Below, one piece after another: positions 1 through 64,000 of a stretch of DNA of 64,000 bases. Where the stretch lies: positions 2,914,001-2,978,000 of the forward strand of contig NZ_AP022576.1 in the NCBI RefSeq assembly GCF_010730355.1. Reading direction: 5' to 3'. Within the stretch, counting starts at the first letter, position 1, and the number at the start of each line of letters is the position of its first letter. Under the pieces are notes generated by a model. That model made no database searches, was not told the origin of the DNA, and saw nothing but the letters and a program-made list of their open reading frames with translations. Source of the stretch: Mycobacterium florentinum (GTDB taxonomy: Bacteria > Actinomycetota > Actinomycetes > Mycobacteriales > Mycobacteriaceae). A program made the translations under genes and the position numbers.

Positions 1-1
1 C

Positions 2-268
2 TTCCCGGGCGGCTGGCTGCCCACCCCCCAGTTGGTGGAAGAGCACGCCTCGGATGCCGGCTTCAAGCTCACCCGGACCCAATCCCTGCAGCTGCACTAC
101 GCGCGCACCCTGGACATGTGGGCGGCGGCGCTGGAGGCCAACAAGGACGCGGCGATCGAGACGCAGTCGCAGAAGGTCTACGACCGGTACATGAAGTACC
201 TGACCGGCTGCGCCAACCTGTTCCGTCAGGGCTACACCGACGTCGACCAGTTCACGCTGGAGAAGTAA
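2..268 (+). CDS. pcaA: Mycolic acid cyclopropane synthase PcaA, C-terminal part (cut by window edge)
   Basis: Only the last 88 codons are present; the reading frame is open from base 2 and the start lies outside the window. The end, with GYTDVDQFTLEK, agrees closely with my memory of M. tuberculosis PcaA (Rv0470c), an S-adenosylmethionine-dependent methyltransferase that makes the proximal cyclopropane of alpha-mycolates. The visible part is the C-terminal lid of the fold (FPGGWLPT, LQLHYARTLDMWA), also found in UmaA next door. It is convergent with umaA and they share a terminator. The family is certain; the paralogue assignment is strong but rests on the tail only. Confidence 0.9.
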   Translation, partial: FPGGWLPTPQLVEEHASDAGFKLTRTQSLQLHYARTLDMWAAALEANKDAAIETQSQKVYDRYMKYLTGCANLFRQGYTDVDQFTLEK

Positions 269-275
269 ACGAAAA

Positions 276-302
276 GCGGGCCGGACATCAAGTCCGGCCC
301 GC
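276..302. terminator. Bidirectional hairpin terminator between pcaA and umaA
   Basis: A perfect 11-bp stem (GCGGGCCGGAC / GTCCGGCCCGC) with a 5-nt ATCAA loop lies in the 51-bp gap between the two convergent stop codons. It has no long T tract, as is common in mycobacteria. Confidence 0.8.
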
Positions 303-319
303 TGCGTCTGGTCTGGGGT

Positions 320-1189
<870 letters not shown>

Positions 1190-1287
1190 CTACCTCTCGC
1201 TTTGGTGACCGCGGAAATGATACCCGACGCAGGCACACCTCTCTGACGTCGTCAATGCGCAGGTCCGGCAAAAATTTGCGATCTGGT

Positions 1288-2151
1288 TCAGTACGTGTAG
1301 AAACCCCGACCGGATTTCTTACCCAACATGCCCGCCTCGACCATGCGGAGCAGCAGTGGCGGGGGACCGTAATGCGGTTCTTTGAATTCTTCGAACATCT
1401 TGTCGGCAATCAGTTTGAGTGTGTCCAACCCAACAAGATCAGACAGCCGCAGCGGGCCCATCGGGTGCGACAGGCCGGCAACGACCGCCTTGTCGACATC
1501 CTCGACGGTCGCGAATCCCGCCTCCACCATCCGGATCGCCGAGAGCAGATAGGGCACCAGGAGGGCGTTCACCACGAATCCGGACCGGTCGGAGCACCGC
1601 ACCACCTGCTTGCCCAGCACCGCGCCGGCGAACTCCTCGGTGCGCGCGGCGGCGCCTTCGTCGGTAACCAGCGTGCTGACCAATTCGACCAGCGGCAGCA
1701 CCGGCACCGGGTTGAAGAAGTGCAAGCCCAGCACCCGCTGCGGGTTCTTGGTGGCCGCCGCGATCTTCATGATCGGAATGCTCGACGTGTTCGACGCCAG
1801 CACCGCGTCCGGATCGGTGATCACCTCGTCGAGCTTCGCGAAAACCTCCGCCTTGACGGCCTCGTCCTCGATGATCGCCTCGATCACCAGCTGGCGGTCG
1901 GCGAGGTCGTTGAGGTCGGTGGTGAAGCTGAGCTGGCTCAGGGCGCGGTCACGCTCACGCTCGGTCACCTTGCCCGCGCTGACGCCGCGCTCCAGCGATT
2001 TGACGATGCGGTTGCGCCCCGCGGTGATCAGCGCCTCGGTGGTCTCGTACACCGTGACGGCGACGCCGGCGCGGACCGAGACCTCGGCGATTCCGGACCC
2101 CATCTGGCCGGCCCCGACAACCCCAACCCGCTGAATCCCTTTGTCGCTCAC
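1288..2151 (-). CDS. fadB2: 3-hydroxybutyryl-CoA dehydrogenase FadB2
   Basis: A 287-aa NAD(P)-dependent 3-hydroxyacyl-CoA dehydrogenase. A Rossmann motif GVVGAGQMGSGIAE lies at about residues 9-22; the HFFNPV block and the NRLL/NALL-type C-terminal dimer domain (FVVNALLVPYLL, MGPLRLSDLVGLD) are clear. It oxidises 3-hydroxyacyl-CoA in beta-oxidation or reduces acetoacetyl-CoA. The start is GTG with GGAGA upstream. It lies downstream of icl1 on the same strand, separated by two hairpins, matching Rv0468-Rv0467 in M. tuberculosis and a fatty-acid carbon diet. Confidence 0.95.
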   Translation of the reverse strand: MSDKGIQRVGVVGAGQMGSGIAEVSVRAGVAVTVYETTEALITAGRNRIVKSLERGVSAGKVTERERDRALSQLSFTTDLNDLADRQLVIEAIIEDEAVKAEVFAKLDEVITDPDAVLASNTSSIPIMKIAAATKNPQRVLGLHFFNPVPVLPLVELVSTLVTDEGAAARTEEFAGAVLGKQVVRCSDRSGFVVNALLVPYLLSAIRMVEAGFATVEDVDKAVVAGLSHPMGPLRLSDLVGLDTLKLIADKMFEEFKEPHYGPPPLLLRMVEAGMLGKKSGRGFYTY

Positions 2152-2187
2152 TGCGTTTCTCTCCAGTCATATTGTCTTGGACCGCAA

Positions 2188-2220
2188 TAGGCCCCGCCCG
2201 GGATCGCCGGGCGGGGCCTA
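2188..2220. terminator. Strong hairpin terminator downstream of icl1
   Basis: A perfect 14-bp stem (TAGGCCCCGCCCGG and its complement) around a 5-nt GATCG loop. It lies 120 bp past the icl1 stop codon and just before the fadB2 ribosome binding site, so it should limit read-through from icl1 into fadB2. Confidence 0.75.
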
Positions 2221-2320
2221 TGCTACTTCAGCCGCAAGTTACGCGGCTGCGCCTAGTGACTCAAGCCGTCGCTTTCACAACGTGCTCAGTGACTTCACCT
2301 GTCGGTTTCGCTTTGTCCTC

Positions 2321-2336
2321 GCGGGCTTACGCCCGC
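2321..2336. terminator. Short hairpin directly after the icl1 stop
   Basis: GCGGGC-TTAC-GCCCGC is a 6-bp stem 7 bases beyond the icl1 stop codon. It may act with the larger hairpin at 2188-2220 or only protect the transcript 3' end. Confidence 0.4.
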
Positions 2337-2342
2337 TCGTCC

Positions 2343-3629
2343 TCAGTGAAACTGACCCTCTTCGGTGGAGCCGGTCAGCGCGGTGGTCGACGACGTCGGG
2401 TCCACCGTGGTGGCGATGCGGTCGAAGTAACCCGCACCGACCTCGCGCTGGTGCTTGGTCGCGGTGTAGCCGCGCTCCTCGGCAGCGAACTCGCGCTCCT
2501 GCAGCTCGACGTAGGCGCTCATCTGGTTGCGGGCGTAGCCGTAGGCCAGATCGAACATCGAGTAGTTCAGCGCGTGGAAGCCGGCCAGCGTGATGAACTG
2601 GAACTTGAATCCCATTGCGCCAAGCTCTTTTTGGAACTTCGCGATGGTGGAGTCGTCCAGGTGCTTGCGCCAGTTGAAGGAAGGCGAGCAGTTGTAGGCC
2701 AGCATCTGGTCGGGGAACTCGGACTTGACGCCCTCGGCGAACTTGGCCGCGAGATCGAGGTCCGGGGTTCCGGTCTCCATCCAGATCAGGTCGGAGTACG
2801 GCGCGTAGGCCTTGGCCCGCGCGATGCACGGCTCGAGGCCGTTGCGGACGCGGTAGAAGCCTTCCTTGGTCCGCTCACCGGTGATGAACGGCTGGTCGCG
2901 CTCGTCGACGTCCGAGGTGATCAAGGTGGCCGCCTCGGCGTCGGTACGGGCGATCACGACCGTCGGCACACCGGCGACGTCGGCCGCCAGACGCGCCGAG
3001 GTCAGGGTTCGGATGTGCTGCTGAGTCGGGATCAGCACCTTGCCACCGAGGTGGCCGCACTTCTTCTCCGAAGCCAGCTGATCTTCCCAGTGCGACCCCG
3101 CGACGCCTGCAGCGATCATCGCCTTCTGAAGCTCGTACACGTTGAGAGCACCGCCGAAGCCGGCCTCGCCGTCGGCGACGATCGGCGCCAGCCAGTTCTG
3201 CACCGACCGGTCACCCTCGACCTTGGCGATCTCGTCGGCGCGCAGCAGCGCGTTGTTGATGCGACGGATGACCTGCGGCACCGAGTTGGCCGGGTACAGG
3301 CTCTGGTCGGGGTAGGTGTGGCCGGACAGGTTGGCGTCACCGGCGACCTGCCACCCGGACAGGTAGATGGCCTTCAGGCCGGCGCGCACCTGCTGCACGG
3401 CCATGTTGCCGGTCAGGGCACCGAGGGCGTTGATGTACTCCAGGTCGTGCAACTGCTCCCACAACACCTCGGCGCCGCGGCGGGCCAGGGTGTGCTCCTC
3501 GACGACGCTGCCCTGCAGGGCCACCACATCGGAAGCGGTGTAGGTGCGGCTGGTGTCCTTCCAACGGGGGTTGGTGTCCCAGTCGTGCTGGATCTGCTCG
3601 GCGCTCTTCGGGGTGCCAACGACAGACAT
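2343..3629 (-). CDS. icl1: Isocitrate lyase Icl1 (glyoxylate shunt / methylcitrate lyase)
   Basis: A 428-aa isocitrate lyase, the same length as M. tuberculosis Icl1 (Rv0467) and nearly identical along its length. The catalytic KKCGH signature is at residues 189-193 with the active Cys191. It splits isocitrate to glyoxylate and succinate; the mycobacterial enzyme also cleaves methylisocitrate from propionyl-CoA. ATG start with GGAG 10 bases upstream. It has its own 252-bp upstream region holding possible RamB sites. Essential family for growth on fatty acids in M. tuberculosis (established knowledge). Confidence 0.98.
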
Positions 3630-3739
3630 TGGGGCTACTCCTTACGGGTCAAAATCTGTTAAGCCGTACCGCTGTCCGGTATCAGCTTCACTCCTGTGCT
3701 AACACGACGATGGCACAGCCCGTTGATGCAGGTCCACCC

Positions 3740-3800
3740 ATTTTGTTTGTAAATTTGGGCCACGACTCCACACCGTTTTTGCTAAGTCTGCGAAGGTGTA
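3740..3800. promoter_or_regulatory. Candidate RamB-type control region upstream of icl1
   Basis: The 252-bp gap between icl1 and the thioesterase gene is A/T-rich for this genome. It holds TTTGTAAATTTG and a TTTGC-N7-GCGAA inverted repeat. RamB is known to bind the icl1 and ramB promoters in M. tuberculosis; TTTGCAA also occurs before ramB here. I do not hold the exact consensus, so the site is inferred. Confidence 0.35.
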
Positions 3801-3881
3801 CAGAATCTGAACCGGTTCAGAAGCTACCAGCCGGTAACCAAAATCCGAGGTCAACCACGATTTAACGGGACGGTTGTCCGG

Positions 3882-4676
3882 TTAGAGATTAAAGAGCGAC
3901 GCAACCGCTTTCGTCTCGTCGCCGACCGCATATGTGAGCGTTGTAACAAGGCGATCGGTCAGCCCGGGGCCGAATTTGTCGGTCGATCCCGCCGGATGCA
4001 CGTGCGAGATGATCTCCAGCTTGTCGCCGAGCGCCACCGGCGCCTCGTGCTCGATGGTGACGCGCAGCGGCCCCTGCATGAACTCGGGGTGCGACGCCAG
4101 GTAGTCCTCGATGACGCTCCAGTACACCGAGTTGTTCATGTGGTCGAACAGGTCGATGTCGGTGACCCGGACTCCGAACTCGTGGATCTCGGTGGCGTCG
4201 TCGCGGCTGCCCGGCTTCAAATAGCCCTTCCAGCGCAGCCGGTCCACGGACGTGGTCTTATGCAGGCCCTCGAGGAAGTCGTCGGAGATGCGCGACGGCA
4301 TCTCGGTCTCCCGGCTGACGTGGATCCAGAAGGCCTCGGATTCGATCAGGCCACCGTTGCGCCCGTCGATGCGAACCCGCATCTCACACCACCGGTTCGA
4401 GGTGCCCGAACACCATCTGCGACACCGCAGCATGTCGCGGAACTCGATCGGGCGCAGCAGGTCGAGCATCGTGCGCCGGACGATCCACAGCGGGTGAGTC
4501 TCCTCAAAGCCCATCTCGCGCAGCTGGTCCGACCCGATGTCCTGGATGTGCCGGCACGCGGCGTCCAGGCGCAACCGGCCGGTGGCGTCGATGTCGCCGA
4601 TGCGCAGTGGCCATTCGCGGTCGAAAACGTCGGGGTGACCGTCGGGCACCGGCATCATTGATTTGTCCAGGCTCAC
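3882..4676 (-). CDS. Acyl-ACP thioesterase-like hotdog protein (Rv0466-like)
   Basis: A 264-aa double-hotdog protein of the FatA/acyl-ACP thioesterase family. Visible features are DREWPLRIGDIDATGRL at the N-terminus, NRWCEMRVRID in the first hotdog and the second-domain DIDLFDHMNNSVYW, which carries the Asp/His/Asn pattern of acyl-ACP thioesterases. It probably hydrolyses acyl-thioesters in the cytosol; the substrate is unknown. GTG start at 4676 (VSLDKSMMPVPDG) is preferred by length match with Rv0466; an in-frame ATG lies at 4658. Divergent from ramB. Confidence 0.88.
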   Translation of the reverse strand: MSLDKSMMPVPDGHPDVFDREWPLRIGDIDATGRLRLDAACRHIQDIGSDQLREMGFEETHPLWIVRRTMLDLLRPIEFRDMLRCRRWCSGTSNRWCEMRVRIDGRNGGLIESEAFWIHVSRETEMPSRISDDFLEGLHKTTSVDRLRWKGYLKPGSRDDATEIHEFGVRVTDIDLFDHMNNSVYWSVIEDYLASHPEFMQGPLRVTIEHEAPVALGDKLEIISHVHPAGSTDKFGPGLTDRLVTTLTYAVGDETKAVASLFNL

Positions 4677-4825
4677 GAGTTACTCCCCAATTGCCTTACC
4701 TGCGTTACCCCGAGGTTTACCTGCGACCTCGATGCGAATCATGCCAACGACGGCGGACAAACGCCAAACCTCACGACGTCGCTCTTCGGCTGCCAAGTCT
4801 GCTAACCCTTCCTTTGCAATGCAGG

Positions 4826-4831
4826 TAGGCT
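4826..4831 (+). promoter_or_regulatory. -10 box of a leaderless ramB promoter, next to a TTTGCAA motif
   Basis: TAGGCT fits the mycobacterial TANNNT -10 hexamer and ends 7 nt before the ramB ATG, predicting a transcript that begins at the start codon. TTTGCAA sits at 4813-4819, just upstream, where a repressor would block the promoter; this fits known RamB autoregulation. Confidence 0.5.
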
Positions 4832-4838
4832 GGCATAA

Positions 4839-6254
4839 ATGTCCAAAACGTTCGTCGGCTCCCGCGTTCGCCAGTTGCGTAACGAGCGGGGGTTCTCGCA
4901 AGCCGCGCTGGCCCAATTGCTGGAGATCTCGCCGAGCTACCTCAACCAGATCGAGCACGACGTTCGCCCGCTGACGGTGGCCGTGCTGCTGCGGATCAGC
5001 GAAGTGTTCGGCGTGGACGCCACCTTCTTCGCCTCCCAGGACGACACCCGCCTGGTCGCCGAGCTGCGCGAGGTGACCATGGATCGCGATCTGGACATCA
5101 ACGTCGACCCACCCGAGGTCGCCGACATGGTCAACGCCCATCCCGCCCTGGCCCGCGCGGTGGTCAACCTGCACCGGCGCTACCGGCTCACCACCGCGCA
5201 GCTGGCCGCCGCTACCGAGGAGCGCTACTCCGACGGCAGCGGCAGCGGATCCATCACGATGCCGCACGAAGAGGTGCGCGACTACTTCTACCAGCGACAG
5301 AACTACCTGCACGAGCTCGACACCGCCGCCGAAGACCTGACGATCCACACCCGGCTGCACCACGGCGACCTGGCCCGCGAGTTGACGCGGCGGCTCACCG
5401 AGGTGCACGGCGTCCACATCAACAGGCGCATCGACCTCGGCGACACGGTGCTGCACCGCTACGACCCCAAGACCAAGACGCTGGAGATCAGCAATCACCT
5501 CTCGCTGGGTCAGCAGGTCTTCAAGATGGCCGCCGAATTGGCCTACCTCGAGTTCGGCGACCTGATCGACAGCATGGTCGCCGACGGCAAATTCACCAGC
5601 GAGGAGTCCCATACGCTGGCCCGGCTGGGACTGGCCAACTACTTCGCCGCCGCCGCGGTGCTGCCCTATCGCCAATTCCACGACGTCACCGAGAATTTCC
5701 GCTACGACGTCGAGCGGCTGTCGGCGTTCTACTCGGTGAGCTACGAAACCATCGCGCACCGGCTGTCGACGATGCAACGGCCGTCGATGCGGGGCGTGCC
5801 GTTCTCGTTCGTTCGGGTGGATCGCGCCGGCAATATGTCGAAACGTCAGTCCGCCACCGGTTTTCACTTCTCCTCCAGCGGCGGCACCTGCCCGCTGTGG
5901 AACGTCTACGAGACGTTTGCCAACCCGGGCAAGATCCTGGTGCAGATCGCCCAGATGCCCGACGGCCGCAACTACATGTGGGTGGCCCGCACCGTGGAAC
6001 GCCGCGCTGCCCGGTATGGTCAGCCAGGTAAAACCTTCGCGATCGGGCTGGGCTGCGAGCTGCGGCACGCGCACCGGCTCGTCTACTCGGAAGGACTGGA
6101 CTTGTCGGGAGACGTCGCCACACCCATCGGCGCGGGTTGCCGTGTCTGCGAACGCGATAACTGTCCACAACGCGCGTTCCCGGCATTGGGACGCGCCCTC
6201 GATCTCGACGAGCACCGCAGCACGGTGTCGCCGTACTTGGTGAAGCAGCCATGA
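4839..6254 (+). CDS. ramB: Transcriptional regulator RamB of acetate/glyoxylate metabolism
   Basis: A 471-aa regulator very close to M. tuberculosis RamB (Rv0465c). It has an XRE helix-turn-helix at residues 5-62 (VRQLRNERGFSQAALAQLLEISPSYLNQIE), a central ImmA/IrrE-like domain with DLARELTRRLTEVHG, and a C-terminal short-chain fatty acyl regulator domain. Its Cys-rich end GCRVCERDNC may bind metal. RamB represses or tunes icl1 and its own gene. The ATG is leaderless. It overlaps the next gene by ATGA. Confidence 0.95.
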   Translation: MSKTFVGSRVRQLRNERGFSQAALAQLLEISPSYLNQIEHDVRPLTVAVLLRISEVFGVDATFFASQDDTRLVAELREVTMDRDLDINVDPPEVADMVNAHPALARAVVNLHRRYRLTTAQLAAATEERYSDGSGSGSITMPHEEVRDYFYQRQNYLHELDTAAEDLTIHTRLHHGDLARELTRRLTEVHGVHINRRIDLGDTVLHRYDPKTKTLEISNHLSLGQQVFKMAAELAYLEFGDLIDSMVADGKFTSEESHTLARLGLANYFAAAAVLPYRQFHDVTENFRYDVERLSAFYSVSYETIAHRLSTMQRPSMRGVPFSFVRVDRAGNMSKRQSATGFHFSSSGGTCPLWNVYETFANPGKILVQIAQMPDGRNYMWVARTVERRAARYGQPGKTFAIGLGCELRHAHRLVYSEGLDLSGDVATPIGAGCRVCERDNCPQRAFPALGRALDLDEHRSTVSPYLVKQP

Positions 6255-6829
6255 GTGGCGCGCAGACCGGCCACGTCGCCCGCATCCCGTCGTCCACCAA
6301 ATTTCGCCGGCTGGGCCCGATCAACTGGCTGCTGGCCAAAGGGGCCGCCCGCAAATTGCAGGCGCCCGAGATGCATCTGTTCACCACGCTCGGTCAGCGC
6401 CAAGGACTGTTTTGGGCGTGGTCGCTGTACGGCGGCCGGCTGCTGCGCGGCCGACTGCCCCGAGTGGACACCGAATTGGTGATCCTGCGCGTCGCGCATC
6501 TGCGATCGAGCGAATATGAGCTGCAGCACCATCGGAAGATGGGACGCCGATTCGGTCTGGACGCTCACATGCAGGCGACGATCTTCGCCTGGCCCGACGT
6601 TCCGGACGGCGACGGACCCCGGGTGATACTGAGCGCCCGGCAACAGGCGCTGTTGACCGCGACCGACGAGCTGATCAAGAACCGGTCCGTCAGCGAGGAC
6701 ACCTGGCAGCAACTGGCGATGCACCTCGACCGGCACCGACTCATCGAATTCTGCTTGCTTGCAACACAATACGACGGGCTGGCGGCGACGATATCCGCCC
6801 TCAACATCGAGTTGGACAACCCGAAGTAA
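6251..6829 (+). CDS. Carboxymuconolactone decarboxylase / AhpD-fold protein (Rv0464c-like)
   Basis: A 192-aa AhpD-like helical protein, coupled to ramB by a 4-bp ATGA overlap. The core SRPRVDTELVILRVAHLRSSEYELQHHRKMG-like segment matches the CMD family, but the usual CxxC redox pair is absent (SSEYELQHH in its place), so an AhpD-type peroxidase role is unlikely. Its partner and substrate are unknown. It ends 5 bp before the convergent Rv0463-like gene. Confidence 0.85.
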   Translation: MSGAQTGHVARIPSSTKFRRLGPINWLLAKGAARKLQAPEMHLFTTLGQRQGLFWAWSLYGGRLLRGRLPRVDTELVILRVAHLRSSEYELQHHRKMGRRFGLDAHMQATIFAWPDVPDGDGPRVILSARQQALLTATDELIKNRSVSEDTWQQLAMHLDRHRLIEFCLLATQYDGLAATISALNIELDNPK

Positions 6830-6833
6830 CGCC

Positions 6834-7109
6834 TCAGGCGTAGACGTCGGCCAGCACCGCCAGCGTCAAAATGACTGGCAGTATTGGCAAGTCGAAGGCG
6901 AACGCCGCCCACAGATACTTGCGGCGCCGCCGCAGCAAGAAGCCCCAAATCACGGCGAAGACGCCCAGCAGCACCGATCCCAGCAACACCAGCGGACCCC
7001 AGTGGCCCGCCGTCGCGTTGTCACCGGCGAGCGAGATGGCAACCAGCCACAGCACATAACCGGTAGCGGCACCGCCGAGGGCACCCAGAATGGTCTCGCC
7101 GCGAACCAT
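6834..7109 (-). CDS. Small membrane protein (Rv0463-like)
   Basis: A 91-aa protein with two or three hydrophobic segments (about residues 8-27, 36-59 and 68-88) and an Arg-rich loop FLLRRRRKYLW between them. It follows lpdC by only 3 bp and so is probably its operon partner. Function unknown; the position and size match Rv0463. Confidence 0.8.
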   Translation of the reverse strand: MVRGETILGALGGAATGYVLWLVAISLAGDNATAGHWGPLVLLGSVLLGVFAVIWGFLLRRRRKYLWAAFAFDLPILPVILTLAVLADVYA

Positions 7110-7112
7110 CGG

Positions 7113-8510
7113 CTAGAAGTTGATCATGTGGCCGGTCAGGCCATGGAAGCACTCTTGCAGCGCCTCGGACATGGTCGGGTGGGTGTGCACGTTGCGGGCC
7201 AGCTCGGTGGCGGTCAGGTCCCATTTCTGGGCCAGGGTGAGCTCGGGCAGCAGCTCGGAGACGTCGTGGCCGACCAGGTGTCCGCCCAGCAGTTCGCCGT
7301 ACTTGGCGTCGGCGACCAACTTCACGAAACCGCTGGGGTCGCCCACACCATGCGCCTTGGCGTTGGCGGTGAACGGGAATTTGGCCACCACCACGTCGTA
7401 GCCTTCGTCGCGGGCCTGCTCCTCGGTCAGCCCGAAGCTGGCGACGTTCGGTTGGCAGAAGGTCGCGCGCGGCAGCATCCGGTAGTCACCGAGCGCCAAA
7501 GTCTCTGCGCCGGCGATGGTTTCGGCCGCGACCACGCCCTGCGCCTCGGCGACGTGGGCCAGCTGGAGCTTGCCGGTGACGTCGCCGATCGCGTAGATGT
7601 GGTCGACATTGGTGCGCATGTAATCGGTGATCCCGATCGCCCCGCGATCCGTCAGCGCGACGCCGGCCTTGTCCAATCCGTAGCCCTCGATGTTGGGTGC
7701 AAAACCGATGGCCTGCAACACCTTTTCGGCCTTGAGCTCCTCCGACTTACCGTCCTTGCTGACCGCCACCCGAACCACGGAGCCGTCATCGGTGATGGAC
7801 TCGACCTTGGTCCCGAGCAGGATCTTGACGCCCAGCTTCTTGAACTGCTTCTCGACCTCCTTGGAGACTTCGGCGTCCTCGTTGGGCAGCGCGCGGGGCA
7901 AGAACTCCACGACGGTCACGTCGACGCCGTAGTTCTTCAGCACGTAACCGAACTCCATGCCGATCGCCCCACAGCCCGCGATGATGATCGATTCCGGCAG
8001 CTCGCGGGACAGGATCAGTTCCTCGTAGGTGACCACGTTTTCCGACAGCGACGTACCGGGAACCAGGCGGGTGCTGCTGCCGGTGGCGATGATGACGTTG
8101 TCGAACGTGACCGTTTCGGTACCACCGTCATTGAGATCGACCGACAGCGTGTGCGGGTCGGTGAAGCGGCCGTAGCCGTGGATCTCGGTGATCTTGTTCT
8201 TCTTCATCAGGAAGTGCACGCCGGCGACGCGGCCCTCGGCCACTTTGCGGCTGCGATCGAAGGCGACCCCGTAATCGAATGAGGCCTCGCCGCTGATGCC
8301 AAACGTCTTGGCCTCTTTGGTGAAGATGTGCACGAGTTCGGCATTGCGCAGCAACGCCTTGGAGGGAATGCAGCCGACGTTGAGGCAGACTCCACCCCAG
8401 TACTTCGGTTCCACGACCGCGGTGTTGAGGCCTAGCTGCGCGGCGCGAATCGCTGCGACATATCCGCCGGGACCAGCTCCAAGGACAACGACGTCATAGT
8501 GAGAAGTCAC
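7113..8510 (-). CDS. lpdC: Dihydrolipoamide dehydrogenase LpdC
   Basis: A 465-aa FAD disulfide oxidoreductase, the E3 shared by pyruvate and branched-chain ketoacid dehydrogenases and by the peroxynitrite reductase complex in M. tuberculosis. The FAD-binding [10 protein letters not shown] is at residues 11-20, the redox pair CLNVGC at 42 and 47, the second GxGxxG at [10 protein letters not shown], and the His-Glu dyad HTHPTMSE near the C-terminus. GTG start. One oddity: GCGAIG replaces the GAGAIG I recall in M. tuberculosis. Operon with the small membrane gene downstream. Confidence 0.97.
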
Positions 8511-8557
8511 GAGCCCACACTAGTGGGCGAGGACTTCTGGCCGCACTGCAGCGTGGG

Positions 8558-9199
8558 TCAATACGGGATGACGCCGAGCAGACAATGACCCGTGCGCGCG
8601 CAGTAGTAATAGCCGTACAGGGGGGCCGCGGCGGCGACAGAGGCAAACGGTCCCGACATCACCGCGATGGACAGTGCGGAGATCAGCGGCCGGCCCTGCA
8701 CCATTGCCAGCATCACGCCGCCGACGGTGCAGGCAACGACGTAGACCAGCGCCATGAACACCGCCGGGGTCTTGTCGATCGTGTGGTACCACCAGTAGAA
8801 GAGACTCAGCCCGACCAGGGCCGTCGCGGCCCACACACCGAGGATCACCAGGGCCAATTTCCACCACTTCAGGTACTGGTAGCGGCCGGGCACGGTAACC
8901 GACTGCACCGACTGACCGGCGGCGTCCGGATCCGGATCGGCAACCTCGCCGGTAGCAGCGGGCGTCTTGGCGTCCCCGGCGTTCTTCGCGTCCTTGGCGT
9001 CGGCTTTGTCGGGCTGCGCAGCGAAGGATATGGGCTGCGAGCCGGTGTCGTCGAAGTTCGGGATGAACGGCACCGAGTGCTCACCGGTGTCGCTGAAATC
9101 CGGGACGAACCCCCGCGTGCCGGTGTCCTCGAAGTCCGGAACGAACGGTTCGGTCCCCGGGTTGGTCACATGGTCGTGCTCGACCTTTTTGTCAGCCAT
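8558..9199 (-). CDS. Membrane protein with three N-terminal F-[VI]-P-[DN]-F-x-D-T-G repeats (Rv0461-like)
   Basis: A 213-aa protein with no recognised enzyme domain. Residues 19-27, 31-39 and 45-53 are three copies of F(V/I)P(D/N)F(E/S/D)DTG. An Ala/Asp/Lys-rich linker follows to about residue 100, then three hydrophobic helices (about 113-135, 143-163, 170-195) and a Tyr-rich end with two Cys. The repeats look like short binding or phosphorylation motifs on a cytosolic tail (inference). It overlaps the upstream Rv0460-like gene by 8 bp. Confidence 0.8.
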   Translation of the reverse strand: MADKKVEHDHVTNPGTEPFVPDFEDTGTRGFVPDFSDTGEHSVPFIPNFDDTGSQPISFAAQPDKADAKDAKNAGDAKTPAATGEVADPDPDAAGQSVQSVTVPGRYQYLKWWKLALVILGVWAATALVGLSLFYWWYHTIDKTPAVFMALVYVVACTVGGVMLAMVQGRPLISALSIAVMSGPFASVAAAAPLYGYYYCARTGHCLLGVIPY

Positions 9200-9470
9200 G
9201 GGAGGTCACTTCGATCGCGACCAGCACCCCGAACCAGCCGGGACCGATCGCCAGAATGAACGCGCCCAGCGTCGTGACCCAGCGACGGCCCGAGAACAGG
9301 ATCGTCAGCAGCCCGATCACACCGGGCAACCCGAGGACCAGTGCGATCACCAGGTCGGGACGCACCCGGGTATGGACCAGCACGGTCAACGCCACCCCCG
9401 CCAGCAGCCCGACCGCGGCGCCGACCAGCATCGCACCGGCCAGTAGCCAGGGCCGGGGTAACGGGATCAC
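9192..9470 (-). CDS. Small three-helix membrane protein (Rv0460-like)
   Basis: A 92-aa, almost entirely hydrophobic protein with three predicted transmembrane helices. The start is uncertain. GTG at 9470 has TACGCT (9478-9483, minus strand) 7 nt upstream, the spacing of a leaderless promoter. ATG at 9431 would give 79 aa, the size I recall for Rv0460. Function unknown; coupled to the repeat-bearing membrane protein downstream. Confidence 0.7.
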   Translation of the reverse strand: MIPLPRPWLLAGAMLVGAAVGLLAGVALTVLVHTRVRPDLVIALVLGLPGVIGLLTILFSGRRWVTTLGAFILAIGPGWFGVLVAIEVTSHG

Positions 9471-9488
9471 CTCATCGAGCGTACTGAG

Positions 9489-9968
9489 TCACGGACTACG
9501 AGTCGGGCACGTTTCCGGCACGGCTTTGTCAATAACCGGGCCCCGCGTCGACGGCCGCTCGCCCCCCTCGTATGCGGCTCCGGTGATCACGGGCACGGCT
9601 TCTAGCTGGGCTTTTTCCTCGTCGGTGAAGACGCGGCCGCGACTGAGAAACCGCATGCCCTCGGGTGCTTCCAGGCTGAATCCGCCGCCGCGGCCGGGCA
9701 CCACGTCGATGACCAGCTGGGTGTGTTTCCAAGTCTGGTACTGCGGGCCCGAGATCCACACGGCGACGCCGTCGGCTCCCACGTCCAGCACGCCGAGCAG
9801 GACGTCGCGGTCACCGACGAGAAAGTCGCCGCACGGGTAGCACATCGGCGACGACCCGTCGCAGCAGCCGCCGGACTGATGAAACATCACCGGGCCGTGG
9901 CGGTCCTGCAGGCGAGCCAGCAATTCGGCGGCGGCAACGGTGATGACCGCGGTCGCCGGGGCGCTCAT
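9489..9968 (-). CDS. DUF779 protein, partner of the aldehyde dehydrogenase (Rv0459-like)
   Basis: A 159-aa DUF779 protein. The family signature MFHQSGGCCDGSSPMC is near residue 25-40, with two adjacent Cys and a further Cys that could bind metal. DUF779 genes commonly sit next to acetaldehyde/aldehyde dehydrogenases. Here its ATG overlaps the dehydrogenase stop (ATGA), so the two are translationally coupled. A role in metal supply, maturation or redox state of the dehydrogenase is inference. The open frame extends upstream, but only the 9968 ATG agrees with the family length. Confidence 0.88.
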   Translation of the reverse strand: MSAPATAVITVAAAELLARLQDRHGPVMFHQSGGCCDGSSPMCYPCGDFLVGDRDVLLGVLDVGADGVAVWISGPQYQTWKHTQLVIDVVPGRGGGFSLEAPEGMRFLSRGRVFTDEEKAQLEAVPVITGAAYEGGERPSTRGPVIDKAVPETCPTRSP

Positions 9969-11491
9969 CAGAAGAAGCCCTGCGCCTTGTCGGCGTAGGA
10001 CACCAACAGGTTCTTGGTCTGCTGGTAATGGTCGAGTGCCATCTGGTGGGTCTCGCGGCCGAACCCGGATTGCTTGTAGCCACCGAAGGCCGCGTGCGGC
10101 GGGTACACGTGATAGCAGTTCACCCACACCCGGCCGGCTTTGATCTCGCGACCGGCGCGATACGCGACGTTGCCGTTGCGGCTCCACACCCCGGCACCCA
10201 GGCCGTAGAGGGTGTCGTTGGCGATGCTCATCGCGTCGTTGAAGTCCGTGAACGACGTCACCGTCACCACCGGCCCGAAGATCTCCTCCTGGAACACCCG
10301 CATCTTGTTGTTGCCGGAGAAGATCGTCGGCTGCATGTAGTAGCCGCCGGACAGATCACCACCGAGTTCGGCACGCTCACCGCCGGTGATGACCTTGGCG
10401 CCCTCGCCCTTGCCGATCTCGACGTAGGACAGGATCTTTTCCAGCTGATCGTTGGAGGCCTGCGAGCCCATCATGGTCTCGGTGTCCAGCGGGTCGCCTT
10501 GCCGGACCGCTTTGGTCCGGATCGCGGCCAGCTCCAGGAACTCGTCGTGGATGTCGGACTGGATCAGGCTGCGCGACGGGCAGGTGCACACTTCGCCCTG
10601 GTTGAGGGCGAACATCGTGAAGCCCTCCAGGGCCTTGTCCTGGAAGTTGTCGTTGGTGGCCATCACGTCGGAGAAGAAGATGTTGGGGCTCTTGCCGCCA
10701 AGCTCCAGCGTGACCGGGATCAGGTTCTGCGACGCGTACTGCATGATCAGCCGGCCGGTGGTGGTCTCCCCGGTGAACGAGACCTTGGCGATCCGGTCGC
10801 TGGACGCCAGCGGCTTGCCGGCCTCGACGCCGAATCCACTGACGATGTTGACCACGCCCGGCGGGATCACGTCGGCGATCAGCGACATCAGGTAGAGGAT
10901 CGACGCCGGCGTCTGCTCGGCGGGCTTGAGCACCACCGTGTTGCCGGCGGCCAGCGCCGGCGCCAGCTTCCACGCGCCCATCAGGATCGGGAAGTTCCAC
11001 GGGATGATCTGCCCGACGACGCCGAGGGGCTCGTGGAAGTGGTAGGCGACGGTGTCCTCGTCGATCTGCGAGAGCGAACCCTCCTGGGCCCGGATGGCCG
11101 CGGCGAAATACCGGAAATGATCGGCGGCCAGCGGGATGTCGGCGGCCAGCGTCTCGCGGATCGGCTTGCCGTTGTCCCAGACCTCCGCGAGGGCCAACGA
11201 ATCCCGGTTCGCCTCAATGCGATCGGCGATCTTGTTCAGCACCGCGGCGCGCTCGGTCGGCGAGCTCCTTCCCCACGCCGGGGCGGCCGCGTGCGCGGCA
11301 TCGAGCGCCTTGCTGACGTCGCTCTCGTCGGAGCGCGCCACTTCGCAGAATGTTTGGCCGGTCACCGGCGTCGGGTTCTCGAAGTAGAGACCCTTGGCGG
11401 GTGCGACCCACTCACCCCCGATGAAATTGTCGTACCGCGATTCGTACGACATCAGGGCCCCACTGGAACCCGGGCGTGCGAAGACAGTCAT
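9968..11491 (-). CDS. NAD-dependent aldehyde dehydrogenase (Rv0458-like, ExaC/AcoD type)
   Basis: A 507-aa class-3-fold aldehyde dehydrogenase, the same length as Rv0458. The catalytic glutamate motif LELGGKSP and the nucleophile motif [11 protein letters not shown] are present, as is PWNFP. It oxidises short aldehydes to acids with NAD. The ATG at 11491 is taken by match to Rv0458; [10 protein letters not shown] at 11452 is an alternative. It leads the operon with DUF779 and is divergent from the S9 peptidase gene across 92 bp. Confidence 0.93.
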
Positions 11492-11583
11492 TTGCTCGAC
11501 TCCCGTTCTGCTTCACCTGTAATACAGCTCACATTACCGCTGGGGCCACAATGGCTGCCATGACAGCAGAGGTTGCCTGACCC

Positions 11584-13641
11584 ATGACAGCTGAGCTTGC
11601 CCGGGACCCCAACTCGCCTGACGACCCGTACCTGTGGCTCGAGGAAGTCACCGGCGAGAAGGCGCTGGATTGGGTGCGCGCACGCAACCATCCGACGATC
11701 GCGGAGTTCTGCCGCGGCGAGTTCGAGGCGGACTTCGAGCGGATGCGCGCCGAGGCGCTCGAGGTTCTCGACACCGACGCCCGCATCCCGTACGTCCGTC
11801 GCCGCGGCGAGTACCTGTACAACTTCTGGCGCGACGCCGCCAACCCCCGCGGATTGTGGCGGCGCACCACGCTGGACAGCTACCGTGGCGACTCCCCTGA
11901 GTGGGACGTGCTGATCGACGTCGACGAACTCGGGCGCGCCGACGACGAGAAGTGGGTGTGGGCCGGCGCCACGGTGATCGAACCGGAGTTCACCCGTGCC
12001 CTGGTCAATCTTTCCCGCGGCGGCTCGGACGCGGTGATCGTGCGCGAATTCGACATGCTCACACGCGAATTCATTCCCGACGGGTTCACGCTCCCGGAAG
12101 CCAAGTCGCAGATCGGCTGGGAAGATCCGGATACGGTGCTGGTCGGAACGGACTTCGGCGCCGACTCGCTGACCGAATCGGGATACCCGCGCATCGTCAA
12201 GCGCTGGCGTCGCGGCACGCCGCTGCGCGATGCCGAGACTGTCTTCGAGGGCACGCGCACCGACGTCAGCGTGTCGGGAAGTGCCGACCGGACGCCGGGA
12301 TTCGAACGCACCTTCGTCGGTCGCGCGGTCGACTTCTGGAACGAAGAGACTTACGAAGTCCGTGGGCCGGAACTGATCCGCATCGACGCCCCCACCGACG
12401 CGAGCGTGTCGGTGCACCGCGAATGGCTGCTGATCGAGCTGCGTACCGATTGGACCTTGGACGACAATGCCGGCGCCACCTATCGCGCCGGCTCGCTGCT
12501 GGCAGCCCGTTACGACGAATTCATGTCTGGGACAAAAGATTTGAGTGTGGTCTTCGAACCCGACGAGCACACCTGCCTGCATCAGAGCGCGTGGACCCGG
12601 GACCGGCTGCTGCTCGTCACGCTGGCCGACGTCGCCAGCCGGGTCGAAATCGTCACACCCGGCAGCTGGCAGCGCGAACCCATCGCCGGAATCCCGCCGG
12701 CGACCCACACGGTGATCGCGGCCGCCGACGATACGGGTGACGAATTCTTCTTGGATTCAAGCGGATTCGACATGCCCTCGCAGCTGGTGCGGGCCACGGA
12801 TGGCGAACACCTGGAAGAGATCAAGTCCGCCCCGGCATTCTTCGACGCCGAAAACCTGGATGTGCAGCAGTATTTCGTCCCGTCGAAGGACGGCACGTTG
12901 ATCCCCTACTTCGTGGTGCGGTCACGAGACGCCGAAGCGCCCGGCCCCACCCTGCTGGGCGGCTACGGCGGATTCGAGTCGTCCAAGACACCCGGGTACA
13001 GCGGGGTGCTGGGCCGGTTGTGGCTGGCCCGCGGCGGTACCTACGTGATGGCCAACATCCGCGGCGGCGGCGAGTACGGGCCCAGCTGGCATACCCAGGC
13101 GATCCGCGAGGGCCGGCACAAGGTCGACGAGGATTTCGCCGCGGTGGCAGACGATTTGGTGCGCCGGGGCATCACGACCGTCGAGCAGCTGGCCGCACAG
13201 GGCGGCAGCAACGGCGGACTGCTGATGGGCATCATGCTGACCAAGTACCCGGAGAAATTCGGCGCCTTGGTCTGCGACGTGCCACTGCTCGACATGCGGC
13301 GCTACCACCTGTTGCTGGCCGGCGCGTCGTGGGTCGCCGAGTACGGTGACCCCGACAACCCGGACGACTGGGAGTTCATCTCCAAATACTCCCCCTACCA
13401 AAATATTTCGGCGACACGCCACTATCCGCAGGTGCTGTTCACCACGTCCACGCGCGACGACCGGGTGCACCCGGGCCACGCCCGCAAGATGGTGGCCGCG
13501 CTGCAGGCCGCGGGCCATCAGGTCTGGTTGTACGAGAACATCGAGGGCGGGCATGCCGGCGCGGCCGACAATGAGCAGGCCGCGTTCAAGGCGGCGCTGA
13601 GTTATTCGTTCCTATGGCGGACGCTGGGAGGCCACGCGTGA
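11584..13641 (+). CDS. Prolyl oligopeptidase-family serine peptidase (Rv0457c-like)
   Basis: A 685-aa S9A peptidase with an N-terminal beta-propeller (to about residue 420) and a C-terminal alpha/beta-hydrolase domain. The catalytic triad is visible: Ser542 in GGSNGG, Asp near 625-626 in TRDDRVHPGH and His657 in EGGHAGA. No signal peptide is seen, so it is probably cytosolic and trims short proline-containing peptides (family knowledge). The in-frame ATG follows a TGA, which fixes the start. GTGA overlap with the next gene. Confidence 0.93.
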   Translation: MTAELARDPNSPDDPYLWLEEVTGEKALDWVRARNHPTIAEFCRGEFEADFERMRAEALEVLDTDARIPYVRRRGEYLYNFWRDAANPRGLWRRTTLDSYRGDSPEWDVLIDVDELGRADDEKWVWAGATVIEPEFTRALVNLSRGGSDAVIVREFDMLTREFIPDGFTLPEAKSQIGWEDPDTVLVGTDFGADSLTESGYPRIVKRWRRGTPLRDAETVFEGTRTDVSVSGSADRTPGFERTFVGRAVDFWNEETYEVRGPELIRIDAPTDASVSVHREWLLIELRTDWTLDDNAGATYRAGSLLAARYDEFMSGTKDLSVVFEPDEHTCLHQSAWTRDRLLLVTLADVASRVEIVTPGSWQREPIAGIPPATHTVIAAADDTGDEFFLDSSGFDMPSQLVRATDGEHLEEIKSAPAFFDAENLDVQQYFVPSKDGTLIPYFVVRSRDAEAPGPTLLGGYGGFESSKTPGYSGVLGRLWLARGGTYVMANIRGGGEYGPSWHTQAIREGRHKVDEDFAAVADDLVRRGITTVEQLAAQGGSNGGLLMGIMLTKYPEKFGALVCDVPLLDMRRYHLLLAGASWVAEYGDPDNPDDWEFISKYSPYQNISATRHYPQVLFTTSTRDDRVHPGHARKMVAALQAAGHQVWLYENIEGGHAGAADNEQAAFKAALSYSFLWRTLGGHA

Positions 13642-13958
13642 AGATCCTCGACATCATTGAACTCGGCATGGTGATTGCCGGCCTGATCCTGATCGGTGCC
13701 GGCTGGGCGCAGGCGCGTTTTCGCTTCATCGCCCAGCGCCGCAAGGCCCGGTACTTCTACTGGGGAACCTCGGCGCTCGGCATCGTCTTGTTCGGCTTCG
13801 GAACCGGACAACTGTGGCCGAACGCCGTCATCACGACGCTGATCTTCACCACACTCGTGGTGGGATCGGCCTACTTCACGACGCCGTACCTGAAGATCGG
13901 CGACCAGATCTACGCGTCCACTCCGGAAAACCGCGAGCCCGACCCGCCGGTCGAATAG
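13638..13958 (+). CDS. Small two-to-three-helix membrane protein
   Basis: A 106-aa protein starting at GTG and overlapping the peptidase stop by 4 bp. Hydrophobic segments lie at about residues 8-27, 42-60 and 62-80, separated by a basic loop (RFRFIAQRRKARYF), ending in a charged Asp/Glu/Pro tail. It is coupled to the peptidase and lies 14 bp before echA2. I do not recognise a function. Confidence 0.75.
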   Translation: MKILDIIELGMVIAGLILIGAGWAQARFRFIAQRRKARYFYWGTSALGIVLFGFGTGQLWPNAVITTLIFTTLVVGSAYFTTPYLKIGDQIYASTPENREPDPPVE

Positions 13959-13972
13959 CGCACACTGGGGCC

Positions 13973-14893
13973 ATGTCAGTATCCAAGCCCGACTTCGAGA
14001 CGCTGCTGTACAAGACCGCGGGTCCGGTCGCCACCATCACGCTGAACCGCCCCGAGCAGCTCAACACGATCGTCCCGCCGATGCCCGACGAGATCGAGGC
14101 CGCCATCGGCCTGGCCGAACGGGACTGGGACATCAAGGTCATCGTGCTGCGCGGCGCCGGCCGCGCCTTCTCCGCCGGCTATGACTTCGGTGCCGGCTTC
14201 CAGCACTGGGGCGAAGCGATGATGACCGACGGCAAGTGGGATCCGGGCAAGGACTTCGCATTCGTCACCGCCCGCGAGATCGCGCCGTCACAGAAGTTCA
14301 TGGCCATCTGGCGGGCGTCCAAGCCGGTGATCGCGCAGTTGCACGGCTGGTGCGTCGGCGGCGCCAGCGACTACGCGCTGTGTGCCGACATCATCGTCGC
14401 CAGCGAAGACGCGGTGATCGGCACCCCGTACAGCCGGATGTGGGGCGCCTACCTGACCGGCATGTGGCTGTACCGGCTGAGCCTGGCCAAGGCCAAGTGG
14501 CACTCGCTGACCGGCCGGCCACTGACCGGCGTTCAGGCCGCCGAGATCGAGCTGATCAACGAGGCGGTGCCGTTCGAGCGGCTGGAGGCGCGGGTCGCCG
14601 AGATCGCCGCCGAGCTGTCGCAGATCCCGCTGTCGCAGCTGCGGGCACAAAAACTGATCGTCAACCAGGCCTACGAGAACATGGGACTGGCCTCCACCCA
14701 GACGTTGGGCGTCATTCTGGACGGCCTGATGCGCAATACTCCGGACGCGCTCGACTTCATCAACACCGCCGAAACCCAGGGCGTACGGGCCGCGGTGGAG
14801 CGCCGCGACGGCCCGTTCGGCGACTACAGCCAGGCACCGGCTGACCTGCGGCCCGACCCCTCGCACGTCATCGTCCCTGATGGCGAGGCCTAG
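13973..14893 (+). CDS. echA2: Enoyl-CoA hydratase/isomerase family protein EchA2
   Basis: A 306-aa crotonase-fold protein. It has the oxyanion-hole segments (GAGRAFSAGYDFGAG near residue 60 and HGWCVGGASDYALCADI near 125). The glutamates usual in active hydratases at the second site are not obvious (GTPYSRMWGAYLTG), so it may be an isomerase, hydrolase or atypical member. In position and sequence it fits EchA2 (Rv0456c). It lies 64 bp upstream of the Rv0455c-like gene. Confidence 0.88.
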   Translation: MSVSKPDFETLLYKTAGPVATITLNRPEQLNTIVPPMPDEIEAAIGLAERDWDIKVIVLRGAGRAFSAGYDFGAGFQHWGEAMMTDGKWDPGKDFAFVTAREIAPSQKFMAIWRASKPVIAQLHGWCVGGASDYALCADIIVASEDAVIGTPYSRMWGAYLTGMWLYRLSLAKAKWHSLTGRPLTGVQAAEIELINEAVPFERLEARVAEIAAELSQIPLSQLRAQKLIVNQAYENMGLASTQTLGVILDGLMRNTPDALDFINTAETQGVRAAVERRDGPFGDYSQAPADLRPDPSHVIVPDGEA

Positions 14894-14957
14894 TAAGCCG
14901 GACTAAAAGATGACCAAGGCTCGCCCGCAGGCTTTCCGAAGTGCTACCGTTATCTCT

Positions 14958-15410
14958 ATGTCTCGGCTGAGTTCGTGCGTGCGCGCAGGCGCCGTTTTCC
15001 TTGCAATGGGTATGGCCGCTGTGACCTTCCCGACGACCGCGTCCGCGGACTCCACGGAGGACTTCCCAATCCCCCGCCGGATGATCAACACCACCTGTGA
15101 CGCCGAGCAGATTCTCGCGGCGACCCGGGACACCAGCCCGGTGTACTACCAGCGGTACATGATCGACTTCAACAACCACCCGAACGTCCAGCAGGCGACG
15201 ATCGACAAGGCGCACTGGTTCTACTCCCTGTCACCGCAGGACCGCCGCGGCTACTCGGAGAACTTCTACGCGCCGGTCTCCGACCCGCTGTGGGTGGCCT
15301 GGCCCAACCACATGAAGATCTTCTTCAACAACAAGGGTGTCGTCGCCAAGGCGACCGACGCCTGCGCGCAGTACCCGGCCGGCGACATGTCGGTCTGGAA
15401 CTGGGCGTAA
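14958..15410 (+). CDS. Secreted Rv0455c-like protein required for siderophore export
   Basis: A 150-aa secreted protein with a signal peptide cleaved near residue 30 ([11 protein letters not shown]). The mature part, with [34 protein letters not shown] and [15 protein letters not shown], follows M. tuberculosis Rv0455c closely; two Cys (TTC and DAC) likely form a disulfide. Rv0455c is a periplasmic protein needed for secretion of mycobactin/carboxymycobactin together with MmpL4/MmpL5 (published). The ATG at 14958 is chosen because it starts the signal peptide. mmpS4/mmpL4 lie just beyond on the other strand. Confidence 0.92.
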
Positions 15411-15424
15411 CTCCCCGCACTCAC

Positions 15425-15457
15425 CAATTGACCCCGGGCCCGGCCCGGGGTCAATTG
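15425..15457. terminator. Strong hairpin terminator after the Rv0455c-like gene
   Basis: A perfect 15-bp stem (CAATTGACCCCGGGC and its complement) with a 3-nt loop, followed by CTTTTCC. This is an unusually classical intrinsic terminator for this genome. Confidence 0.88.
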
Positions 15458-15551
15458 CTTTTCCTCCCCCGGTTGGGGGACAACCGAATCATCCGTTGTC
15501 AGGCCGCTCGGTGGATGTCTGGCGGCCGGTCCACGGGGAATAGTCGTGGCC

Positions 15552-15830
15552 ATGCGCACCGCGACCCCAGCCACGACCGCAACCACGACCCTCGACTGGC
15601 GTGACCTCGTCGGCGCCTGCGACGCCCCGACCACCCGCATCGTGCACGTGCACGCACGCGAGGCCGGGCTCATCGTCGACATGCTGTGCGTGGTTCGCGG
15701 ACAGCACGTCGAGCCCGAGGCGCGGGTGAAGGTCGGGCGACTTCGCCGCTACCCGGGCACGCACTGCCGCACCTGCGGCGAGTCGGTGCACGCGGCGAAC
15801 GACGTTCTGCCCCAAGTGGTCGCGCTGTAG
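15552..15830 (+). CDS. Small cysteine-containing protein of unknown function
   Basis: A 92-aa protein; start ATG at 15552, with an in-frame GTG at 15546 as alternative. An Ala/Thr-rich beginning is followed by WRDLVGACDAP, HVHAREAG, MLCVVRGQH and a C-terminal HCRTCGESVH. The CxxC plus nearby His and another Cys suggest metal or redox chemistry, but no family is recognised. It stands alone behind the terminator and runs head-on into mmpL4, ending 4 bp before the mmpL4 stop. It is not the M. tuberculosis Rv0454, which lies on the other strand. Confidence 0.6.
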   Translation: MRTATPATTATTTLDWRDLVGACDAPTTRIVHVHAREAGLIVDMLCVVRGQHVEPEARVKVGRLRRYPGTHCRTCGESVHAANDVLPQVVAL

Positions 15831-15834
15831 CGCG

Positions 15835-18819
15835 TCAGTAGTGCGGTGAGCTCACCCGCAACAGATCGGTGCTCTGCGAGTCGGGCGACTCACCATTGCT
15901 GCCCCGGGCCACAACCTTCGGCAGCATGTGGGCACGAACCGCCGAACGAGGTCCGTAGGGCCGCAGCATCTGGCTCGCCGGACGCGTGCGCACCTGGGTC
16001 GGCCACCAGAACCAGCGGCCCATCAAGGCGGCGACCGACGGCATCATGAACGAGCGCACGATCAGGGTGTCGAACAACAGACCCAGCGCGATGGTGGTTC
16101 CCACCTGGCCCATGACCCGTAGCGGGCTGATCGCAAACGTCGCCATGGTGGCGGCGAACACCAAACCGGCGGACGTCACCACCGCGCCGGTGCCGGCCAT
16201 CGACCGGACGATCCCGGTCTTGATGCCGGCATGGATCTCCTCCTTGAACCGGGAAACCAGCAGCAGGTTGTAGTCGGATCCCACCGCCAACAGCAGGATG
16301 ACCGACATCGCCAGCACCATCCAGTGCAGTTCGATGCCCAGGATGTCCTGCCAGACCAGCACCGAGAGACCGAACGAGGCCCCCAACGAAATCAGCACCG
16401 TCCCCACGATGGTGATCGCGGCGACGAGGCTGCGGGTGATGATCAACATGATGATCAGGATCAGGCTGGCCGCCGATATTCCGGCGATCACCAGGTCGTA
16501 CTTGGACCCGTCACGCATGTCCTTGTAGACCGCGGCCGTGCCGCCCAGCCAGATCTTGGAGCCCTCCAACGGCGTTCCCTTGATGGCTTCCTTCGCCGCC
16601 AACTTGATCGGGTCGACGTGCGAAATGCCTTCGGGCGTCGCCGGAGGGACGTCATGGGAGATGATGAACCGGGCCGCGTGGCCGTCGGGGGACAGGAACA
16701 TCTTCAAGCCGCGCTTGAAATCGGGGTTGTCGAAGACCTCCGGCGGAATGTAGAACGAGTCGTCGTTCTTGGCCGCGTCGTAGGCCTGACCCATGGCGGT
16801 CGAGTTCTGGCTCATCACGTCCATCTGGTCATACATCGAGTTCATCGAGCTGTGCATCGTCAGCATCATCTGCTTCATCGTCTGCATGGTCGCGATCATC
16901 GGCGGCATCTGTGCCAGCATCTGCGGCAGCAAGGCGTCGAGCGCGGCGATGTCGTCCGTGAGATAGGTGAACTTCTCCACGATCTGATCCAGCCCGTCGA
17001 GCGCGTCGAAGATCGACCGCAGCGACCAGCAGGCGGGGATGTCGAAGCAGTGCTTCTCCCAGTAGAAGTAGCTGCGGATCGGGCGGAAGAAGTCGTCGAA
17101 GTTGGCGATGTTGTCGCGCAATGTGGCTGTGACATCCAGCATTTCATGCGTCAGGCCGTCCATGTGGTGCGTCACGGCGGCCATCTTCGCCGTGATGTCG
17201 TACATGCGCCGCATCGTGTCGATGGACATCTGCATGGCATCGGCCTGCTTCAGCATGTCATCCATGCGCTTCTTCATGTATTCCTGGTTTTCGACCTGCG
17301 TCGTGTTCTGCATGCTGATCTGGAACGGGATCGACGTGTGCTCGATCGGCGCTCCCAGCGGCCTGGTGATCGTCTGGACGCGGGCGACACCGGGGATGTG
17401 GAAGACGAAGCGCGCAATTCTGTCCAGTACCAACATGTTTGCCGGATTCCGCATGTCGTGATCGGTCTCGATCAAGAGCAGCTCCGGATTCATTCGGGCG
17501 TTGGAGAAATGCCGCTCGGCGGCCTCATAACCGACGACCGCCTTCGTGCTCGAAGGCAGGTATTGGCGGTTGTCGTAATTCGTCTTGTAACCGGGCAGCG
17601 CGAGCAGGCCGATCAGCGCGATGCCGATCGACACGGCCAGGATCGGCCCGGGCCACCGGACGATGGCGGTGCCGACGCGACGCCAGCCGCGGGTCCGCAT
17701 CTTCCGCTTCGGGTCAAACAGGTGAAAACGACTGCGGCTGCCCACCGCCAAGATCGCCGGACCGAGCGTGAGCGCCGCGAGAACGGCGACAAGCGTCCCG
17801 ACCGCGCACGGGACGCCCAGGCTCTGGAAGTACGGAAGCCGGGTGAAGCTGAGGCAATACATCGCACCGGCGATGGTCAGGCCGGAGCCCAGCACCACGT
17901 GCGCGGTGCCGTGAAACATGGTGTAGAACGCCTGTTCTCGGTCCTCGCCGAGCGATCGCGCCTCCTGATACCGGCCCAGAACGAAGATCGCATAGTCGGT
18001 GCTGGCCGCGATCACCATCAGCACCAACAGGTTCACCGCGAAGGTCGACAGGCCGATGATGTCGTTATGCGCCAGAAACGCGACAACCTGGCGCGCCGCG
18101 AACAGCTCGAGCACCACCATCAGCAGGGTGACGAACATGGTGACAAACGATCGGTAGACCCACAGCAGCATGATGACGATCACCGCGAACGTGAGCAGGG
18201 TGACCAGGATGACGCCCTTGTCGCCTGCTGCCGACTGATCGGCGGTCAGGGCCGCCGCACCGGTGACGTACGCCTTGACCCCGGGCGGCGCGGGCGTGTC
18301 GTCCACCAGCTTGCGGACCGCCCGGACGGAGTCGTTGGCCTTGGTCTCGCCCTGGTTACCCCGCAGATACACCTGCACATAGGCGGCCTTACCGTCCGAA
18401 CTCTGCGAGCCGGCCGCCGTCAGCGGATCGCCCCAGAAGTCCTGCACGTGCTCGACGTGCGTGGTGTCGGCCTCCAGCTTCTTGATCAGCTGGTCGTAGA
18501 AGTGGTGGGCGTCGTCGCCGAGCGGCTGTTGGCCCTCCAGCAAGATCATGATCGCGCTGTCGCTGCTGAATTCGTTGAACACCTTGCCGACGCGTTGCGT
18601 CGCCTGCATCGAGGCCGCCTCCTTCGGGCTCATCGGCACCGTGTGTTGCTTGCCGACCGTTTCCAGGTCGGGGACGAACATCGACAGGAATACGACCAGC
18701 CCGACCCAGCCCAGCAAGATCAACAGCGCGAACTTGTACACCGTCCGCGCGAAAAACGGCATGTGGGGAAGCCCGACTGCCTCGTTCCTGCCCACGTGGA
18801 CATCACCGTTGCTGGTCAT
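15835..18819 (-). CDS. mmpL4: RND-family siderophore/lipid exporter MmpL4
   Basis: A 994-aa inner-membrane transporter with the MmpL layout. One N-terminal helix is followed by a periplasmic loop, a 5-6 helix bundle (about residues 185-370), a long second periplasmic domain with Met-rich coiled coils ([25 protein letters not shown]) and a second helix bundle. Proton-relay Asp-Tyr pairs are seen in ASTDYAIF and VGSDYNLL. MmpL4 with MmpS4 exports mycobactin siderophores (established). The ATG at 18819 overlaps the mmpS4 stop by ATGA and is preferred over the ATG at 18837. Confidence 0.95.
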
Positions 18820-19259
18820 GCGGACTTCACTATGCAAAAGGTTTCAGCGTTCACGCCGGTGACCGACCTTTCGTCTTTGACCACGTCGTTGACGATGATT
18901 TGGCAGCCGATCTGGTCCCCGTCGGTCTGGGCGACGACGTTCACGCTCACCGACGGCAGCGTCGTGGTGACCGCGAGCGTCCAGGGCAGCGGCACGTTGT
19001 CGATCCGCCGCGGCTGGGCGTTGATGTCCAGGTAGTTGATGTTCGCGGTGGAACCGGTCCCGTAGACCTTGTAGACGACGTGCTTGGGGTTGAACGGCTT
19101 GATGTCGTCGAGGCTGCTGCTGCCGATCCCCGACGTGTCGTGGTTGCCGAAAAAGGAGCGGAGGCGAAGGACGCAGAACGCCGCCACCGCGATGACCACC
19201 GCGATGACCACCAGGATCCACAGCCGCTTCACCGCGTTGGCGACAGGCGCCTTCGCCAC
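18816..19259 (-). CDS. mmpS4: MmpL accessory protein MmpS4
   Basis: A 147-aa membrane-anchored periplasmic protein, with one N-terminal helix (about residues 13-33) and an MmpS beta-fold containing [19 protein letters not shown] and the ending [11 protein letters not shown]. It is the adaptor of MmpL4. The GTG start at 19259 is fixed by a near-perfect GGGAGGTGATC ribosome binding site; longer open frame upstream is not hydrophobic. A large GC palindrome (19279-19296) lies just before this site. Confidence 0.93.
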
Positions 19260-19278
19260 GCGATCACCTCCCGCTAAC

Positions 19279-19296
19279 CGGGCGGCCGGCCGCCCG
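19279..19296. repeat. 18-bp perfect GC palindrome in the mmpS4 leader
   Basis: CGGGCGGCC-GGCCGCCCG has no loop spacer and sits 20 bp upstream of the mmpS4 start codon, just 5' of the ribosome binding site. It could be a protein site or an mRNA hairpin; no IdeR-like box was seen here. Confidence 0.45.
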
Positions 19297-19430
19297 TCGG
19301 ATTGTGCAGCGATTGATTTGGTGCGCGAAGTACCGAAAACGCGCCTGGGCGCGAGCGCGCGGCCCGGTCGGATCCAGGTTCGGCCTCGACTCGACCGCGC
19401 CCAGTTCGCACATCCCAATCTGCTTTCTGC

Positions 19431-20102
19431 TCATGGTGATTCGGCAAGGAGGCCGGTGCAAGTGGCGGTGAGCACCCGGGTGAGTGCGGGGGCGAATTCG
19501 ATGTTCCATTCCTCGGGCGGCCCGGCCTCCGGCTCGTCGGCGTAGGCATCGGTGAGCCGCTCCGGCGGGTTGGCGATCTGCCAGAAGGCGGCGGCCAGCG
19601 AGTAGGCGGCGATCATGCTGTCGAACGCACCGGAACGGCCGAGCTTGGGCAGCGCGCGCTCGATGCCGTCGGCGAGGGCGACCGCGGCAGCCGAGATGGT
19701 TCGCCGGATGTCGACAACCCGCTCCACCTCGACCTCGTGCTCGAGGTGCAAGTGCAGGTTCGCGAGCAGGTCGCAAAACAGCGGATCGGCGGCCAGCCCG
19801 TTGGCCAGCGTTTCGGCCACCCGGGCCGGCGACATCGGACCCGGCTCGGCCAGCTGCTCGCACACGGTGCCCGACCATCGCACCCAGCCCTCGGCGGCGA
19901 GATGAAGCAGAACTTCCTTGTGGGAAGTGAAATAACGGCGCACCGCCGAGTAATGAATGCCGGCGCGACTGGCAACGGCGGTCAACGTCACCGAGGCGAC
20001 GCCCGTCTCGCAGGCCAGGGTGCGCGCGGCTTCGACGAGTGCGGCCGCACGTCGGCGCTTGTTCTCTTCCGTGCGCGCGCGCTGAAATGTGAGTTGCGCC
20101 AC
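19431..20102 (-). CDS. TetR-family regulator (Rv0452-like)
   Basis: A 223-aa TetR protein with an N-terminal helix-turn-helix (VASVTLTAVASRAGIHYSAVRRYFTSHKEVLL) and an all-helical ligand domain. It is probably the regulator of the adjacent mmpS4/mmpL4 genes, as in M. tuberculosis Rv0452 (position-based inference). GTG at 20102 is chosen; a GTG at 20120 would extend into the operator repeats. Two tandem operator-like repeats lie immediately upstream. Confidence 0.85.
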   Translation of the reverse strand: MAQLTFQRARTEENKRRRAAALVEAARTLACETGVASVTLTAVASRAGIHYSAVRRYFTSHKEVLLHLAAEGWVRWSGTVCEQLAEPGPMSPARVAETLANGLAADPLFCDLLANLHLHLEHEVEVERVVDIRRTISAAAVALADGIERALPKLGRSGAFDSMIAAYSLAAAFWQIANPPERLTDAYADEPEAGPPEEWNIEFAPALTRVLTATCTGLLAESP

Positions 20103-20112
20103 CGACCGAGCG

Positions 20113-20156
20113 TAACGCACACCATGTGATTTGTATAACGCACATCATGTGCTTTG
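20113..20156. promoter_or_regulatory. Tandem 21-bp operator-like repeats before the TetR gene
   Basis: Two 21-bp copies at 20113-20133 and 20136-20156 are identical at 19 of 21 positions (consensus begins TAACGCACA and continues CATGTG). Each has CACA...TGTG dyad symmetry, clearest in GCACAT-C-ATGTGC of the second copy. Their 23-bp period, about two helical turns, is typical of cooperative TetR binding. Confidence 0.65.
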
Positions 20157-20191
20157 CGCGGTGGGGGCTACGGTGGACAGTCGCCTTGAAC

Positions 20192-20218
20192 CAATCCGTA
20201 ACCCCCGTCGTCTCGAAT
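20192..20218 (+). promoter_or_regulatory. Candidate SigK promoter of the DipZ-like gene
   Basis: CAATCC-N15-TCGAAT followed by 7 nt and the ATG. It has the same 15-bp spacer and the same 7-nt distance to the start as the promoter before the Rv0449c-like gene (CCATCC-N15-CCGAAT), and resembles the published SigK promoter. Confidence 0.6.
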
Positions 20219-20225
20219 AACACGT

Positions 20226-21971
20226 ATGAACACCATTGCGCTCATCGGCTTGCTCGGCGGCCTGATCACCGGCATCTCGCCGTGCATCCTGCCGGTGCTT
20301 CCGGTGATCTTCCTGTCCAGCATGGACAGCGGGACCAAGGCCAGCAGCCGCGGTTTGAATTCGGCGATGCGGCCCTATCTGGTGATCGCGGGATTGGTGT
20401 GCAGCTTCAGCCTGGCCACCCTGATCGGGTCCGCGCTGCTGTCGGCGCTGCACCTGCCGCAGGACGCCATCCGGTGGACCGCCCTGGTGGTGCTGACCCT
20501 GATCGGCCTGGGATTGATCTTCCCGCCACTGCAACACTTGATCGAGCGGCCGTTCGCCCGCCTACCACAACGCCAAACAGGAAGCAGCACAGATGGTTTC
20601 GGCCTAGGGCTGACATTGGGTGCGTTGTATGTGCCGTGCGCGGGACCGGTGCTGGCCGCGATCGTGGTCGCCGGCGGCACCACGTCGCTGGGGCCCGCCA
20701 CCTTCGTGCTGACCGCGACGTTCGCGCTCGGCAACGCGATACCCCTGTTGGCCTTCGCGCTGGCCGGACGCCAGGTCTCGCAACGCGTTGCGGCTTTCCG
20801 CCGTCGGCAGCGCCTCATTCAGGTCGCCGGTGGCGTCATGATGATCGTGCTCGCGGTGGGGCTGGTGTTCAACCTGCCCGCGATGCTGCAGCGCGCCGTG
20901 CCCGATTACACGACCGCGATGCAGAATCGTCTCGGCGCCAACGATATTCAACGGTCGCTGATCCCGAGCCGCCCGCCGGGGCCGACTACCGGCAGCGTGC
21001 TGCCGCTGAATCAGGGCAACTCGAGCAGCAGCGGGCTACCGACCAATTGCACAGACGGTGCCACCGAGCTGCAAGAGTGCGGGCAGGCGCCCGCCATCAC
21101 CGGCATCACCGAATGGCTCAACACCCCCGACGGTAAGCCGCTCGACCCGGCCGTGTTGCGCGGCAAGGTGGTGCTGATCGACTTCTGGGCCTACTCCTGC
21201 ATCAACTGCCAACGCGCCATCCCGCACGTCGTCGATTGGTACAACCGCTACCGCGACAGCGGATTGGTGGTGATCGGGGTGCACACGCCCGAGTACGCCT
21301 TCGAGCGCATCGCCGGCAACGTCGCCAGCGGTGCCGCCGGGTTGCACATCGACTACCCCATCGCGCTGGACAACGACTACGCGACCTGGAACGCCTTCAA
21401 CAACATGTACTGGCCGGCCGAATACCTGATCGACGCGAACGGAACGCTGCGGCACACCAAGTTCGGCGAGGGCGACTACAACGACACCGAGAAACTGATC
21501 CGCCAGCTGCTGGTCGACGCCAATCCGAATGTCGCGCTGCCGGCGCCGGTCAACGGGGCCGACACCACCCCGAAGACCAGCCTCACCCCCGAGACGTACC
21601 TGGCGCCCGACAAGGCCACTACCTACGGCGGCGAGGGCGGCTACCAGGCGGGCACCAGCGGGTTCAACTTCCCGGCGCAGGTGGCAAACGACAAATTCGC
21701 CCTGCGCGGCCGATGGACCCTGGACGACCAGGGCATCACCGCCGAAAGCGACGACGCCGCGATCCGGCTGAACTACACGGCCAAGAACGTCTTCGTGGTC
21801 GTCGGCGGCACCGGAACCATCACGATGACCCGGGATGGGCAGACCACCACCACGCAGATCGGCGGCGTTCCGACCCTGCACGAGATCGTGTCCGACGGCG
21901 CCGCGCACCGCGATCAGCTCGACCTGCAAGTCAGCAAGGGCCTGCAGGTGTTTTCGTTCACCTTTGGCTAG
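20226..21971 (+). CDS. DipZ-like fusion: CcdA/DsbD membrane domain plus thioredoxin-like domain
   Basis: A 581-aa fusion. Residues 1-215 form a DsbD/CcdA-type membrane domain ([21 protein letters not shown]). Residues about 280-430 form a TlpA-like extracytoplasmic thioredoxin domain with the active pair CINC at Cys325 and Cys328. The C-terminal part is a beta domain as in M. tuberculosis DipZ (Rv2874). It should carry electrons from the cytosol to exported thiols. In M. tuberculosis dipZ lies beside mpt70/mpt83 in the SigK regulon; here a homologue sits directly upstream of the sigK locus. Confidence 0.88.
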
Positions 21972-21993
21972 ACATCGGTAAGAGCACAGCAGC

Positions 21994-22020
21994 CCATCCG
22001 CCGGTTCGTCGGCTCCGAAT
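21994..22020 (+). promoter_or_regulatory. Candidate SigK promoter of the lipid-modification/sigK operon
   Basis: CCATCC-N15-CCGAAT, 7 nt before the GTG of the Rv0449c-like gene. It matches, as far as I remember, the SigK -35/-10 elements reported for M. tuberculosis, where SigK autoregulates this operon. Confidence 0.7.
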
Positions 22021-22027
22021 AGGAGTT

Positions 22028-23335
22028 GTGGACTCGTCACACGCGCGGTCGGTCGCCGTCATCGGCAGCGGCGTGGCCGGCCTCACCGCCGCCTACGTCC
22101 TGTCCGGCCGTGACCGCGTCACGCTGTACGAAGCCGACGTGCGGCTCGGCGGCCACGCGCACACCCATTTCGTGGACGACGGCGGCGGGCCCGACAATCT
22201 CATGGGCGTCGACTCCGCGTTCCTGGTGCACAACGACCGGACCTATCCGACACTCTGCCGCCTGTTCAGCGAGCTCGGGGTGGCCACCCAGGAGTCCGAG
22301 ATGTCGATGTCGGTGCGCGCCGACGAGATCGGGCTCGAATACGCCGGCGCGCTGGGCGCCAGTGGGTTGTTCGCGAGTAAGCAGTCGCTGCGGCCCCGGT
22401 ACCTGCTGATGCTCGGCGAGATCGTCCGGTTCCACCGCGCCGCCTCGCGGCTGCTGCGCGACGACGCCGCACAAGACAACCCGGAGACGCTGGAAACCTT
22501 CCTGAACCGGCACCGCTTTTCGTCGTATTTCATCGACTTTTTCATCACCCCCCTGGTGGCGGCGGTGTGGTCGTGCGCCAGCGACGACGCCCTGCGCTAC
22601 CCGGCCCGCTATCTGTTCGTCTTCCTCGACCACCACGGCATGCTGTCGGTTTTCGGCTCCCCCACCTGGCGCACGGTGACCGGTGGGTCGGCGCATTACG
22701 TCGCGGCCGTCGCCGCCCGGCTCGCCGAAGTGTCGACCGGGACGCCGGTGAACTCGCTGCGCCGGGTACCCGACGGCGTGTGGGTGCAGGCGGGCGACAA
22801 CACGCCGCGGCTGTTCGACGCGGCGGTCGTCGCCGTGCATCCCGACCAGGCGCTGCTGCTGCTCGACGATCCGAACCCATGGGAGCGTGCGGTGCTGGGT
22901 GCGATTCCGTACTCGACCAACCAGGCCCAGCTGCACACCGACGAATCGGTGCTCCCCCGGCATCGCCGGGCGCGCGCGTCATGGAATTACCTGGTTACCC
23001 CCGGGAAGGACCACGTCTTGGTCAGCTATGACGTCAGCAGACTGATGCGGCTGGACGGCTATACCCGGTACCTGGTGACCCTGGGTGGCCACGACCGCGT
23101 CGACCCGGCGTCGGTGATCGCCGAGATGACCTACAGCCATCCGCTGTACACGACGGAATCCGTTGCAGCACAAGCATTATTGCCGACGCTGGACAACGAC
23201 CGGGTGGTCTTCGCGGGCGCCTACCACGGCTGGGGTTTCCACGAGGATGGTGCCGCCTCGGGCCTGGCGGCGGCGCGGCGCCTCGGTGCCGACTGGCCGA
23301 CGGCGGCCCGTTGCGAGGCGGTGGCACGATGCTGA
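22028..23335 (+). CDS. FAD-dependent amine-oxidase-like protein (Rv0449c-like)
   Basis: A 435-aa flavoprotein of the amine oxidase / phytoene desaturase superfamily. The FAD motif VAVIGSGVAGLTAAYVL at residues 8-24 is followed by YEADVRLGGHAHT; the C-terminal FAGAYHGWGFHEDG completes the FAD site. First gene of an operon with DUF1365, UfaA1 and DUF1295, an arrangement also found beside Cfa synthases in proteobacteria. It probably oxidises or desaturates a modified acyl chain (inference). GTG start sits 7 nt from a candidate SigK -10. Confidence 0.88.
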   Translation: MDSSHARSVAVIGSGVAGLTAAYVLSGRDRVTLYEADVRLGGHAHTHFVDDGGGPDNLMGVDSAFLVHNDRTYPTLCRLFSELGVATQESEMSMSVRADEIGLEYAGALGASGLFASKQSLRPRYLLMLGEIVRFHRAASRLLRDDAAQDNPETLETFLNRHRFSSYFIDFFITPLVAAVWSCASDDALRYPARYLFVFLDHHGMLSVFGSPTWRTVTGGSAHYVAAVAARLAEVSTGTPVNSLRRVPDGVWVQAGDNTPRLFDAAVVAVHPDQALLLLDDPNPWERAVLGAIPYSTNQAQLHTDESVLPRHRRARASWNYLVTPGKDHVLVSYDVSRLMRLDGYTRYLVTLGGHDRVDPASVIAEMTYSHPLYTTESVAAQALLPTLDNDRVVFAGAYHGWGFHEDGAASGLAAARRLGADWPTAARCEAVARC

Positions 23336-24027
23336 CGCCGGCGATCTACCGCACCACGATCAGCCATTCACGACAGGCCCCGGTGCATCATGCGTTCGAA
23401 TACCGAAGCTACAGCTGGTATGTCGACGTCGACGAGCTGCCGCGGCTGCCCTGGTGGCTGCGACCGTTCGCCCGGTTCCGCGCCTCGGATCACTTCGACA
23501 ATCAGCAGCAGGGCTCGTTGCGCGACCGGCTCGGCGCCTTCTTCGCCGACCGCGGTCTGGCCGCTCCCGAGGGCCGCGTCACCGCCCTGCTGCAAGCGCG
23601 CGTGTTCGGCTATGTCTTCAATCCGCTCAGCGTCTTTTGGTGCCACGACCGCGACGGCCGGCTGCGCCATGTGATCGCCGAGGTGCACAACACCTACGGC
23701 GGGCGCCACGCCTACCTGTTACCCCCGGCCGACCTGCCGGTGGTCACCGAGAAGAAGTTCTGTGTCTCGCCGTTCAATGCGGTGGACGGCTACTACCTGG
23801 TGCGGGCGCCACGGCCGGACAGCGAAGTCGACATCACCATCGAGCTGCGCCGCGACCGTCAGCCCGAGTTCGTGGCCAACATGCGCGGACAACGGCGGCC
23901 CGCAACCGCCGGGCAGGTCGCGCTCATGCAAATCGTCTCGCCGCTGGCGCCGCTGGTGGTGGCTGCACGTATCCGAATTCAGGGGATCAAACTGTGGTTA
24001 CGTCGAGTTCCGGTGGTACCGCGATGA
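23329..24027 (+). CDS. DUF1365 protein (Rv0448c-like)
   Basis: A 232-aa DUF1365 protein. The family blocks PAIYRTTISHSR at the N-terminus, LLQARVFGYVFNPLSVFWCHDRDG and EVHNTYGGRHAYLL are clear. The biochemical role is unknown; it is almost always linked with the FAD protein and a cyclopropane-synthase homologue. It overlaps the upstream gene by 7 bp and the ufaA1 start by ATGA. Confidence 0.9.
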   Translation: MLTPAIYRTTISHSRQAPVHHAFEYRSYSWYVDVDELPRLPWWLRPFARFRASDHFDNQQQGSLRDRLGAFFADRGLAAPEGRVTALLQARVFGYVFNPLSVFWCHDRDGRLRHVIAEVHNTYGGRHAYLLPPADLPVVTEKKFCVSPFNAVDGYYLVRAPRPDSEVDITIELRRDRQPEFVANMRGQRRPATAGQVALMQIVSPLAPLVVAARIRIQGIKLWLRRVPVVPR

Positions 24028-25292
24028 CCGTGCGGACCATTCAAAAGCACTCGGCAGCAATCGATTCCAACCGCTGGCCGGCGATCGCGAAGGTGCCGTC
24101 CGGGCCGGTGAGCGCGATCGGGGCCGTCGCCGCCGACCGGCTGCTGCGGCGCGCGGCCGCTCGCCTCCCGCTACGGGTGGCCTACCCCGACGGCACGGTG
24201 GTCGGTGCGGCCGACCCGACGGCACCGACCTTGGTCGTCCACCAACCGGAGGCGATGGCGCGCCGGATCGGGCGCCACGGCCTGATCGGCTTCGGCGAGT
24301 CCTACATGGCGGGTGAATGGTCGTCGGATGACCTGCCCGGGGTGTTGACGGTTTTCGCCGGCTCGGTGGGCGATCTGGTGCCGCGCCCGTTGCACTGGCT
24401 GCGCCCGATCGCGCCGGCCTTCCGCCCGCGATGGTGGGACGCCAGCCGAGATCGCGCCCGCCGCAACATCTCCGAGCACTACGACCTGTCCAACGATATG
24501 TTCGCCGAATTCCTCGACGAGACCATGACGTACTCCTGCGCGCTGTTCGACCGGCTGCCCGCGTCGGCGCCGGACCTGCCCGCCGCCCAGGAGCGCAAGA
24601 TCGATCGGCTGCTCGACATCGCCGCAGTCCACCAGGGCAGCCGGGTGCTCGAGATCGGCACCGGGTGGGGAGAGCTGTGCATCCGCGCGGCCGGTCGCGG
24701 GGCACAGGTCCGCTCGGTCACCCTGTCGGTCGAGCAGCAGCAGCTGGCGCGGCTTCGGGTTGCCGCGGCGGGGCTGTCCGACAGGGTGAGGATCGACCTC
24801 TGCGACTACCGCGACGTCGACGGCTGTTATGACGCGGTGGTGTCGGTCGAGATGATCGAGGCGGTGGGATTCCATGCGTGGCAACGGTATTTCGCCACGC
24901 TCGAACGGCTGGTGCGTCCGGGCGGGCGGGTGGCGATCCAGGCCATCACGATGCCGCACACCCGGATGATGGCCAGCCGCAACACGCACACCTGGATCCA
25001 GAAGTACATCTTCCCGGGCGGACTGCTGCCGTCCACCCAGGCCATCTCCGCAATCACCGAGCGCCGCACCGGATTACGCACGGTCGACATGACCTCGCTG
25101 CGCCCGCACTACGCCGAGACGCTGCGGCTCTGGCGGGAGCGCTTCCTGCAGCGGCGAGACCGGTTGGCGCACTTGGACTTCGATGATGTTTTCCAGCGGA
25201 TGTGGGAGCTGTACCTGGCGTATTCTGAGGCCGGCTTCCGGTCGGGATACTTGAACGTCTACCAGTGGACGTTCGCGCGCGAGGGGTGCTGA
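24024..25292 (+). CDS. ufaA1: Cyclopropane-fatty-acyl-phospholipid synthase family methyltransferase UfaA1
   Basis: A 422-aa SAM-dependent methyltransferase. An N-terminal Cfa-type domain (to about residue 130) precedes RNISEHYDLSNDMFAEFLDETMTYSCA-type blocks, the SAM motif VLEIGTGWGELCI, and FPGGLLPS with LRPHYAETLRLWRERF. UfaA1 (Rv0447c) has been reported to methylate oleoyl phospholipids toward tuberculostearic acid; Cfa-type cyclopropanation is the alternative. It acts on membrane phospholipids from the cytosolic face. Overlaps both neighbours (ATGA, TGATG). Confidence 0.9.
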   Translation: MTVRTIQKHSAAIDSNRWPAIAKVPSGPVSAIGAVAADRLLRRAAARLPLRVAYPDGTVVGAADPTAPTLVVHQPEAMARRIGRHGLIGFGESYMAGEWSSDDLPGVLTVFAGSVGDLVPRPLHWLRPIAPAFRPRWWDASRDRARRNISEHYDLSNDMFAEFLDETMTYSCALFDRLPASAPDLPAAQERKIDRLLDIAAVHQGSRVLEIGTGWGELCIRAAGRGAQVRSVTLSVEQQQLARLRVAAAGLSDRVRIDLCDYRDVDGCYDAVVSVEMIEAVGFHAWQRYFATLERLVRPGGRVAIQAITMPHTRMMASRNTHTWIQKYIFPGGLLPSTQAISAITERRTGLRTVDMTSLRPHYAETLRLWRERFLQRRDRLAHLDFDDVFQRMWELYLAYSEAGFRSGYLNVYQWTFAREGC

Positions 25293-26095
25293 TGAACAAC
25301 GTGGGCTGTGTGCAGAACCTGGCCGAGGTGGCCGCCGCATCGGTTCTGCTTCTCGCCGTGGTGCATTCGGTCACGTTCGCCATCGGCAGGCGCATCGGCC
25401 GCTACAACGTCGTCGACGTGGCCTGGGGCATCGGCTTCGTCGCGATCGCCGCCGTCGCGGCAGTGTTCGGTCAGGGCGACCCGATCCGGCGCTGGCTGCT
25501 GCTGGCGTTGGTGACGATCTGGGGCGTGCGGCTGAGCTGGCACATCCACCGCAAGACCGCCGGCCGGGGAGAGGATCGGCGCTATGCCGCGATGCTGCGT
25601 AACGCCACGACCTTGCAAGTGGTGCGCAAAGTCTTTCTGCTACAGGCGCTGATCACCTGGTTCGTCTCCTCCCCGCTGCAACTGTCGGCGGTGACCGGGC
25701 CCACCCCGAAACCGCTGACCGCGGTCCTGGCGCTCGGCGTGGCGGTGTGGCTGGTCGGCGTCACCTTCGAAGCGGTGGGCGACCGGCAGCTGCGGGTGTT
25801 CAAGTCCGACCCGGCGAATCGCGGCGTGGTGATGGACCGCGGCCTGTGGGCGTGGACGCGTCACCCCAACTACTTCGGCGATGCCACCGTGTGGTGGGGG
25901 CTGTGGCTGGTCACCATCACCGGTTGGTGGTCGTTGGCCACGGTGGGCTCGCCAGTGCTGATGACGTACTTCCTGGTGTACGTGACCGGCGCCCGGCTGA
26001 CCGAGAAATTGATGGCCGGCCGGCCGGGCTTCGCGGAATATCAGCAAAGAACCGCGTGTTTTGTTCCTCGACCACCGCGACCGGGACGGAGCTGA
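25292..26095 (+). CDS. DUF1295 steroid-reductase-like membrane protein (Rv0446c-like)
   Basis: A 267-aa integral membrane protein of the DUF1295 / 3-oxo-5-alpha-steroid 4-dehydrogenase superfamily. It has about seven hydrophobic helices and the signature MDRGLWAWTRHPNYFGDATVWWG. Such proteins bind NADPH and reduce double bonds in lipids. Its placement after UfaA1 suggests a reductase for the methylated acyl intermediate (inference). The ATG overlaps the ufaA1 stop by one base; sigK follows 43 bp later. Confidence 0.9.
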   Translation: MNNVGCVQNLAEVAAASVLLLAVVHSVTFAIGRRIGRYNVVDVAWGIGFVAIAAVAAVFGQGDPIRRWLLLALVTIWGVRLSWHIHRKTAGRGEDRRYAAMLRNATTLQVVRKVFLLQALITWFVSSPLQLSAVTGPTPKPLTAVLALGVAVWLVGVTFEAVGDRQLRVFKSDPANRGVVMDRGLWAWTRHPNYFGDATVWWGLWLVTITGWWSLATVGSPVLMTYFLVYVTGARLTEKLMAGRPGFAEYQQRTACFVPRPPRPGRS

Positions 26096-26124
26096 CCGTC
26101 GTCGAGCGGCCTGGTGGGGAGGGA

Positions 26125-26130
26125 TAGGCT
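26125..26130 (+). promoter_or_regulatory. Possible internal leaderless promoter of sigK
   Basis: TAGGCT fits TANNNT and ends 8 nt before the sigK ATG. It could give basal housekeeping transcription of sigK-rskA independent of the SigK-driven upstream promoter. Confidence 0.4.
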
Positions 26131-26138
26131 ACCCGACA

Positions 26139-26702
26139 ATGACCGGATTGCCGCGGCTGAGCAGCGACCTGGATGAGTTGCTGCGTGAAGTCGCGCGCGG
26201 AGACGCCCAGGCTTTCGCCGCCGTCTACGACCTGACCAAGAGCCGGGTGTTCGGGCTGGTGATCCGGGTGCTGCGCGATGCCGGTTACAGCGAGGAAACC
26301 ACCCAGGAGATCTATCTCGAGGTGTGGCGGTCGGCGGCGGACTACGACCCGGCCCGAGGTTCCGCACTGTCCTGGCTGCTGACCATGGCACACCGGCGGG
26401 CCATCGACCGGGTGCGCTCGGAGGAGGCCGGTAGTCGCCGGGAATCGCGCTACGGCGCTGCCAACGTCGACACCGACCATGACGTGGTCGCCGACTCGGC
26501 GATCGCCGGTGACGAGCAGCGCCGGGTCGCCGACTGCCTGGGCTCGCTGACCGACGCGCAGCGGCAGTGCATCGAGCTCGCCTACTACGGCGGGCTGACA
26601 TATTCCGAGGTGTCGCAGCGGCTGGCCGCCAACCTGTCGACGATCAAATCGCGCATTCGCGACGCACTGCGCGGGCTGCGTAACTGCTTGGACGTGCCGT
26701 GA
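26139..26702 (+). CDS. sigK: ECF sigma factor SigK
   Basis: A 187-aa ECF sigma factor, the same length as M. tuberculosis SigK (Rv0445c). Region 2 ([39 protein letters not shown]) and region 4 ([26 protein letters not shown], then [15 protein letters not shown]) are intact. The [15 protein letters not shown] start matches the known N-terminus, so the ATG at 26139 is chosen over longer frames. It directs the mpt70/mpt83/dipZ regulon in M. tuberculosis. Coupled to its anti-sigma gene by GTGA. Confidence 0.96.
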
Positions 26703-27400
26703 CCGAACCCACCGACTTCGAGCTGCTCGAGCTGGCCGCACCGTATGCCCTGCATGCGGTGTCCGACGCGGAGCGCGCCGACATCGACCGGCAGATCGCG
26801 ACCGCGCCGGCGTCGGTCGTGTCGGCCTTCGCCGAGGAAGTCCGCGCCGTGCGTGAGACGATGGCCGTCGTCTCGGCCTCGACCGTCGTCGAACCGCCGG
26901 CGCATCTGCGGGCCGCCGTGCTGGCCCTGGCCACGCCCAGTCGCCAGAAGCGCGAAAATCGTTGGCGTACAACCGCATTGATATCGGTCGCGGCGGCGAT
27001 CGTGGCGGGCCTGACGGCGTTCGGCGTGCAGTCCCTGTTGCGCCCGGCGCCGACGCAGTCGGTGGCCGCACAGATCCTGGCGGCCCCGGACGTGCGGACG
27101 GTTTCGCGTCCGCTCGCCAATGGGACGGCCACGGTGGTGTTCTCCCGCGATCGCGGCGCCGGGGTGCTGGTGATGAACAACGTGCCGCCGCCGTCCCCGG
27201 GCACCGTCTATCAGATGTGGTTGATCAATGCCAACGGCCCGACATCGGCCGGCACGATGAGCACCGCGGCCGTCTCGCCTTCGACGACGGCGACGCTGCC
27301 CAACCTCGGAAAGTCGACGGCCCTGGCCTTCACCGTCGAACCCGGCGAAGGTTCACCGCAGCCGACATCCCCGATCTTGGCGACGCTGCCGCTGAGCTAA
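26699..27400 (+). CDS. rskA: Anti-sigma-K factor RskA
   Basis: A 233-aa single-pass membrane anti-sigma factor. The cytosolic N-terminus ([25 protein letters not shown]) binds SigK, one helix lies at about residues 90-112, and the extracytoplasmic DUF-type domain contains [20 protein letters not shown]. In M. tuberculosis it is cleaved by regulated proteolysis to free SigK. No truncation is seen, unlike M. bovis where RskA point mutations derepress SigK. GTG start overlaps sigK; its stop overlaps the stop of the opposing gene. Confidence 0.95.
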
Positions 27401-28245
27401 GCCTTCTTCTTGAAGAGGCCACCCAGCACCGCGACGATCACCCCGAAAACCACCAGCCCCGCGCCGGCGGCCAAAGTCAGGTTCAGCCAGTCCCGCATGC
27501 CGGCTTCGGCGCTGCGCACCATGACGTCGGCGATCTGGCGGACGTCGCCCGTGGTGCGGTTCAGCGCGTCGTCGACGTGGCGGGCGCCCACCTCGATGCC
27601 GACCCACCCGGCCGCGCCGACGAGCAGCGCCGAGACGCCCAGGGCCGTCAACGCCTTGCCGCGGCGCCGCGCGACGAGCAGCATCAGCAGCGCCCACACC
27701 CCGCACAGCGCCACCGCGCCCAGGCTGGCCCACCTGCCCCAGGCGGCGACCCGGCTCAGGGCGCCCTGCTGCAGCGAGTGCGGCACCGACGTGGTCAGCG
27801 GAACGGTCAGCGTGGCGGGCACCTGCACGTTGTGTTCGCTCAAGATCTGCTGAAACGCACTGTCGTTGAGCATCGGGGCCACGTCGATCGCCCAGAAATC
27901 TCCGGATCCCGCATCGGCGAACAGCCAGCGGTGCGCTGCCCGGTTGGCCGTCGCGAACATCGGCGGGAATGACGGGCCGGCCGTGTAGGCGGCGGCCGCG
28001 TCGTGCACTTGCGCGCCGTCGACCGGATAGCGGCCACCGCCGTGCGCGGCGATCAACGTCATCGTGCGGTTGGTGAGTTCGCCGGCCATCGCGGACTGCA
28101 GGGCGGGGTCGCCCGCCGCCCGCTGAGCCAACGCGGCATAGCCGTTCTCGTCGACGAGATTGAGCTGCACCCATGCCGCGGGGACCGCCACCGCCAGCGC
28201 GACCGTGGTGGCGAGCCACAGCAGCAGCGTCGCGAGGAATCGCAC
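27397..28245 (-). CDS. Membrane protein with extracytoplasmic domain, unknown function
   Basis: A 282-aa protein with one N-terminal helix (residues 2-25), a roughly 140-residue extracytoplasmic region and two or three C-terminal helices (about 172-193, 200-216, 250-275), ending GGLFKKKA. I do not recognise a family. GTG at 28245 puts the first helix at the N-terminus and avoids overlap with the DinB gene; an ATG at 28305 is also possible. Its TAG overlaps the rskA TAA in a CTAA tetramer. Ten bases after the DinB gene, so probably co-transcribed. Confidence 0.65.
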
Positions 28246-28255
28246 GCCCGCAAAT

Positions 28256-28771
28256 CTACGGGGCGATCCCCCGGACGTACGCGGCTTGCCCGAGGTGCTG
28301 GGCACAGTCGTCGATGATGCTCACCAACCGGGCGCTGGCCGTCACCGGCGGGTCCCAGTTGGTGTCGACGACGCGGGCCAGCTCGTCGGCGGTGACGCCG
28401 GCGATGTACTCGCACGAGAGCTTGTGCACCGCGTGGTAGTAGCCGGACAGCAGGTCGGCCGGGGCGCGTACCTTCGCCACGTCCGCGGCGCTGTGGCCGT
28501 AGCCGGTGTCACGGCGCGGCAGGTCGAGCGCAAAGCGGTCCACCCAGCCGTCACGGGTCCAGACCTCCTCGACACCGGCCACGTGGGCCAGCTGGATGTC
28601 CTGCACCCGGGCGCTGTGCCAGATCAGCCAAGCGATGGTGTTGGCGTCCGGGGCCGGTCGATAGTTGGACAGTTCGTCCGTCAGTCCATCGGTGAGCTCG
28701 TCGACGTGTTCGATCAACCGGGTGAACGCGTCGCGGAGTAGTTCGCGGGCGGCGGCGTCGGTATCTGGCAT
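28256..28771 (-). CDS. DinB-family protein, possible mycothiol-dependent enzyme (Rv0443-like)
   Basis: A 171-aa DinB/YfiT-like four-helix protein. The metal-ligand pattern is recognisable: an N-terminal HVDEL-type helix, LIWHSARVQDIQLAH and a late DCAQHLGQAAYVRG. Many actinobacterial members are metal- and mycothiol-dependent transferases, but none of this is visible for a substrate. Size and position correspond to Rv0443. ATG start. The 221 bp upstream hold no gene and contain the divergent promoter region of the amidohydrolase. Confidence 0.82.
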   Translation of the reverse strand: MPDTDAAARELLRDAFTRLIEHVDELTDGLTDELSNYRPAPDANTIAWLIWHSARVQDIQLAHVAGVEEVWTRDGWVDRFALDLPRRDTGYGHSAADVAKVRAPADLLSGYYHAVHKLSCEYIAGVTADELARVVDTNWDPPVTASARLVSIIDDCAQHLGQAAYVRGIAP

Positions 28772-28992
28772 AGCACCGACACTACGAGCCGGCCGGGTGC
28801 CGATCGCAAGCGCGGCGAAGCCGGGCGAGGCGAGCCGCCACTATCAGGCAGAAGCGCCGTGATAGACCGCTTCGACGCCAGCACGGTGACGTAGAACGCC
28901 TGGGATTCTGGGTAGTCAACGCAGTCAATACCGATGTGGTCGATCACGAATTGATCGTGGCAGGACTTCCGGCACGGTCGTAGATTGATTAG

Positions 28993-30732
28993 GTGATCTA
29001 CGACCTCCTCATTCGCAATGGCACCATCGTCGACGGGCTGGGGGGTGAGCCGTACATCGGCGACGTCGCGGTAGCGAACGGCGTCATCGAAAAGGTGGGA
29101 GCGGTCGGATCCGCGAACGGGGACGGCGCCCGCCGCGAGATCGACGCCACCGGGCTGCTGGTGACGCCCGGCTTCGTCGACCTGCACACCCACTACGACG
29201 GCCAGTCCATCTGGTCGGAGCGGCTGACCCCGTCGTCGGCGCACGGGGTGACCACGGTGGTGATGGGTAACTGCGGCGTCGGGTTCGCGCCATGCCGTCA
29301 GGAAGACCACGACGTGCTCGTCGACGTGATGGCCGGGGTCGAAGACATCCCCGGCGTTGTGATGACCGACGGCCTGCCGTGGAGCTGGGAAACCTTCCCC
29401 GAGTACCTCGACGCACTGGAAGCCGGCAAGCGTGACATCGACGTGGCCGCCTACCTGCCGCACTCGCCGCTGCGGGTCTACGTGATGGGCCGGCGCGGCG
29501 CCGACCGCGAAGCGGCCACCGCCGACGACCTGGCGAAGATGCGCGCGCTGGCCAAGGAGGCCATGGAGGTCGGGGCGCTGGGCTTCGCGTCGTCGCGGTT
29601 GACCATCCACAAGACCGAAAGCGGTTCGCCCATACCAAGTTACGACGCCGCCCGCGAGGAGATCGAGGAGATCGCCAAGGGCGTCGTCGACGGCGGCGGC
29701 GGGCTGCTGCAGTTCGTGCCCGACATTCCGGCCGGCGGCTACCAGCCGGTGCTGCAGACGGTGTTCGACGTCGCCGAGGAGGTCGGGCTCCCGGTGACGT
29801 TCACGCTCGTCGTCGCCAACGCCGGCGACCCGACGTGGCCCGATGCGATCAACATGGTCGAGAAGGCCAACGCCGCGGGCGGCGATATCACCGCGCAGCT
29901 GCTGCCGCGCCCGATCGGGTTGATCATCGGTCTGCAGCTCACCGCCAACCCGTTCGTGCTCTACCCCAGCTACCAGGAGATCGCGCATCTGCCGCTGCCC
30001 GAGCGGGTCGCCGAGATGCGCAAGCCCGAGGTCCGCGCCCGCATCCTGGCCGACAAGCCCGGCGAGGGACACCCGATCCTCTACGTCGCGCAGATGTGGG
30101 ACTGGATCTTCCCGCTGGGCGAAAACCCCAACTACGAGCCGGACCCTAAGGACAGCATCGGGGCCCGGGCCCGGGCCCGCGGGGTCAACCCGATGGAAGA
30201 GGCCTACGACCGGCTGCTCGACGACGACGGCCGCGCCATGCTGCTGGTCGCGACCAGCAATATGGAGCGCAACTCGCTGAACACCGTCGGCGAGCTGCTG
30301 CACCGCGACGACGTGGTGCTCGGCCTCGGCGACGGCGGCGCCCACTACGGGATGATCTGCGACGCCAGCTATTCGACGTTCTTCCTGGCGCACTGGGCCC
30401 GAGACCGGGCGTCTGGAAAGTTCTCGGTGGCCGAGGCTGTGCGCGAACTCACCTCGGTTCCGGCCCGGGTCGCCGGGCTGGCCGACCGGGGCCGAATCGC
30501 GGTCGGATACAAGGCCGATCTCAACGTCATCGACCACCCCGCACTGCGCCTGCACAAGCCGGTGATCACCTACGACCTGCCCGCCGGCGGGCGTCGTCTG
30601 GACCAGACCGCGGATGGGTATGTGGCCACGATCGTGTCCGGTGAAGTGATCGCCGAGAACGGCAAACCCACCGAGGCGCGTCCCGGCAAGCTGGTCCGCG
30701 GACGCCAGACCGCGCCCGCACCCACGCCATAA
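28993..30732 (+). CDS. Amidohydrolase of the N-acyl-D-amino-acid deacylase family
   Basis: A 579-aa metal-dependent amidohydrolase. The first metal motif GFVDLHTHYDGQ is at about residue 60, with the D-aminoacylase-type N-terminal beta-sandwich (LLIRNGTIVDGLGG) and C-terminal VGYKADLNVID. GDGGAHYGMICD carries the late catalytic Asp/His region. The substrate is not predictable; D-amino-acid amides or cyclic amides are typical. GTG start. Single gene, 38 bp before the PPE gene. I do not recall it at this place in M. tuberculosis. Confidence 0.88.
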   Translation: MIYDLLIRNGTIVDGLGGEPYIGDVAVANGVIEKVGAVGSANGDGARREIDATGLLVTPGFVDLHTHYDGQSIWSERLTPSSAHGVTTVVMGNCGVGFAPCRQEDHDVLVDVMAGVEDIPGVVMTDGLPWSWETFPEYLDALEAGKRDIDVAAYLPHSPLRVYVMGRRGADREAATADDLAKMRALAKEAMEVGALGFASSRLTIHKTESGSPIPSYDAAREEIEEIAKGVVDGGGGLLQFVPDIPAGGYQPVLQTVFDVAEEVGLPVTFTLVVANAGDPTWPDAINMVEKANAAGGDITAQLLPRPIGLIIGLQLTANPFVLYPSYQEIAHLPLPERVAEMRKPEVRARILADKPGEGHPILYVAQMWDWIFPLGENPNYEPDPKDSIGARARARGVNPMEEAYDRLLDDDGRAMLLVATSNMERNSLNTVGELLHRDDVVLGLGDGGAHYGMICDASYSTFFLAHWARDRASGKFSVAEAVRELTSVPARVAGLADRGRIAVGYKADLNVIDHPALRLHKPVITYDLPAGGRRLDQTADGYVATIVSGEVIAENGKPTEARPGKLVRGRQTAPAPTP

Positions 30733-30770
30733 CGCCACGAACAAGGGCCTGTCCCGGTTAAGTTATTGCA

Positions 30771-31610
30771 GTGACGAGCCCGCATTACGCGTGGTTGCCG
30801 CCAGAGATCAATTCGGCCCTCCTTTACGCCGGTCCTGGATCGGCGCCGCTGCATGCTGCCGCGGAAGCCTGGGATGGGCTGGCCGAGAACCTGACCTCGT
30901 CCGCATCTTCGTTCTTCTCCGTGGCCTCGGATCTTGCCAACGGCTCGTGGCAGGGCCCCTCGGCGACGGCGATGCTGGCCGTCGCGACCCAATACGTGAG
31001 CTGGCTCAAAGCGGCGGCGGCCCAGGCCGAGGCGACCTCCAGCCAGGCCTCAGCCATCGCGGGCGCCTTCGAGACGGCGCTGTCGGCCACGGTGCAACCG
31101 GCGGTGGTCAACGCCAATCGCGCCCTGGTGCGGGCACTGGCGTCGCAGAACCATCTGGGGCAAAACGCCCCGACGATCATGGACATCGAGTCCGCCTACG
31201 AACAGATGTGGGCCACCGACGTGGCGGCGATGTCGGGGTATCACGCCGACGCATCGGCAGCCGCCGAGCAGATGGCGCCCTGGCAAAACGTCATGCAAAA
31301 CCTCGGGGTGCAATTCAACAACGGCGACCTGATTTTCGGGCCCCACTCGGGCACCGGGAGCCTGGCAAACCACATCAACGCGCTGGCCAGCCTCGATCAC
31401 ACCGGCGGTCATGTCGGATCCTGGCTGACCGACACCCCCGGCACCGGCTTCGTGGATGCCGTCACGAGCGGGCCGAGCTCGGCGGACTTCAGCGCCAGCC
31501 TGCTCAACTCACCGACCGCCGGCACGGGTTTCAACCCGGGGACCGCGAACCTGGGCCTGCTCAGCAACCTCGGCTCGGGCGCCATCCCGACGGGTTTGAC
31601 GGCGGACTGA
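30771..31610 (+). CDS. Short PPE-family protein without a PE partner
   Basis: A 279-aa PPE protein. The N-terminal domain has [20 protein letters not shown] with PPE at 10-12 and the WxG turn SWQG at 59-62; the YxxxD/E-type end is followed by a Gly/Ser/Thr-rich tail of about 100 residues. It occupies the place of PPE10 (Rv0442c) but is much shorter than the M. tuberculosis protein as I recall it. PPE proteins are type VII secretion substrates; no PE or esx gene is nearby. GTG start. Confidence 0.9.
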
Positions 31611-31628
31611 CGCCACCCCCGCGACGCC

Positions 31629-31634
31629 TATCCT
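31629..31634 (+). promoter_or_regulatory. Leaderless -10 box TATCCT
   Basis: TATCCT ends 7 nt before the ATG at 31642. The same TATCCTCG sequence precedes the paralogue at 33980. Confidence 0.55.
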
Positions 31635-31641
31635 CGACATC

Positions 31642-32040
31642 ATGCGCACGAAGAAGAGGGTGGACCTGGAGAAGCTGGCCGCCGCCCTGCCCGACTACCC
31701 GTTCGCGTACCTGATCACCGTCGACGACGGATACCGCGTGCACACCGTGACGGTCGAACCGCGGCTGCGCGACGGCGCCGTCCTCGAGATCGGTCTCATC
31801 GGCGGACGCACCCGCGAAAACCTCACCCAGCGCGGCGATGTCACGCTGCTATGGCCGCCGCGCGAACCGGGCGGCTATTCGCTGATCGTCGACGGCCGCG
31901 CCGAAATCGCCGAGTCCGGCTCCGAGACGGTCCGGCTGGATGTGGTGCCCACGCGCGCCCTGCTGCACCGCGACGCCGACTCGGCCACCGCCGCCAAAGG
32001 CGAGCTGCACGACTGCGTGGTGTTCTCCCTGCCCGTCTGA
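31642..32040 (+). CDS. Flavin split-barrel (pyridoxamine phosphate oxidase-like) protein, copy 1 (Rv0441c-like)
   Basis: A 132-aa pyridoxamine 5'-phosphate oxidase superfamily protein. The shared blocks [39 protein letters not shown] and [10 protein letters not shown] are repeated in the gene at 33980. These small barrels bind FMN, F420 or heme; which is not decidable here. Leaderless start. It lies directly after the PPE gene, where Rv0441c lies in M. tuberculosis. Confidence 0.8.
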
Positions 32041-32062
32041 CGGCACGGAACAGCCGCGGCCG

Positions 32063-32068
32063 TACAGT
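32063..32068 (+). promoter_or_regulatory. Leaderless -10 box TACAGT
   Basis: TACAGT ends 7 nt before the ATG at 32076, consistent with a leaderless transcript for the CMD-family gene. Confidence 0.45.
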
Positions 32069-32075
32069 CATTCGC

Positions 32076-32636
32076 ATGAGCCGCGTCGCACCGCTAGCCC
32101 CGCCGTGGAGCGAGGAAGATGCGGCCAGCATCAACAGCTGGGGTCACCCGGACCGCTCCTATGAGCCACTGCTGCTGGTGCGCTGTCTGCAGCGCCATCC
32201 AGCGCTGGCCGGCCGGCTGCGCAAGCTCGGTGAATCCCTTTACACCGCAGCGCTTTTGCCGCCGCGGACCCGGACGATCGCGATACTGCGCAGCTGCGCC
32301 CTGGTGGGGTGCGAGTACGAGTGGGGCGGGCAGGCGGCGTTCTGGGGCCCGATCGCCGGGGTCAGCGACGAGGAGTGCGACGCACTGGTGACCTGCGGCC
32401 CGGAGGACCCGCGGTGGGGCCCGGCCGAGCGGACGCTGATCGAGGCGGTCGACGAGCTGGAGCGCACCGGCTCGTGGTCGGAGGCGACGTGGGCGGCACT
32501 GGGCCGCACCCTCGACGACGAGCAGCGCATCGAATTGCTCACGGCCGTCGGTTGGTATCGCACCATCTGCACGCTGTGCAACGCGCTCGCACTGCCGCCC
32601 GAGGCCTGGATGCGGCGCTGGCCGCTAGGTCGCTGA
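32076..32636 (+). CDS. Carboxymuconolactone decarboxylase-family protein
   Basis: A 186-aa CMD/AhpD-like protein. The helix LYTAALLPPRTRTIAILRSCALVGCEYEWGGQAAF is the family core; the redox CxxC is replaced by CALVGCEYEW with wider-spaced Cys, so peroxidase activity is doubtful. It is related in fold, not closely, to the 6251-6829 gene. Its stop overlaps that of the convergent SDR by 12 bp. Confidence 0.8.
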   Translation: MSRVAPLAPPWSEEDAASINSWGHPDRSYEPLLLVRCLQRHPALAGRLRKLGESLYTAALLPPRTRTIAILRSCALVGCEYEWGGQAAFWGPIAGVSDEECDALVTCGPEDPRWGPAERTLIEAVDELERTGSWSEATWAALGRTLDDEQRIELLTAVGWYRTICTLCNALALPPEAWMRRWPLGR

Positions 32637-33449
32637 GCGGTCTTTCTGCAGACCCGGATGCTGCTTCTTCAGTAACGGCAGCAGCAGGCGTCGCGGCATG
32701 AACTGAAACAGCCGGGCGCTGACTTGGCTTGGCAGCCCGGGGATCACGCTTCCGCGGTCGCGGTCGAGCGCATCGATTCCGGTGCGCGCCACCTCGCTTG
32801 CGGGCAGCCACATGAACTTCGGGAACGCGTCGGCGAACTTTCGCTCGTCCATGCCGGCGTTCTTCAGGAACTCGGTACGCACCGGCCCGGGGTTCAGCAG
32901 CGCGACGGTGACACCGGTGCCGGCGAGCTCGCCGCGTAGTCCTTCGGTGTAGGTGATCACGAACGCCTTGGTGGCGGCGTAGCCGACCTGGCCCGGAAAG
33001 GGATAGAAGCCCGCGGTGGATCCGACGTTGAGGATCGCGCCGCGACCGCGCGGCACCATCTGCTGGACCGCGCGTGTGCTCAGGTCGATGACGGCCTCGA
33101 CGTTGACCCGCACCTGGGCGATCTCGTCGTCGACCGCCACGTTCGTCACCGACCCGATGGTGCCGATGCCGGCGTTGTTGACCAGGACCTCGGCCGTCAG
33201 CCCGCGCCGCTCGACCTCGTCGAAAAGGCCGGCGCGAGCGGCGGAATCCGCGACGTCGCAGCCGATCACCTCGACGCGAACCCGGCCCGCGAGTTCGCCG
33301 GCGAGCTCGCGCAACTTGTCCTCGCGGCGCGCGACGAGCGTGACGCCGTGCCCGCGATCGGCGAGCTCGCGGGCGATGGCCGCACCGATGCCCGACGATG
33401 CTCCGGTGACGACGGCGGTGCTGGTGGGCGAGGGTGTCGGAAGAGCCAC
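32625..33449 (-). CDS. Short-chain dehydrogenase/reductase
   Basis: A 274-aa SDR. The cofactor motif TGASSGIG at about 15-22, NNAG near 91 and the catalytic YAATK (Tyr-x3-Lys) near 158 are present, and LVARREDKL suggests NADPH preference. A basic tail (RRLLLPLLKKQHP) is typical of membrane-associated SDRs acting on lipids or ketones. Substrate unknown. GTG start. It lies 22 bp after the hemophore-like gene and may be co-transcribed with it. Confidence 0.87.
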   Translation of the reverse strand: MALPTPSPTSTAVVTGASSGIGAAIARELADRGHGVTLVARREDKLRELAGELAGRVRVEVIGCDVADSAARAGLFDEVERRGLTAEVLVNNAGIGTIGSVTNVAVDDEIAQVRVNVEAVIDLSTRAVQQMVPRGRGAILNVGSTAGFYPFPGQVGYAATKAFVITYTEGLRGELAGTGVTVALLNPGPVRTEFLKNAGMDERKFADAFPKFMWLPASEVARTGIDALDRDRGSVIPGLPSQVSARLFQFMPRRLLLPLLKKQHPGLQKDRSAT

Positions 33450-33471
33450 CCGGATAACCTACAGGTCCCGG

Positions 33472-33846
33472 CTAGCCGGACAGCGCGTTGAACAGTGCCG
33501 CCAACTGATCCGGCGACACCGAGTTGTTGCATTGGCCGCGCAGGTCGAGCAAAGGCTGCGCGATACCCTTCAGCTCCAACGCCTCACCGGGATGACTGAG
33601 GAAATAACCCCGGACGGATGACTTCGCGTCGGCGGGTGATTGGTTGACCGCGGCGGTCAGCACATTGTTGGCATCGGGATGGCCGTCGAGGTATCCGCTT
33701 GCCGCGTTGAGGACTCCGCTGGCGGTGGCCGCGACCCCGCTCGCCGAGCACGGATCGGGCGCGGCACCTGCGGTTGGCGCGATCATGAGGCACGCAACGC
33801 TGCCGGGGATCACTCCAAGAACTGCGCGCCATAACAATTTGCTCAT
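33472..33846 (-). CDS. Secreted hemophore-like (heme-binding) protein
   Basis: A 124-aa exported protein. The signal peptide ends near residue 29 (APTAGA-APDP). The mature part has two Cys (DPCSASG and RGQCNN), SGYLDGHPDANNVL and YFLSHPGEALELKGIAQPL, the pattern of the mycobacterial hemophore family that includes Rv0203. It would bind heme or a related ligand outside the membrane (family inference). ATG with GAAGGGA upstream. It is divergent from the second flavin-barrel gene. Confidence 0.82.
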   Translation of the reverse strand: MSKLLWRAVLGVIPGSVACLMIAPTAGAAPDPCSASGVAATASGVLNAASGYLDGHPDANNVLTAAVNQSPADAKSSVRGYFLSHPGEALELKGIAQPLLDLRGQCNNSVSPDQLAALFNALSG

Positions 33847-33967
33847 TGCGTGGTCCCTTCGTACCGAACTGTTCGAATGTTCAGTACACCAATTACCCAA
33901 AAATGCGGAGAAGGCCCGGCCCACCCCGCGCAGGGCCGCGCGGGGACCAAACCCACGCTCGCGGCCG

Positions 33968-33973
33968 TATCCT
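33968..33973 (+). promoter_or_regulatory. Leaderless -10 box TATCCT (copy 2 gene)
   Basis: TATCCT ends 6 nt before the ATG at 33980 and repeats the promoter core found at 31629-31634. Confidence 0.55.
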
Positions 33974-33979
33974 CGCGTC

Positions 33980-34354
33980 ATGAGCGTGAAAGTGGACCTC
34001 GATCAACTGGCCGGCGCGCTGGCCGACTTCACGTTCGCCTACCTGATCACCTTCGGCGACGGCCGGCACGCGCACGCCGTGGCGGTGGACCCGATGCTCA
34101 TCGACGGCGTCTTCGAGGTGGGCTCCATCGGCAACAGCACGCGCAACAACATCGCGCGGCACGACGGGGTCACCCTGGTCTGGCCGCCGGGCGAACCGGG
34201 CGGCTACTCGCTGATCGTCGACGGCACGGGTCTCACCGGCGACGATGTGCTGCAGGTGGTGCCGAGTCGCGCGGTGCTGCATCGCAAAGCGGGCCCGGGG
34301 ACGGTGACCAAACCCGGCTGCAAGGACGACTGCATGCGTCTCGAGCAGTCCTGA
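33980..34354 (+). CDS. Flavin split-barrel protein, copy 2 (Rv0441c-like)
   Basis: A 124-aa paralogue of the 31642-32040 protein, with VDLDQLAGALADFTFAYLIT and [19 protein letters not shown]. It ends in GCKDDCMRLEQS, two Cys absent from copy 1. It borders groEL2 through a shared terminator, as Rv0441c does with groEL2 in M. tuberculosis. Cofactor and substrate unknown. Confidence 0.8.
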   Translation: MSVKVDLDQLAGALADFTFAYLITFGDGRHAHAVAVDPMLIDGVFEVGSIGNSTRNNIARHDGVTLVWPPGEPGGYSLIVDGTGLTGDDVLQVVPSRAVLHRKAGPGTVTKPGCKDDCMRLEQS

Positions 34355-34364
34355 CACACGAAAA

Positions 34365-34398
34365 AGCCCGGCCCACTGGGGTTTCCAGGGGCCGGGCT
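34365..34398. terminator. Bidirectional terminator between the flavin-barrel gene and groEL2
   Basis: A 10-bp stem AGCCCGGCCC / GGGCCGGGCT continues after a one-base bulge into a 4-bp inner stem CTGG/CCAG. It is preceded by AAAA, giving a U tract for the groEL2 strand. Confidence 0.85.
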
Positions 34399-34414
34399 CC
34401 TTCGTAGCTGGGAC

Positions 34415-36130
<1,716 letters not shown>

Positions 36131-36143
36131 TCACCGTCCCGAC

Positions 36144-36170
36144 CTAGCACTCACTGGTCGCGAGTGCCAA
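36144..36170. promoter_or_regulatory. CIRCE operator 1 (HrcA site) of groEL2
   Basis: CTAGCACTC-N9-GAGTGCCAA, close to the CIRCE consensus TTAGCACTC-N9-GAGTGCTAA. It lies 104 bp upstream of the groEL2 start. Confidence 0.9.
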
Positions 36171-36178
36171 CGTCATTC

Positions 36179-36205
36179 TTAGCACTCGCCCATGCCGAGT
36201 GCAAG
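36179..36205. promoter_or_regulatory. CIRCE operator 2 (HrcA site) of groEL2
   Basis: TTAGCACTC-N9-GAGTGCAAG. The two operators are 35 bp apart centre to centre and give heat-shock repression by HrcA (family knowledge). Confidence 0.9.
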
Positions 36206-36217
36206 AACGGGGCACCG

Positions 36218-36784
36218 CTATCGCCCAGCACGTAAACCGTCGACGACGACGTCGGTCACTCGTTCGGCCAACTCGGCGTTGTAGGCCTCCATCGCCTGAC
36301 AGCCGACCATGATCGTCTTCAGTTCGCGCACGCCGATGTCGGGCCGCGCGGTGCCCGCCCGCTGGGCGGCCCGCAGCAGCTCGTCGAGCATCGCGAGGAA
36401 AGCGTCCTCGGCGTCGGGCGCCGCGCTGCCGACGTCGATGCCGAACCCCGCCAGGGCGTCGACCAGGCCGCGGTCGGCCGCGCCCCACTGCAGCACGAGC
36501 GAGCGCAGGTAGGCGAAGAGCGCCTCGCCGGGTCCGGCGGATTCCAGCAGGGCGTGCCCGTCGTCGACCAGGTGCTGCATGCGGTCCTCGATGACCGCCC
36601 GGAACAGCGCCTCCTTGGTCGGGAAGTGGCGATAGACGGTGCCGGCCCCGACGCCGGCGCGCCGGGCGATCTCGTCGATGGGCACCGACAGGCCCTCGGC
36701 CGCGAAGGTGTCATAGGCGACTTCCAGCACCCGCGCGCGATTGCGCGCCGCGTCGGCGCGCAGCCGACGTTCGGGCTGTGCCAT
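36218..36784 (-). CDS. TetR-family regulator, divergent from an SDR gene
   Basis: A 188-aa TetR protein. The helix-turn-helix VPIDEIARRAGVGAGTVYRHFPTKEALF lies at about 34-61, followed by a TetR_C domain. It faces the SDR gene at 36885 across 100 bp that hold a large inverted repeat over a promoter, so it most likely represses that SDR and itself. Ligand unknown. Confidence 0.88.
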   Translation of the reverse strand: MAQPERRLRADAARNRARVLEVAYDTFAAEGLSVPIDEIARRAGVGAGTVYRHFPTKEALFRAVIEDRMQHLVDDGHALLESAGPGEALFAYLRSLVLQWGAADRGLVDALAGFGIDVGSAAPDAEDAFLAMLDELLRAAQRAGTARPDIGVRELKTIMVGCQAMEAYNAELAERVTDVVVDGLRAGR

Positions 36785-36802
36785 CTATTCACCACCTATC
36801 GG

Positions 36803-36861
36803 TTGACAAAACGGGGCGCTCGTTCCGTATAGTGAAGTCAACCGGAGCGCTCGCCCCGTTT
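36803..36861 (+). promoter_or_regulatory. Promoter covered by a large inverted repeat (TetR operator)
   Basis: TTGACA (36803-36808) and TATAGT (36828-36833), 19 bp apart, drive the SDR gene. Arms AAACGGGGCG (36809-36818) and CGCCCCGTTT (36852-36861) are perfect complements, and each continues with a partial GAGCG/CGCTC dyad. The repeat brackets the -10 element, so bound regulator would block transcription. Confidence 0.65.
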
Positions 36862-36884
36862 AGCTTACTAGTGAGGAGTTTGCC

Positions 36885-37796
36885 ATGGCCAAGTGGACAG
36901 CGTCGGACATTCCCGCCCAGAAGGGCCGTGTCGCCGTCATCACCGGAGCCAACACCGGTTTGGGCTACGAGACGGCTGCCGCGCTCGCCGAGCACGGCGC
37001 GCACGTGGTGCTGGCGGTGCGCAATCTGGACAAGGGCAAGGACGCCGTCGCGCGCATCACGGCCAAGAGCTCGCAGGCCGACGTCGCGCTGCAAGAGCTG
37101 GACCTGTCCTCGTTGGAGTCGGTCCGGGCCGCCGCCGATCAGCTGCGATCCGATTACGACCGCATCGACCTGCTGATCAACAACGCCGGGGTGATGTGGA
37201 CGCCGAAGTCCACCACCGCCGACGGCTTCGAGCTGCAGTTCGGCACCAACCACCTGGGCCACTTCGCCTTCACCGGCCTACTGCTGGACCGGCTGCTGCC
37301 GGTCGCCGGCTCGCGGATCGTGACGGTCAGCAGCCTCGGCCACCGCATCCGCGCCGACATTCACTTCGACGACCTGCAATGGGAGCGCAGCTACAACCGG
37401 GTCGCGGCGTATGGGCAGGCCAAGCTCGCCAACCTGCTCTTCACCTACGAGTTGCAGCGACGGCTCGCGCCGCGCGGCACGACGATCGCCGCGGCGGCTC
37501 ACCCCGGTGGCTCCCGCACGGAGCTGACCCGCAACCTGCCGCCCCTGCTGGCCCGCATCACCCCGCTGATCGAGCCGCTCTTCCAGGGCGCGGACATGGG
37601 CGCGCTGCCGACGCTGCGGGCCGCGACCGACCCCGGCGTGCTCGGCGGGCAGTACTACGGTCCCGACGGTTTCGGCGAGCAACGCGGCTACCCGAAGATC
37701 GTGTCGTCCAGCGACAAGTCGCACGACCTCGGCCTGCAGCGCCGGTTGTGGACGGTCTCCGAAGAGCTCACCGGGGTCGTCTACCCCGTCGACTGA
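36885..37796 (+). CDS. Short-chain dehydrogenase (Rv0439c-like, retinol dehydrogenase type)
   Basis: A 303-aa SDR with TGANTGLGYETA at the cofactor site, NNAGVMWTPK, the GTNHLGHFAFTGLLLDRLL block and catalytic YGQAK. Members of this subgroup (retinol dehydrogenase / protochlorophyllide reductase-like) use NADPH and hydrophobic carbonyls. ATG start with GAGG upstream. It is related to the SDR at 53423 in the lux-like operon. It overlaps the convergent M24 gene by 16 bp. Confidence 0.9.
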   Translation: MAKWTASDIPAQKGRVAVITGANTGLGYETAAALAEHGAHVVLAVRNLDKGKDAVARITAKSSQADVALQELDLSSLESVRAAADQLRSDYDRIDLLINNAGVMWTPKSTTADGFELQFGTNHLGHFAFTGLLLDRLLPVAGSRIVTVSSLGHRIRADIHFDDLQWERSYNRVAAYGQAKLANLLFTYELQRRLAPRGTTIAAAAHPGGSRTELTRNLPPLLARITPLIEPLFQGADMGALPTLRAATDPGVLGGQYYGPDGFGEQRGYPKIVSSSDKSHDLGLQRRLWTVSEELTGVVYPVD

Positions 37797-38497
37797 GGCA
37801 AATCGAGCAGCTGCTCGTAGAACCCGCCAAAACCGCGCGGGCGGTCGACCAGATGGATCTCCAGGATCCAGTGGCACGGCCGCCCGCCGGCGTCTGCGCG
37901 CCGCATCGGCAGGTCCGAGCCGGGCGTGACGTACCACTGGGCGCCATCGCCGGAGATCTTCTTGTGCGGGAACTCGCCCACCAGATGGCCCGCGATCGGG
38001 CTGCCCCACTCGAAACCCTCGGCGTGCGCGAGGCCGACGACACAGGCGAACAACTCGGCGCCGCTGACCTCCGGGTGATTGTCGAAGTACTCGTGCCCGG
38101 CCTGCCACACCCGCGGAAGTGCTTCGCGGACAGCCTCTTTGGCCGGGTCGTCGCCCAGCACGAACGTGCGCCCGAAGTCGGCCTCCCACTCCTCGAAGAT
38201 CGGTCCCAGATCCAGGAACGCGATGTCGTCGGCGGCGAGCACCCGGTCCGGCGGATGCTCCTTGAAGGGCAGCAACGTGTTCTCGCCGGCCCGCACGATC
38301 CGCCGATGCCAATGCCGCGTCACGCCGAACATCTCCGCGGCCAGGTCGCGGATCTCGTCGGACAACGCCTGCTCTCCCACACCGGGGCGGACCATCGCGC
38401 GTCGTTCGATCTCGTCGAACAGTTGCGCGGCCTTCGCCTGGGCGTCGAGGAGCCGCCGCACCCGCACCTCTTCTCGCGCCTTTTCCGAGGCCTCCAC
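37781..38497 (-). CDS. M24-family metallopeptidase-like protein
   Basis: A pita-bread-fold protein of about 238 aa. The metal-ligand region DIAFLDLGPIFEEWEADFGRTF, a later HLVGEFPHKK and ILEIHLV fit the aminopeptidase P / creatinase family, but the C-terminal part is short and not all five ligands can be assigned. GTG at 38497 leaves room for a promoter; an ATG at 38530 overlaps the divergent cupin start. Substrate unknown. Confidence 0.75.
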   Translation of the reverse strand: MEASEKAREEVRVRRLLDAQAKAAQLFDEIERRAMVRPGVGEQALSDEIRDLAAEMFGVTRHWHRRIVRAGENTLLPFKEHPPDRVLAADDIAFLDLGPIFEEWEADFGRTFVLGDDPAKEAVREALPRVWQAGHEYFDNHPEVSGAELFACVVGLAHAEGFEWGSPIAGHLVGEFPHKKISGDGAQWYVTPGSDLPMRRADAGGRPCHWILEIHLVDRPRGFGGFYEQLLDLPQSTG

Positions 38498-38528
38498 CCT
38501 CGCGATGCTAACTGGCAGGCTGGAAACC

Positions 38529-39020
38529 ATGTCCCTCGTCGTGCCGCCGTATCCGCCGCCCCGCTACACCGCAGACGAGCCGCAGGTCAGCGCCTGGCTC
38601 AAACGGGCCGACTCGCCGCCGGACCACGAGAGCGCCGGCGTCAAGTACCACTACCTGGCCAACCAGCAGGCCACCGGCGGCGACTACGGCCTCTACCGGG
38701 TCGACATCGCCCCGGCCGGCGGCGGGCCCCCGGCGCACTTCCACCGGGCCATGTCCGAGGCGTTCTTCGTGCTGTCCGGGACGATGAAGCTCTACGACGG
38801 CACCGACTGGACCGACGGCGGCCAGGGTGACTTCCTCTATGTCCCGCCCGGCGGCATCCACGGTTTCCGCAACGAGGCAGACGAACCCGCATCGATCCTG
38901 ATGCTGTTCGCGCCGGGCGCACCGCGCGAGGCCTACTTCGAGGGTTTCGCCGCACTGGCCGATATGACCGACGCCGAACGCAGCGAGTGGTTCGTCCGGC
39001 ACGACAACTTCTGGGTCTGA
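38529..39020 (+). CDS. Cupin-domain protein
   Basis: A 163-aa single-cupin protein. Motif 1 is GGGPPAHFHRAMSEAFFVLSG with a His-x-His pair and a Glu, and motif 2 is GDFLYVPPGGIHGFRNEADEP with a His: a complete metal-binding set. It could be a dioxygenase, isomerase or sugar-binding cupin. It is close to the oxygenase genes downstream, from which it is separated by the operator array at 39060. Confidence 0.82.
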   Translation: MSLVVPPYPPPRYTADEPQVSAWLKRADSPPDHESAGVKYHYLANQQATGGDYGLYRVDIAPAGGGPPAHFHRAMSEAFFVLSGTMKLYDGTDWTDGGQGDFLYVPPGGIHGFRNEADEPASILMLFAPGAPREAYFEGFAALADMTDAERSEWFVRHDNFWV

Positions 39021-39059
39021 CACGCACGTCACCCGGCGTTAGCGCCTTCTTCAGCCCGA

Positions 39060-39139
39060 GTTTCAACACGGCGTGAGATTTCTCTTGCGTTGAGACTTGT
39101 TTCAACGTAGCGTGAGACTAGTTTCAACACATCGTGAAA
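39060..39139. promoter_or_regulatory. Three-copy operator array upstream of the FAD monooxygenase operon
   Basis: Three 19-bp copies of GTTTCAAC-(A/G)(C/T)..CGTGA(G/A)A lie at 39060-39078, 39099-39117 and 39121-39139. Each is an imperfect palindrome; the third has perfect TTTCA-N8-TGAAA arms. A further dyad CGTTGA-N8-TCAACG spans 39088-39107. The first and second are 39 bp apart, the second and third 22 bp. No regulator gene adjoins, so the binding protein is encoded elsewhere. Confidence 0.65.
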
Positions 39140-39152
39140 ACAGGAGATCGCC

Positions 39153-40712
39153 ATGAGCACCCCCTCGAACCCCGACGTCTTGGTGGTCGGCGCCGGGCCC
39201 GTCGGCCTGGTCGCCGGCTGCGAACTCGCGCGCCGCGGCATCCGCGTGCGGGTGATCGACAAGCTGACCGAACCCACCGACCAGTCCCGCGCGATCGCGG
39301 TGCACTCCCGCAGCCTGGACATGTACGCACGAATGGGCATCGTCGGCGAGATGGTGAGCACCGGGGTCAAGGCCACCGCGATGAAGATGTATGCCGGGCG
39401 CAGCCGGCTGTTCCACGTCCCGCTGGGCGGTGTCGACAGCGCCTTCCCGTTCAGTTTGGTCACGGCGCAGACCGAAACCGAGCGGGTGCTCGCCGAATAC
39501 CTGCAAACGCTCGGCGTCACCATCGAGCGCGGCGTCGAGCTGACCGCGTTGAAACAGGACGACGACGCCGCACACCTGACCTTGCGGCACGCCGACGGGG
39601 TGACCGAACTCGTCAGCACGCCGTGGGTGATCGGGGCCGACGGCGCGCACAGCACCGTGCGCAGAATGGTCGGCACCAAACTCGCCGGTTCCTTTGTCGG
39701 AGAACGCTTTCTGCTCGGCGACGTCGATGCCGAGCATCAGCTGGACCGCGACGCCATGTACACCTTCTTCGCCACCGAGGGCCCGGTGGTGGTGCTGCCG
39801 ATGCGCAACGGCCGGATGCGGTTTCTGGCCGAGATCCACGATGCGCCGGACACCCCGCTGAACCTGCACCCGACCCAGGACGAACTGCAGGCGATCCTCG
39901 ACCAACGAGTCGGCGGTATCCAGTTGGTCGGCTCGCACTGGCTGACCAGTTTCGAGGTGCACCACGCGCGGGTGCCGTCCTATCGCTGGGGCCGGGTCTT
40001 CCTGGCCGGCGACGCCGCCCACATCCACAGTCCGGCCGGCGGCCAGGGCATGAACACCGGCATGCAGGACGCGTTCAACCTGGCCTGGAAACTGGCCGCG
40101 GTGGTCGACGGCGAGGCCGGCGAACGGCTGCTCGACAGCTATGAGGCCGAGCGGCTCCCGGTGGCGCGCAACGTCATTTCGTTCACCGATCGGCTCACCA
40201 AGGTCGGCACGCTGTCCGGCGCGCCGCGGGTGATCCGCAATATGCTGGTACGGACGCTGTCGCACATCCCGGCGACGCGGCGACTGGTCGCCAATGTCGT
40301 CGCGGAGATCGGCATCTGCTACAAGGACGGCCCGATCGCCGTCGGCCAACGCCTCAAGCACACCAAAGTGGTTGCCGGTGAGCACTTTCCGCATGTTGCC
40401 GACGAGACAGTGCAGAAGCAGCTCATCGCCGCCGGTGCGCAGCACTGCGGGCACACCGTGCTGACCGTTGCCGACAAGCACGTGGCCCCCGCCGCGGGTG
40501 AGGGTCAGCCGCAGGTCCTGGTGACCGCTGCCGACACGCCGGTAGCCGGATACGACGCCGTCATCGCCGACACGAACGGCCTTGTGGCACGACGACTCGG
40601 ACTCGCAGGCGGCGGCCGCGTCGTGATCCGCCCGGACGGCTACATCGGGGCGATCGCCGCCCTGGACGACACCACAACCATCGCCGACTACTTCGCCACC
40701 CTGAGGAGCTGA
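39153..40712 (+). CDS. FAD-dependent aromatic-type monooxygenase (PHBH fold)
   Basis: A 519-aa class A flavoprotein monooxygenase. FAD motif VVGAGPVGLVAGCELARRG is at residues 6-24, the DG motif VIGADGAHSTVRR near 165 and GDAAHIHSPAGGQGMNTGMQDAFNLAWKL near 290. A C-terminal thioredoxin-like domain places it with phenol / resorcinol / MhpA-type hydroxylases. It uses NAD(P)H and O2 to hydroxylate a phenolic or polyketide substrate, unknown here. ATG with AGGAG. Five bases before the hydrolase gene, so co-transcribed. Confidence 0.9.
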   Translation: MSTPSNPDVLVVGAGPVGLVAGCELARRGIRVRVIDKLTEPTDQSRAIAVHSRSLDMYARMGIVGEMVSTGVKATAMKMYAGRSRLFHVPLGGVDSAFPFSLVTAQTETERVLAEYLQTLGVTIERGVELTALKQDDDAAHLTLRHADGVTELVSTPWVIGADGAHSTVRRMVGTKLAGSFVGERFLLGDVDAEHQLDRDAMYTFFATEGPVVVLPMRNGRMRFLAEIHDAPDTPLNLHPTQDELQAILDQRVGGIQLVGSHWLTSFEVHHARVPSYRWGRVFLAGDAAHIHSPAGGQGMNTGMQDAFNLAWKLAAVVDGEAGERLLDSYEAERLPVARNVISFTDRLTKVGTLSGAPRVIRNMLVRTLSHIPATRRLVANVVAEIGICYKDGPIAVGQRLKHTKVVAGEHFPHVADETVQKQLIAAGAQHCGHTVLTVADKHVAPAAGEGQPQVLVTAADTPVAGYDAVIADTNGLVARRLGLAGGGRVVIRPDGYIGAIAALDDTTTIADYFATLRS

Positions 40713-40717
40713 ACGCC

Positions 40718-41788
40718 ATGTACACCTACGACGTCGACGCCGCGGACATGTTCACCGACCGCACGCATCAGTTCGAGAAATTCGGTATTCCGCTCGAGGA
40801 CATCGAACGGGTCCGCGAAGCCGTCACCGACATGTGGACCGACGCGCCGGGTGGCTGGACCTACGAATGGTCCAAGCTGGCCAACGAATACGCCTACCGC
40901 GGCGACCACCACATGGCGTCGCTGCTCTACGGATGCGCGAAGTTCCCGTGCCTGACCGATCAAGCGCGAATGCAGGCCCTGCGCAACCAACTCGAGCAAT
41001 TCCAGCTGGCCGCCAAGAATTTCCCGGTGGCCTTCGAACGACGCATCATCACGGTCCCTTACCGCGGCGGCACCGTCGAGGTTCCCGTCCACCTCTACTC
41101 CACCGACGGCGACTACGCGGCCCGGCCGGTGCTGATCGCCAGCGGCGGGGTGGACACCTGGAAGATGGACATCCACCCGTGGTGGGTCGGGTTCACGATG
41201 AACGCCGGCGTATCGACACTGGCCTTCGACCACCCCGGCACCGGCGAAACCGCGATCCCGCTGGACCGCCACGCCGACGAGGTGATCCGCGGAATCGCCG
41301 ACTACGCACGAACACTCGGCGACGGCGGGGTCGCCCACTTCGGCGCCTCGTTCGGCGGCAACTTCGCCGCGATGTCGGGGCTGACCGGGATCGTCGACGC
41401 CGCAATCAACCTCGGGGGGCCCGTGGTCAAGTCGTTCGAGCCGGACAACCTCAAGAGGCTGCCCTACGGCATGCATGACATCGTCGGCAACGCCATGCAC
41501 TGGGACCACTCGCCGAGCCTCGGCGAGACCAGCGCCGGCCTGGGCGACCTCAACCGCTCAGATCTGCTTGCCGGACAGACGAATTCGGCGATGCTGGTGG
41601 TCAACGGCGCCGATGACTACTTCATCCCGCAATCGGACACCCTGATCTTCCAAGGCCGCCCCAACACCGAGGTGCACCTGATCGAGGGCACCGGTCACGT
41701 CGCGATGAGCAAGGCCCCCGAGGTGGTGCCCCTGATGATCGGCTGGCTGCGCAAGCAGTTCACCGACGACTACGCACGCAGCTCGTAG
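40718..41788 (+). CDS. Alpha/beta hydrolase (FrsA/DUF1100-like esterase)
   Basis: A 356-aa alpha/beta hydrolase. The nucleophile elbow is GASFGG near residue 208, with late Asp (VVNGADDYFIPQSD) and His (GTGHVAMSK) completing a triad. An all-helical N-terminal region of about 110 residues resembles FrsA-like and 2,6-dihydroxypseudooxynicotine hydrolase-like enzymes that cleave C-C bonds. With the upstream monooxygenase it forms a hydroxylate-then-cleave pair (inference). Convergent with the Baeyer-Villiger gene, overlapping by 19 bp. Confidence 0.87.
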   Translation: MYTYDVDAADMFTDRTHQFEKFGIPLEDIERVREAVTDMWTDAPGGWTYEWSKLANEYAYRGDHHMASLLYGCAKFPCLTDQARMQALRNQLEQFQLAAKNFPVAFERRIITVPYRGGTVEVPVHLYSTDGDYAARPVLIASGGVDTWKMDIHPWWVGFTMNAGVSTLAFDHPGTGETAIPLDRHADEVIRGIADYARTLGDGGVAHFGASFGGNFAAMSGLTGIVDAAINLGGPVVKSFEPDNLKRLPYGMHDIVGNAMHWDHSPSLGETSAGLGDLNRSDLLAGQTNSAMLVVNGADDYFIPQSDTLIFQGRPNTEVHLIEGTGHVAMSKAPEVVPLMIGWLRKQFTDDYARSS

Positions 41789-43212
41789 TCGTCGTCGACC
41801 AGCGTGCGGGTGCGCTCGAAGAATGTCCGCCCGCTGTAGGGCAGCTGCGTGACGACCTTCCCGCTGGGATGGCGAAAGTAGTTGGTGCAGGCCAGCCAGA
41901 CCTTGCCCTCCATCGCGGCCTGGACCTCGTCGTTGTAGCGCCGCTGCGCGTCCCGGGTGACCTCGATGGTGCGCACCCCGCGGCCGCCCATCACATCGAG
42001 GATGTGGCGGATGAACGTCGTCTGCGCCTCGTGGATGTAGATGATCGAGTTGACGCCGTTGGTGTTGGGGCCGTAGAGCGTAAAGAAGTTCGGGTACCCG
42101 GCGACCAGCGTGCCCAGGTAGGCCTCCGCGCCGTCGGTCCAGTCGTCGCGCAGCTGCCGGCCGCCGGTTCCGTACACGTCGATGCTGGCCAGATAATCGG
42201 CGGCTTTGAACCCGGTGCCGTAGATGATGGTGTCGACGCGGTGCTCGGCGCCGTCGGCGGTGCGCACGCCGCGTTCGGTGATCTCGGTGATCGCGCTGGT
42301 TTCCAGGCTGACGTTCGGCAACCCGAAGGTCGGGTACCACTCGCGCGACATCAGCGGCCGCTTGCAACCCGCCGGGTAGTCCGGTGTCAGCTTGGCGCGC
42401 AGTTCGGGGTCGGCGACCTTGCGGTGCAAGTAACTTCGGGCAAGCTCGGTCGCCTCGCGGATCTGGTCGGCGTCGACGTCGAAACTGGATGACTCGTATG
42501 CGTCGAAGGCCTCGTCGCGCAGCTTCTGCGCCGCCGCCGGATCGCGTTCGAACTCCGCGTGCTGTTCGGCGGTGAACGGGAAGTCGAATCGGGGTGCGAT
42601 CCAGATCGGGGTTCGCTGAAACACGGTGAGATGCGCGGTTTTTGGGGCGATCGCCGGGACGTACTGAATCGCGCTGGCGCCCGTGCCGATCGACGCGACC
42701 CGCTCACCCGCCGTCGACTTGCTGTGGTCCCACCGCGCGGAGTGGAATCGACGTCCCCGAAACCGCTGCGCGCCAGGGATCTCCGGAATGCTGGGCACAT
42801 CGAGCATACCGACGGCGCTGACCACGACGTCGAAAACGTGTTCATCGCCGTCGTCGGTGACCAGCGTCCATCGTCGCTGTCTGTCCGACCAGCGCACGGT
42901 GGCGATCGAGGTGTGCGGCCGCAGGTAGGGGCCCAGCCCGTGCTCGGCGGCCACCCTTTCCAGGTAGGCCAGGATCTCGGGCTGGTTCGCGTAGGTCTTG
43001 CTCCAGCGCGGGTTCAGCGCGAACGAATACGAGTACAGGTGCGAGGGCACGTCGCAGGCCGCACCCGGAAAAGTGTTGTGCCGCCAGGTGCCTCCGAATC
43101 CGTCGGCGCGGTCGAAGATGGTGAAGTCGTAGCCGCCCTCGGCGAGCTGGATTCCCATCGCGATGCCGCCGGCGCCGGCACCGATGACCCCGACGCGCGG
43201 CTTCACTCCCAT
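41770..43212 (-). CDS. Baeyer-Villiger-type flavin monooxygenase
   Basis: A 480-aa FAD/NADPH monooxygenase. The first GxGxxG is GVIGAGAGGIAMG (8-20), and the Baeyer-Villiger fingerprint FxGxxxHSxxW is present at residues 151-161. A second dinucleotide motif VASIGTGASAIQ follows. It inserts oxygen next to a ketone, giving an ester or lactone. It overlaps the upstream VOC gene by 10 bp and so is coupled to it. ATG at 43212; upstream frame is not conserved in kind. Confidence 0.92.
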   Translation of the reverse strand: MGVKPRVGVIGAGAGGIAMGIQLAEGGYDFTIFDRADGFGGTWRHNTFPGAACDVPSHLYSYSFALNPRWSKTYANQPEILAYLERVAAEHGLGPYLRPHTSIATVRWSDRQRRWTLVTDDGDEHVFDVVVSAVGMLDVPSIPEIPGAQRFRGRRFHSARWDHSKSTAGERVASIGTGASAIQYVPAIAPKTAHLTVFQRTPIWIAPRFDFPFTAEQHAEFERDPAAAQKLRDEAFDAYESSSFDVDADQIREATELARSYLHRKVADPELRAKLTPDYPAGCKRPLMSREWYPTFGLPNVSLETSAITEITERGVRTADGAEHRVDTIIYGTGFKAADYLASIDVYGTGGRQLRDDWTDGAEAYLGTLVAGYPNFFTLYGPNTNGVNSIIYIHEAQTTFIRHILDVMGGRGVRTIEVTRDAQRRYNDEVQAAMEGKVWLACTNYFRHPSGKVVTQLPYSGRTFFERTRTLVDDDYELRA

Positions 43213-43682
43213 TGCGCGAAGTACGGTCGCTCGGGCCGGCTTTTCTCGACCAGGATGAACACCACGCCCCACGGATCGACGAACCAGGTGGTGCGCACGC
43301 GGGCGACGTCGGCGATGCCGCTGACGAGGAACCGGACGCCCTTGCTCTCGAGTTCGGCCCGGGTGGCGTCGAGGTCCTCGCAGATCAGCCCGACGTGCGA
43401 GAGCCCGTGATCGGTCAGCGCCGCGGCGGCTCGCTGCGAGTCCCCGTCGACGTCGAGGTACTCGATCACTTCCAGAACGCGATCGCTGCCGTCCCCGAAT
43501 CCGACGATGGCGGCTTTCATGGTGGGGTCGGCCACCAGCTCACCCATGTCGTTGCGAATGGCGTTACCGGCCATCACATACGGCGGCGACAGCACATGCA
43601 GGCCCAATACGTCTCGGTAGAAGGCCACCGCGGCCTCACAATCCGGGACGCACACCCCGGTGTGGGCCAACCCGGTAATCAC
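43203..43682 (-). CDS. VOC/glyoxalase-fold protein
   Basis: A 159-aa vicinal-oxygen-chelate protein with two beta-alpha-beta-beta-beta modules (GLAHTGVCVPDCEAAVAFYRDVLGL and GLSHVGLICEDLDATRAELESKG). The metal residues His (AHTG), His (SHVG) and a late Glu (FILVEK) are visible. Possible epimerase, dioxygenase or lyase. The GTG at 43682 is chosen since upstream codons lack a usable start near the fold. Coupled to the Baeyer-Villiger gene. Confidence 0.83.
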   Translation of the reverse strand: MITGLAHTGVCVPDCEAAVAFYRDVLGLHVLSPPYVMAGNAIRNDMGELVADPTMKAAIVGFGDGSDRVLEVIEYLDVDGDSQRAAAALTDHGLSHVGLICEDLDATRAELESKGVRFLVSGIADVARVRTTWFVDPWGVVFILVEKSRPERPYFAQWE

Positions 43683-43752
43683 GTTCTCGACTCTACGTCG
43701 GGCGCGCCACACCGGCGTCGGCTTCGGAATCTGTCAGGAAGATAATGGCCGG

Positions 43753-44958
43753 GTGCGGTCAGTCGAGGAACACCAGCGCGTCGTAGCTGCCATGATCAGC
43801 GCCCGCCCCGCCGTGACGGCGCCACTGACCCAGGCGCAAGGCCTGGTCCTGGCCGACGACGTGGTTGCCGAGCTGGCGCTGCCGGTGTTCGACAACTCCG
43901 CGATGGACGGATACGCGGTGCGCGCCGACGACACCGACGGCGCCACACCCGAACGGCCGGTGGTCTTGCCGGTCGCCGAGGACATACCGGCCGGACGTAT
44001 CGACCAGTTGACGCTGCGACCCGGTACCGCGCACCGCATCATGACCGGCGCGCCGATGCCGGCCGGGGCGACGGGCGTTGTGCCGGTGGAGAACACCGAC
44101 GGCGGCGTGGACAGGGTGTCGATCCGCGCACGCTCGGAACCCGGCAAGCACATCCGCCGAGCGGGCGAAGACGTCGCGCCGGGCACCACCGTGCTGCGCA
44201 AGGGCCAGGTCGTCACGCCGGCGGTGCTGGGGCTGGCCGCGGCGCTGGGATTGCCCGGGCTGCCGGTGATCCCGCGGCAGCGGGTGCTGGTGATCTCGAC
44301 CGGGACGGAGCTGGTGGCGCCGGGCACCCCGCTGCAGCCGGGACAGATTTACGAGTCCAACTCGATCATGCTGGCCGGGGCCGTGCGCGAGGCGGGCGCC
44401 GACGTGATCGCCGTCGCGACGGCCGAAGACGATGTCGCGCAGTTCAGCTCGATCCTGGATCGGCATGCGGCCGATGCCGACCTGATCATCACCAGCGGCG
44501 GGGTCAGCGCCGGCGCCTACGAGGTCGTCAAGGACGCGTTCGGCCGCGACGGCGATCAGGGCGTCGAGTTCGTCAAGGTGGCCATGCAGCCCGGGATGCC
44601 GCAGGGTATCGGCCGGGTCGCGGGCACGACGATCGTCACCCTGCCCGGCAACCCGGTCAGCGCGCTGGTGTCCTTCGAGGTGTTCATCCGTCCCGCGCTG
44701 CGCACGGCGATGGGCCTGCCGGATCCGCATCGCCCGCACCGGCCCGCGGTGCTGGCCGAGTCGCTGACCTCGCCGCGCGGCAAGCGACAGTTCCGGCGCG
44801 CGATTCTCGACACCGACACGGGCAGCGTGCTCAGCTACGGCCCGCCGGCCTCGCATCATCTGCGGTGGCTGGCGTCCGCGAACGGACTGCTGGACATCCC
44901 CGAAGATGTCGTGGAGGTGTCGGCCGGAACCGAACTGCAGGTCTGGGATCTGACTTAA
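43753..44958 (+). CDS. moeA2: Molybdopterin molybdenumtransferase MoeA2
   Basis: A 401-aa MoeA. The N-terminal VFDNSAMDGYAVRADD motif, IMTGAPMPAGATGVVPVE and the MoCF domain TSGGVSAGAYEVVKD with LPGNPVSALVSFEVF are intact. It inserts molybdate into adenylyl-molybdopterin. Matches Rv0438c. The GTG at 43753 is about 7 nt after GATAAT, possibly leaderless. Followed by a 10-bp tandem repeat and then psd. Confidence 0.93.
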   Translation: MRSVEEHQRVVAAMISARPAVTAPLTQAQGLVLADDVVAELALPVFDNSAMDGYAVRADDTDGATPERPVVLPVAEDIPAGRIDQLTLRPGTAHRIMTGAPMPAGATGVVPVENTDGGVDRVSIRARSEPGKHIRRAGEDVAPGTTVLRKGQVVTPAVLGLAAALGLPGLPVIPRQRVLVISTGTELVAPGTPLQPGQIYESNSIMLAGAVREAGADVIAVATAEDDVAQFSSILDRHAADADLIITSGGVSAGAYEVVKDAFGRDGDQGVEFVKVAMQPGMPQGIGRVAGTTIVTLPGNPVSALVSFEVFIRPALRTAMGLPDPHRPHRPAVLAESLTSPRGKRQFRRAILDTDTGSVLSYGPPASHHLRWLASANGLLDIPEDVVEVSAGTELQVWDLT

Positions 44959-44978
44959 TAGTTCGACATAGTTCGACA
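44959..44978. repeat. Tandem 10-bp direct repeat after moeA2
   Basis: TAGTTCGACA occurs twice without spacer, immediately after the moeA2 stop. It lies about 50 bp upstream of the psd promoter and may be a half-site pair; no further copies are adjacent. Confidence 0.5.
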
Positions 44979-45024
44979 CCCCCGGTTGCTGGCCCGGACG
45001 AAGCAGCACGCCACCGGGGCTCCG

Positions 45025-45030
45025 TAAGAT
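45025..45030 (+). promoter_or_regulatory. Leaderless -10 box of psd
   Basis: TAAGAT ends 7 nt before the GTG at 45038. The spacing supports that GTG rather than the ATG at 45029, which overlaps the hexamer. Confidence 0.55.
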
Positions 45031-45037
45031 GACGCGG

Positions 45038-45769
45038 GTGGCACGACGCCCCCGCCATTCCGCTGAGGAAGACCTGTCCCATCAGGGCCCGACGGTCAGC
45101 GCACGGCACATGCTCGAGTTGGTGCGCGAGACCGTTCCGCCGGTGCATCCCGCGGGGCTGCCGTTCATCTCCGCCGGCTTGGCGCTGGCCCTGGTCGGAC
45201 GCAACCACCGGTGGCCGCGCCGGGTCGGCCTGCTGGCCGCCGGTGCCTGCGCGGGGTTCTTCCGGCACCCGCCGCGGGTGCCGCCCACCCGGCCCGGTGT
45301 CGTGGTGGCCCCCGCCGACGGCGTGGTCTGCCTGGTCGACTCCGCGGCCCCGCCCGCGGAACTGAGCATGGGCGACGCGCCGCTGCCGCGGGTCAGCATC
45401 TTCCTGTCGATCCTGGACGCCCACGTGCAGCGCGCCCCGGTCGGCGGTGAAGTGATCGCCGTGCAGCACCGGCCCGGCCGCTTCGCGTCGGCCGACCTGC
45501 CCCCGGCGAGCGACGAGAACGAGCGCACCAGCGTGCGAATCCGCACCGAGCTCGGCGCCGAGGTGGTCGCGGTGCAGATCGCCGGGCTGGTCGCGCGCCG
45601 CATCGTGTGCAACGCGCACGTCGGGGACAAGCTGTCGATCGGTGACACCTACGGCCTGATCCGGTTCGGCTCCCGGCTGGACACCTACCTGCCGCCCGGC
45701 GCCCGGCCGATCGTGGCGGTCGGGCAGCGCGCGGTGGCCGGCGAGACGGTATTGGCCGAGCTGCGATGA
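45038..45769 (+). CDS. psd: Phosphatidylserine decarboxylase
   Basis: A 243-aa proenzyme that converts phosphatidylserine to phosphatidylethanolamine. The self-cleavage Gly211-Ser212 site ([11 protein letters not shown]) that makes the pyruvoyl group is present, as are [16 protein letters not shown] and [16 protein letters not shown]. It is the short-type Psd, as Rv0437c. It overlaps pssA by ATGA, so the enzyme and the maker of its substrate are co-translated. Confidence 0.93.
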
Positions 45770-46659
45770 CCAACAGGATTCGGGGCCGGGCGGTCAACCT
45801 GCAGATCCTGCCCAGTGCGATGACGGTGCTGTCCATCTGTGCGGGGCTGACCTCGATCAAGTTCGCCCTCGAGCATCAGCCGAAGGCGGCGATGGCGCTG
45901 ATCGCCGCGGCGGCGATTCTCGACGGGCTGGACGGCCGGGTGGCCCGCATCCTGGACGCGCAGTCGCGGATGGGTGAGGAGATCGACTCGCTCGCCGACG
46001 CGGTGAACTTCGGCGTGACCCCGGCGATCGTGCTCTACGTGACGCTGCTGTCGACGTCGCCGGCCGGCTGGATCGCGGTGCTGCTGTACGCGGTATGCGT
46101 CGTGCTGCGGCTCGCGCGGTTCAACGCGCTGCAGGACGACGGGTCCCGGCCCGCCTACGCGCACGAGTTCTTCGTCGGGATGCCGGCGCCGGCCGGTGCG
46201 ATCTCGATGATCGGCCTGATCGGGCTCAAGCTGCAGTTCGGTGACGGCTGGTGGTCGTCGACGGTGTTCCTGTGCCTCTGGATCGCCGGGACGTCGATAC
46301 TGATGATCAGCAAGATCCCGATGCGCAAGATGCACGCGGCGGCGGTGCCTCCGAACTGGGCGGCGCCGCTGCTGGCCATCCTCGCGATCTGCGCTGCGGC
46401 GGCGGTGTTGGCCCCGTACGTCCTAATCTGGGTCATCATCATCGCTTACCTGTGTCACGTCCCCTTCGCGGTGCGTAACCAGCGCTGGCTGGCCGCACAC
46501 CCTGAGGTGTGGGACGAAAATCGCGAGCAACGGCGCGCGGTGCGGCGCGCCAACCGTCGCGCCCAGCCCAACCGCCGGCCGATTGTCCGGCTGGGGCGCA
46601 CGGGCGGGCGCTCGGTGGCGCGGCTGGGGCTGCGTAAGCCGGGTGGACGATTGCCATGA
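45766..46659 (+). CDS. pssA: CDP-diacylglycerol-serine O-phosphatidyltransferase
   Basis: A 297-aa membrane enzyme with the complete CDP-alcohol phosphotransferase motif D-x2-DG-x2-AR-x8-G-x3-D-x3-D at residues 53-78 ([13 protein letters not shown] and on). It makes phosphatidylserine from CDP-diacylglycerol and serine. Six or so helices are followed by a basic Arg-rich tail. Matches Rv0436c. Overlaps both neighbours by 4 bp. Confidence 0.95.
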
Positions 46660-48833
46660 CGGATCCCGGCGCGGGGTCCGGACAGCTGACGCTGACCGCC
46701 CGGCTGAACACCTCAGCCGTCGACTCGCGCCGCGGCGTCATCAGGATGCACCCCAATGCCGTTGCCGCCCTTGGTATCCGGGAGTGGGACGCCGTTTCGC
46801 TGACGGGATCGCGAACCACCGCGGCGGTAGCGGGACTCGCAGAGGCAGCCATCCCGGTGACCACGGTGCTGCTCGACGACGTCACGCTGTCCAACGCGGG
46901 GCTGCGCGAGGGCAGCACGGTTGTCGTCAGCGCGGTCACGGTGTACGGCGCGCGGTCGGTGACGCTGAACGGCTCGTCGCTGGCCATCCAATCGATCACC
47001 TCGGCCACCCTGCGTCAGGCGCTGCTCGGCAAGGTGATGACGGTAGGCGATGCGGTGTCGCTGCTGCCCCGCGATCTCGGCCCGGGCACCTCGACATCGG
47101 CGGCCAGCCGGGCGCTGGCATCGTCGGTCGGGATCAGCTGGACCTCGGAGCTGCTCACGGTCACCGGCGTGGATCCCGACGGACCGGTGAGCGTGCAGCC
47201 GAACTCGCTGGTCTCCTGGGGCGACGGGGTTCCGGTGGGCACCAGAGCACCTCGGCCGCAACCGGTGGCCGTCGCCGATCCCGCCATCCATGTCGACGAT
47301 CTCAAGGGTTCCCAGGTGCAGGCCGGCAAGCTCAGCGAATGGCTCAAGCTGGCCCTCGACGAACCACACCTGCTTCAAACCCTGGGCGCCACCACGAATT
47401 TGGGCGTGCTGGTCTCGGGTCCGGCCGGTGTCGGCAAGACGACGATGGTGCGCGCGGTGTGTGCGGGCCGCCGGCTGGTCCAACTCGACGGCCCGGAGGT
47501 GGGCGCACTGGCGGCCGAAGACCGGCTCAAGACTGTGGCTGCCGCGGTGACCGCGATTCGCGACGGCGGCGGCGTACTGCTGATCACCGACGCCGACGCG
47601 CTGCTGCCGGCGACCGCCGAGCCGGTGGCCGCCCTGATCCTCGCCGAGCTACGCACCGCGGTGGCCACCGACGGCGTGGCGTTGATCGCCACGTCCGCGC
47701 TCCCCGACCAGCTCGACCCGCGGCTGCGCTCCCCCGAGCTGTGCGACCGCGAGCTCGGCTTGCCGCTGCCCGACGGCGCGACCCGCAAGGCGCTGCTGGA
47801 GACGATATTGAAGTCGGTGCCCACCGGCGAGCTGAACCTGGATGAAATCGCCGTCCGTACACCGGGTTTCGTTGCCGCCGATCTGGCCGCACTGGTGCGG
47901 GAGGCGGCGCTGCGAGCGGCATCGCGGGCCAGCGCCGACGGCCAGCCACCGAAGCTGAACCAGGACGATCTCGTCGGCGCGCTGTCGGTCATCCGGCCGC
48001 TGTCCCGCTCGGCCAGCGAGGAGCTGACCGTCGGCAACGTGACGCTCGACGACGTCGGCGACATGGTCGAAGCCAAGCAGGCGCTGACCGAAGCGGTGCT
48101 GTGGCCGCTGCAGCATCCCGACACCTTCGCGCGCCTCGGTGTCGATCCACCCCGCGGAGTGCTGCTCTTCGGGCCGCCCGGCTGCGGCAAGACCTTTGTG
48201 GTGCGGGCGCTGGCGAGCACCGGGCAGCTGAGCGTGCATGCGGTCAAAGGTTCCGAGCTGATGGACAAATGGGTGGGCGCCTCCGAGAAAGCGGTCCGCG
48301 AATTATTCCGGCGGGCAAGGGATTCCGCGCCCTCGCTGATGTTCCTCGACGAGATAGACGCGCTGGCACCGCGGCGTGGGCAGAGCTTCGACTCGGGCGT
48401 CACCGATCGGGTAGTGGCCGCGCTGCTCACCGAACTCGACGGCATCGACCCGCTGCGCGACGTCGTGGTGCTGGGCGCCACTAACCGGCCCGATCTGATC
48501 GATCCGGCGCTGCTGCGCCCGGGGCGCCTGGAGCGGCTGGTGTTCGTCGAGCCGCCCGACGCGGCCGCCCGCCGCGAAATACTGCGGACCGCAGCCAAAT
48601 CCATTCCGCTAAGCGCCGATGTCAATCTCGACGACATCGCCGCCGAACTCGACGGCTACAGCGCCGCGGACTGCGTCGCCCTGCTGCGCGAGGCCGCGCT
48701 TACCGCGATGCGGCGCTCCATCGACGCCGCCGATGTGACCGGCGCCGACCTGGAAGCGGCCCGCAAAACCGTGCGGCCCTCGCTGGACCCCGTTCAGGTG
48801 GAGTCGCTACGCGCGTTCGCCAAAGCCGTCTAG
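46656..48833 (+). CDS. Tandem AAA ATPase, Cdc48/p97-like (Rv0435c-like)
   Basis: A 725-aa protein with an N-terminal double-psi barrel-like region and two AAA modules. D1 has Walker A GPAGVGKT at 255-262 but its Walker B reads LLITDADAL, lacking the catalytic Glu. D2 is canonical, with Walker A GPPGCGKT at 506-513, Walker B LMFLDEIDAL, and ATNRPDLIDPALLRPGRLERL with sensor and arginine finger. It probably unfolds or remodels a protein. Coupling to psd-pssA is conserved with M. tuberculosis and suggests a link to membrane lipid synthesis (inference). Confidence 0.92.
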   Translation: MTDPGAGSGQLTLTARLNTSAVDSRRGVIRMHPNAVAALGIREWDAVSLTGSRTTAAVAGLAEAAIPVTTVLLDDVTLSNAGLREGSTVVVSAVTVYGARSVTLNGSSLAIQSITSATLRQALLGKVMTVGDAVSLLPRDLGPGTSTSAASRALASSVGISWTSELLTVTGVDPDGPVSVQPNSLVSWGDGVPVGTRAPRPQPVAVADPAIHVDDLKGSQVQAGKLSEWLKLALDEPHLLQTLGATTNLGVLVSGPAGVGKTTMVRAVCAGRRLVQLDGPEVGALAAEDRLKTVAAAVTAIRDGGGVLLITDADALLPATAEPVAALILAELRTAVATDGVALIATSALPDQLDPRLRSPELCDRELGLPLPDGATRKALLETILKSVPTGELNLDEIAVRTPGFVAADLAALVREAALRAASRASADGQPPKLNQDDLVGALSVIRPLSRSASEELTVGNVTLDDVGDMVEAKQALTEAVLWPLQHPDTFARLGVDPPRGVLLFGPPGCGKTFVVRALASTGQLSVHAVKGSELMDKWVGASEKAVRELFRRARDSAPSLMFLDEIDALAPRRGQSFDSGVTDRVVAALLTELDGIDPLRDVVVLGATNRPDLIDPALLRPGRLERLVFVEPPDAAARREILRTAAKSIPLSADVNLDDIAAELDGYSAADCVALLREAALTAMRRSIDAADVTGADLEAARKTVRPSLDPVQVESLRAFAKAV

Positions 48834-49415
48834 CACCGCACGCACCGACACCGCCACATCGGCCTCCAGCCAGGACGGCATCGGCTCGTCGCGGGCGTGG
48901 CGGCGCACGACGGCATAGGGCAGGTCGACGATCGCGCGGGCGACGGCATCGACGGATCGGGAATCCTTGCGGCCATATAGCTTTCGGGCCAGCACCCCGA
49001 CCCTTTCGGTCAGCGGCGCGTTCATCGCGGCGACGGTCTCCTGAAATTTCGCGTCGGGCTCCTCGTCGAGCAGATCGGCCGGACGGATGGTCAACAGCAG
49101 CCGGGCATCCTCGGGAAGCTCACGCGCGAAGCTGATCGAGGCAACGGCCATCGCGACCGCGGTGTCGGCCGGCGTAGCCGCCGCGTCGGCTTCTGAGGCC
49201 GCCATCGCCCGGGACTGGAAACGCTCCAGTGCGCGCAGCCACGCCGCCGCCAGAATGCCGTCGCGGTTGCCGAAGCGGTGATACAGCGTGCCGGCCGGCG
49301 CGCCGCTGGATTTCGCGATCGCCGCGACACTGGCCGCGCGCGGTCCGCCCTCGAGCACCAGCGCTCGGGCTGCGTCGAGGATCACATCGGTTTCATGCTT
49401 CCGCGGAGGTGCCAT
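48807..49415 (-). CDS. TetR-family regulator
   Basis: A 202-aa TetR protein. HTH PRAASVAAIAKSSGAPAGTLYHRFGNRDGIL lies at about 22-52. It overlaps the convergent AAA ATPase by 27 bp and is divergent, with only 21 bp between starts, from the DUF2867 gene, which it most likely controls. It marks the left edge of the block not found here in M. tuberculosis. Confidence 0.87.
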   Translation of the reverse strand: MAPPRKHETDVILDAARALVLEGGPRAASVAAIAKSSGAPAGTLYHRFGNRDGILAAAWLRALERFQSRAMAASEADAAATPADTAVAMAVASISFARELPEDARLLLTIRPADLLDEEPDAKFQETVAAMNAPLTERVGVLARKLYGRKDSRSVDAVARAIVDLPYAVVRRHARDEPMPSWLEADVAVSVRAVLDGFGERA

Positions 49416-49419
49416 GATC

Positions 49420-49450
49420 TAGTACATTCCTTCTATATGGAACGGTTACC
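49420..49450. promoter_or_regulatory. Operator-like dyad between TetR and DUF2867 genes
   Basis: TTCC-N8-GGAA (within ACATTCC...GGAACGG) spans the 21-bp gap and the DUF2867 start codon. With so little room, both genes must share this site. A similar TTTCC-CTATA-GGAAA lies before the gene at 57593. Confidence 0.45.
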
Positions 49451-50255
49451 CTATATCGATGAGCATGCCATAACAGTCGACGCGAATCGCGCAGAAACGT
49501 GGTCGGCACTGCTGCGGGTGATGTGTCGCGACCCGCACGACCCGGCCACCGTGCCAATCGGTTTCGTGCTCGACGAAGCACGCGAGCCCGAACGTCTCGC
49601 GCTCAAGGGCCGCCACCTGTTCGCGGTCTACCGGTGGGTGTTCGAGTTGGACACCGACGCCGCCGGCCGAACCCGGGTGCGCGCGACCACCTGGGCGGCC
49701 TTCCCGGGCGTGCACGGAAAGATCTATCGCGCCCTGGTCATCGGCACCGGCGCCCACCGGGTGGTCACCCGCCGGACGCTGAAACACATTGCGGCCGCGG
49801 CACTCACCGCACAGGCCGAGACCGGCCAGACCGCGTCCGACTACACCGACGTCTTCGAAGTCGGAATCGGGCCCGGCGATGTGCGCACCGCCGAGCAGAT
49901 GTTTCGCGACGCGCTCGGCAGTGAACGGGGCGGAGGCGCGGTGCTCTGGATCCATCGTCGCGTCTTGCGATTCCAGCTGGGCCCGCATCCCTCGCCCGAT
50001 CACCTGATCGGCTGGCCGATCGTGCATTCGGATCCCGACGAGCTCGTGCTGACGACGAGCGGGCCGCTGATGCGCGGCGAGCTGACGCTGCGACGCCAGG
50101 ACGGTCGGCGCGCCACGCTCACCACGCGCGTGCACTATCACCGCAGAGCCGCCTGCGTGGTCTGGGCCGTGATCGGCCCGCTGCATCGGGTCGTGGCACC
50201 GCGGCTGATGGCGCGCGCCGCCCATCCCGGCCAACGACGGACAGTGGCGACATGA
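49437..50255 (+). CDS. DUF2867 protein
   Basis: A 272-aa protein resembling the DUF2867 / SRPBCC-like family, which occurs free or fused to SDRs. Aromatic blocks FAVYRWVFELD, VRATTWAAFPGVHGKIYRALVIGTGAHRVV fit a START-like lipid-binding pocket. Function unknown. The ATG is only 21 bp from the divergent TetR start, so it is either leaderless or starts later. The next 286 bp hold no gene. Confidence 0.72.
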   Translation: MERLPYIDEHAITVDANRAETWSALLRVMCRDPHDPATVPIGFVLDEAREPERLALKGRHLFAVYRWVFELDTDAAGRTRVRATTWAAFPGVHGKIYRALVIGTGAHRVVTRRTLKHIAAAALTAQAETGQTASDYTDVFEVGIGPGDVRTAEQMFRDALGSERGGGAVLWIHRRVLRFQLGPHPSPDHLIGWPIVHSDPDELVLTTSGPLMRGELTLRRQDGRRATLTTRVHYHRRAACVVWAVIGPLHRVVAPRLMARAAHPGQRRTVAT

Positions 50256-50488
50256 GTTCGACCTGAACGTTTTCGCGCGCTGGCGCGTAACCACATCGCA
50301 GACATCATCCTGATGAGGTTGCCGCTCAATACGTTGCGGCGGCCTCGAGGAGGACTCGGATGACCGACCGCCCCGCGAGGCCAACATGATCGCGACACGA
50401 CCGTCACCCGGGATAGTGCGCCCCGCACGCCCGGGAGGGTTGTTCGCGAAATTGCGCCAGACCCCGTCCACGAGCGGCGGCCATATCT

Positions 50489-50502
50489 TGCAGTAAACTG
50501 CA
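50489..50502. promoter_or_regulatory. Palindromic operator before the luxE-like gene
   Basis: TGCAGT-AA-ACTGCA has perfect 6-bp arms. A further half-site TACTGCA lies at 50514-50520. Both sit where the -35 region of the leaderless promoter (TACTAT, 50530-50535) would be, so a bound TetR protein would block it. The TetR gene at the end of the operon is the natural candidate. Confidence 0.6.
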
Positions 50503-50529
50503 TTCTTGCGTTCTACTGCACCAGATGCC

Positions 50530-50535
50530 TACTAT
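50530..50535 (+). promoter_or_regulatory. Leaderless -10 box of the lux-like operon
   Basis: TACTAT matches TANNNT and ends 6 nt before the ATG at 50542. This chooses that ATG over earlier in-frame starts such as 50506. Confidence 0.55.
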
Positions 50536-50541
50536 GACCCG

Positions 50542-51972
50542 ATGACGACTACGGCAGCGCGGCCGGTGACCGAGTTCATGAACGACCCGATCGGCTTCTT
50601 CGGCCAGTCCTACACCCGGATGCACAGCATCGGTCGCGACGAGCTCGAAGAGCTGCAACGCGAGGCCATGGGTATCCGGTTTCGCGAGCACTACGAGCGC
50701 ATCGAGATGCTGCGCAAACTGGCCGACCGGCTCGGCATCAAGGAACTCAATCAATTCAATGATGTGGTGCCGCTGCTGTTCTCGCACACCACGTTCAAGT
50801 CGTACCCGGCCGCACTGGTCGACAAGAAGCGCTTCGACCTGATGACCAAGTGGCTGGACAAGCTCACCAGCTACGACCTTTCGGGCGTGGATACCAACGG
50901 CTGCAACGGGATTGACGACTGGATCGACCGGCTCGATGCGCAGACTCCGCTGGAGGTGATCACCTCCAGCGGCACCACCGGCACCATCTCGATCCTGCCC
51001 AAGGACAAACGCGGCGCCGAGCAGGGCATGACGCTGTGGAAGATCTGCCTGTTTCAGACCTTCGGCCACGAACCCACCGACGCCGAACTCAACCCGGTCG
51101 TGGACGTGGTGTGGCCGAACTTCGCCAGCGGCAAGCTCGGCCACCTGCGCATTGCCAACATGATCAAACGCGGCTTCACCGGTGGCGACGAGAGCCGGTT
51201 TCATGCGCTCTACCCGGGCGCGGTCGACACCGACCTGATGTTTCTGGCCTCCAAGATGCGCGCCGCGGCGTCGCGCGGCGAGCTGGACCGGCTGGAGATC
51301 GACCCGGCGCTGGCCGCCCGCAAGGACGAATTCATCGCGATGCAGGCGCGCCAGGCCCAGGACACCGAGGCGTTTTTCACCCGCCTGACCGAACAGCTGC
51401 GCGGCAAACGGGTCTTCATGACCAGTGCCTTCGGCCAGATGTACGACATCGCCAGGGCAGGCCTGGACCGCGGCGTGCGCAACGTGTTCGCCCCCGACTC
51501 GGCGATCCTCACCGGCGGGGGCATGAAAGGCGTTGTGCTACCTGATGATTTCATGGAGGTTATCCAGGAGTTCCTCGGTGTCGACCGCATCCAGGTCGGC
51601 TACGGCTTCTCCGAGTCGAGCACCTTCCACTGGGGTTGCAGCGAGGGCCGTTACCACGTCGCACCATGGGTCGTGCCGTTCGTACTCGATCCGGAGACCA
51701 GCGAGCCACTGCCGCGCACCGGCGTGCAGACCGGACGCGCGGCCGTCTACGACATCCTGCTGCGCGCGCATTGGGGCGGCGTCATCTCGGGCGACGAGGT
51801 CACCATCGACTGGGACCTGCAATGCCCCTGCGGCCAGGCCAGCCTCGCATTCGAGCGCGACATCATGCGTTACAGCGAGAAACAGGGTGTCGAAGACGAC
51901 CGGATCACTTGCGCCGCAACACATGAGGTGCACAACGAAGCGGTGAACTTCATGAAGGGCGTCGACCTGTGA
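50542..51972 (+). CDS. LuxE-like acyl-protein synthetase
   Basis: A 476-aa member of the LuxE (acyl-protein synthetase) / adenylate-forming family. The ATP-binding SSGTTGT is at 142-148, and QVGYGFSESSTFHWGC with a CPCG pair at 428-431 follows. LuxE activates a fatty acid with ATP and holds it as a thioester for transfer to LuxC. It is longer than the roughly 370-aa Vibrio LuxE, with an added N-terminal helical part. It overlaps the luxC-like gene by GTGA; the pair forms a plausible fatty-acid reductase. No luxA/B or luxD is present. Confidence 0.83.
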   Translation: MTTTAARPVTEFMNDPIGFFGQSYTRMHSIGRDELEELQREAMGIRFREHYERIEMLRKLADRLGIKELNQFNDVVPLLFSHTTFKSYPAALVDKKRFDLMTKWLDKLTSYDLSGVDTNGCNGIDDWIDRLDAQTPLEVITSSGTTGTISILPKDKRGAEQGMTLWKICLFQTFGHEPTDAELNPVVDVVWPNFASGKLGHLRIANMIKRGFTGGDESRFHALYPGAVDTDLMFLASKMRAAASRGELDRLEIDPALAARKDEFIAMQARQAQDTEAFFTRLTEQLRGKRVFMTSAFGQMYDIARAGLDRGVRNVFAPDSAILTGGGMKGVVLPDDFMEVIQEFLGVDRIQVGYGFSESSTFHWGCSEGRYHVAPWVVPFVLDPETSEPLPRTGVQTGRAAVYDILLRAHWGGVISGDEVTIDWDLQCPCGQASLAFERDIMRYSEKQGVEDDRITCAATHEVHNEAVNFMKGVDL

Positions 51973-53426
51973 TCGCCTACACCGTCCCGCTGTTCTTGCG
52001 GGGAGAGGTGATCACCGACGACCTCGTACCGTTCGATACCCGTATCGGCGCCGCGCAGTTCCAGGCGCCGGACATGAGCAAGTACGTCGAGCGCCTGCCG
52101 CTCAAGAGCCCCGGCGCGATGAGTGACCTCTACGAGCTGAGTTTCGACGAGATCCTGGAAGTACTGGCGGCTTTGGGCGACGCGCTGGACTTCGATTCGA
52201 ACACCCATCTGCAGGAAGCCTACGAAGCCTCGCTGGTGGCCAACGTGCTGCCGGCGGAGATGATGAAGAACAGCTATCTCGTGCTACGGCCGCTGTTTTC
52301 GCGGGACAACGTCACCGAAATCGCCGACAGCCAGGTCGGGCTGGACTACCTCAACGGATGGGTCCCGCACACGTTGCACGACGGACGCGAACTACGCGTG
52401 CGCGCCTTCGGCTCCCGCATGCTGCACATCCCGGCGGGCAACGGCGGATTGGTGTCGGCGGTGACGATCCTGCGGTCGGTGATCACCCGATCCGACGTCA
52501 TCATCAAGGCCCCGTCCAACGATCCGCTCACCGCGATCGCGATCGCCCGCACGCTTGCCGATGTCGCGCCGGACCATCCGATCACCCGGCACCTGGCGGT
52601 CGGGTACTGGAAGGGCGGCGATCTCGAAGTGGAGGAAAAGCTCTATCAGCCCCAGCACATCGAAAAAATCGTGGCGTGGGGCGGGATGGCGTCGGTCAAA
52701 CACGTAACCCGGTACATCCAACCGGGTTTGGAGCTCATCGCGCTCGACCCGAAACGCAGCGCGACGATCATCGGCGCCGAGGCATTCGCCGACGACGACA
52801 CCCTGCGCGAGGTGGCGCGGCGTGCGGCGACCGACATCGGCGTGGCCAATCAGGAGGGGTGCGCCAACGCGCGGGTCATCTACGTGCTCAGCGGAACCGA
52901 CGCCGAGGGCCTGGCCAACGCGAACCGGCTCGGCGAATTGATCTACCACGAACTCGTCTCGCTGCCCGACATCGTCAGCACCCCGCCGCGCTATCCCAAC
53001 CGCGAGTTGCTGGATCATCTCGAGGCATCCCGCATGACCGACGACTTCTATCGCGTCATCGGCGGCGAGCGACGCGAAGGCGCGATCGTCGTCTCCCAAT
53101 TCGACGAGCCCGTCGACTATTCGCCGATGCTGTCGGGCCGCGTCGCCAACATCGTGCCGGTCGATAGCATCGACAAGGTGACCGCTGCCGTCAACGCCTA
53201 CACTCAGACCATCGGCATCTATCCCGAGTCGCTCAAGCGACAGCTGCGAAACACGCTGCCGCTGTTCGGCGCCCAGCGGCTGACCAGCCTCGGCTACGCG
53301 TGCAGTGTCGCGATCGCGATGCCCCAGGACGCCATCGAGCCGATCCGGCGGATGTGCAAGTGGATCGTCGACGAAGAATGCGACCCCACCACGGTCGTTC
53401 CGCTTTGGCAGCTGGCCCGGCAATGA
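51969..53426 (+). CDS. LuxC-like acyl-CoA/acyl-protein reductase
   Basis: A 485-aa long-chain acyl reductase of the LuxC family. The catalytic Cys298 lies in NQEGCANAR, with the aldehyde-dehydrogenase-like NADPH segment LHIPAGNGGLVSAVTILRSVITRSDVIIKAPSNDPLTA. LuxC takes the acyl group from LuxE and reduces it to a fatty aldehyde with NADPH. GTG start, 4-bp overlaps on both sides. Family assignment is firm; the physiological product is inferred. Confidence 0.87.
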   Translation: MIAYTVPLFLRGEVITDDLVPFDTRIGAAQFQAPDMSKYVERLPLKSPGAMSDLYELSFDEILEVLAALGDALDFDSNTHLQEAYEASLVANVLPAEMMKNSYLVLRPLFSRDNVTEIADSQVGLDYLNGWVPHTLHDGRELRVRAFGSRMLHIPAGNGGLVSAVTILRSVITRSDVIIKAPSNDPLTAIAIARTLADVAPDHPITRHLAVGYWKGGDLEVEEKLYQPQHIEKIVAWGGMASVKHVTRYIQPGLELIALDPKRSATIIGAEAFADDDTLREVARRAATDIGVANQEGCANARVIYVLSGTDAEGLANANRLGELIYHELVSLPDIVSTPPRYPNRELLDHLEASRMTDDFYRVIGGERREGAIVVSQFDEPVDYSPMLSGRVANIVPVDSIDKVTAAVNAYTQTIGIYPESLKRQLRNTLPLFGAQRLTSLGYACSVAIAMPQDAIEPIRRMCKWIVDEECDPTTVVPLWQLARQ

Positions 53427-54355
53427 GCGAACGTCGGACCGCGCTGGAGGTCGTCGAGGGAATCGACCTGTCCGGCAAGGCGTGTGTGATCACCGGCGCG
53501 TCGGCCGGCCTGGGCCGCGAGTCGGCACGCGCGCTGGCCGCCGCGGGCGCCCACGTGATCCTGGCCGCCCGCAACCCGGAGGCGCTGGACGAGGCCGCGC
53601 GGTGGGTACGGGACGAGGTGCCGGGCGCGACGACCTCGACGGTCGAACTCGACCTGACCGCACTGACCAGCGTGCGCGCGGCGGCGGCGGCGATCCGCGA
53701 GATCGCGCCGGCGGTGCATGTGTTGATGAACAACGCCGGGGTGATGTTCACCCCGTTCGGCCGGACCCGGGACGGGTTCGAATTGCAGATCGGGACAAAT
53801 CATTTCGGACACTTCGAGCTGACCCGGCTGTTGATCCCGCAGCTGGCCGCGGCCGGGGGCGCGCGGGTGGTGATCCTGTCGTCGGCGGGTCACGTGATGG
53901 GTGACGTGGACTTCGACGATCCGAACTGGGAGCGCCGCGACTACGACAAATTCGCGGCATACGGCGCCGCCAAAACGGCGAACATCCTGCACGCCATCGA
54001 GGCAGATCGGCGGTTGCGCGAGTTGGGAATTCGCGCCTACGCCGTGCATCCCGGTACCGTTGCCACCTCGCTGGCCAGGTATATGTCGCGCGACGACTTC
54101 TCCGACCTTCGCAAACTCGTCGTGGACAACAGCACGCTGCGCGGCGAAACGACCGACGGCCGACTTGACTTCTCCACTCCCGAACAGGGTGCGGCCACCC
54201 AGGTGTGGGCCGCGGTCAGCCCCGAGCTGGCTGATCGGGGCGCTCTGTATCTGGAGGACTGCACGGTCGGCGAGACGGGCGCGGCGTATGCGCGCGACGA
54301 GCAGCGGGCCGCCGAGTGGTGGACCCTGTCCGAAAAGCTTTGCGACAGCGCATGA
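53423..54355 (+). CDS. Short-chain dehydrogenase of the lux-like operon
   Basis: A 310-aa SDR of the retinol dehydrogenase type with TGASAGLGRES, NNAGVMFTPFGRT, IGTNHFGHFELTRLLIPQL and YGAAK. It resembles the SDR at 36885. It could reduce the fatty aldehyde made by the LuxE/LuxC pair to an alcohol, or oxidise an alcohol (inference from operon). Overlaps luxC-like and tetR genes by ATGA. Confidence 0.88.
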   Translation: MSERRTALEVVEGIDLSGKACVITGASAGLGRESARALAAAGAHVILAARNPEALDEAARWVRDEVPGATTSTVELDLTALTSVRAAAAAIREIAPAVHVLMNNAGVMFTPFGRTRDGFELQIGTNHFGHFELTRLLIPQLAAAGGARVVILSSAGHVMGDVDFDDPNWERRDYDKFAAYGAAKTANILHAIEADRRLRELGIRAYAVHPGTVATSLARYMSRDDFSDLRKLVVDNSTLRGETTDGRLDFSTPEQGAATQVWAAVSPELADRGALYLEDCTVGETGAAYARDEQRAAEWWTLSEKLCDSA

Positions 54356-54924
54356 GTAGGCTGGAACGGCGCAAGCTCGAGATGCGGGAGAAAATCCTCG
54401 TCGCGGCGTTCGACCTGTTTCTGGCGCAGGGGGTCGCGGCCACCACGATCGAGGAGATCTGCGAACGCGCCGATGTCGCCAACCGGACGTTCTTCAACCA
54501 CTTCGCGACCCGTCAGGACATGATCCGCGCGCTGGCCGAGCGGCGGCTGGTCAACCTGCACGATGTCGTCTTCGACCGCGCCGACCAACCGATCCCGGCG
54601 CGGTTGATCGGGGTTTTCGACGACATCGGCACGACGCTGGTCAAATCCGGCGACACGTACCGCGAGCTGATCGGCGAGATGCTGGCCACCTCCGGCTACG
54701 GCATACAACGCGGGTTCAACCTGCACGCCACGTTCGGCGAGCTCATCAAGGAAGGCGTCGCACGCGGCGAGGTCGGCACCGGCCACGACGCAAACACCTT
54801 GGCCGACATCATCGTTGGTGCACTCTCGGGCGCCATCGTCAATTGGACGCTCGATCGCACCTACTCGCTGGAAACCAACCTGCACAACCTCGGTGTCGCG
54901 CTGGCCGACCTACTCAAGAGCTGA
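54352..54924 (+). CDS. TetR-family regulator ending the lux-like operon
   Basis: A 190-aa TetR protein. HTH VAATTIEEICERADVANRTFFNHFATRQDMI is at about 27-57. As the last gene of the operon it would give feedback control through the TGCAGT-AA-ACTGCA operator upstream of the luxE-like gene (inference). It overlaps the convergent SMP-30 gene by 11 bp. Confidence 0.87.
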   Translation: MSRLERRKLEMREKILVAAFDLFLAQGVAATTIEEICERADVANRTFFNHFATRQDMIRALAERRLVNLHDVVFDRADQPIPARLIGVFDDIGTTLVKSGDTYRELIGEMLATSGYGIQRGFNLHATFGELIKEGVARGEVGTGHDANTLADIIVGALSGAIVNWTLDRTYSLETNLHNLGVALADLLKS

Positions 54925-55759
54925 GCCGGGCCGCCTCGAGATCGTCGAGCCGGATGCGCAGCAGCGCCTGGCTCTGCGCGGCGGTGACGAACAGCTCGTC
55001 GGCCCGTTCGCCGCCGATACAGATATTGGTGGGTAGCGAACCGGGCGGCAGCGTGATCGCCGCGACACACTCGCCCGCCTCGTCGACGACGTCGACGCGG
55101 TCCGCGCCGGTCAGCGCGACCCAGTAGTCGCCGCGGGCGCTGACGGCCATCCCGTCGGGCCAGCCGTTGACGAACGTGTGCAACAACTCGGGCGGCCCGG
55201 AAGTCGGGAGCGAATACGACAGTAGCCGCGACGAAATTGTCGCCGTGACAAGCAATCTGGTGTTGTCGCGGGAGAAGCCCAGGCCGTTGATGAACACCGG
55301 ACCATCGTCGATGATGCGCTGGGTCGCGCCCGAGGCGACATCGGTCGCATACACATGCCCGGGCGGGCCGGCATCGGGATCGCTGATGTCGAATTCGGCG
55401 CGGGTGTCGGTGATCCATAGCCGCCCGTCGGGCCCGAACATCAGATCGTTGGGGGCGCCCAGACCCTCCACCAGATAGTCGATCCGCGAGCCCGTGATGA
55501 CCTGGACGCCGGGTTCCGCGGAACCGCTTGCGCCCCAGGCGCCGCCGTTCTGGGCGACATACAGGGTGCCGTCGCCGCCAACCGTCAGGCCGTTGGGCCC
55601 ACCGCCGGTCTCGATGCTTTGCACCGGCGCGCCCGCCGGGTCCGCGATGTACACCCGGCCATGGCTGATCGACGTCAGCGCCACCCGGCCGTCCGGCAGC
55701 CACACCGGGCCCTCGGTGAAGCCGAGCCCGTCCGCGATGACGTCGATGCGGGTACTCAC
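54914..55759 (-). CDS. SMP-30/gluconolactonase-like beta-propeller protein
   Basis: A 281-aa six-bladed propeller of the SMP-30/gluconolactonase family. FTEGPVWLPDGRVALTS carries the first metal Glu, GGGPNGLTVGGDG and GAPNDLMFGPDGRLWITDT the Asn, and GWPDGMAVSARGDYWVA the Asp: a full calcium/lactonase site. It probably hydrolyses a lactone. Last gene of an operon with the enoyl-CoA hydratase and LLM genes, joined by a 4-bp overlap. GTG start. Confidence 0.88.
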   Translation of the reverse strand: MSTRIDVIADGLGFTEGPVWLPDGRVALTSISHGRVYIADPAGAPVQSIETGGGPNGLTVGGDGTLYVAQNGGAWGASGSAEPGVQVITGSRIDYLVEGLGAPNDLMFGPDGRLWITDTRAEFDISDPDAGPPGHVYATDVASGATQRIIDDGPVFINGLGFSRDNTRLLVTATISSRLLSYSLPTSGPPELLHTFVNGWPDGMAVSARGDYWVALTGADRVDVVDEAGECVAAITLPPGSLPTNICIGGERADELFVTAAQSQALLRIRLDDLEAARLSS

Positions 55760-56574
55760 GGCTCCGGCAGGGCTTTCCAGTCATGGGACGCCCGCGAAGT
55801 GTATCGCGGGGGCCGCCGGTCGACGAACGCGGCGACGCCTTCACTCGCGTCGGGGGTGCCCATCACGCGGTGGTGCAACTGCGTTTCCAGCGAGGCGACC
55901 TGGCGCGGCGTGTAGCCGTGAATCGCGGTGTCCCACAACAGCCGTTTGCTCAATGCCGCCGACATCGGGGAAACATTGACCGCGATGTCGCGGGCCAGCT
56001 CCAGCGCGGCGTCGAGCACCTGTACGGCGGGCAACGACCGATTCGCGATGCCGAACGCCACGGCCTCCGGCCCGTCGAACGTCCGCCCGGTCAGCAGCAC
56101 CTCGGCAGCCACCGCGAGATTGGTCAGATGCGCCAGCGTCCAGTGCGCCATGCAATCGGGTATCACTCCCCGGCGCACCTGCACCACACCATATTTGGCG
56201 TCCTCGGCGAGGATGCGAATATCGGCCTGCAGCGCGATGGTCAGCCCGATTCCGATGGCGTGGCCGTTGACGGCGGCGATCACCGGTTTGCGCAATTCGA
56301 ACGCCGCCGGGTCGATCGGCGATGCGGAGAAGGCCGCATCGTCTCGCGGGCTGTCGAACGGTGTTGCACCACCGGAGAAGTCGGCTCCGGCGCAGAACGC
56401 CCGGCCCGCCCCGGTGACGACGATGGCCCGGACGTCGTCGTCCTCGTCGCACTCCCGGTAGGCCCGGCTCAACAACGCGCCCATCTCCGCCGTGTAGGCG
56501 TTGAGGTGCTCGGGCCGATTGAGCGTGAGCACCGCCACGCCCGCGTCGACCTCGACCACCAGATCGGCGCTCAT
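55756..56574 (-). CDS. Enoyl-CoA hydratase/isomerase family protein
   Basis: A 272-aa crotonase-fold protein with GAGRAFCAGADFSGG and NGHAIGIGLTIALQADIRI at the two oxyanion-hole loops, and AKYGVVQVRRGVIPD in the second catalytic region. The usual second-site Glu is replaced by an Arg-Gly pair, so the reaction is uncertain. ATG at 56574 overlaps the LLM stop; a longer frame to 56706 lacks family similarity. Confidence 0.87.
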   Translation of the reverse strand: MSADLVVEVDAGVAVLTLNRPEHLNAYTAEMGALLSRAYRECDEDDDVRAIVVTGAGRAFCAGADFSGGATPFDSPRDDAAFSASPIDPAAFELRKPVIAAVNGHAIGIGLTIALQADIRILAEDAKYGVVQVRRGVIPDCMAHWTLAHLTNLAVAAEVLLTGRTFDGPEAVAFGIANRSLPAVQVLDAALELARDIAVNVSPMSAALSKRLLWDTAIHGYTPRQVASLETQLHHRVMGTPDASEGVAAFVDRRPPRYTSRASHDWKALPEP

Positions 56575-57593
56575 CGTCGGGCGGGGGTCCGGTGCAGGGC
56601 GTCGATCAGTGCGGCGAGGTCCGCGCTCGGTGGCGTGTAGCCAGGGAAGTAGCAACACACTTCGTCGACGCGATCGCCGAACCGCTCGGCGATCTGCTGG
56701 GCACACTGCTGCGGAGTTCCGACGATCCCGATCCGCGCCACCATGTCGTCGGTGATCAGGGCGCGCATCTCGGCGAAGCGGGCCTGCTTGGACAGCGCGT
56801 TGAGTTCCGGCTGCAGCTCCGCGGAGCCCTCGACCTCGAGCACCGGCAGGTAGGCCGGGGTCGAGCCGTAGAACGCGATCAACGAGGAGACGCCGTTGAC
56901 GGCGGCGGCCAGGTCCGTCTCGTTGCTGCCCACCGCGACCATGGCCTGGGCGATCACCGGAAAGTCGCCGGCCTTTCGATCCGAACGGCGCAGTCCCTCG
57001 TTGATCGCGGGGATGGTGCGCTCGGCGAAGTGGCGGGTGCTGTTGAACGGCATGACCAGCAGGCCGTCGGCGACTTCGGCCGCCGTGCGCGTCATGATCG
57101 GGCCGAGTGCCCCCATCAACACAGGGGGCGGCCCGAACGGGTTGGGGCCCGGGTTGAAGTTGGGCGTCATCAGGGTGTGGGTGAAGAACTCACCGCGAAA
57201 GTTCAGGGGGGACTGGCCTTCCCACGCCGCGAATATCGCCTTGATCGCCGCGATCGTTTCGGCCATCCGCGCCGCCGGCCGATCCCACGTGCTGCCGTAG
57301 CGCTTTTCGATGTGAACCTTGATCTGCGAGCCCAGCCCGAGCCGAAATCTGCCGCCGCTGAAGACCTGCAGATCGTAGGCAGCGTGCGCCATGTGTATCG
57401 GACTGCGGGGCGCGGCGATCGCGACGTTGGTCATCACGTCCAGGCTGGTCTCGTTGGCCGCGACGATCAGCGGGAAGAACACGTCGTGCGGGCCCTCGAA
57501 GGTGAACAGGCCGTCCGCGCCGGCCTCGGCGATCTCGGCCGCACTTGCCGACGCCTCGGTCGGCGATCCGTTGACTTGCAGATGTACTTTCAC
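56571..57593 (-). CDS. Luciferase-like (LLM) F420- or FMN-dependent oxidoreductase
   Basis: A 340-aa TIM-barrel protein of the luciferase-like monooxygenase family, closest in look to the actinobacterial F420-dependent group (AAPRSPIHMAHAAYDLQVFSGGRFRLGLGSQ, RMAETIAAIKAIFAAWEG, FVIGTPQQCAQQIAERFGD-like end). It is not a LuxA/LuxB orthologue. Substrate unknown. GTG start; first gene of the LLM / hydratase / SMP-30 operon. An operator-like palindrome lies 25 bp upstream. Confidence 0.87.
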   Translation of the reverse strand: MKVHLQVNGSPTEASASAAEIAEAGADGLFTFEGPHDVFFPLIVAANETSLDVMTNVAIAAPRSPIHMAHAAYDLQVFSGGRFRLGLGSQIKVHIEKRYGSTWDRPAARMAETIAAIKAIFAAWEGQSPLNFRGEFFTHTLMTPNFNPGPNPFGPPPVLMGALGPIMTRTAAEVADGLLVMPFNSTRHFAERTIPAINEGLRRSDRKAGDFPVIAQAMVAVGSNETDLAAAVNGVSSLIAFYGSTPAYLPVLEVEGSAELQPELNALSKQARFAEMRALITDDMVARIGIVGTPQQCAQQIAERFGDRVDEVCCYFPGYTPPSADLAALIDALHRTPARR

Positions 57594-57617
57594 TCAACCG
57601 TCCAGTCGCGCAATCAG

Positions 57618-57632
57618 TTTCCCTATAGGAAA
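57618..57632. promoter_or_regulatory. Palindrome TTTCC-N5-GGAAA upstream of the LLM operon
   Basis: Perfect 5-bp arms around CTATA, read in the minus strand as TTTCC-TATAG-GGAAA; the centre may be the -10 element. It resembles the dyad at 49420-49450. Confidence 0.5.
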
Positions 57633-57640
57633 GCACACCC

Positions 57641-58264
57641 CTACTCCGACAACTGGAACTCCACCATCTCGGCGATCGCATCGACCGCTTCGCCCAGTGC
57701 CGCGAGCCGGTCGGCCGCCGAGGGCGCCGACAGCACGGCATAGCGGTCGGCCGCGCCGATCGGGATCCGCGTGGCCAACGTGTACAGCCGCTGCCCGGGG
57801 TCAGTTTCGGCCGGGCCCAGCAGCACCTCGCGCTCCGGCAGCTCGGCGTCGCGCGCTTGCGCGATCCGCTCGAACAGGGCCATCATCCGGTCCTCGACGT
57901 CGACCAGCTGCGCCGGGGTGACCGTGTCCCCGGCCTCGTCGGGCCACGGCGACACCGACGCCCGCGGGTAGGGATCGTCGGGCAGCCACTCGCGTACCCG
58001 AATCCGCTCGCCGGTCCGGCAGCGCAGGCAGTACCGGTCCGCGCCCTGTTCGACGCATTCGTCGATCGCGCACAGCACACCGACGTCGCAGCGCGAGTCG
58101 CCGCCACCGACCTCACGCCCGCGCGCGATCAGCACCACGCCGAAGGGTTCTCCGGTGTCGACGCAATGCCGCACCAATGCGACGTAGCGAGGCTCGAAGA
58201 TGCGCAGCGGCAGATCCTGGTTCGGCAGAAACGCCGACTCCAGCGGAAACATCGCCAGCTCCAT
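57641..58264 (-). CDS. Lon N-terminal-domain (LON substrate-binding) protein (Rv0434-like)
   Basis: A 207-aa stand-alone LON substrate-binding domain. LAMFPLESAFLPNQDLPLRIFEPRYVALVRHC is the canonical start; no ATPase or protease part follows. Function unknown; PUA-like fold suggests binding of a peptide or nucleic acid. It starts at the TGATG junction with the YbdK-type gene upstream. It marks the return to the conserved order (Rv0434-Rv0433-sodC). Confidence 0.88.
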   Translation of the reverse strand: MELAMFPLESAFLPNQDLPLRIFEPRYVALVRHCVDTGEPFGVVLIARGREVGGGDSRCDVGVLCAIDECVEQGADRYCLRCRTGERIRVREWLPDDPYPRASVSPWPDEAGDTVTPAQLVDVEDRMMALFERIAQARDAELPEREVLLGPAETDPGQRLYTLATRIPIGAADRYAVLSAPSAADRLAALGEAVDAIAEMVEFQLSE

Positions 58265-59406
58265 CAGATCTCCAGCTCGCCCACCAACGCGTCGACGACC
58301 GCGCGCAGATCGCCGTCGTGCTCCTCGGCCACCCGCCGCTGCCGCTGATAGGAAGCGCCGTGTTGCCAGATCTCCTCCACCGACGCGAGTTCGTCGCTGC
58401 AGTGCAGCGACTTGGCGACCGGCTCCAGCCGGGTGAGCACATCGACGAGGTCGTCGGTGACCAGGCGCTCGTTGCTGTCGGCGTCCTGGATGATCACCGC
58501 GTCCAGGCCGTAGCGCGCCGCGCGCCACTTGTTCTCCTGGTTGTGCCACGGCGGCATCGTCGGCAACGACTCGTCGGCGTCCAGCCTGCGATCCAAGTCG
58601 ACCACCAGGCAATGCGTCAGCGCGATCAGCGCGCTCAGTTCACGCAGGTTGGACACGCCGTCGCAGACCCGCACCTCGAGCGTGCCCAGATGGGGCGAAG
58701 GCCTGATATCCCAACGGACTTCGTCGACATGGTCGATGATGCCGGTCTTCTTCTGGTCGTAGACGAACCCCTCGAATTCCGGCCAGGTCTGAAACTGGAA
58801 CGGCAGCCCGGCGGTGGGCAGCTGCTGGAACATCATGGCCCGGTTGCTGGCGTATCCGGTGTCCACCCCGCTCCACCATGGTGAAGACGCCGACAGCGCC
58901 AGCAGGTGCGGGTAGTAGCGCAGCAGTGAGGTCATGATCGGCATCACCTTGTGCGCCGAGGAGATCCCGACGTGCACGTGCACACCCCAGATCAGCATCT
59001 GCCGCCCCCACCATTGGGTGCGCTTGATGAGCTCGGCGTAGCGCGGCGCATCGGTGAGCTTCTGGCTACTCCACTGCGCGAACGGGTGCGCGCCGGCACA
59101 GAACAGCTCCATGCCGCGGGCCCGGACGATTTGGCGTGCGGGGCCCAAGGTTTCGCGCAGATCCTCGATCGCCTGCCCGGTGCACTCGCAGATGCCGCTG
59201 ACCACCTCGACGGTATTGCGCAGCAATTCCTTGTGCACGCGCGGGTTTTCGCCAATCTCGGCGATGACGGAGGTGGCCTCGTTGCTCAGGTCGCGGGTCT
59301 GCGCGTCAACGAGCGCGAACTCCCACTCCACACCGAGCGTCGGCCGCGGCGACCGGGCGAAATCGATGTGCGCATCGCCCTTTCTCGAGGGTCTGTTAAC
59401 CGGCAC
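58264..59406 (-). CDS. YbdK-type carboxylate-amine ligase / glutamate-cysteine ligase 2 (Rv0433-like)
   Basis: A roughly 380-aa ATP-grasp-like GCS2 enzyme. [12 protein letters not shown] carries the ATP/Mg glutamates, with IWGVHVHVG and LEVRVCDGV typical of the family. YbdK has weak glutamate-cysteine ligase activity; mycobacteria use mycothiol, so the true substrate is open. GTG at 59406 is chosen for length similar to Rv0433; GTGs at 59415 and 59442 are possible. It overlaps sodC by 11 bp. Confidence 0.88.
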
Positions 59407-60097
59407 CAATGACACCGCACGCCACTCGCTTGCCGGCGTCACCAGTGCTCATCGTCATCGCATCCGGCCCCGGCGTCCCATTGGTCTGGCTGTAGCGCTC
59501 CGGCGGGATGTTGCCGAAATTGTCGGCTCCGGCATGGATCATGATCGCGGTCTTTTCACCGCTCAGCAGGTCTTCCATAGTGAAGGCGTCCGTGGTTGTC
59601 ACCAACATCCCGGCACCGTCTTTGCGAACCTCCAGCGAGGTGAGGTCGCCGCTGGCGGGCTCGTTCGAGTGGCCGGGCGCCTGGTAGTGGCCGCCCGCGG
59701 AGTTGAAGTCACCGGGAGCGCCGCCGGTGGGGGCAACCGAATTGGCCTCGCACTTGCCGACTTTGTGGATGTGCACGCCATGGAAGCCGGGTGTGATGGC
59801 GCCGACGCCGGTCGTCGCGATCGTGATGGTGGCATAGCCGTTGCTGAATTCGAACGTCGCGGTCGCGACCTGGGTGCCGTCGGGCGCCCGCAGATGGGTG
59901 GTGATGCTTTGCTTGCCCTCACCCTCCGTCTTTCCGGCGGACGGCGCGGGTGATCCCGTCCAGACGGCCGGCGTGGTACCCGGGACCGACGATGCGTGCT
60001 GGGGCGAGGAACACCCACTCAGCAAAGCGACACTCGTGGCGGCAGACAGTGCGGAGATGATGGCGACGGCATTGCGGTGACCGGCAAGCGTAGGCAT
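59396..60097 (-). CDS. sodC: Cu/Zn superoxide dismutase lipoprotein SodC
   Basis: A 233-aa exported lipoprotein with lipobox LLSGC, Cys29 the lipid site. A Ser/Thr/Pro-rich linker precedes the dismutase domain. Copper ligands are seen in [15 protein letters not shown] and IMIHAGADN, and two Cys (KCEAN and RVACGV) form the usual disulfide. It removes superoxide at the cell envelope. Matches Rv0432. ATG start; coupled to the YbdK-type gene. Confidence 0.95.
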
Positions 60098-60129
60098 AGC
60101 GAGAGCCTAACCCGGCTCACGACCCTGAG

Positions 60130-60612
60130 TCAGCCCGCGACCAAGACGATTACGCCGGGCGGTTCACCACTGAGCGCGGGAATGCGCGTCTCGACCGGCG
60201 CTCCGAGGTTTTTGCCGACCGCGTCCGCCGTGGCGTGCTCGCCGTCGGCGTCGGTGAAGTACACGGTCGTGACCGTCACTTCGGGTAACGACAGGTTCCC
60301 GACGTCGACGACCTTGAAACCGCCGGCCTTGAGTTGGTCCGCGGCGCGTCCGGCGACACCTTCTTTGCCGGAGATGTTGAACACGTGGACCTCGGCGTCG
60401 GTGGCCGCGGGCTTCGGGCTGGCCGAGGTCGATGCGGACGAGCTGCTGGAGCTGATCGCATTCGAGGCCGTCGAGGCCGAGTCGTCGTCGGACTTCCCCG
60501 AAGAACTCAGCGCCTGCCACCCGAGCAGCAAAAAGATGACCCCGAGAAACAACAGCACCATCACCATGGCCCGCAGTGGGAGCCCCGTGGAATCGGGAAC
60601 ACGCTCTTTCAT
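60130..60612 (-). CDS. virR: VirR, LytR C-terminal-domain membrane protein
   Basis: A 160-aa protein with a cytosolic N-terminus, one helix (about 15-33), a long Ser/Ala-rich linker and a LytR_C domain (VHVFNISGKEGVAGRAADQLKAGGFKVVDVG). In M. tuberculosis Rv0431 (VirR) limits membrane vesicle release and affects cell-wall permeability. ATG start. It lies between sodC and the DUF3263 gene, with 32 and 19 bp gaps. Confidence 0.9.
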   Translation of the reverse strand: MKERVPDSTGLPLRAMVMVLLFLGVIFLLLGWQALSSSGKSDDDSASTASNAISSSSSSASTSASPKPAATDAEVHVFNISGKEGVAGRAADQLKAGGFKVVDVGNLSLPEVTVTTVYFTDADGEHATADAVGKNLGAPVETRIPALSGEPPGVIVLVAG

Positions 60613-60631
60613 CGAGCCCTACTGTAGCTAG

Positions 60632-60940
60632 TCAGGTCACCTCGAAGCCGAGGCGCCGCGCTGCACGCGCTTTCTGACGGCTGGCCCGCAGCCGTCGCAA
60701 CCGCTTCACCAGCATCGGATCGGCGGCCAGCGCTTCTGGCCGATCCACGAGCGCGTTGAGCACTTGGTAGTACCGCGTGGCCGACATCGAGAACAGCTCT
60801 TTGATCGCGTCTTCCTTGACACCGGCGAATTTCCACCACTGACGCTCGAAGGCCAGGATGTCGTGTTCGCGTCGGGTCAGCCCGTCGGCGATTTCAGCAT
60901 CGTCCCCCGATCGATTTGCCCGCGCCATGGCGCTGTCCAT
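60632..60940 (-). CDS. DUF3263 protein (Rv0430-like)
   Basis: A 102-aa cytosolic protein. LTRREHDILAFERQWWKFAGVKEDAIKELFSMSATRYYQVLNALVD is the DUF3263 core, resembling a sigma-region-4-like helix-turn-helix. A basic C-terminus (RLRRLRASRQKARAARR) may bind nucleic acid. Role unknown. First gene of the DUF3263-virR-sodC series; the 176 bp upstream are a divergent promoter region with def. Confidence 0.87.
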   Translation of the reverse strand: MDSAMARANRSGDDAEIADGLTRREHDILAFERQWWKFAGVKEDAIKELFSMSATRYYQVLNALVDRPEALAADPMLVKRLRRLRASRQKARAARRLGFEVT

Positions 60941-61102
60941 ATCGCTTCCCCTGGACCCTTCCGCCGAATTCTCTGTAGCTCTACTGACTTGACTTACACC
61001 GGGGCATGTTTCGGCGAATATTGAATCACGCCGCGAACCCTCAAGCCCTCATCCAGACCCGCGAGTCGGCGGATTGCCTACATTGCTTACTTCGCGGCCC
61101 TT

Positions 61103-61108
61103 TAAGCT
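61103..61108 (+). promoter_or_regulatory. Leaderless -10 box of def
   Basis: TAAGCT ends 8 nt before the def ATG. There is no ribosome-binding sequence in between. Confidence 0.5.
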
Positions 61109-61116
61109 AGCCGACC

Positions 61117-61710
61117 ATGGCAGTCGTACCCATCCGTATTGTGGGTGATCCGGTATTGCACAACCCGACCGCGCCGGTGCCCGTCGACGCCGACGGTTCG
61201 CTACCGGCAGACCTCGCCGGACTGATCTCCGACATGTACGACACGATGGACGCCGCGCACGGCGTCGGGCTGGCCGCCAATCAGATCGGACACGGGCTGC
61301 GGCTGTTCGTCTACGACTGCGCCGACGAGCGCGGGATGACCGAGCGCCGCCGCGGCGTGATCATCAATCCGGTCCTGGAAACCTCCGAGATACCCGAGAC
61401 CATGCCGGACCCGACCGACGACGACGAGGGGTGCCTCTCGGTCCCCGGCGAGTCGTTTCCCACCGGACGCGCGAAATGGGCACGGGTCACCGGGCTGGAC
61501 GCCGACGGCAAACCGATCACGATCGAGGGCACCGGACTGTTCGCCCGGATGCTGCAACACGAGACCGGGCACCTGGACGGATTCCTCTACCTGGACCGCC
61601 TGATCGGCCGGCATGCCCGCGCCGCCAAGCGGACCGTCAAATCGAACGGCTGGGGCGTACCCGGGCTGTCCTGGATGCCCGGCGAGGGACCGGATCCCTT
61701 CGGTCACTGA
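61117..61710 (+). CDS. def: Peptide deformylase
   Basis: A 197-aa peptide deformylase. Motif 1 [10 protein letters not shown], motif 2 EGCLSVPG with metal ligand Cys106, and motif 3 HETGHLDG with His148, Glu149 and His152 are complete. It removes the formyl group from nascent proteins. Matches Rv0429c. ATG, leaderless. Stop overlaps the next ATG by one base. Confidence 0.97.
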
Positions 61711-62462
61711 TGGTCTCGTGGCCGGATCTCGGAACCCGGGTGACGGTTCGGTACCGGCGCCGGCCCGGATCGGTCCCGCCGCTCACGGACGCGGTCGGAC
61801 ACCTGCTGGCGGTGGATCCGATGGTGCGGGTGCAGACGAAGACGGGCGCGGTCGCCGAATTCGCCGCCGCCGACGTGGTGGCGCTGCGGGTACTGACCGA
61901 CGCACCGGTGCGCACGTCGCAGATCCGCGCCCTCGAGCATGCCGCCGCGACGGCCCGGCCCGGCACCGAGCAGGCCTGGCTGAACGGCTGGCTGCTGCGG
62001 GCCGCCGACGACGGCGGCGTTGCCACCAATTCGGCAGTGCCACTAGATATTTCCGCCCGGCTCGGCTCGGTGCCGGCGATCGTCGCCTGGTACGACCAGC
62101 GTGCGCTGACCCCGGTGCTGGCCATCCCGGAACGCCTGCTGACCCCGCCGCGCACCGCGGTCGCCGATCACACCGAGCGCGTGCTGGTGCGTGACATGGC
62201 TGACTACACGGCCGCAGAAATCGACCCGGCGGTCACGGATGCAGCCGTGACCAATGCCCCCGACGGCACTCGGTGGGTGGGACTTTCGGCGCCGCGCGAA
62301 GAGCTGCTGGCCGGCGGTGCACGCCGCGGCGCCACCCGCGCCTACCTTGTCGTCGCCGAGCACGACACCGGCACCGCCAGCCTGGCCGAGAGTCTGGGCT
62401 TCCGGCTGCACCACCGCCGTCGCTACTTCGAAGTCCGGTCGAGCGCCTGGGATACCGTCTAG
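61710..62462 (+). CDS. GNAT-family acetyltransferase (Rv0428c-like)
   Basis: A 250-aa protein. The N-terminal part has a small beta domain (PDLGTRVTVRYRRRPGSV) and LTDAVGHLLAVDP; the C-terminal GNAT fold ends in RGATRAYLVVAEHDTGTASLAESLGFRLHHRRRYFEVR. The usual QxxGxG/A loop is degenerate. It probably acetylates an amine; the substrate is unknown. TGATG coupling to def, conserved with M. tuberculosis. Confidence 0.87.
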   Translation: MVSWPDLGTRVTVRYRRRPGSVPPLTDAVGHLLAVDPMVRVQTKTGAVAEFAAADVVALRVLTDAPVRTSQIRALEHAAATARPGTEQAWLNGWLLRAADDGGVATNSAVPLDISARLGSVPAIVAWYDQRALTPVLAIPERLLTPPRTAVADHTERVLVRDMADYTAAEIDPAVTDAAVTNAPDGTRWVGLSAPREELLAGGARRGATRAYLVVAEHDTGTASLAESLGFRLHHRRRYFEVRSSAWDTV

Positions 62463-62464
62463 CC

Positions 62465-63349
62465 ATGCCCGACGGCACAGTTGATGGCGGCGACCCTCCC
62501 CCGCAAGCGGGAGGTACCCCCGTGCACCCGGCTTCGCCGCGCGTCCGAATAGCGACCTGGAATGTCAACTCGATCCGCACTCGCCTGGACCGCGTCGTGG
62601 ACTGGCTCGCCCGCGCCGAAGTCGACGTGCTCGCCATGCAGGAGACAAAGTGCTCCGACAGCCAGTTCCCCGCGCTGCCGTTCGTGGAACTCGGCTACGA
62701 GGTCGCCCACGTCGGCTTCAACCAATGGAATGGCGTGGCGATCGCCTCTCGCGTGGGCCTGGACGATGTACAGATCGGATTCGACGGCCAGCCCACCTGG
62801 AGCAGCAAGCCGGAGGTGGCGGCGGCCACGGAAGCCCGCGCCCTGGGCGCCACCTGCGGCGGTGTGCGGGTGTGGAGCCTGTACGTTCCCAACGGCCGCA
62901 CCCTGGCCGATCCGCACTACACCTACAAGCTGGAATGGCTTGCCGCCCTGCGTAATACGGCCGCCGACTGGCTGCACGACGATCCCACTGCGCAGATCGC
63001 GATGGTCGGCGACTGGAATATCGCACCGACCGACGACGACGTGTGGAGCATAGAATTCTTTGCCGGCGCTACGCACGTCTCGGAGCCGGAGCGTCAGGCG
63101 TTCAATGCCATTGTCGATGCGCAATTCACTGACGTCGTTAGGCCTTTCACACCGGGTCCCGGTGTCTACACCTACTGGGATTACACCCAGCTCCGCTTTC
63201 CGAAGAAGCAAGGCATGCGCATCGATTTCATCCTCGCCTCACCCGCGCTGGCCGGCCGGGTGGCCGATGCGCAGATCGTCCGGGACGAGCGCAAAGGCAA
63301 GGGGCCGAGCGATCACGCACCGGTTTTGATCGACCTGAATCCTGAATAG
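62465..63349 (+). CDS. xthA: Exodeoxyribonuclease III / AP endonuclease XthA
   Basis: A 294-aa exonuclease III-family enzyme. Motifs ATWNVNSIRTRL, METKC/QETKC, GDWNIAPTDDDVW and the final SDHAPV are complete. It cleaves abasic DNA in base-excision repair. The ATG at 62465 gives an N-terminal extension that is translated from a hairpin repeat (62494-62514); the fold itself begins near RVRIATWN, so the GTG at 62522 is an alternative start. Two bases after the GNAT gene stop. Confidence 0.93.
   Translation: MPDGTVDGGDPPPQAGGTPVHPASPRVRIATWNVNSIRTRLDRVVDWLARAEVDVLAMQETKCSDSQFPALPFVELGYEVAHVGFNQWNGVAIASRVGLDDVQIGFDGQPTWSSKPEVAAATEARALGATCGGVRVWSLYVPNGRTLADPHYTYKLEWLAALRNTAADWLHDDPTAQIAMVGDWNIAPTDDDVWSIEFFAGATHVSEPERQAFNAIVDAQFTDVVRPFTPGPGVYTYWDYTQLRFPKKQGMRIDFILASPALAGRVADAQIVRDERKGKGPSDHAPVLIDLNPE
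62494..62514. repeat. Hairpin repeat inside the xthA 5' end
   Basis: CCTCCC (62495-62500) pairs with GGGAGG (62509-62514) around CCGCAAGC; an alternative inner CCCGC/GCGGG pairing exists. I recall this kind of CCCGCAAGCGGG palindrome being dispersed in mycobacterial genomes, but that needs a search. Confidence 0.5.
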
Positions 63350-63521
63350 ACCAGCGAAATACCAGACCACTTCGCGTTGTCTGCGCGTTTGCGACGTGGC
63401 AGCATTTCCCACTGTTAGATGCGTGAACAATTTTCGTGGCTGCTGTTGACGTCCCGTTCGGCGGGTATACATGTTGCTACGCGGTTTGCGTACGAAAGCA
63501 ACCGAGGAACCGGGAGTCATC

Positions 63522-63959
63522 ATGGGTGTCGTCGGAGGGGCAGTCCGTAACGCGGGGAAAACGGTCAATCGCGCGGCAGATGCGACCACCGCCGCCGCGG
63601 GCGCTGTCGGGGGCGCCGCAATCAGTGGAATCGTCGGCGGGGTCACCGGGGCGGCGGAGGGCATCAAGCGCGGCATCAGCTCGGGTAGTCATTCGACACC
63701 GGCGGCCGCCCTGGCGATCGGTGCGCTGGGGGTGGCCGGGCTGGTCGAGTGGCCGATACTTTTGGCCGTCGGCGGTGGCGCGCTGGTGTTGCGCCGGCTG
63801 AACCACAAGCCCGAGCTGCCGGCCAAAGCCAACCTCAAGCCGGTACCGAGCGAGTCGACGCCACCAAAAGCCGCCCCGCGTAAATCTGCCGCCAAGACGC
63901 CCGCCAAGAAGACGGCGGGACGTCGGGCCGGTGCCGCCGAGTTGCGCAGCACCAACTGA
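63522..63959 (+). CDS. Alanine/glycine- and lysine-rich membrane protein (Rv0426c-like)
   Basis: A 145-aa protein. A Gly/Ala-rich amphipathic part (GAVGGAAISGIVGGVTGAAEGI) is followed by one or two hydrophobic helices (about 61-93) and a basic Lys/Pro/Ala tail (PRKSAAKTPAKKTAG) like histone-type or cell-wall-binding tails. Function unknown. ATG with GGGAG upstream. The 172 bp before it are A/T-richer, with TTGACG and TATACAT at 63446-63472, too close together for a standard promoter. Confidence 0.78.
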   Translation: MGVVGGAVRNAGKTVNRAADATTAAAGAVGGAAISGIVGGVTGAAEGIKRGISSGSHSTPAAALAIGALGVAGLVEWPILLAVGGGALVLRRLNHKPELPAKANLKPVPSESTPPKAAPRKSAAKTPAKKTAGRRAGAAELRSTN

Positions 63960-64000
63960 TAGGAAGCCGACTTACGCGGACGCGCGTTGCGGACGGCCGT

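Follow-up and report, generated by a model that had tools for sequence, protein, structure and literature searches.

In luminous bacteria, LuxC and LuxE together make long-chain aldehydes, and the acyl group is accepted by Cys286 of LuxC within the motif YDQQACFSTQ (sections of PMC8301110 available to us). A carboxylic acid reductase is also described for Streptomyces griseus, where GriC/GriD convert an aromatic acid to the aldehyde in grixazone biosynthesis (available part of PMC10179220). Among mycobacteria, the single-chain carboxylic acid reductase (CAR) is presented as a multi-domain protein (accessible text of PMC9609965), and the available portion of the report on the M. marinum mel2 locus gives no clear LuxE homologue and only domain-level similarity between MelK and LuxC (PMC1793995).

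We analysed a 64,000-nucleotide stretch of Mycobacterium florentinum DNA (the window), in which genes for a LuxE-like protein, a LuxC protein, a short-chain dehydrogenase/reductase (SDR) and a TetR-family regulator lie in this order at 50489-54924, behind a palindrome and a promoter (Table 1). An earlier sequence-only reading had taken them as a four-gene operon, and the open reading frames bear this out in coordinates and parts, with three 4-bp overlaps joining the genes (GTGA, ATGA and ATGA). The LuxE/LuxC overlap is 4 bp in 12 of 14 loci (the window and 11 orthologues) and a single base in the other two, both from a more distant clade. All four genes have pN/pS values of 0.09-0.29; a scan for internal promoters found 0 promoter-like sites inside the operon, and the three terminator-like sites there, against 2.9 expected, are not above chance. 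Most likely, the operon is a route from acid to aldehyde to alcohol, a lux-like two-protein relay that operates without light.

Table 1. Predicted features of the operon and its convergent neighbours (window positions; open reading frames of the operon include their stop codons).
Feature	Position	Strand	Details
Operator 1	50489..50502	none	TGCAGT-AA-ACTGCA palindrome; invariant core TTGCAGTnnnCTGCA from 50488
Operator 2	50507..50520	none	imperfect copy TGCGTTCTACTGCA, 18 bp downstream of operator 1
-10 element TACTAT	50530..50535	+	ends six bases 5' of ATG (50542)
LuxE-like acyl-adenylating / acyl-protein synthetase	50542..51972	+	476 aa; ATG start; C-terminal Cys457
LuxC-type acyl reductase	51969..53426	+	485 aa; GTG start; catalytic Cys298
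Short-chain dehydrogenase/reductase	53423..54355	+	310 aa; ATG start; PRK06196/protochlorophyllide-reductase-like
TetR-family regulator	54352..54924	+	190 aa; ATG start; PF00440, 46 bits (cut-off 24)
SMP-30/gluconolactonase-like protein	54914..55759	-	PF08450, 129 bits
Enoyl-CoA hydratase/isomerase	55756..56706	-	
F420-dependent luciferase-like (LLM) oxidoreductase	56571..57593	-	PF00296; TIGR03617, 447 vs 278 bits

The locus resembles the luminous LuxC-LuxE system (Photobacterium phosphoreum, PDB 7xc6) in the LuxC fold, the acyl cysteine and the adjacency of the two genes, and its LuxE-like protein is, like luminous LuxE, of the LuxE-type adenylating kind with a C-terminal cysteine and no PaaK-type C-domain. 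In contrast to luminous lux, however, none of luxA, luxB and luxD is among the four genes, as the sequence-only reading had stated, the LuxE-like gene comes first and overlaps luxC, the operon has its own TetR and a tandem operator, the LuxE branch falls below model cut-offs and the LuxC proteins are distant. GriC/GriD, on the description available, are likewise a free-standing adenylating and reducing pair acting on a carboxylic acid, a likeness of function, but belong to an antibiotic cluster. The mel2 locus, as far as its available description goes, is similar in being mycobacterial, in having been compared with lux genes and in including a luciferase-superfamily protein. The same net reaction would be expected of CAR, which is one chain and has a carrier domain, whereas here adenylation and reductase functions lie on two separate open reading frames, no operon protein has a carrier-domain Pfam match, and Cys457 would take the carrier role.

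The assignment of a LuxC-like reductase with Cys298 holds by both family and residue: the protein matches PF05893 with 119.4 bits (cut-off 21), and C298, which aligns with luminous Cys286, is kept in all 19 of the 19 sequences compared. By fold it comes nearest to P. phosphoreum LuxC (7xc6_A, E 3e-24; next 9e-16), with 19% identity on the structural alignment, and the bioluminescence LuxC equivalog model NF052251 gives it 127.7 bits against a threshold of 750.

The LuxE-like protein is recognised by none of the Pfam and NCBIfam models at their cut-offs, scoring 16 bits with PF04443 (cut-off 24.9) and 20.4 with NF052244 (cut-off 550); the PF04443 cut-off is itself not specific, a PaaK-type control carrying PF14535 passing it with 27.8 bits. 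In hhalign comparisons with small sets, the protein aligned to six PF04443-type proteins (three of them close mycobacterial homologues, with loci L168-L171 left out) at E 2.2e-23 over 349 columns and to four PaaK-type proteins at E 1e-15, the latter alignment ending at column 437, before the PaaK C-domain. Among solved structures, the profile matches LuxE best (7xc6_E, 1e-9, against 4e-6 for PaaK-type). PF14535, the PaaK C-terminal domain, was not found in the protein at E up to 1, and both of the scanned PaaK controls carry it. All 20 of the 20 sequences collected by whole-protein searches keep Cys457; this is an unbiased set, used in place of the genome collection because one of the two search patterns for the latter contained the Cys motif. 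The residue aligns by hhalign with C359, the invariant C-terminal cysteine of PF04443-type proteins, and its position corresponds to that of the LuxE acyl-thioester cysteine.

The sequence-only reading had pointed to a grouping with phenylacetate-CoA ligases as the result that would speak against a LuxE-like identity, and profile and fold answer it differently. The fold is that of an ANL enzyme of PaaK type, the structural matches listed are PaaK-type and other ANL proteins, and some of these alignments extend the tail helix onto part of the PaaK-type/ANL C-domain; luminous LuxE is not among the 50 matches listed (Foldseek, VIA-align), an absence that excludes nothing. By profile, within the small sets compared, the protein appears nearer LuxE than the ligases, and it lacks PF14535 and keeps the C-terminal cysteine. 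PaaK-type ligase was dropped as the best label on the profile and the missing domain, although the fold is shared. The LuxE-like identity stands by profile and does not extend to the cut-offs of the existing models.

Relatives of this protein are encoded in 410 of the 447 candidate stretches of the genome collection, and in the six plasmid records opened each of the 7 copies carries the annotation 'hypothetical protein'. A literature search found no published assay of this LuxE branch in the portions of the papers available. The operon itself matched 51 records in a plasmid DNA search, none covering 80% of it.

LuxE and LuxC travel together. In 77 of 80 genome loci the two genes share a strand and LuxC is no further than 170 bp from LuxE, a count of loci and not of species, as L036-L051 and L062-L141 are partly the same genomes twice. 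Across 87 loci, LuxE and LuxC distances correlate (r = 0.95; 0 of 2000 permutations), a calculation that ignores kinship and includes some genomes twice. Together the two proteins would constitute a putative ATP- and NADPH-dependent carboxylic acid reductase. In 11 of 66 locus clusters the gene after LuxC encodes a zinc dehydrogenase; it is nearest to the NADPH aldehyde reductase Ahr, a typing made on one representative that scores below the Ahr model's cut-off.

Two predicted operators stand in tandem at the promoter, both in the window and in 14 orthologues. The TGCAGT-AA-ACTGCA palindrome that had been read as an operator is present, its core is kept in 15 of 15 aligned sequences, and the 6.22-Mb genome holds a single perfect match to its 16-base form. 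At operator 2, TTGCnTnnnnCTGCA occurs in 12 of the 15, each of the remaining three differing at one position, and its left part, TTGCGT (50506-50511), could be a -35 element. The tandem arrangement recurs in a second clade. Downstream, the TAnnnT form of the -10 element is invariant in all 15 sequences, window included, and the predicted transcript start is the ATG at 50542 or a position close to it. The leaderless start is lineage-specific and only predicted, because in 8 of the 15 the leader is longer and includes a CGAGG element 5' of the ATG. The operon promoter did not appear in a scan for the sigma-70 consensus, and no operator copy lies within 2 mismatches near the convergent lactonase-like, hydratase and LLM genes.

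Of 118 genomes, 8 have this TetR, namely all 7 with LuxE and one that lost LuxE; in G031 its gene is a single open frame with about 20 internal residues missing. It is probably a repressor acting at 50489-50520, and feedback control of the operon is possible. In the second clade, where the loci with a TGCA-type operator are L072-L082 (n = 11), a TetR8 match is found in 9. A perfect pairing of regulator with operator was considered and dropped: L075 and L077 have the TGCA-type operator and no TetR8 match in the stretch, L080 offers no site better than one with 4 mismatches, L090 carries the other operator type but lacks a TetR25 match, and four loci with the TGCA-type operator, L072, L075, L078 and L079, also contain TetR25. 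Chance operator-like sites with 4 mismatches occur in the unrelated L102, L103 and L120.

The SDR is probably an aldehyde reductase. Since 8 of 14 related flank regions keep it although LuxE, LuxC and TetR are missing, it is not devoted to the LuxC product alone. The convergent SMP-30-like protein is possibly a lactonase of the same pathway; its gene was not found in the orthologous loci and adjoins more distant LuxE/LuxC pairs. The ties of both genes to the reductase are therefore loose. In three congeners the two genes that flank the operon here stand 19-32 bp apart, and two block deletions with different ends are visible, in G110 and G031.

The description of the operon as lacking luciferase is accurate for luxAB, and none of the four operon proteins matches PF00296, but an LLM gene of that family lies 1.6 kb beyond the operon and its relatives recur with the pair elsewhere. 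In L091 (overlapping) and in L085 and L087 (within 100 bp), a TIGR03617-like LLM gene immediately precedes LuxE on its strand, and a TIGR03857-like one overlaps LuxE in the same arrangement in L043 and on an M. avium plasmid (L056). Recurrent neighbours in the subfamily are F420-dependent LLM, lactonase-like, hydratase and P450 genes, and a KshA-like oxygenase gene is near the pair at three loci. The neighbours give a hint of the metabolism of a cyclic compound, perhaps an isoprenoid-like acid.

We propose that the LuxE-like protein would activate an acid with ATP to the acyl-adenylate and pass the acyl group to its own Cys457, from which it would move to Cys298 of LuxC and be reduced with NAD(P)H to the aldehyde; the SDR would then probably reduce the aldehyde to a primary alcohol. 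TetR would bind the two operators over the promoter and keep the operon repressed until released by a compound of the pathway, and the operon may work with or beside the convergent LLM, hydratase and lactonase-like genes on an acid more likely cyclic (terpenoid- or steroid-like) than plain fatty. We consider this explanation as a whole probable. The families, the cysteines, the missing CoA-ligase domain, the LuxE-LuxC pairing, the operator conservation and the TetR co-occurrence are read from sequence, and catalysis, its direction, the SDR role, repression and substrate class are what we infer. At the sequence level, the core of the earlier proposal, namely that LuxE/LuxC form a free-standing acid reductase controlled by TetR, has good support. 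LuxC-type enzymes are aldehyde-dehydrogenase-like and could run oxidatively, which counts against the explanation.

The sequence-only reading had proposed a possible fatty-acid reductase, turning C12-C18 acids into the aldehydes and alcohols from which wax esters or envelope lipids would be made. The long-chain aldehydes made by luminous LuxC and LuxE (PMC8301110, as above) are in keeping with such a role, as are a gene of the wax-ester synthase family some 7 kb from one relative, on a Caballeronia plasmid, and the Ahr-like reductases and alkyl sulfatases near other relatives. Among nine window proteins scanned around the operon, however, there is no wax-ester synthase or lipid-assembly gene, the recurring neighbours, KshA-like oxygenase included, resemble cyclic-compound metabolism, and the identity to luminous LuxC is low; the lipid role found no support here, and we regard it as unlikely. 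Still less probable is a catabolic oxidation in reverse, in which the SDR would oxidise an alcohol to the aldehyde, LuxC would form the acyl-enzyme and the LuxE-like protein would recapture or transfer the acyl group. Relatives do have catabolic neighbours (ACAD, hydratase, thiolase and AMP-binding genes), and some loci (L124 and L130, for example) have an upstream alkyl sulfatase, an enzyme that releases alcohols, but oxidation needs no ATP-using adenylation partner with an acyl-carrier cysteine, and the gene after LuxC in the 11 clusters noted above resembles an NADPH-dependent aldehyde reductase.

Were the LuxE-like protein a PaaK-type acid-CoA ligase and LuxC an acyl-CoA reductase acting on its own, there would be no relay of a protein-bound acyl group. 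The shared fold notwithstanding, the absence of PF14535, the profile alignment that stops before it, the invariant Cys457 and the profile nearer LuxE make this reading very unlikely. Alongside the proposed acid reductase, a more speculative and doubtful extension is a dark, F420-dependent counterpart of lux, in which the pair would convert a cyclic acid to an aldehyde (or to a reduced acyl intermediate) and the LLM would act in the same pathway. Two different LLM families directly upstream of LuxE speak for it, and the retention of the LLM gene in several relatives that lost LuxE and LuxC speaks against it. If true, it would represent a recurring association of acid reductase and luciferase fold outside bioluminescence, in an unnamed LuxE family.

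The LuxE/LuxC acid reductase reading provides a testable biochemical role for this large unnamed LuxE-like family. It would give mycobacteria a second acid-reduction architecture beside single-chain CAR, useful for biocatalysis, and the TetR and tandem operators offer a clean regulator/operator pair. The recurring link to F420-dependent luciferase-superfamily genes makes a wider use of lux-type chemistry directly testable.

The four-gene operon proposed by the sequence-only reading is borne out by the gene calls, with successive overlaps of GTGA, ATGA and ATGA; the 4-bp overlap of LuxE with LuxC in the window recurs in 11 orthologues, and in two loci that are more distant the genes overlap by 1 bp. 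The host genome is a single mycobacterial contig of 6.22 Mb, and at the operon locus M. triplex and M. sherrisii are its nearest named relatives, with 92% identity in the LuxE-like protein. When the window was compared with 12 orthologous loci, with M. genavense, whose LuxE and LuxC copies are both broken, represented for these genes by the best-scoring piece alone, pN/pS was 0.09-0.29 in each operon gene. Thus, purifying selection seems to act on all four.

Features of the operon, its neighbours and related loci (window positions unless a locus is named)
Feature	Position	Strand	Family or content
Operon	50542-54924	+	LuxE-like, LuxC, SDR, TetR
LuxC, second gene		+	PF05893, 119 bits
SDR, third gene		+	PF00106
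TetR regulator, fourth gene		+	PF00440
Genes adjoining the operon	48810-50252		divergent TetR, DUF2867
Convergent genes	54914-57593	-	SMP30-like protein, enoyl-CoA hydratase, TIGR03617 luciferase-like oxidoreductase (LLM)
Second LuxE/LuxC pair of M. florentinum	L051:7621-14892 (C1 ~4,543,600-4,550,900)		TetR-like, alpha/beta hydrolase, LuxE, LuxC, nitroreductase, two acyl-CoA-dehydrogenase-like genes
PF04443 LuxE in another mycobacterium	L054:8071-13632		

The window LuxC protein is a clear member of its family. It matches the LuxC chain of the P. phosphoreum LuxC-LuxE complex (7xc6_A) at 1e-25 in sequence, the same chain is the best structural match of its model (mean pLDDT 81; 3e-24, next best 9e-16), and C298 is invariant in 19 of 19 sequences. 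The LuxE-like protein falls below the cut-off of every Pfam and NCBIfam model scanned, and its seven plasmid copies (six records) are all annotated as hypothetical. Among the structural matches listed for its AlphaFold2 model (mean pLDDT 89.5, alignment of 48 sequences), all are adenylate-forming enzymes, with those of the phenylacetate-CoA ligase (PaaK) type on top. A profile of 20 LuxE-like sequences places LuxE of the P. phosphoreum complex (7xc6_E) first at 1e-9 and a PaaK-type ligase second at 4e-6, and profile-profile comparison gives 2e-23 against a PF04443-type set and 1e-15 against a PaaK-type set, values that are only roughly comparable because the sets are small (six and four proteins). 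The PF04443-type alignment extends to the C-terminal tail, where Cys457 is paired with an invariant cysteine; the PaaK-type alignment stops short of the PaaK C-terminal domain.

Cys457, 19 residues ahead of the final residue, is invariant in all 20 sequences from whole-protein searches and in all 48 of a wider, partly biased set for which one search pattern included the Cys motif. In luminous bacteria, according to PMC8301110, the acyl group is carried on Cys364 near the LuxE C-terminus and on Cys286 in LuxC. The components of an adenylate, Cys-LuxE, Cys-LuxC relay are therefore present, judging from sequence, and we infer a catalysis in which the acyl group would pass from the adenylate to the cysteine of the LuxE-like protein and then to that of LuxC.

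Of the 80 loci retained, 77 have LuxC on the strand of the LuxE-like gene and no more than 170 bp from it; in two others it is 3.7 and 4.9 kb away, and the last (L095) is a short contig without LuxC of useful length. The genes are adjacent in 15 of 15 further loci, and LuxE and LuxC distances correlate across 87 loci (r = 0.95, uncorrected for shared ancestry). GriC/GriD (PMC10179220) is a precedent for a free-standing adenylating/reducing pair, and the M. marinum mel2 locus has been compared with lux genes, yet is reported to have no clear LuxE (PMC1793995). No paper on this LuxE branch was recognised in the open-access literature searched, subscription journals being mostly outside the search.

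M. florentinum itself carries a second, distant pair (28% and 34% identity) whose gene order resembles luxD-E-C plus a flavin reductase; its hydrolase and nitroreductase were typed through relatives in loci L049 and L048, the other genes from sequence. Other mycobacteria (L052-L055) carry a PF04443 LuxE, with a conserved Cys-Cys region at its end in L052-L054, beside aminotransferase-like and transporter-like genes typed by sequence; no LuxC match falls within these stretches. On the M. avium plasmid pP7a (L056), typed as mobilizable and from human sputum, an F420-dependent LLM (TIGR03857), LuxE-like, LuxC, phosphotransferase and SDR genes form a single run in a P450-rich, catabolic-looking region.

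Among 66 locus clusters (grouped at 85% LuxE identity), a zinc alcohol dehydrogenase directly follows LuxC in the same run in 11, the one representative scanned being nearest to the NADPH-dependent aldehyde reductase Ahr (326 bits, cut-off 470), and an SDR of the window's group directly follows it in six, of which two represent the window's own block. This arrangement supports the direction acid to aldehyde to alcohol. Retention of the SDR without the LuxE, LuxC and TetR genes in 8 of 14 related flank regions argues against a strict tie between SDR and reductase.

On one side of the operon stands a gene for a LON-substrate-binding-domain protein (PF02190), on the other one for a CDC48-type AAA ATPase. 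The distance between these two flanking genes varies from 19 bp to 11.6 kb in the 33 genomes compared; in the four of these that carry the LuxE orthologue with the two flanking genes on a single contig, it is 7.8-9.4 kb. Congener G110 (L193) retains 72-bp and 59-bp operon remnants plus the SDR, and G031 (L195) has a deletion scar with different ends, so loss of the operon has happened at least twice; both keep the SDR, hydratase and LLM genes despite the deletions. The divergent TetR gene and the DUF2867 gene are both kept in 10 of 14 flank regions, most of which are without LuxE/LuxC.

Tandem operators 18 bp apart lie upstream of a -10 element, TAnnnT. Operator 1 (TTGCAGTnnnCTGCA) is found in all 15 aligned sequences, window included, and operator 2 (TTGCnTnnnnCTGCA) in 12, with one position differing in the other three; conservation of the DNA around them is low (mean column identity 54%), and the 16-base palindrome has a single perfect match in the 6.22 Mb genome. 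In a second clade, 11 loci (L072-L082) have a like tandem site upstream of LuxE, and nine of them carry a relative of the window TetR that is downstream, divergent or more distant. LuxE orthologues occur in 7 of 118 congeners (best piece at least 86% identity; two with broken frames), and the window-type TetR, with 28 candidates scored per genome, in 8: the same seven plus G031, in which LuxE is absent, LuxC lacks its first 304 residues and the TetR frame is short of ~20 internal residues. This distribution is good evidence that the TetR serves this operon, presumably by repression. In L085 and L087-L090 a different, TTAAAACAnCnnnGGTGTTTTA-like palindrome lies upstream of LuxE, and TetR25, another TetR subfamily, is nearby in four of these five loci and occurs as well in four loci carrying the first operator type; a swap of regulator and operator on the same enzyme pair is possible in the five.

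The neighbouring genes bear on the substrate. The hydratase and LLM genes belong to the orthologous block; the SMP30 gene was not found in the orthologous loci examined and lies outside it. Of the 66 clusters, seven have an SMP30 relative close to the LuxE/LuxC pair and six an LLM relative, one of these six being the window's own block; since the genome holds nine SMP30 matches, and three of its 62 LLM-type matches exceed the TIGR03617 cut-off, random neighbours of either kind should be uncommon. A Rieske oxygenase occurs at three loci (L085, L087, L091), that of L085 being closest to 3-ketosteroid 9alpha-hydroxylase (KshA; 3e-34 to 4qdc), and 14 of the 66 clusters have P450 genes nearby. EcKL-type kinases (4/66), APH-type kinases (6/66), sulfotransferases (7/66) and alkyl sulfatases (5/66), enzymes whose substrates are alcohols or their esters, are also found nearby. 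With these neighbours in view, we tentatively favor a cyclic, isoprenoid-like acid as substrate, at rather less than even confidence; plain fatty acids, as the sequence-only reading had it, seem unlikely.

On plasmid pLS1-1 (L058) of an ant-associated Pseudonocardia strain, a type I polyketide synthase gene precedes a LuxE-like/LuxC pair, and the pair may thus also make aldehydes in natural-product biosynthesis.
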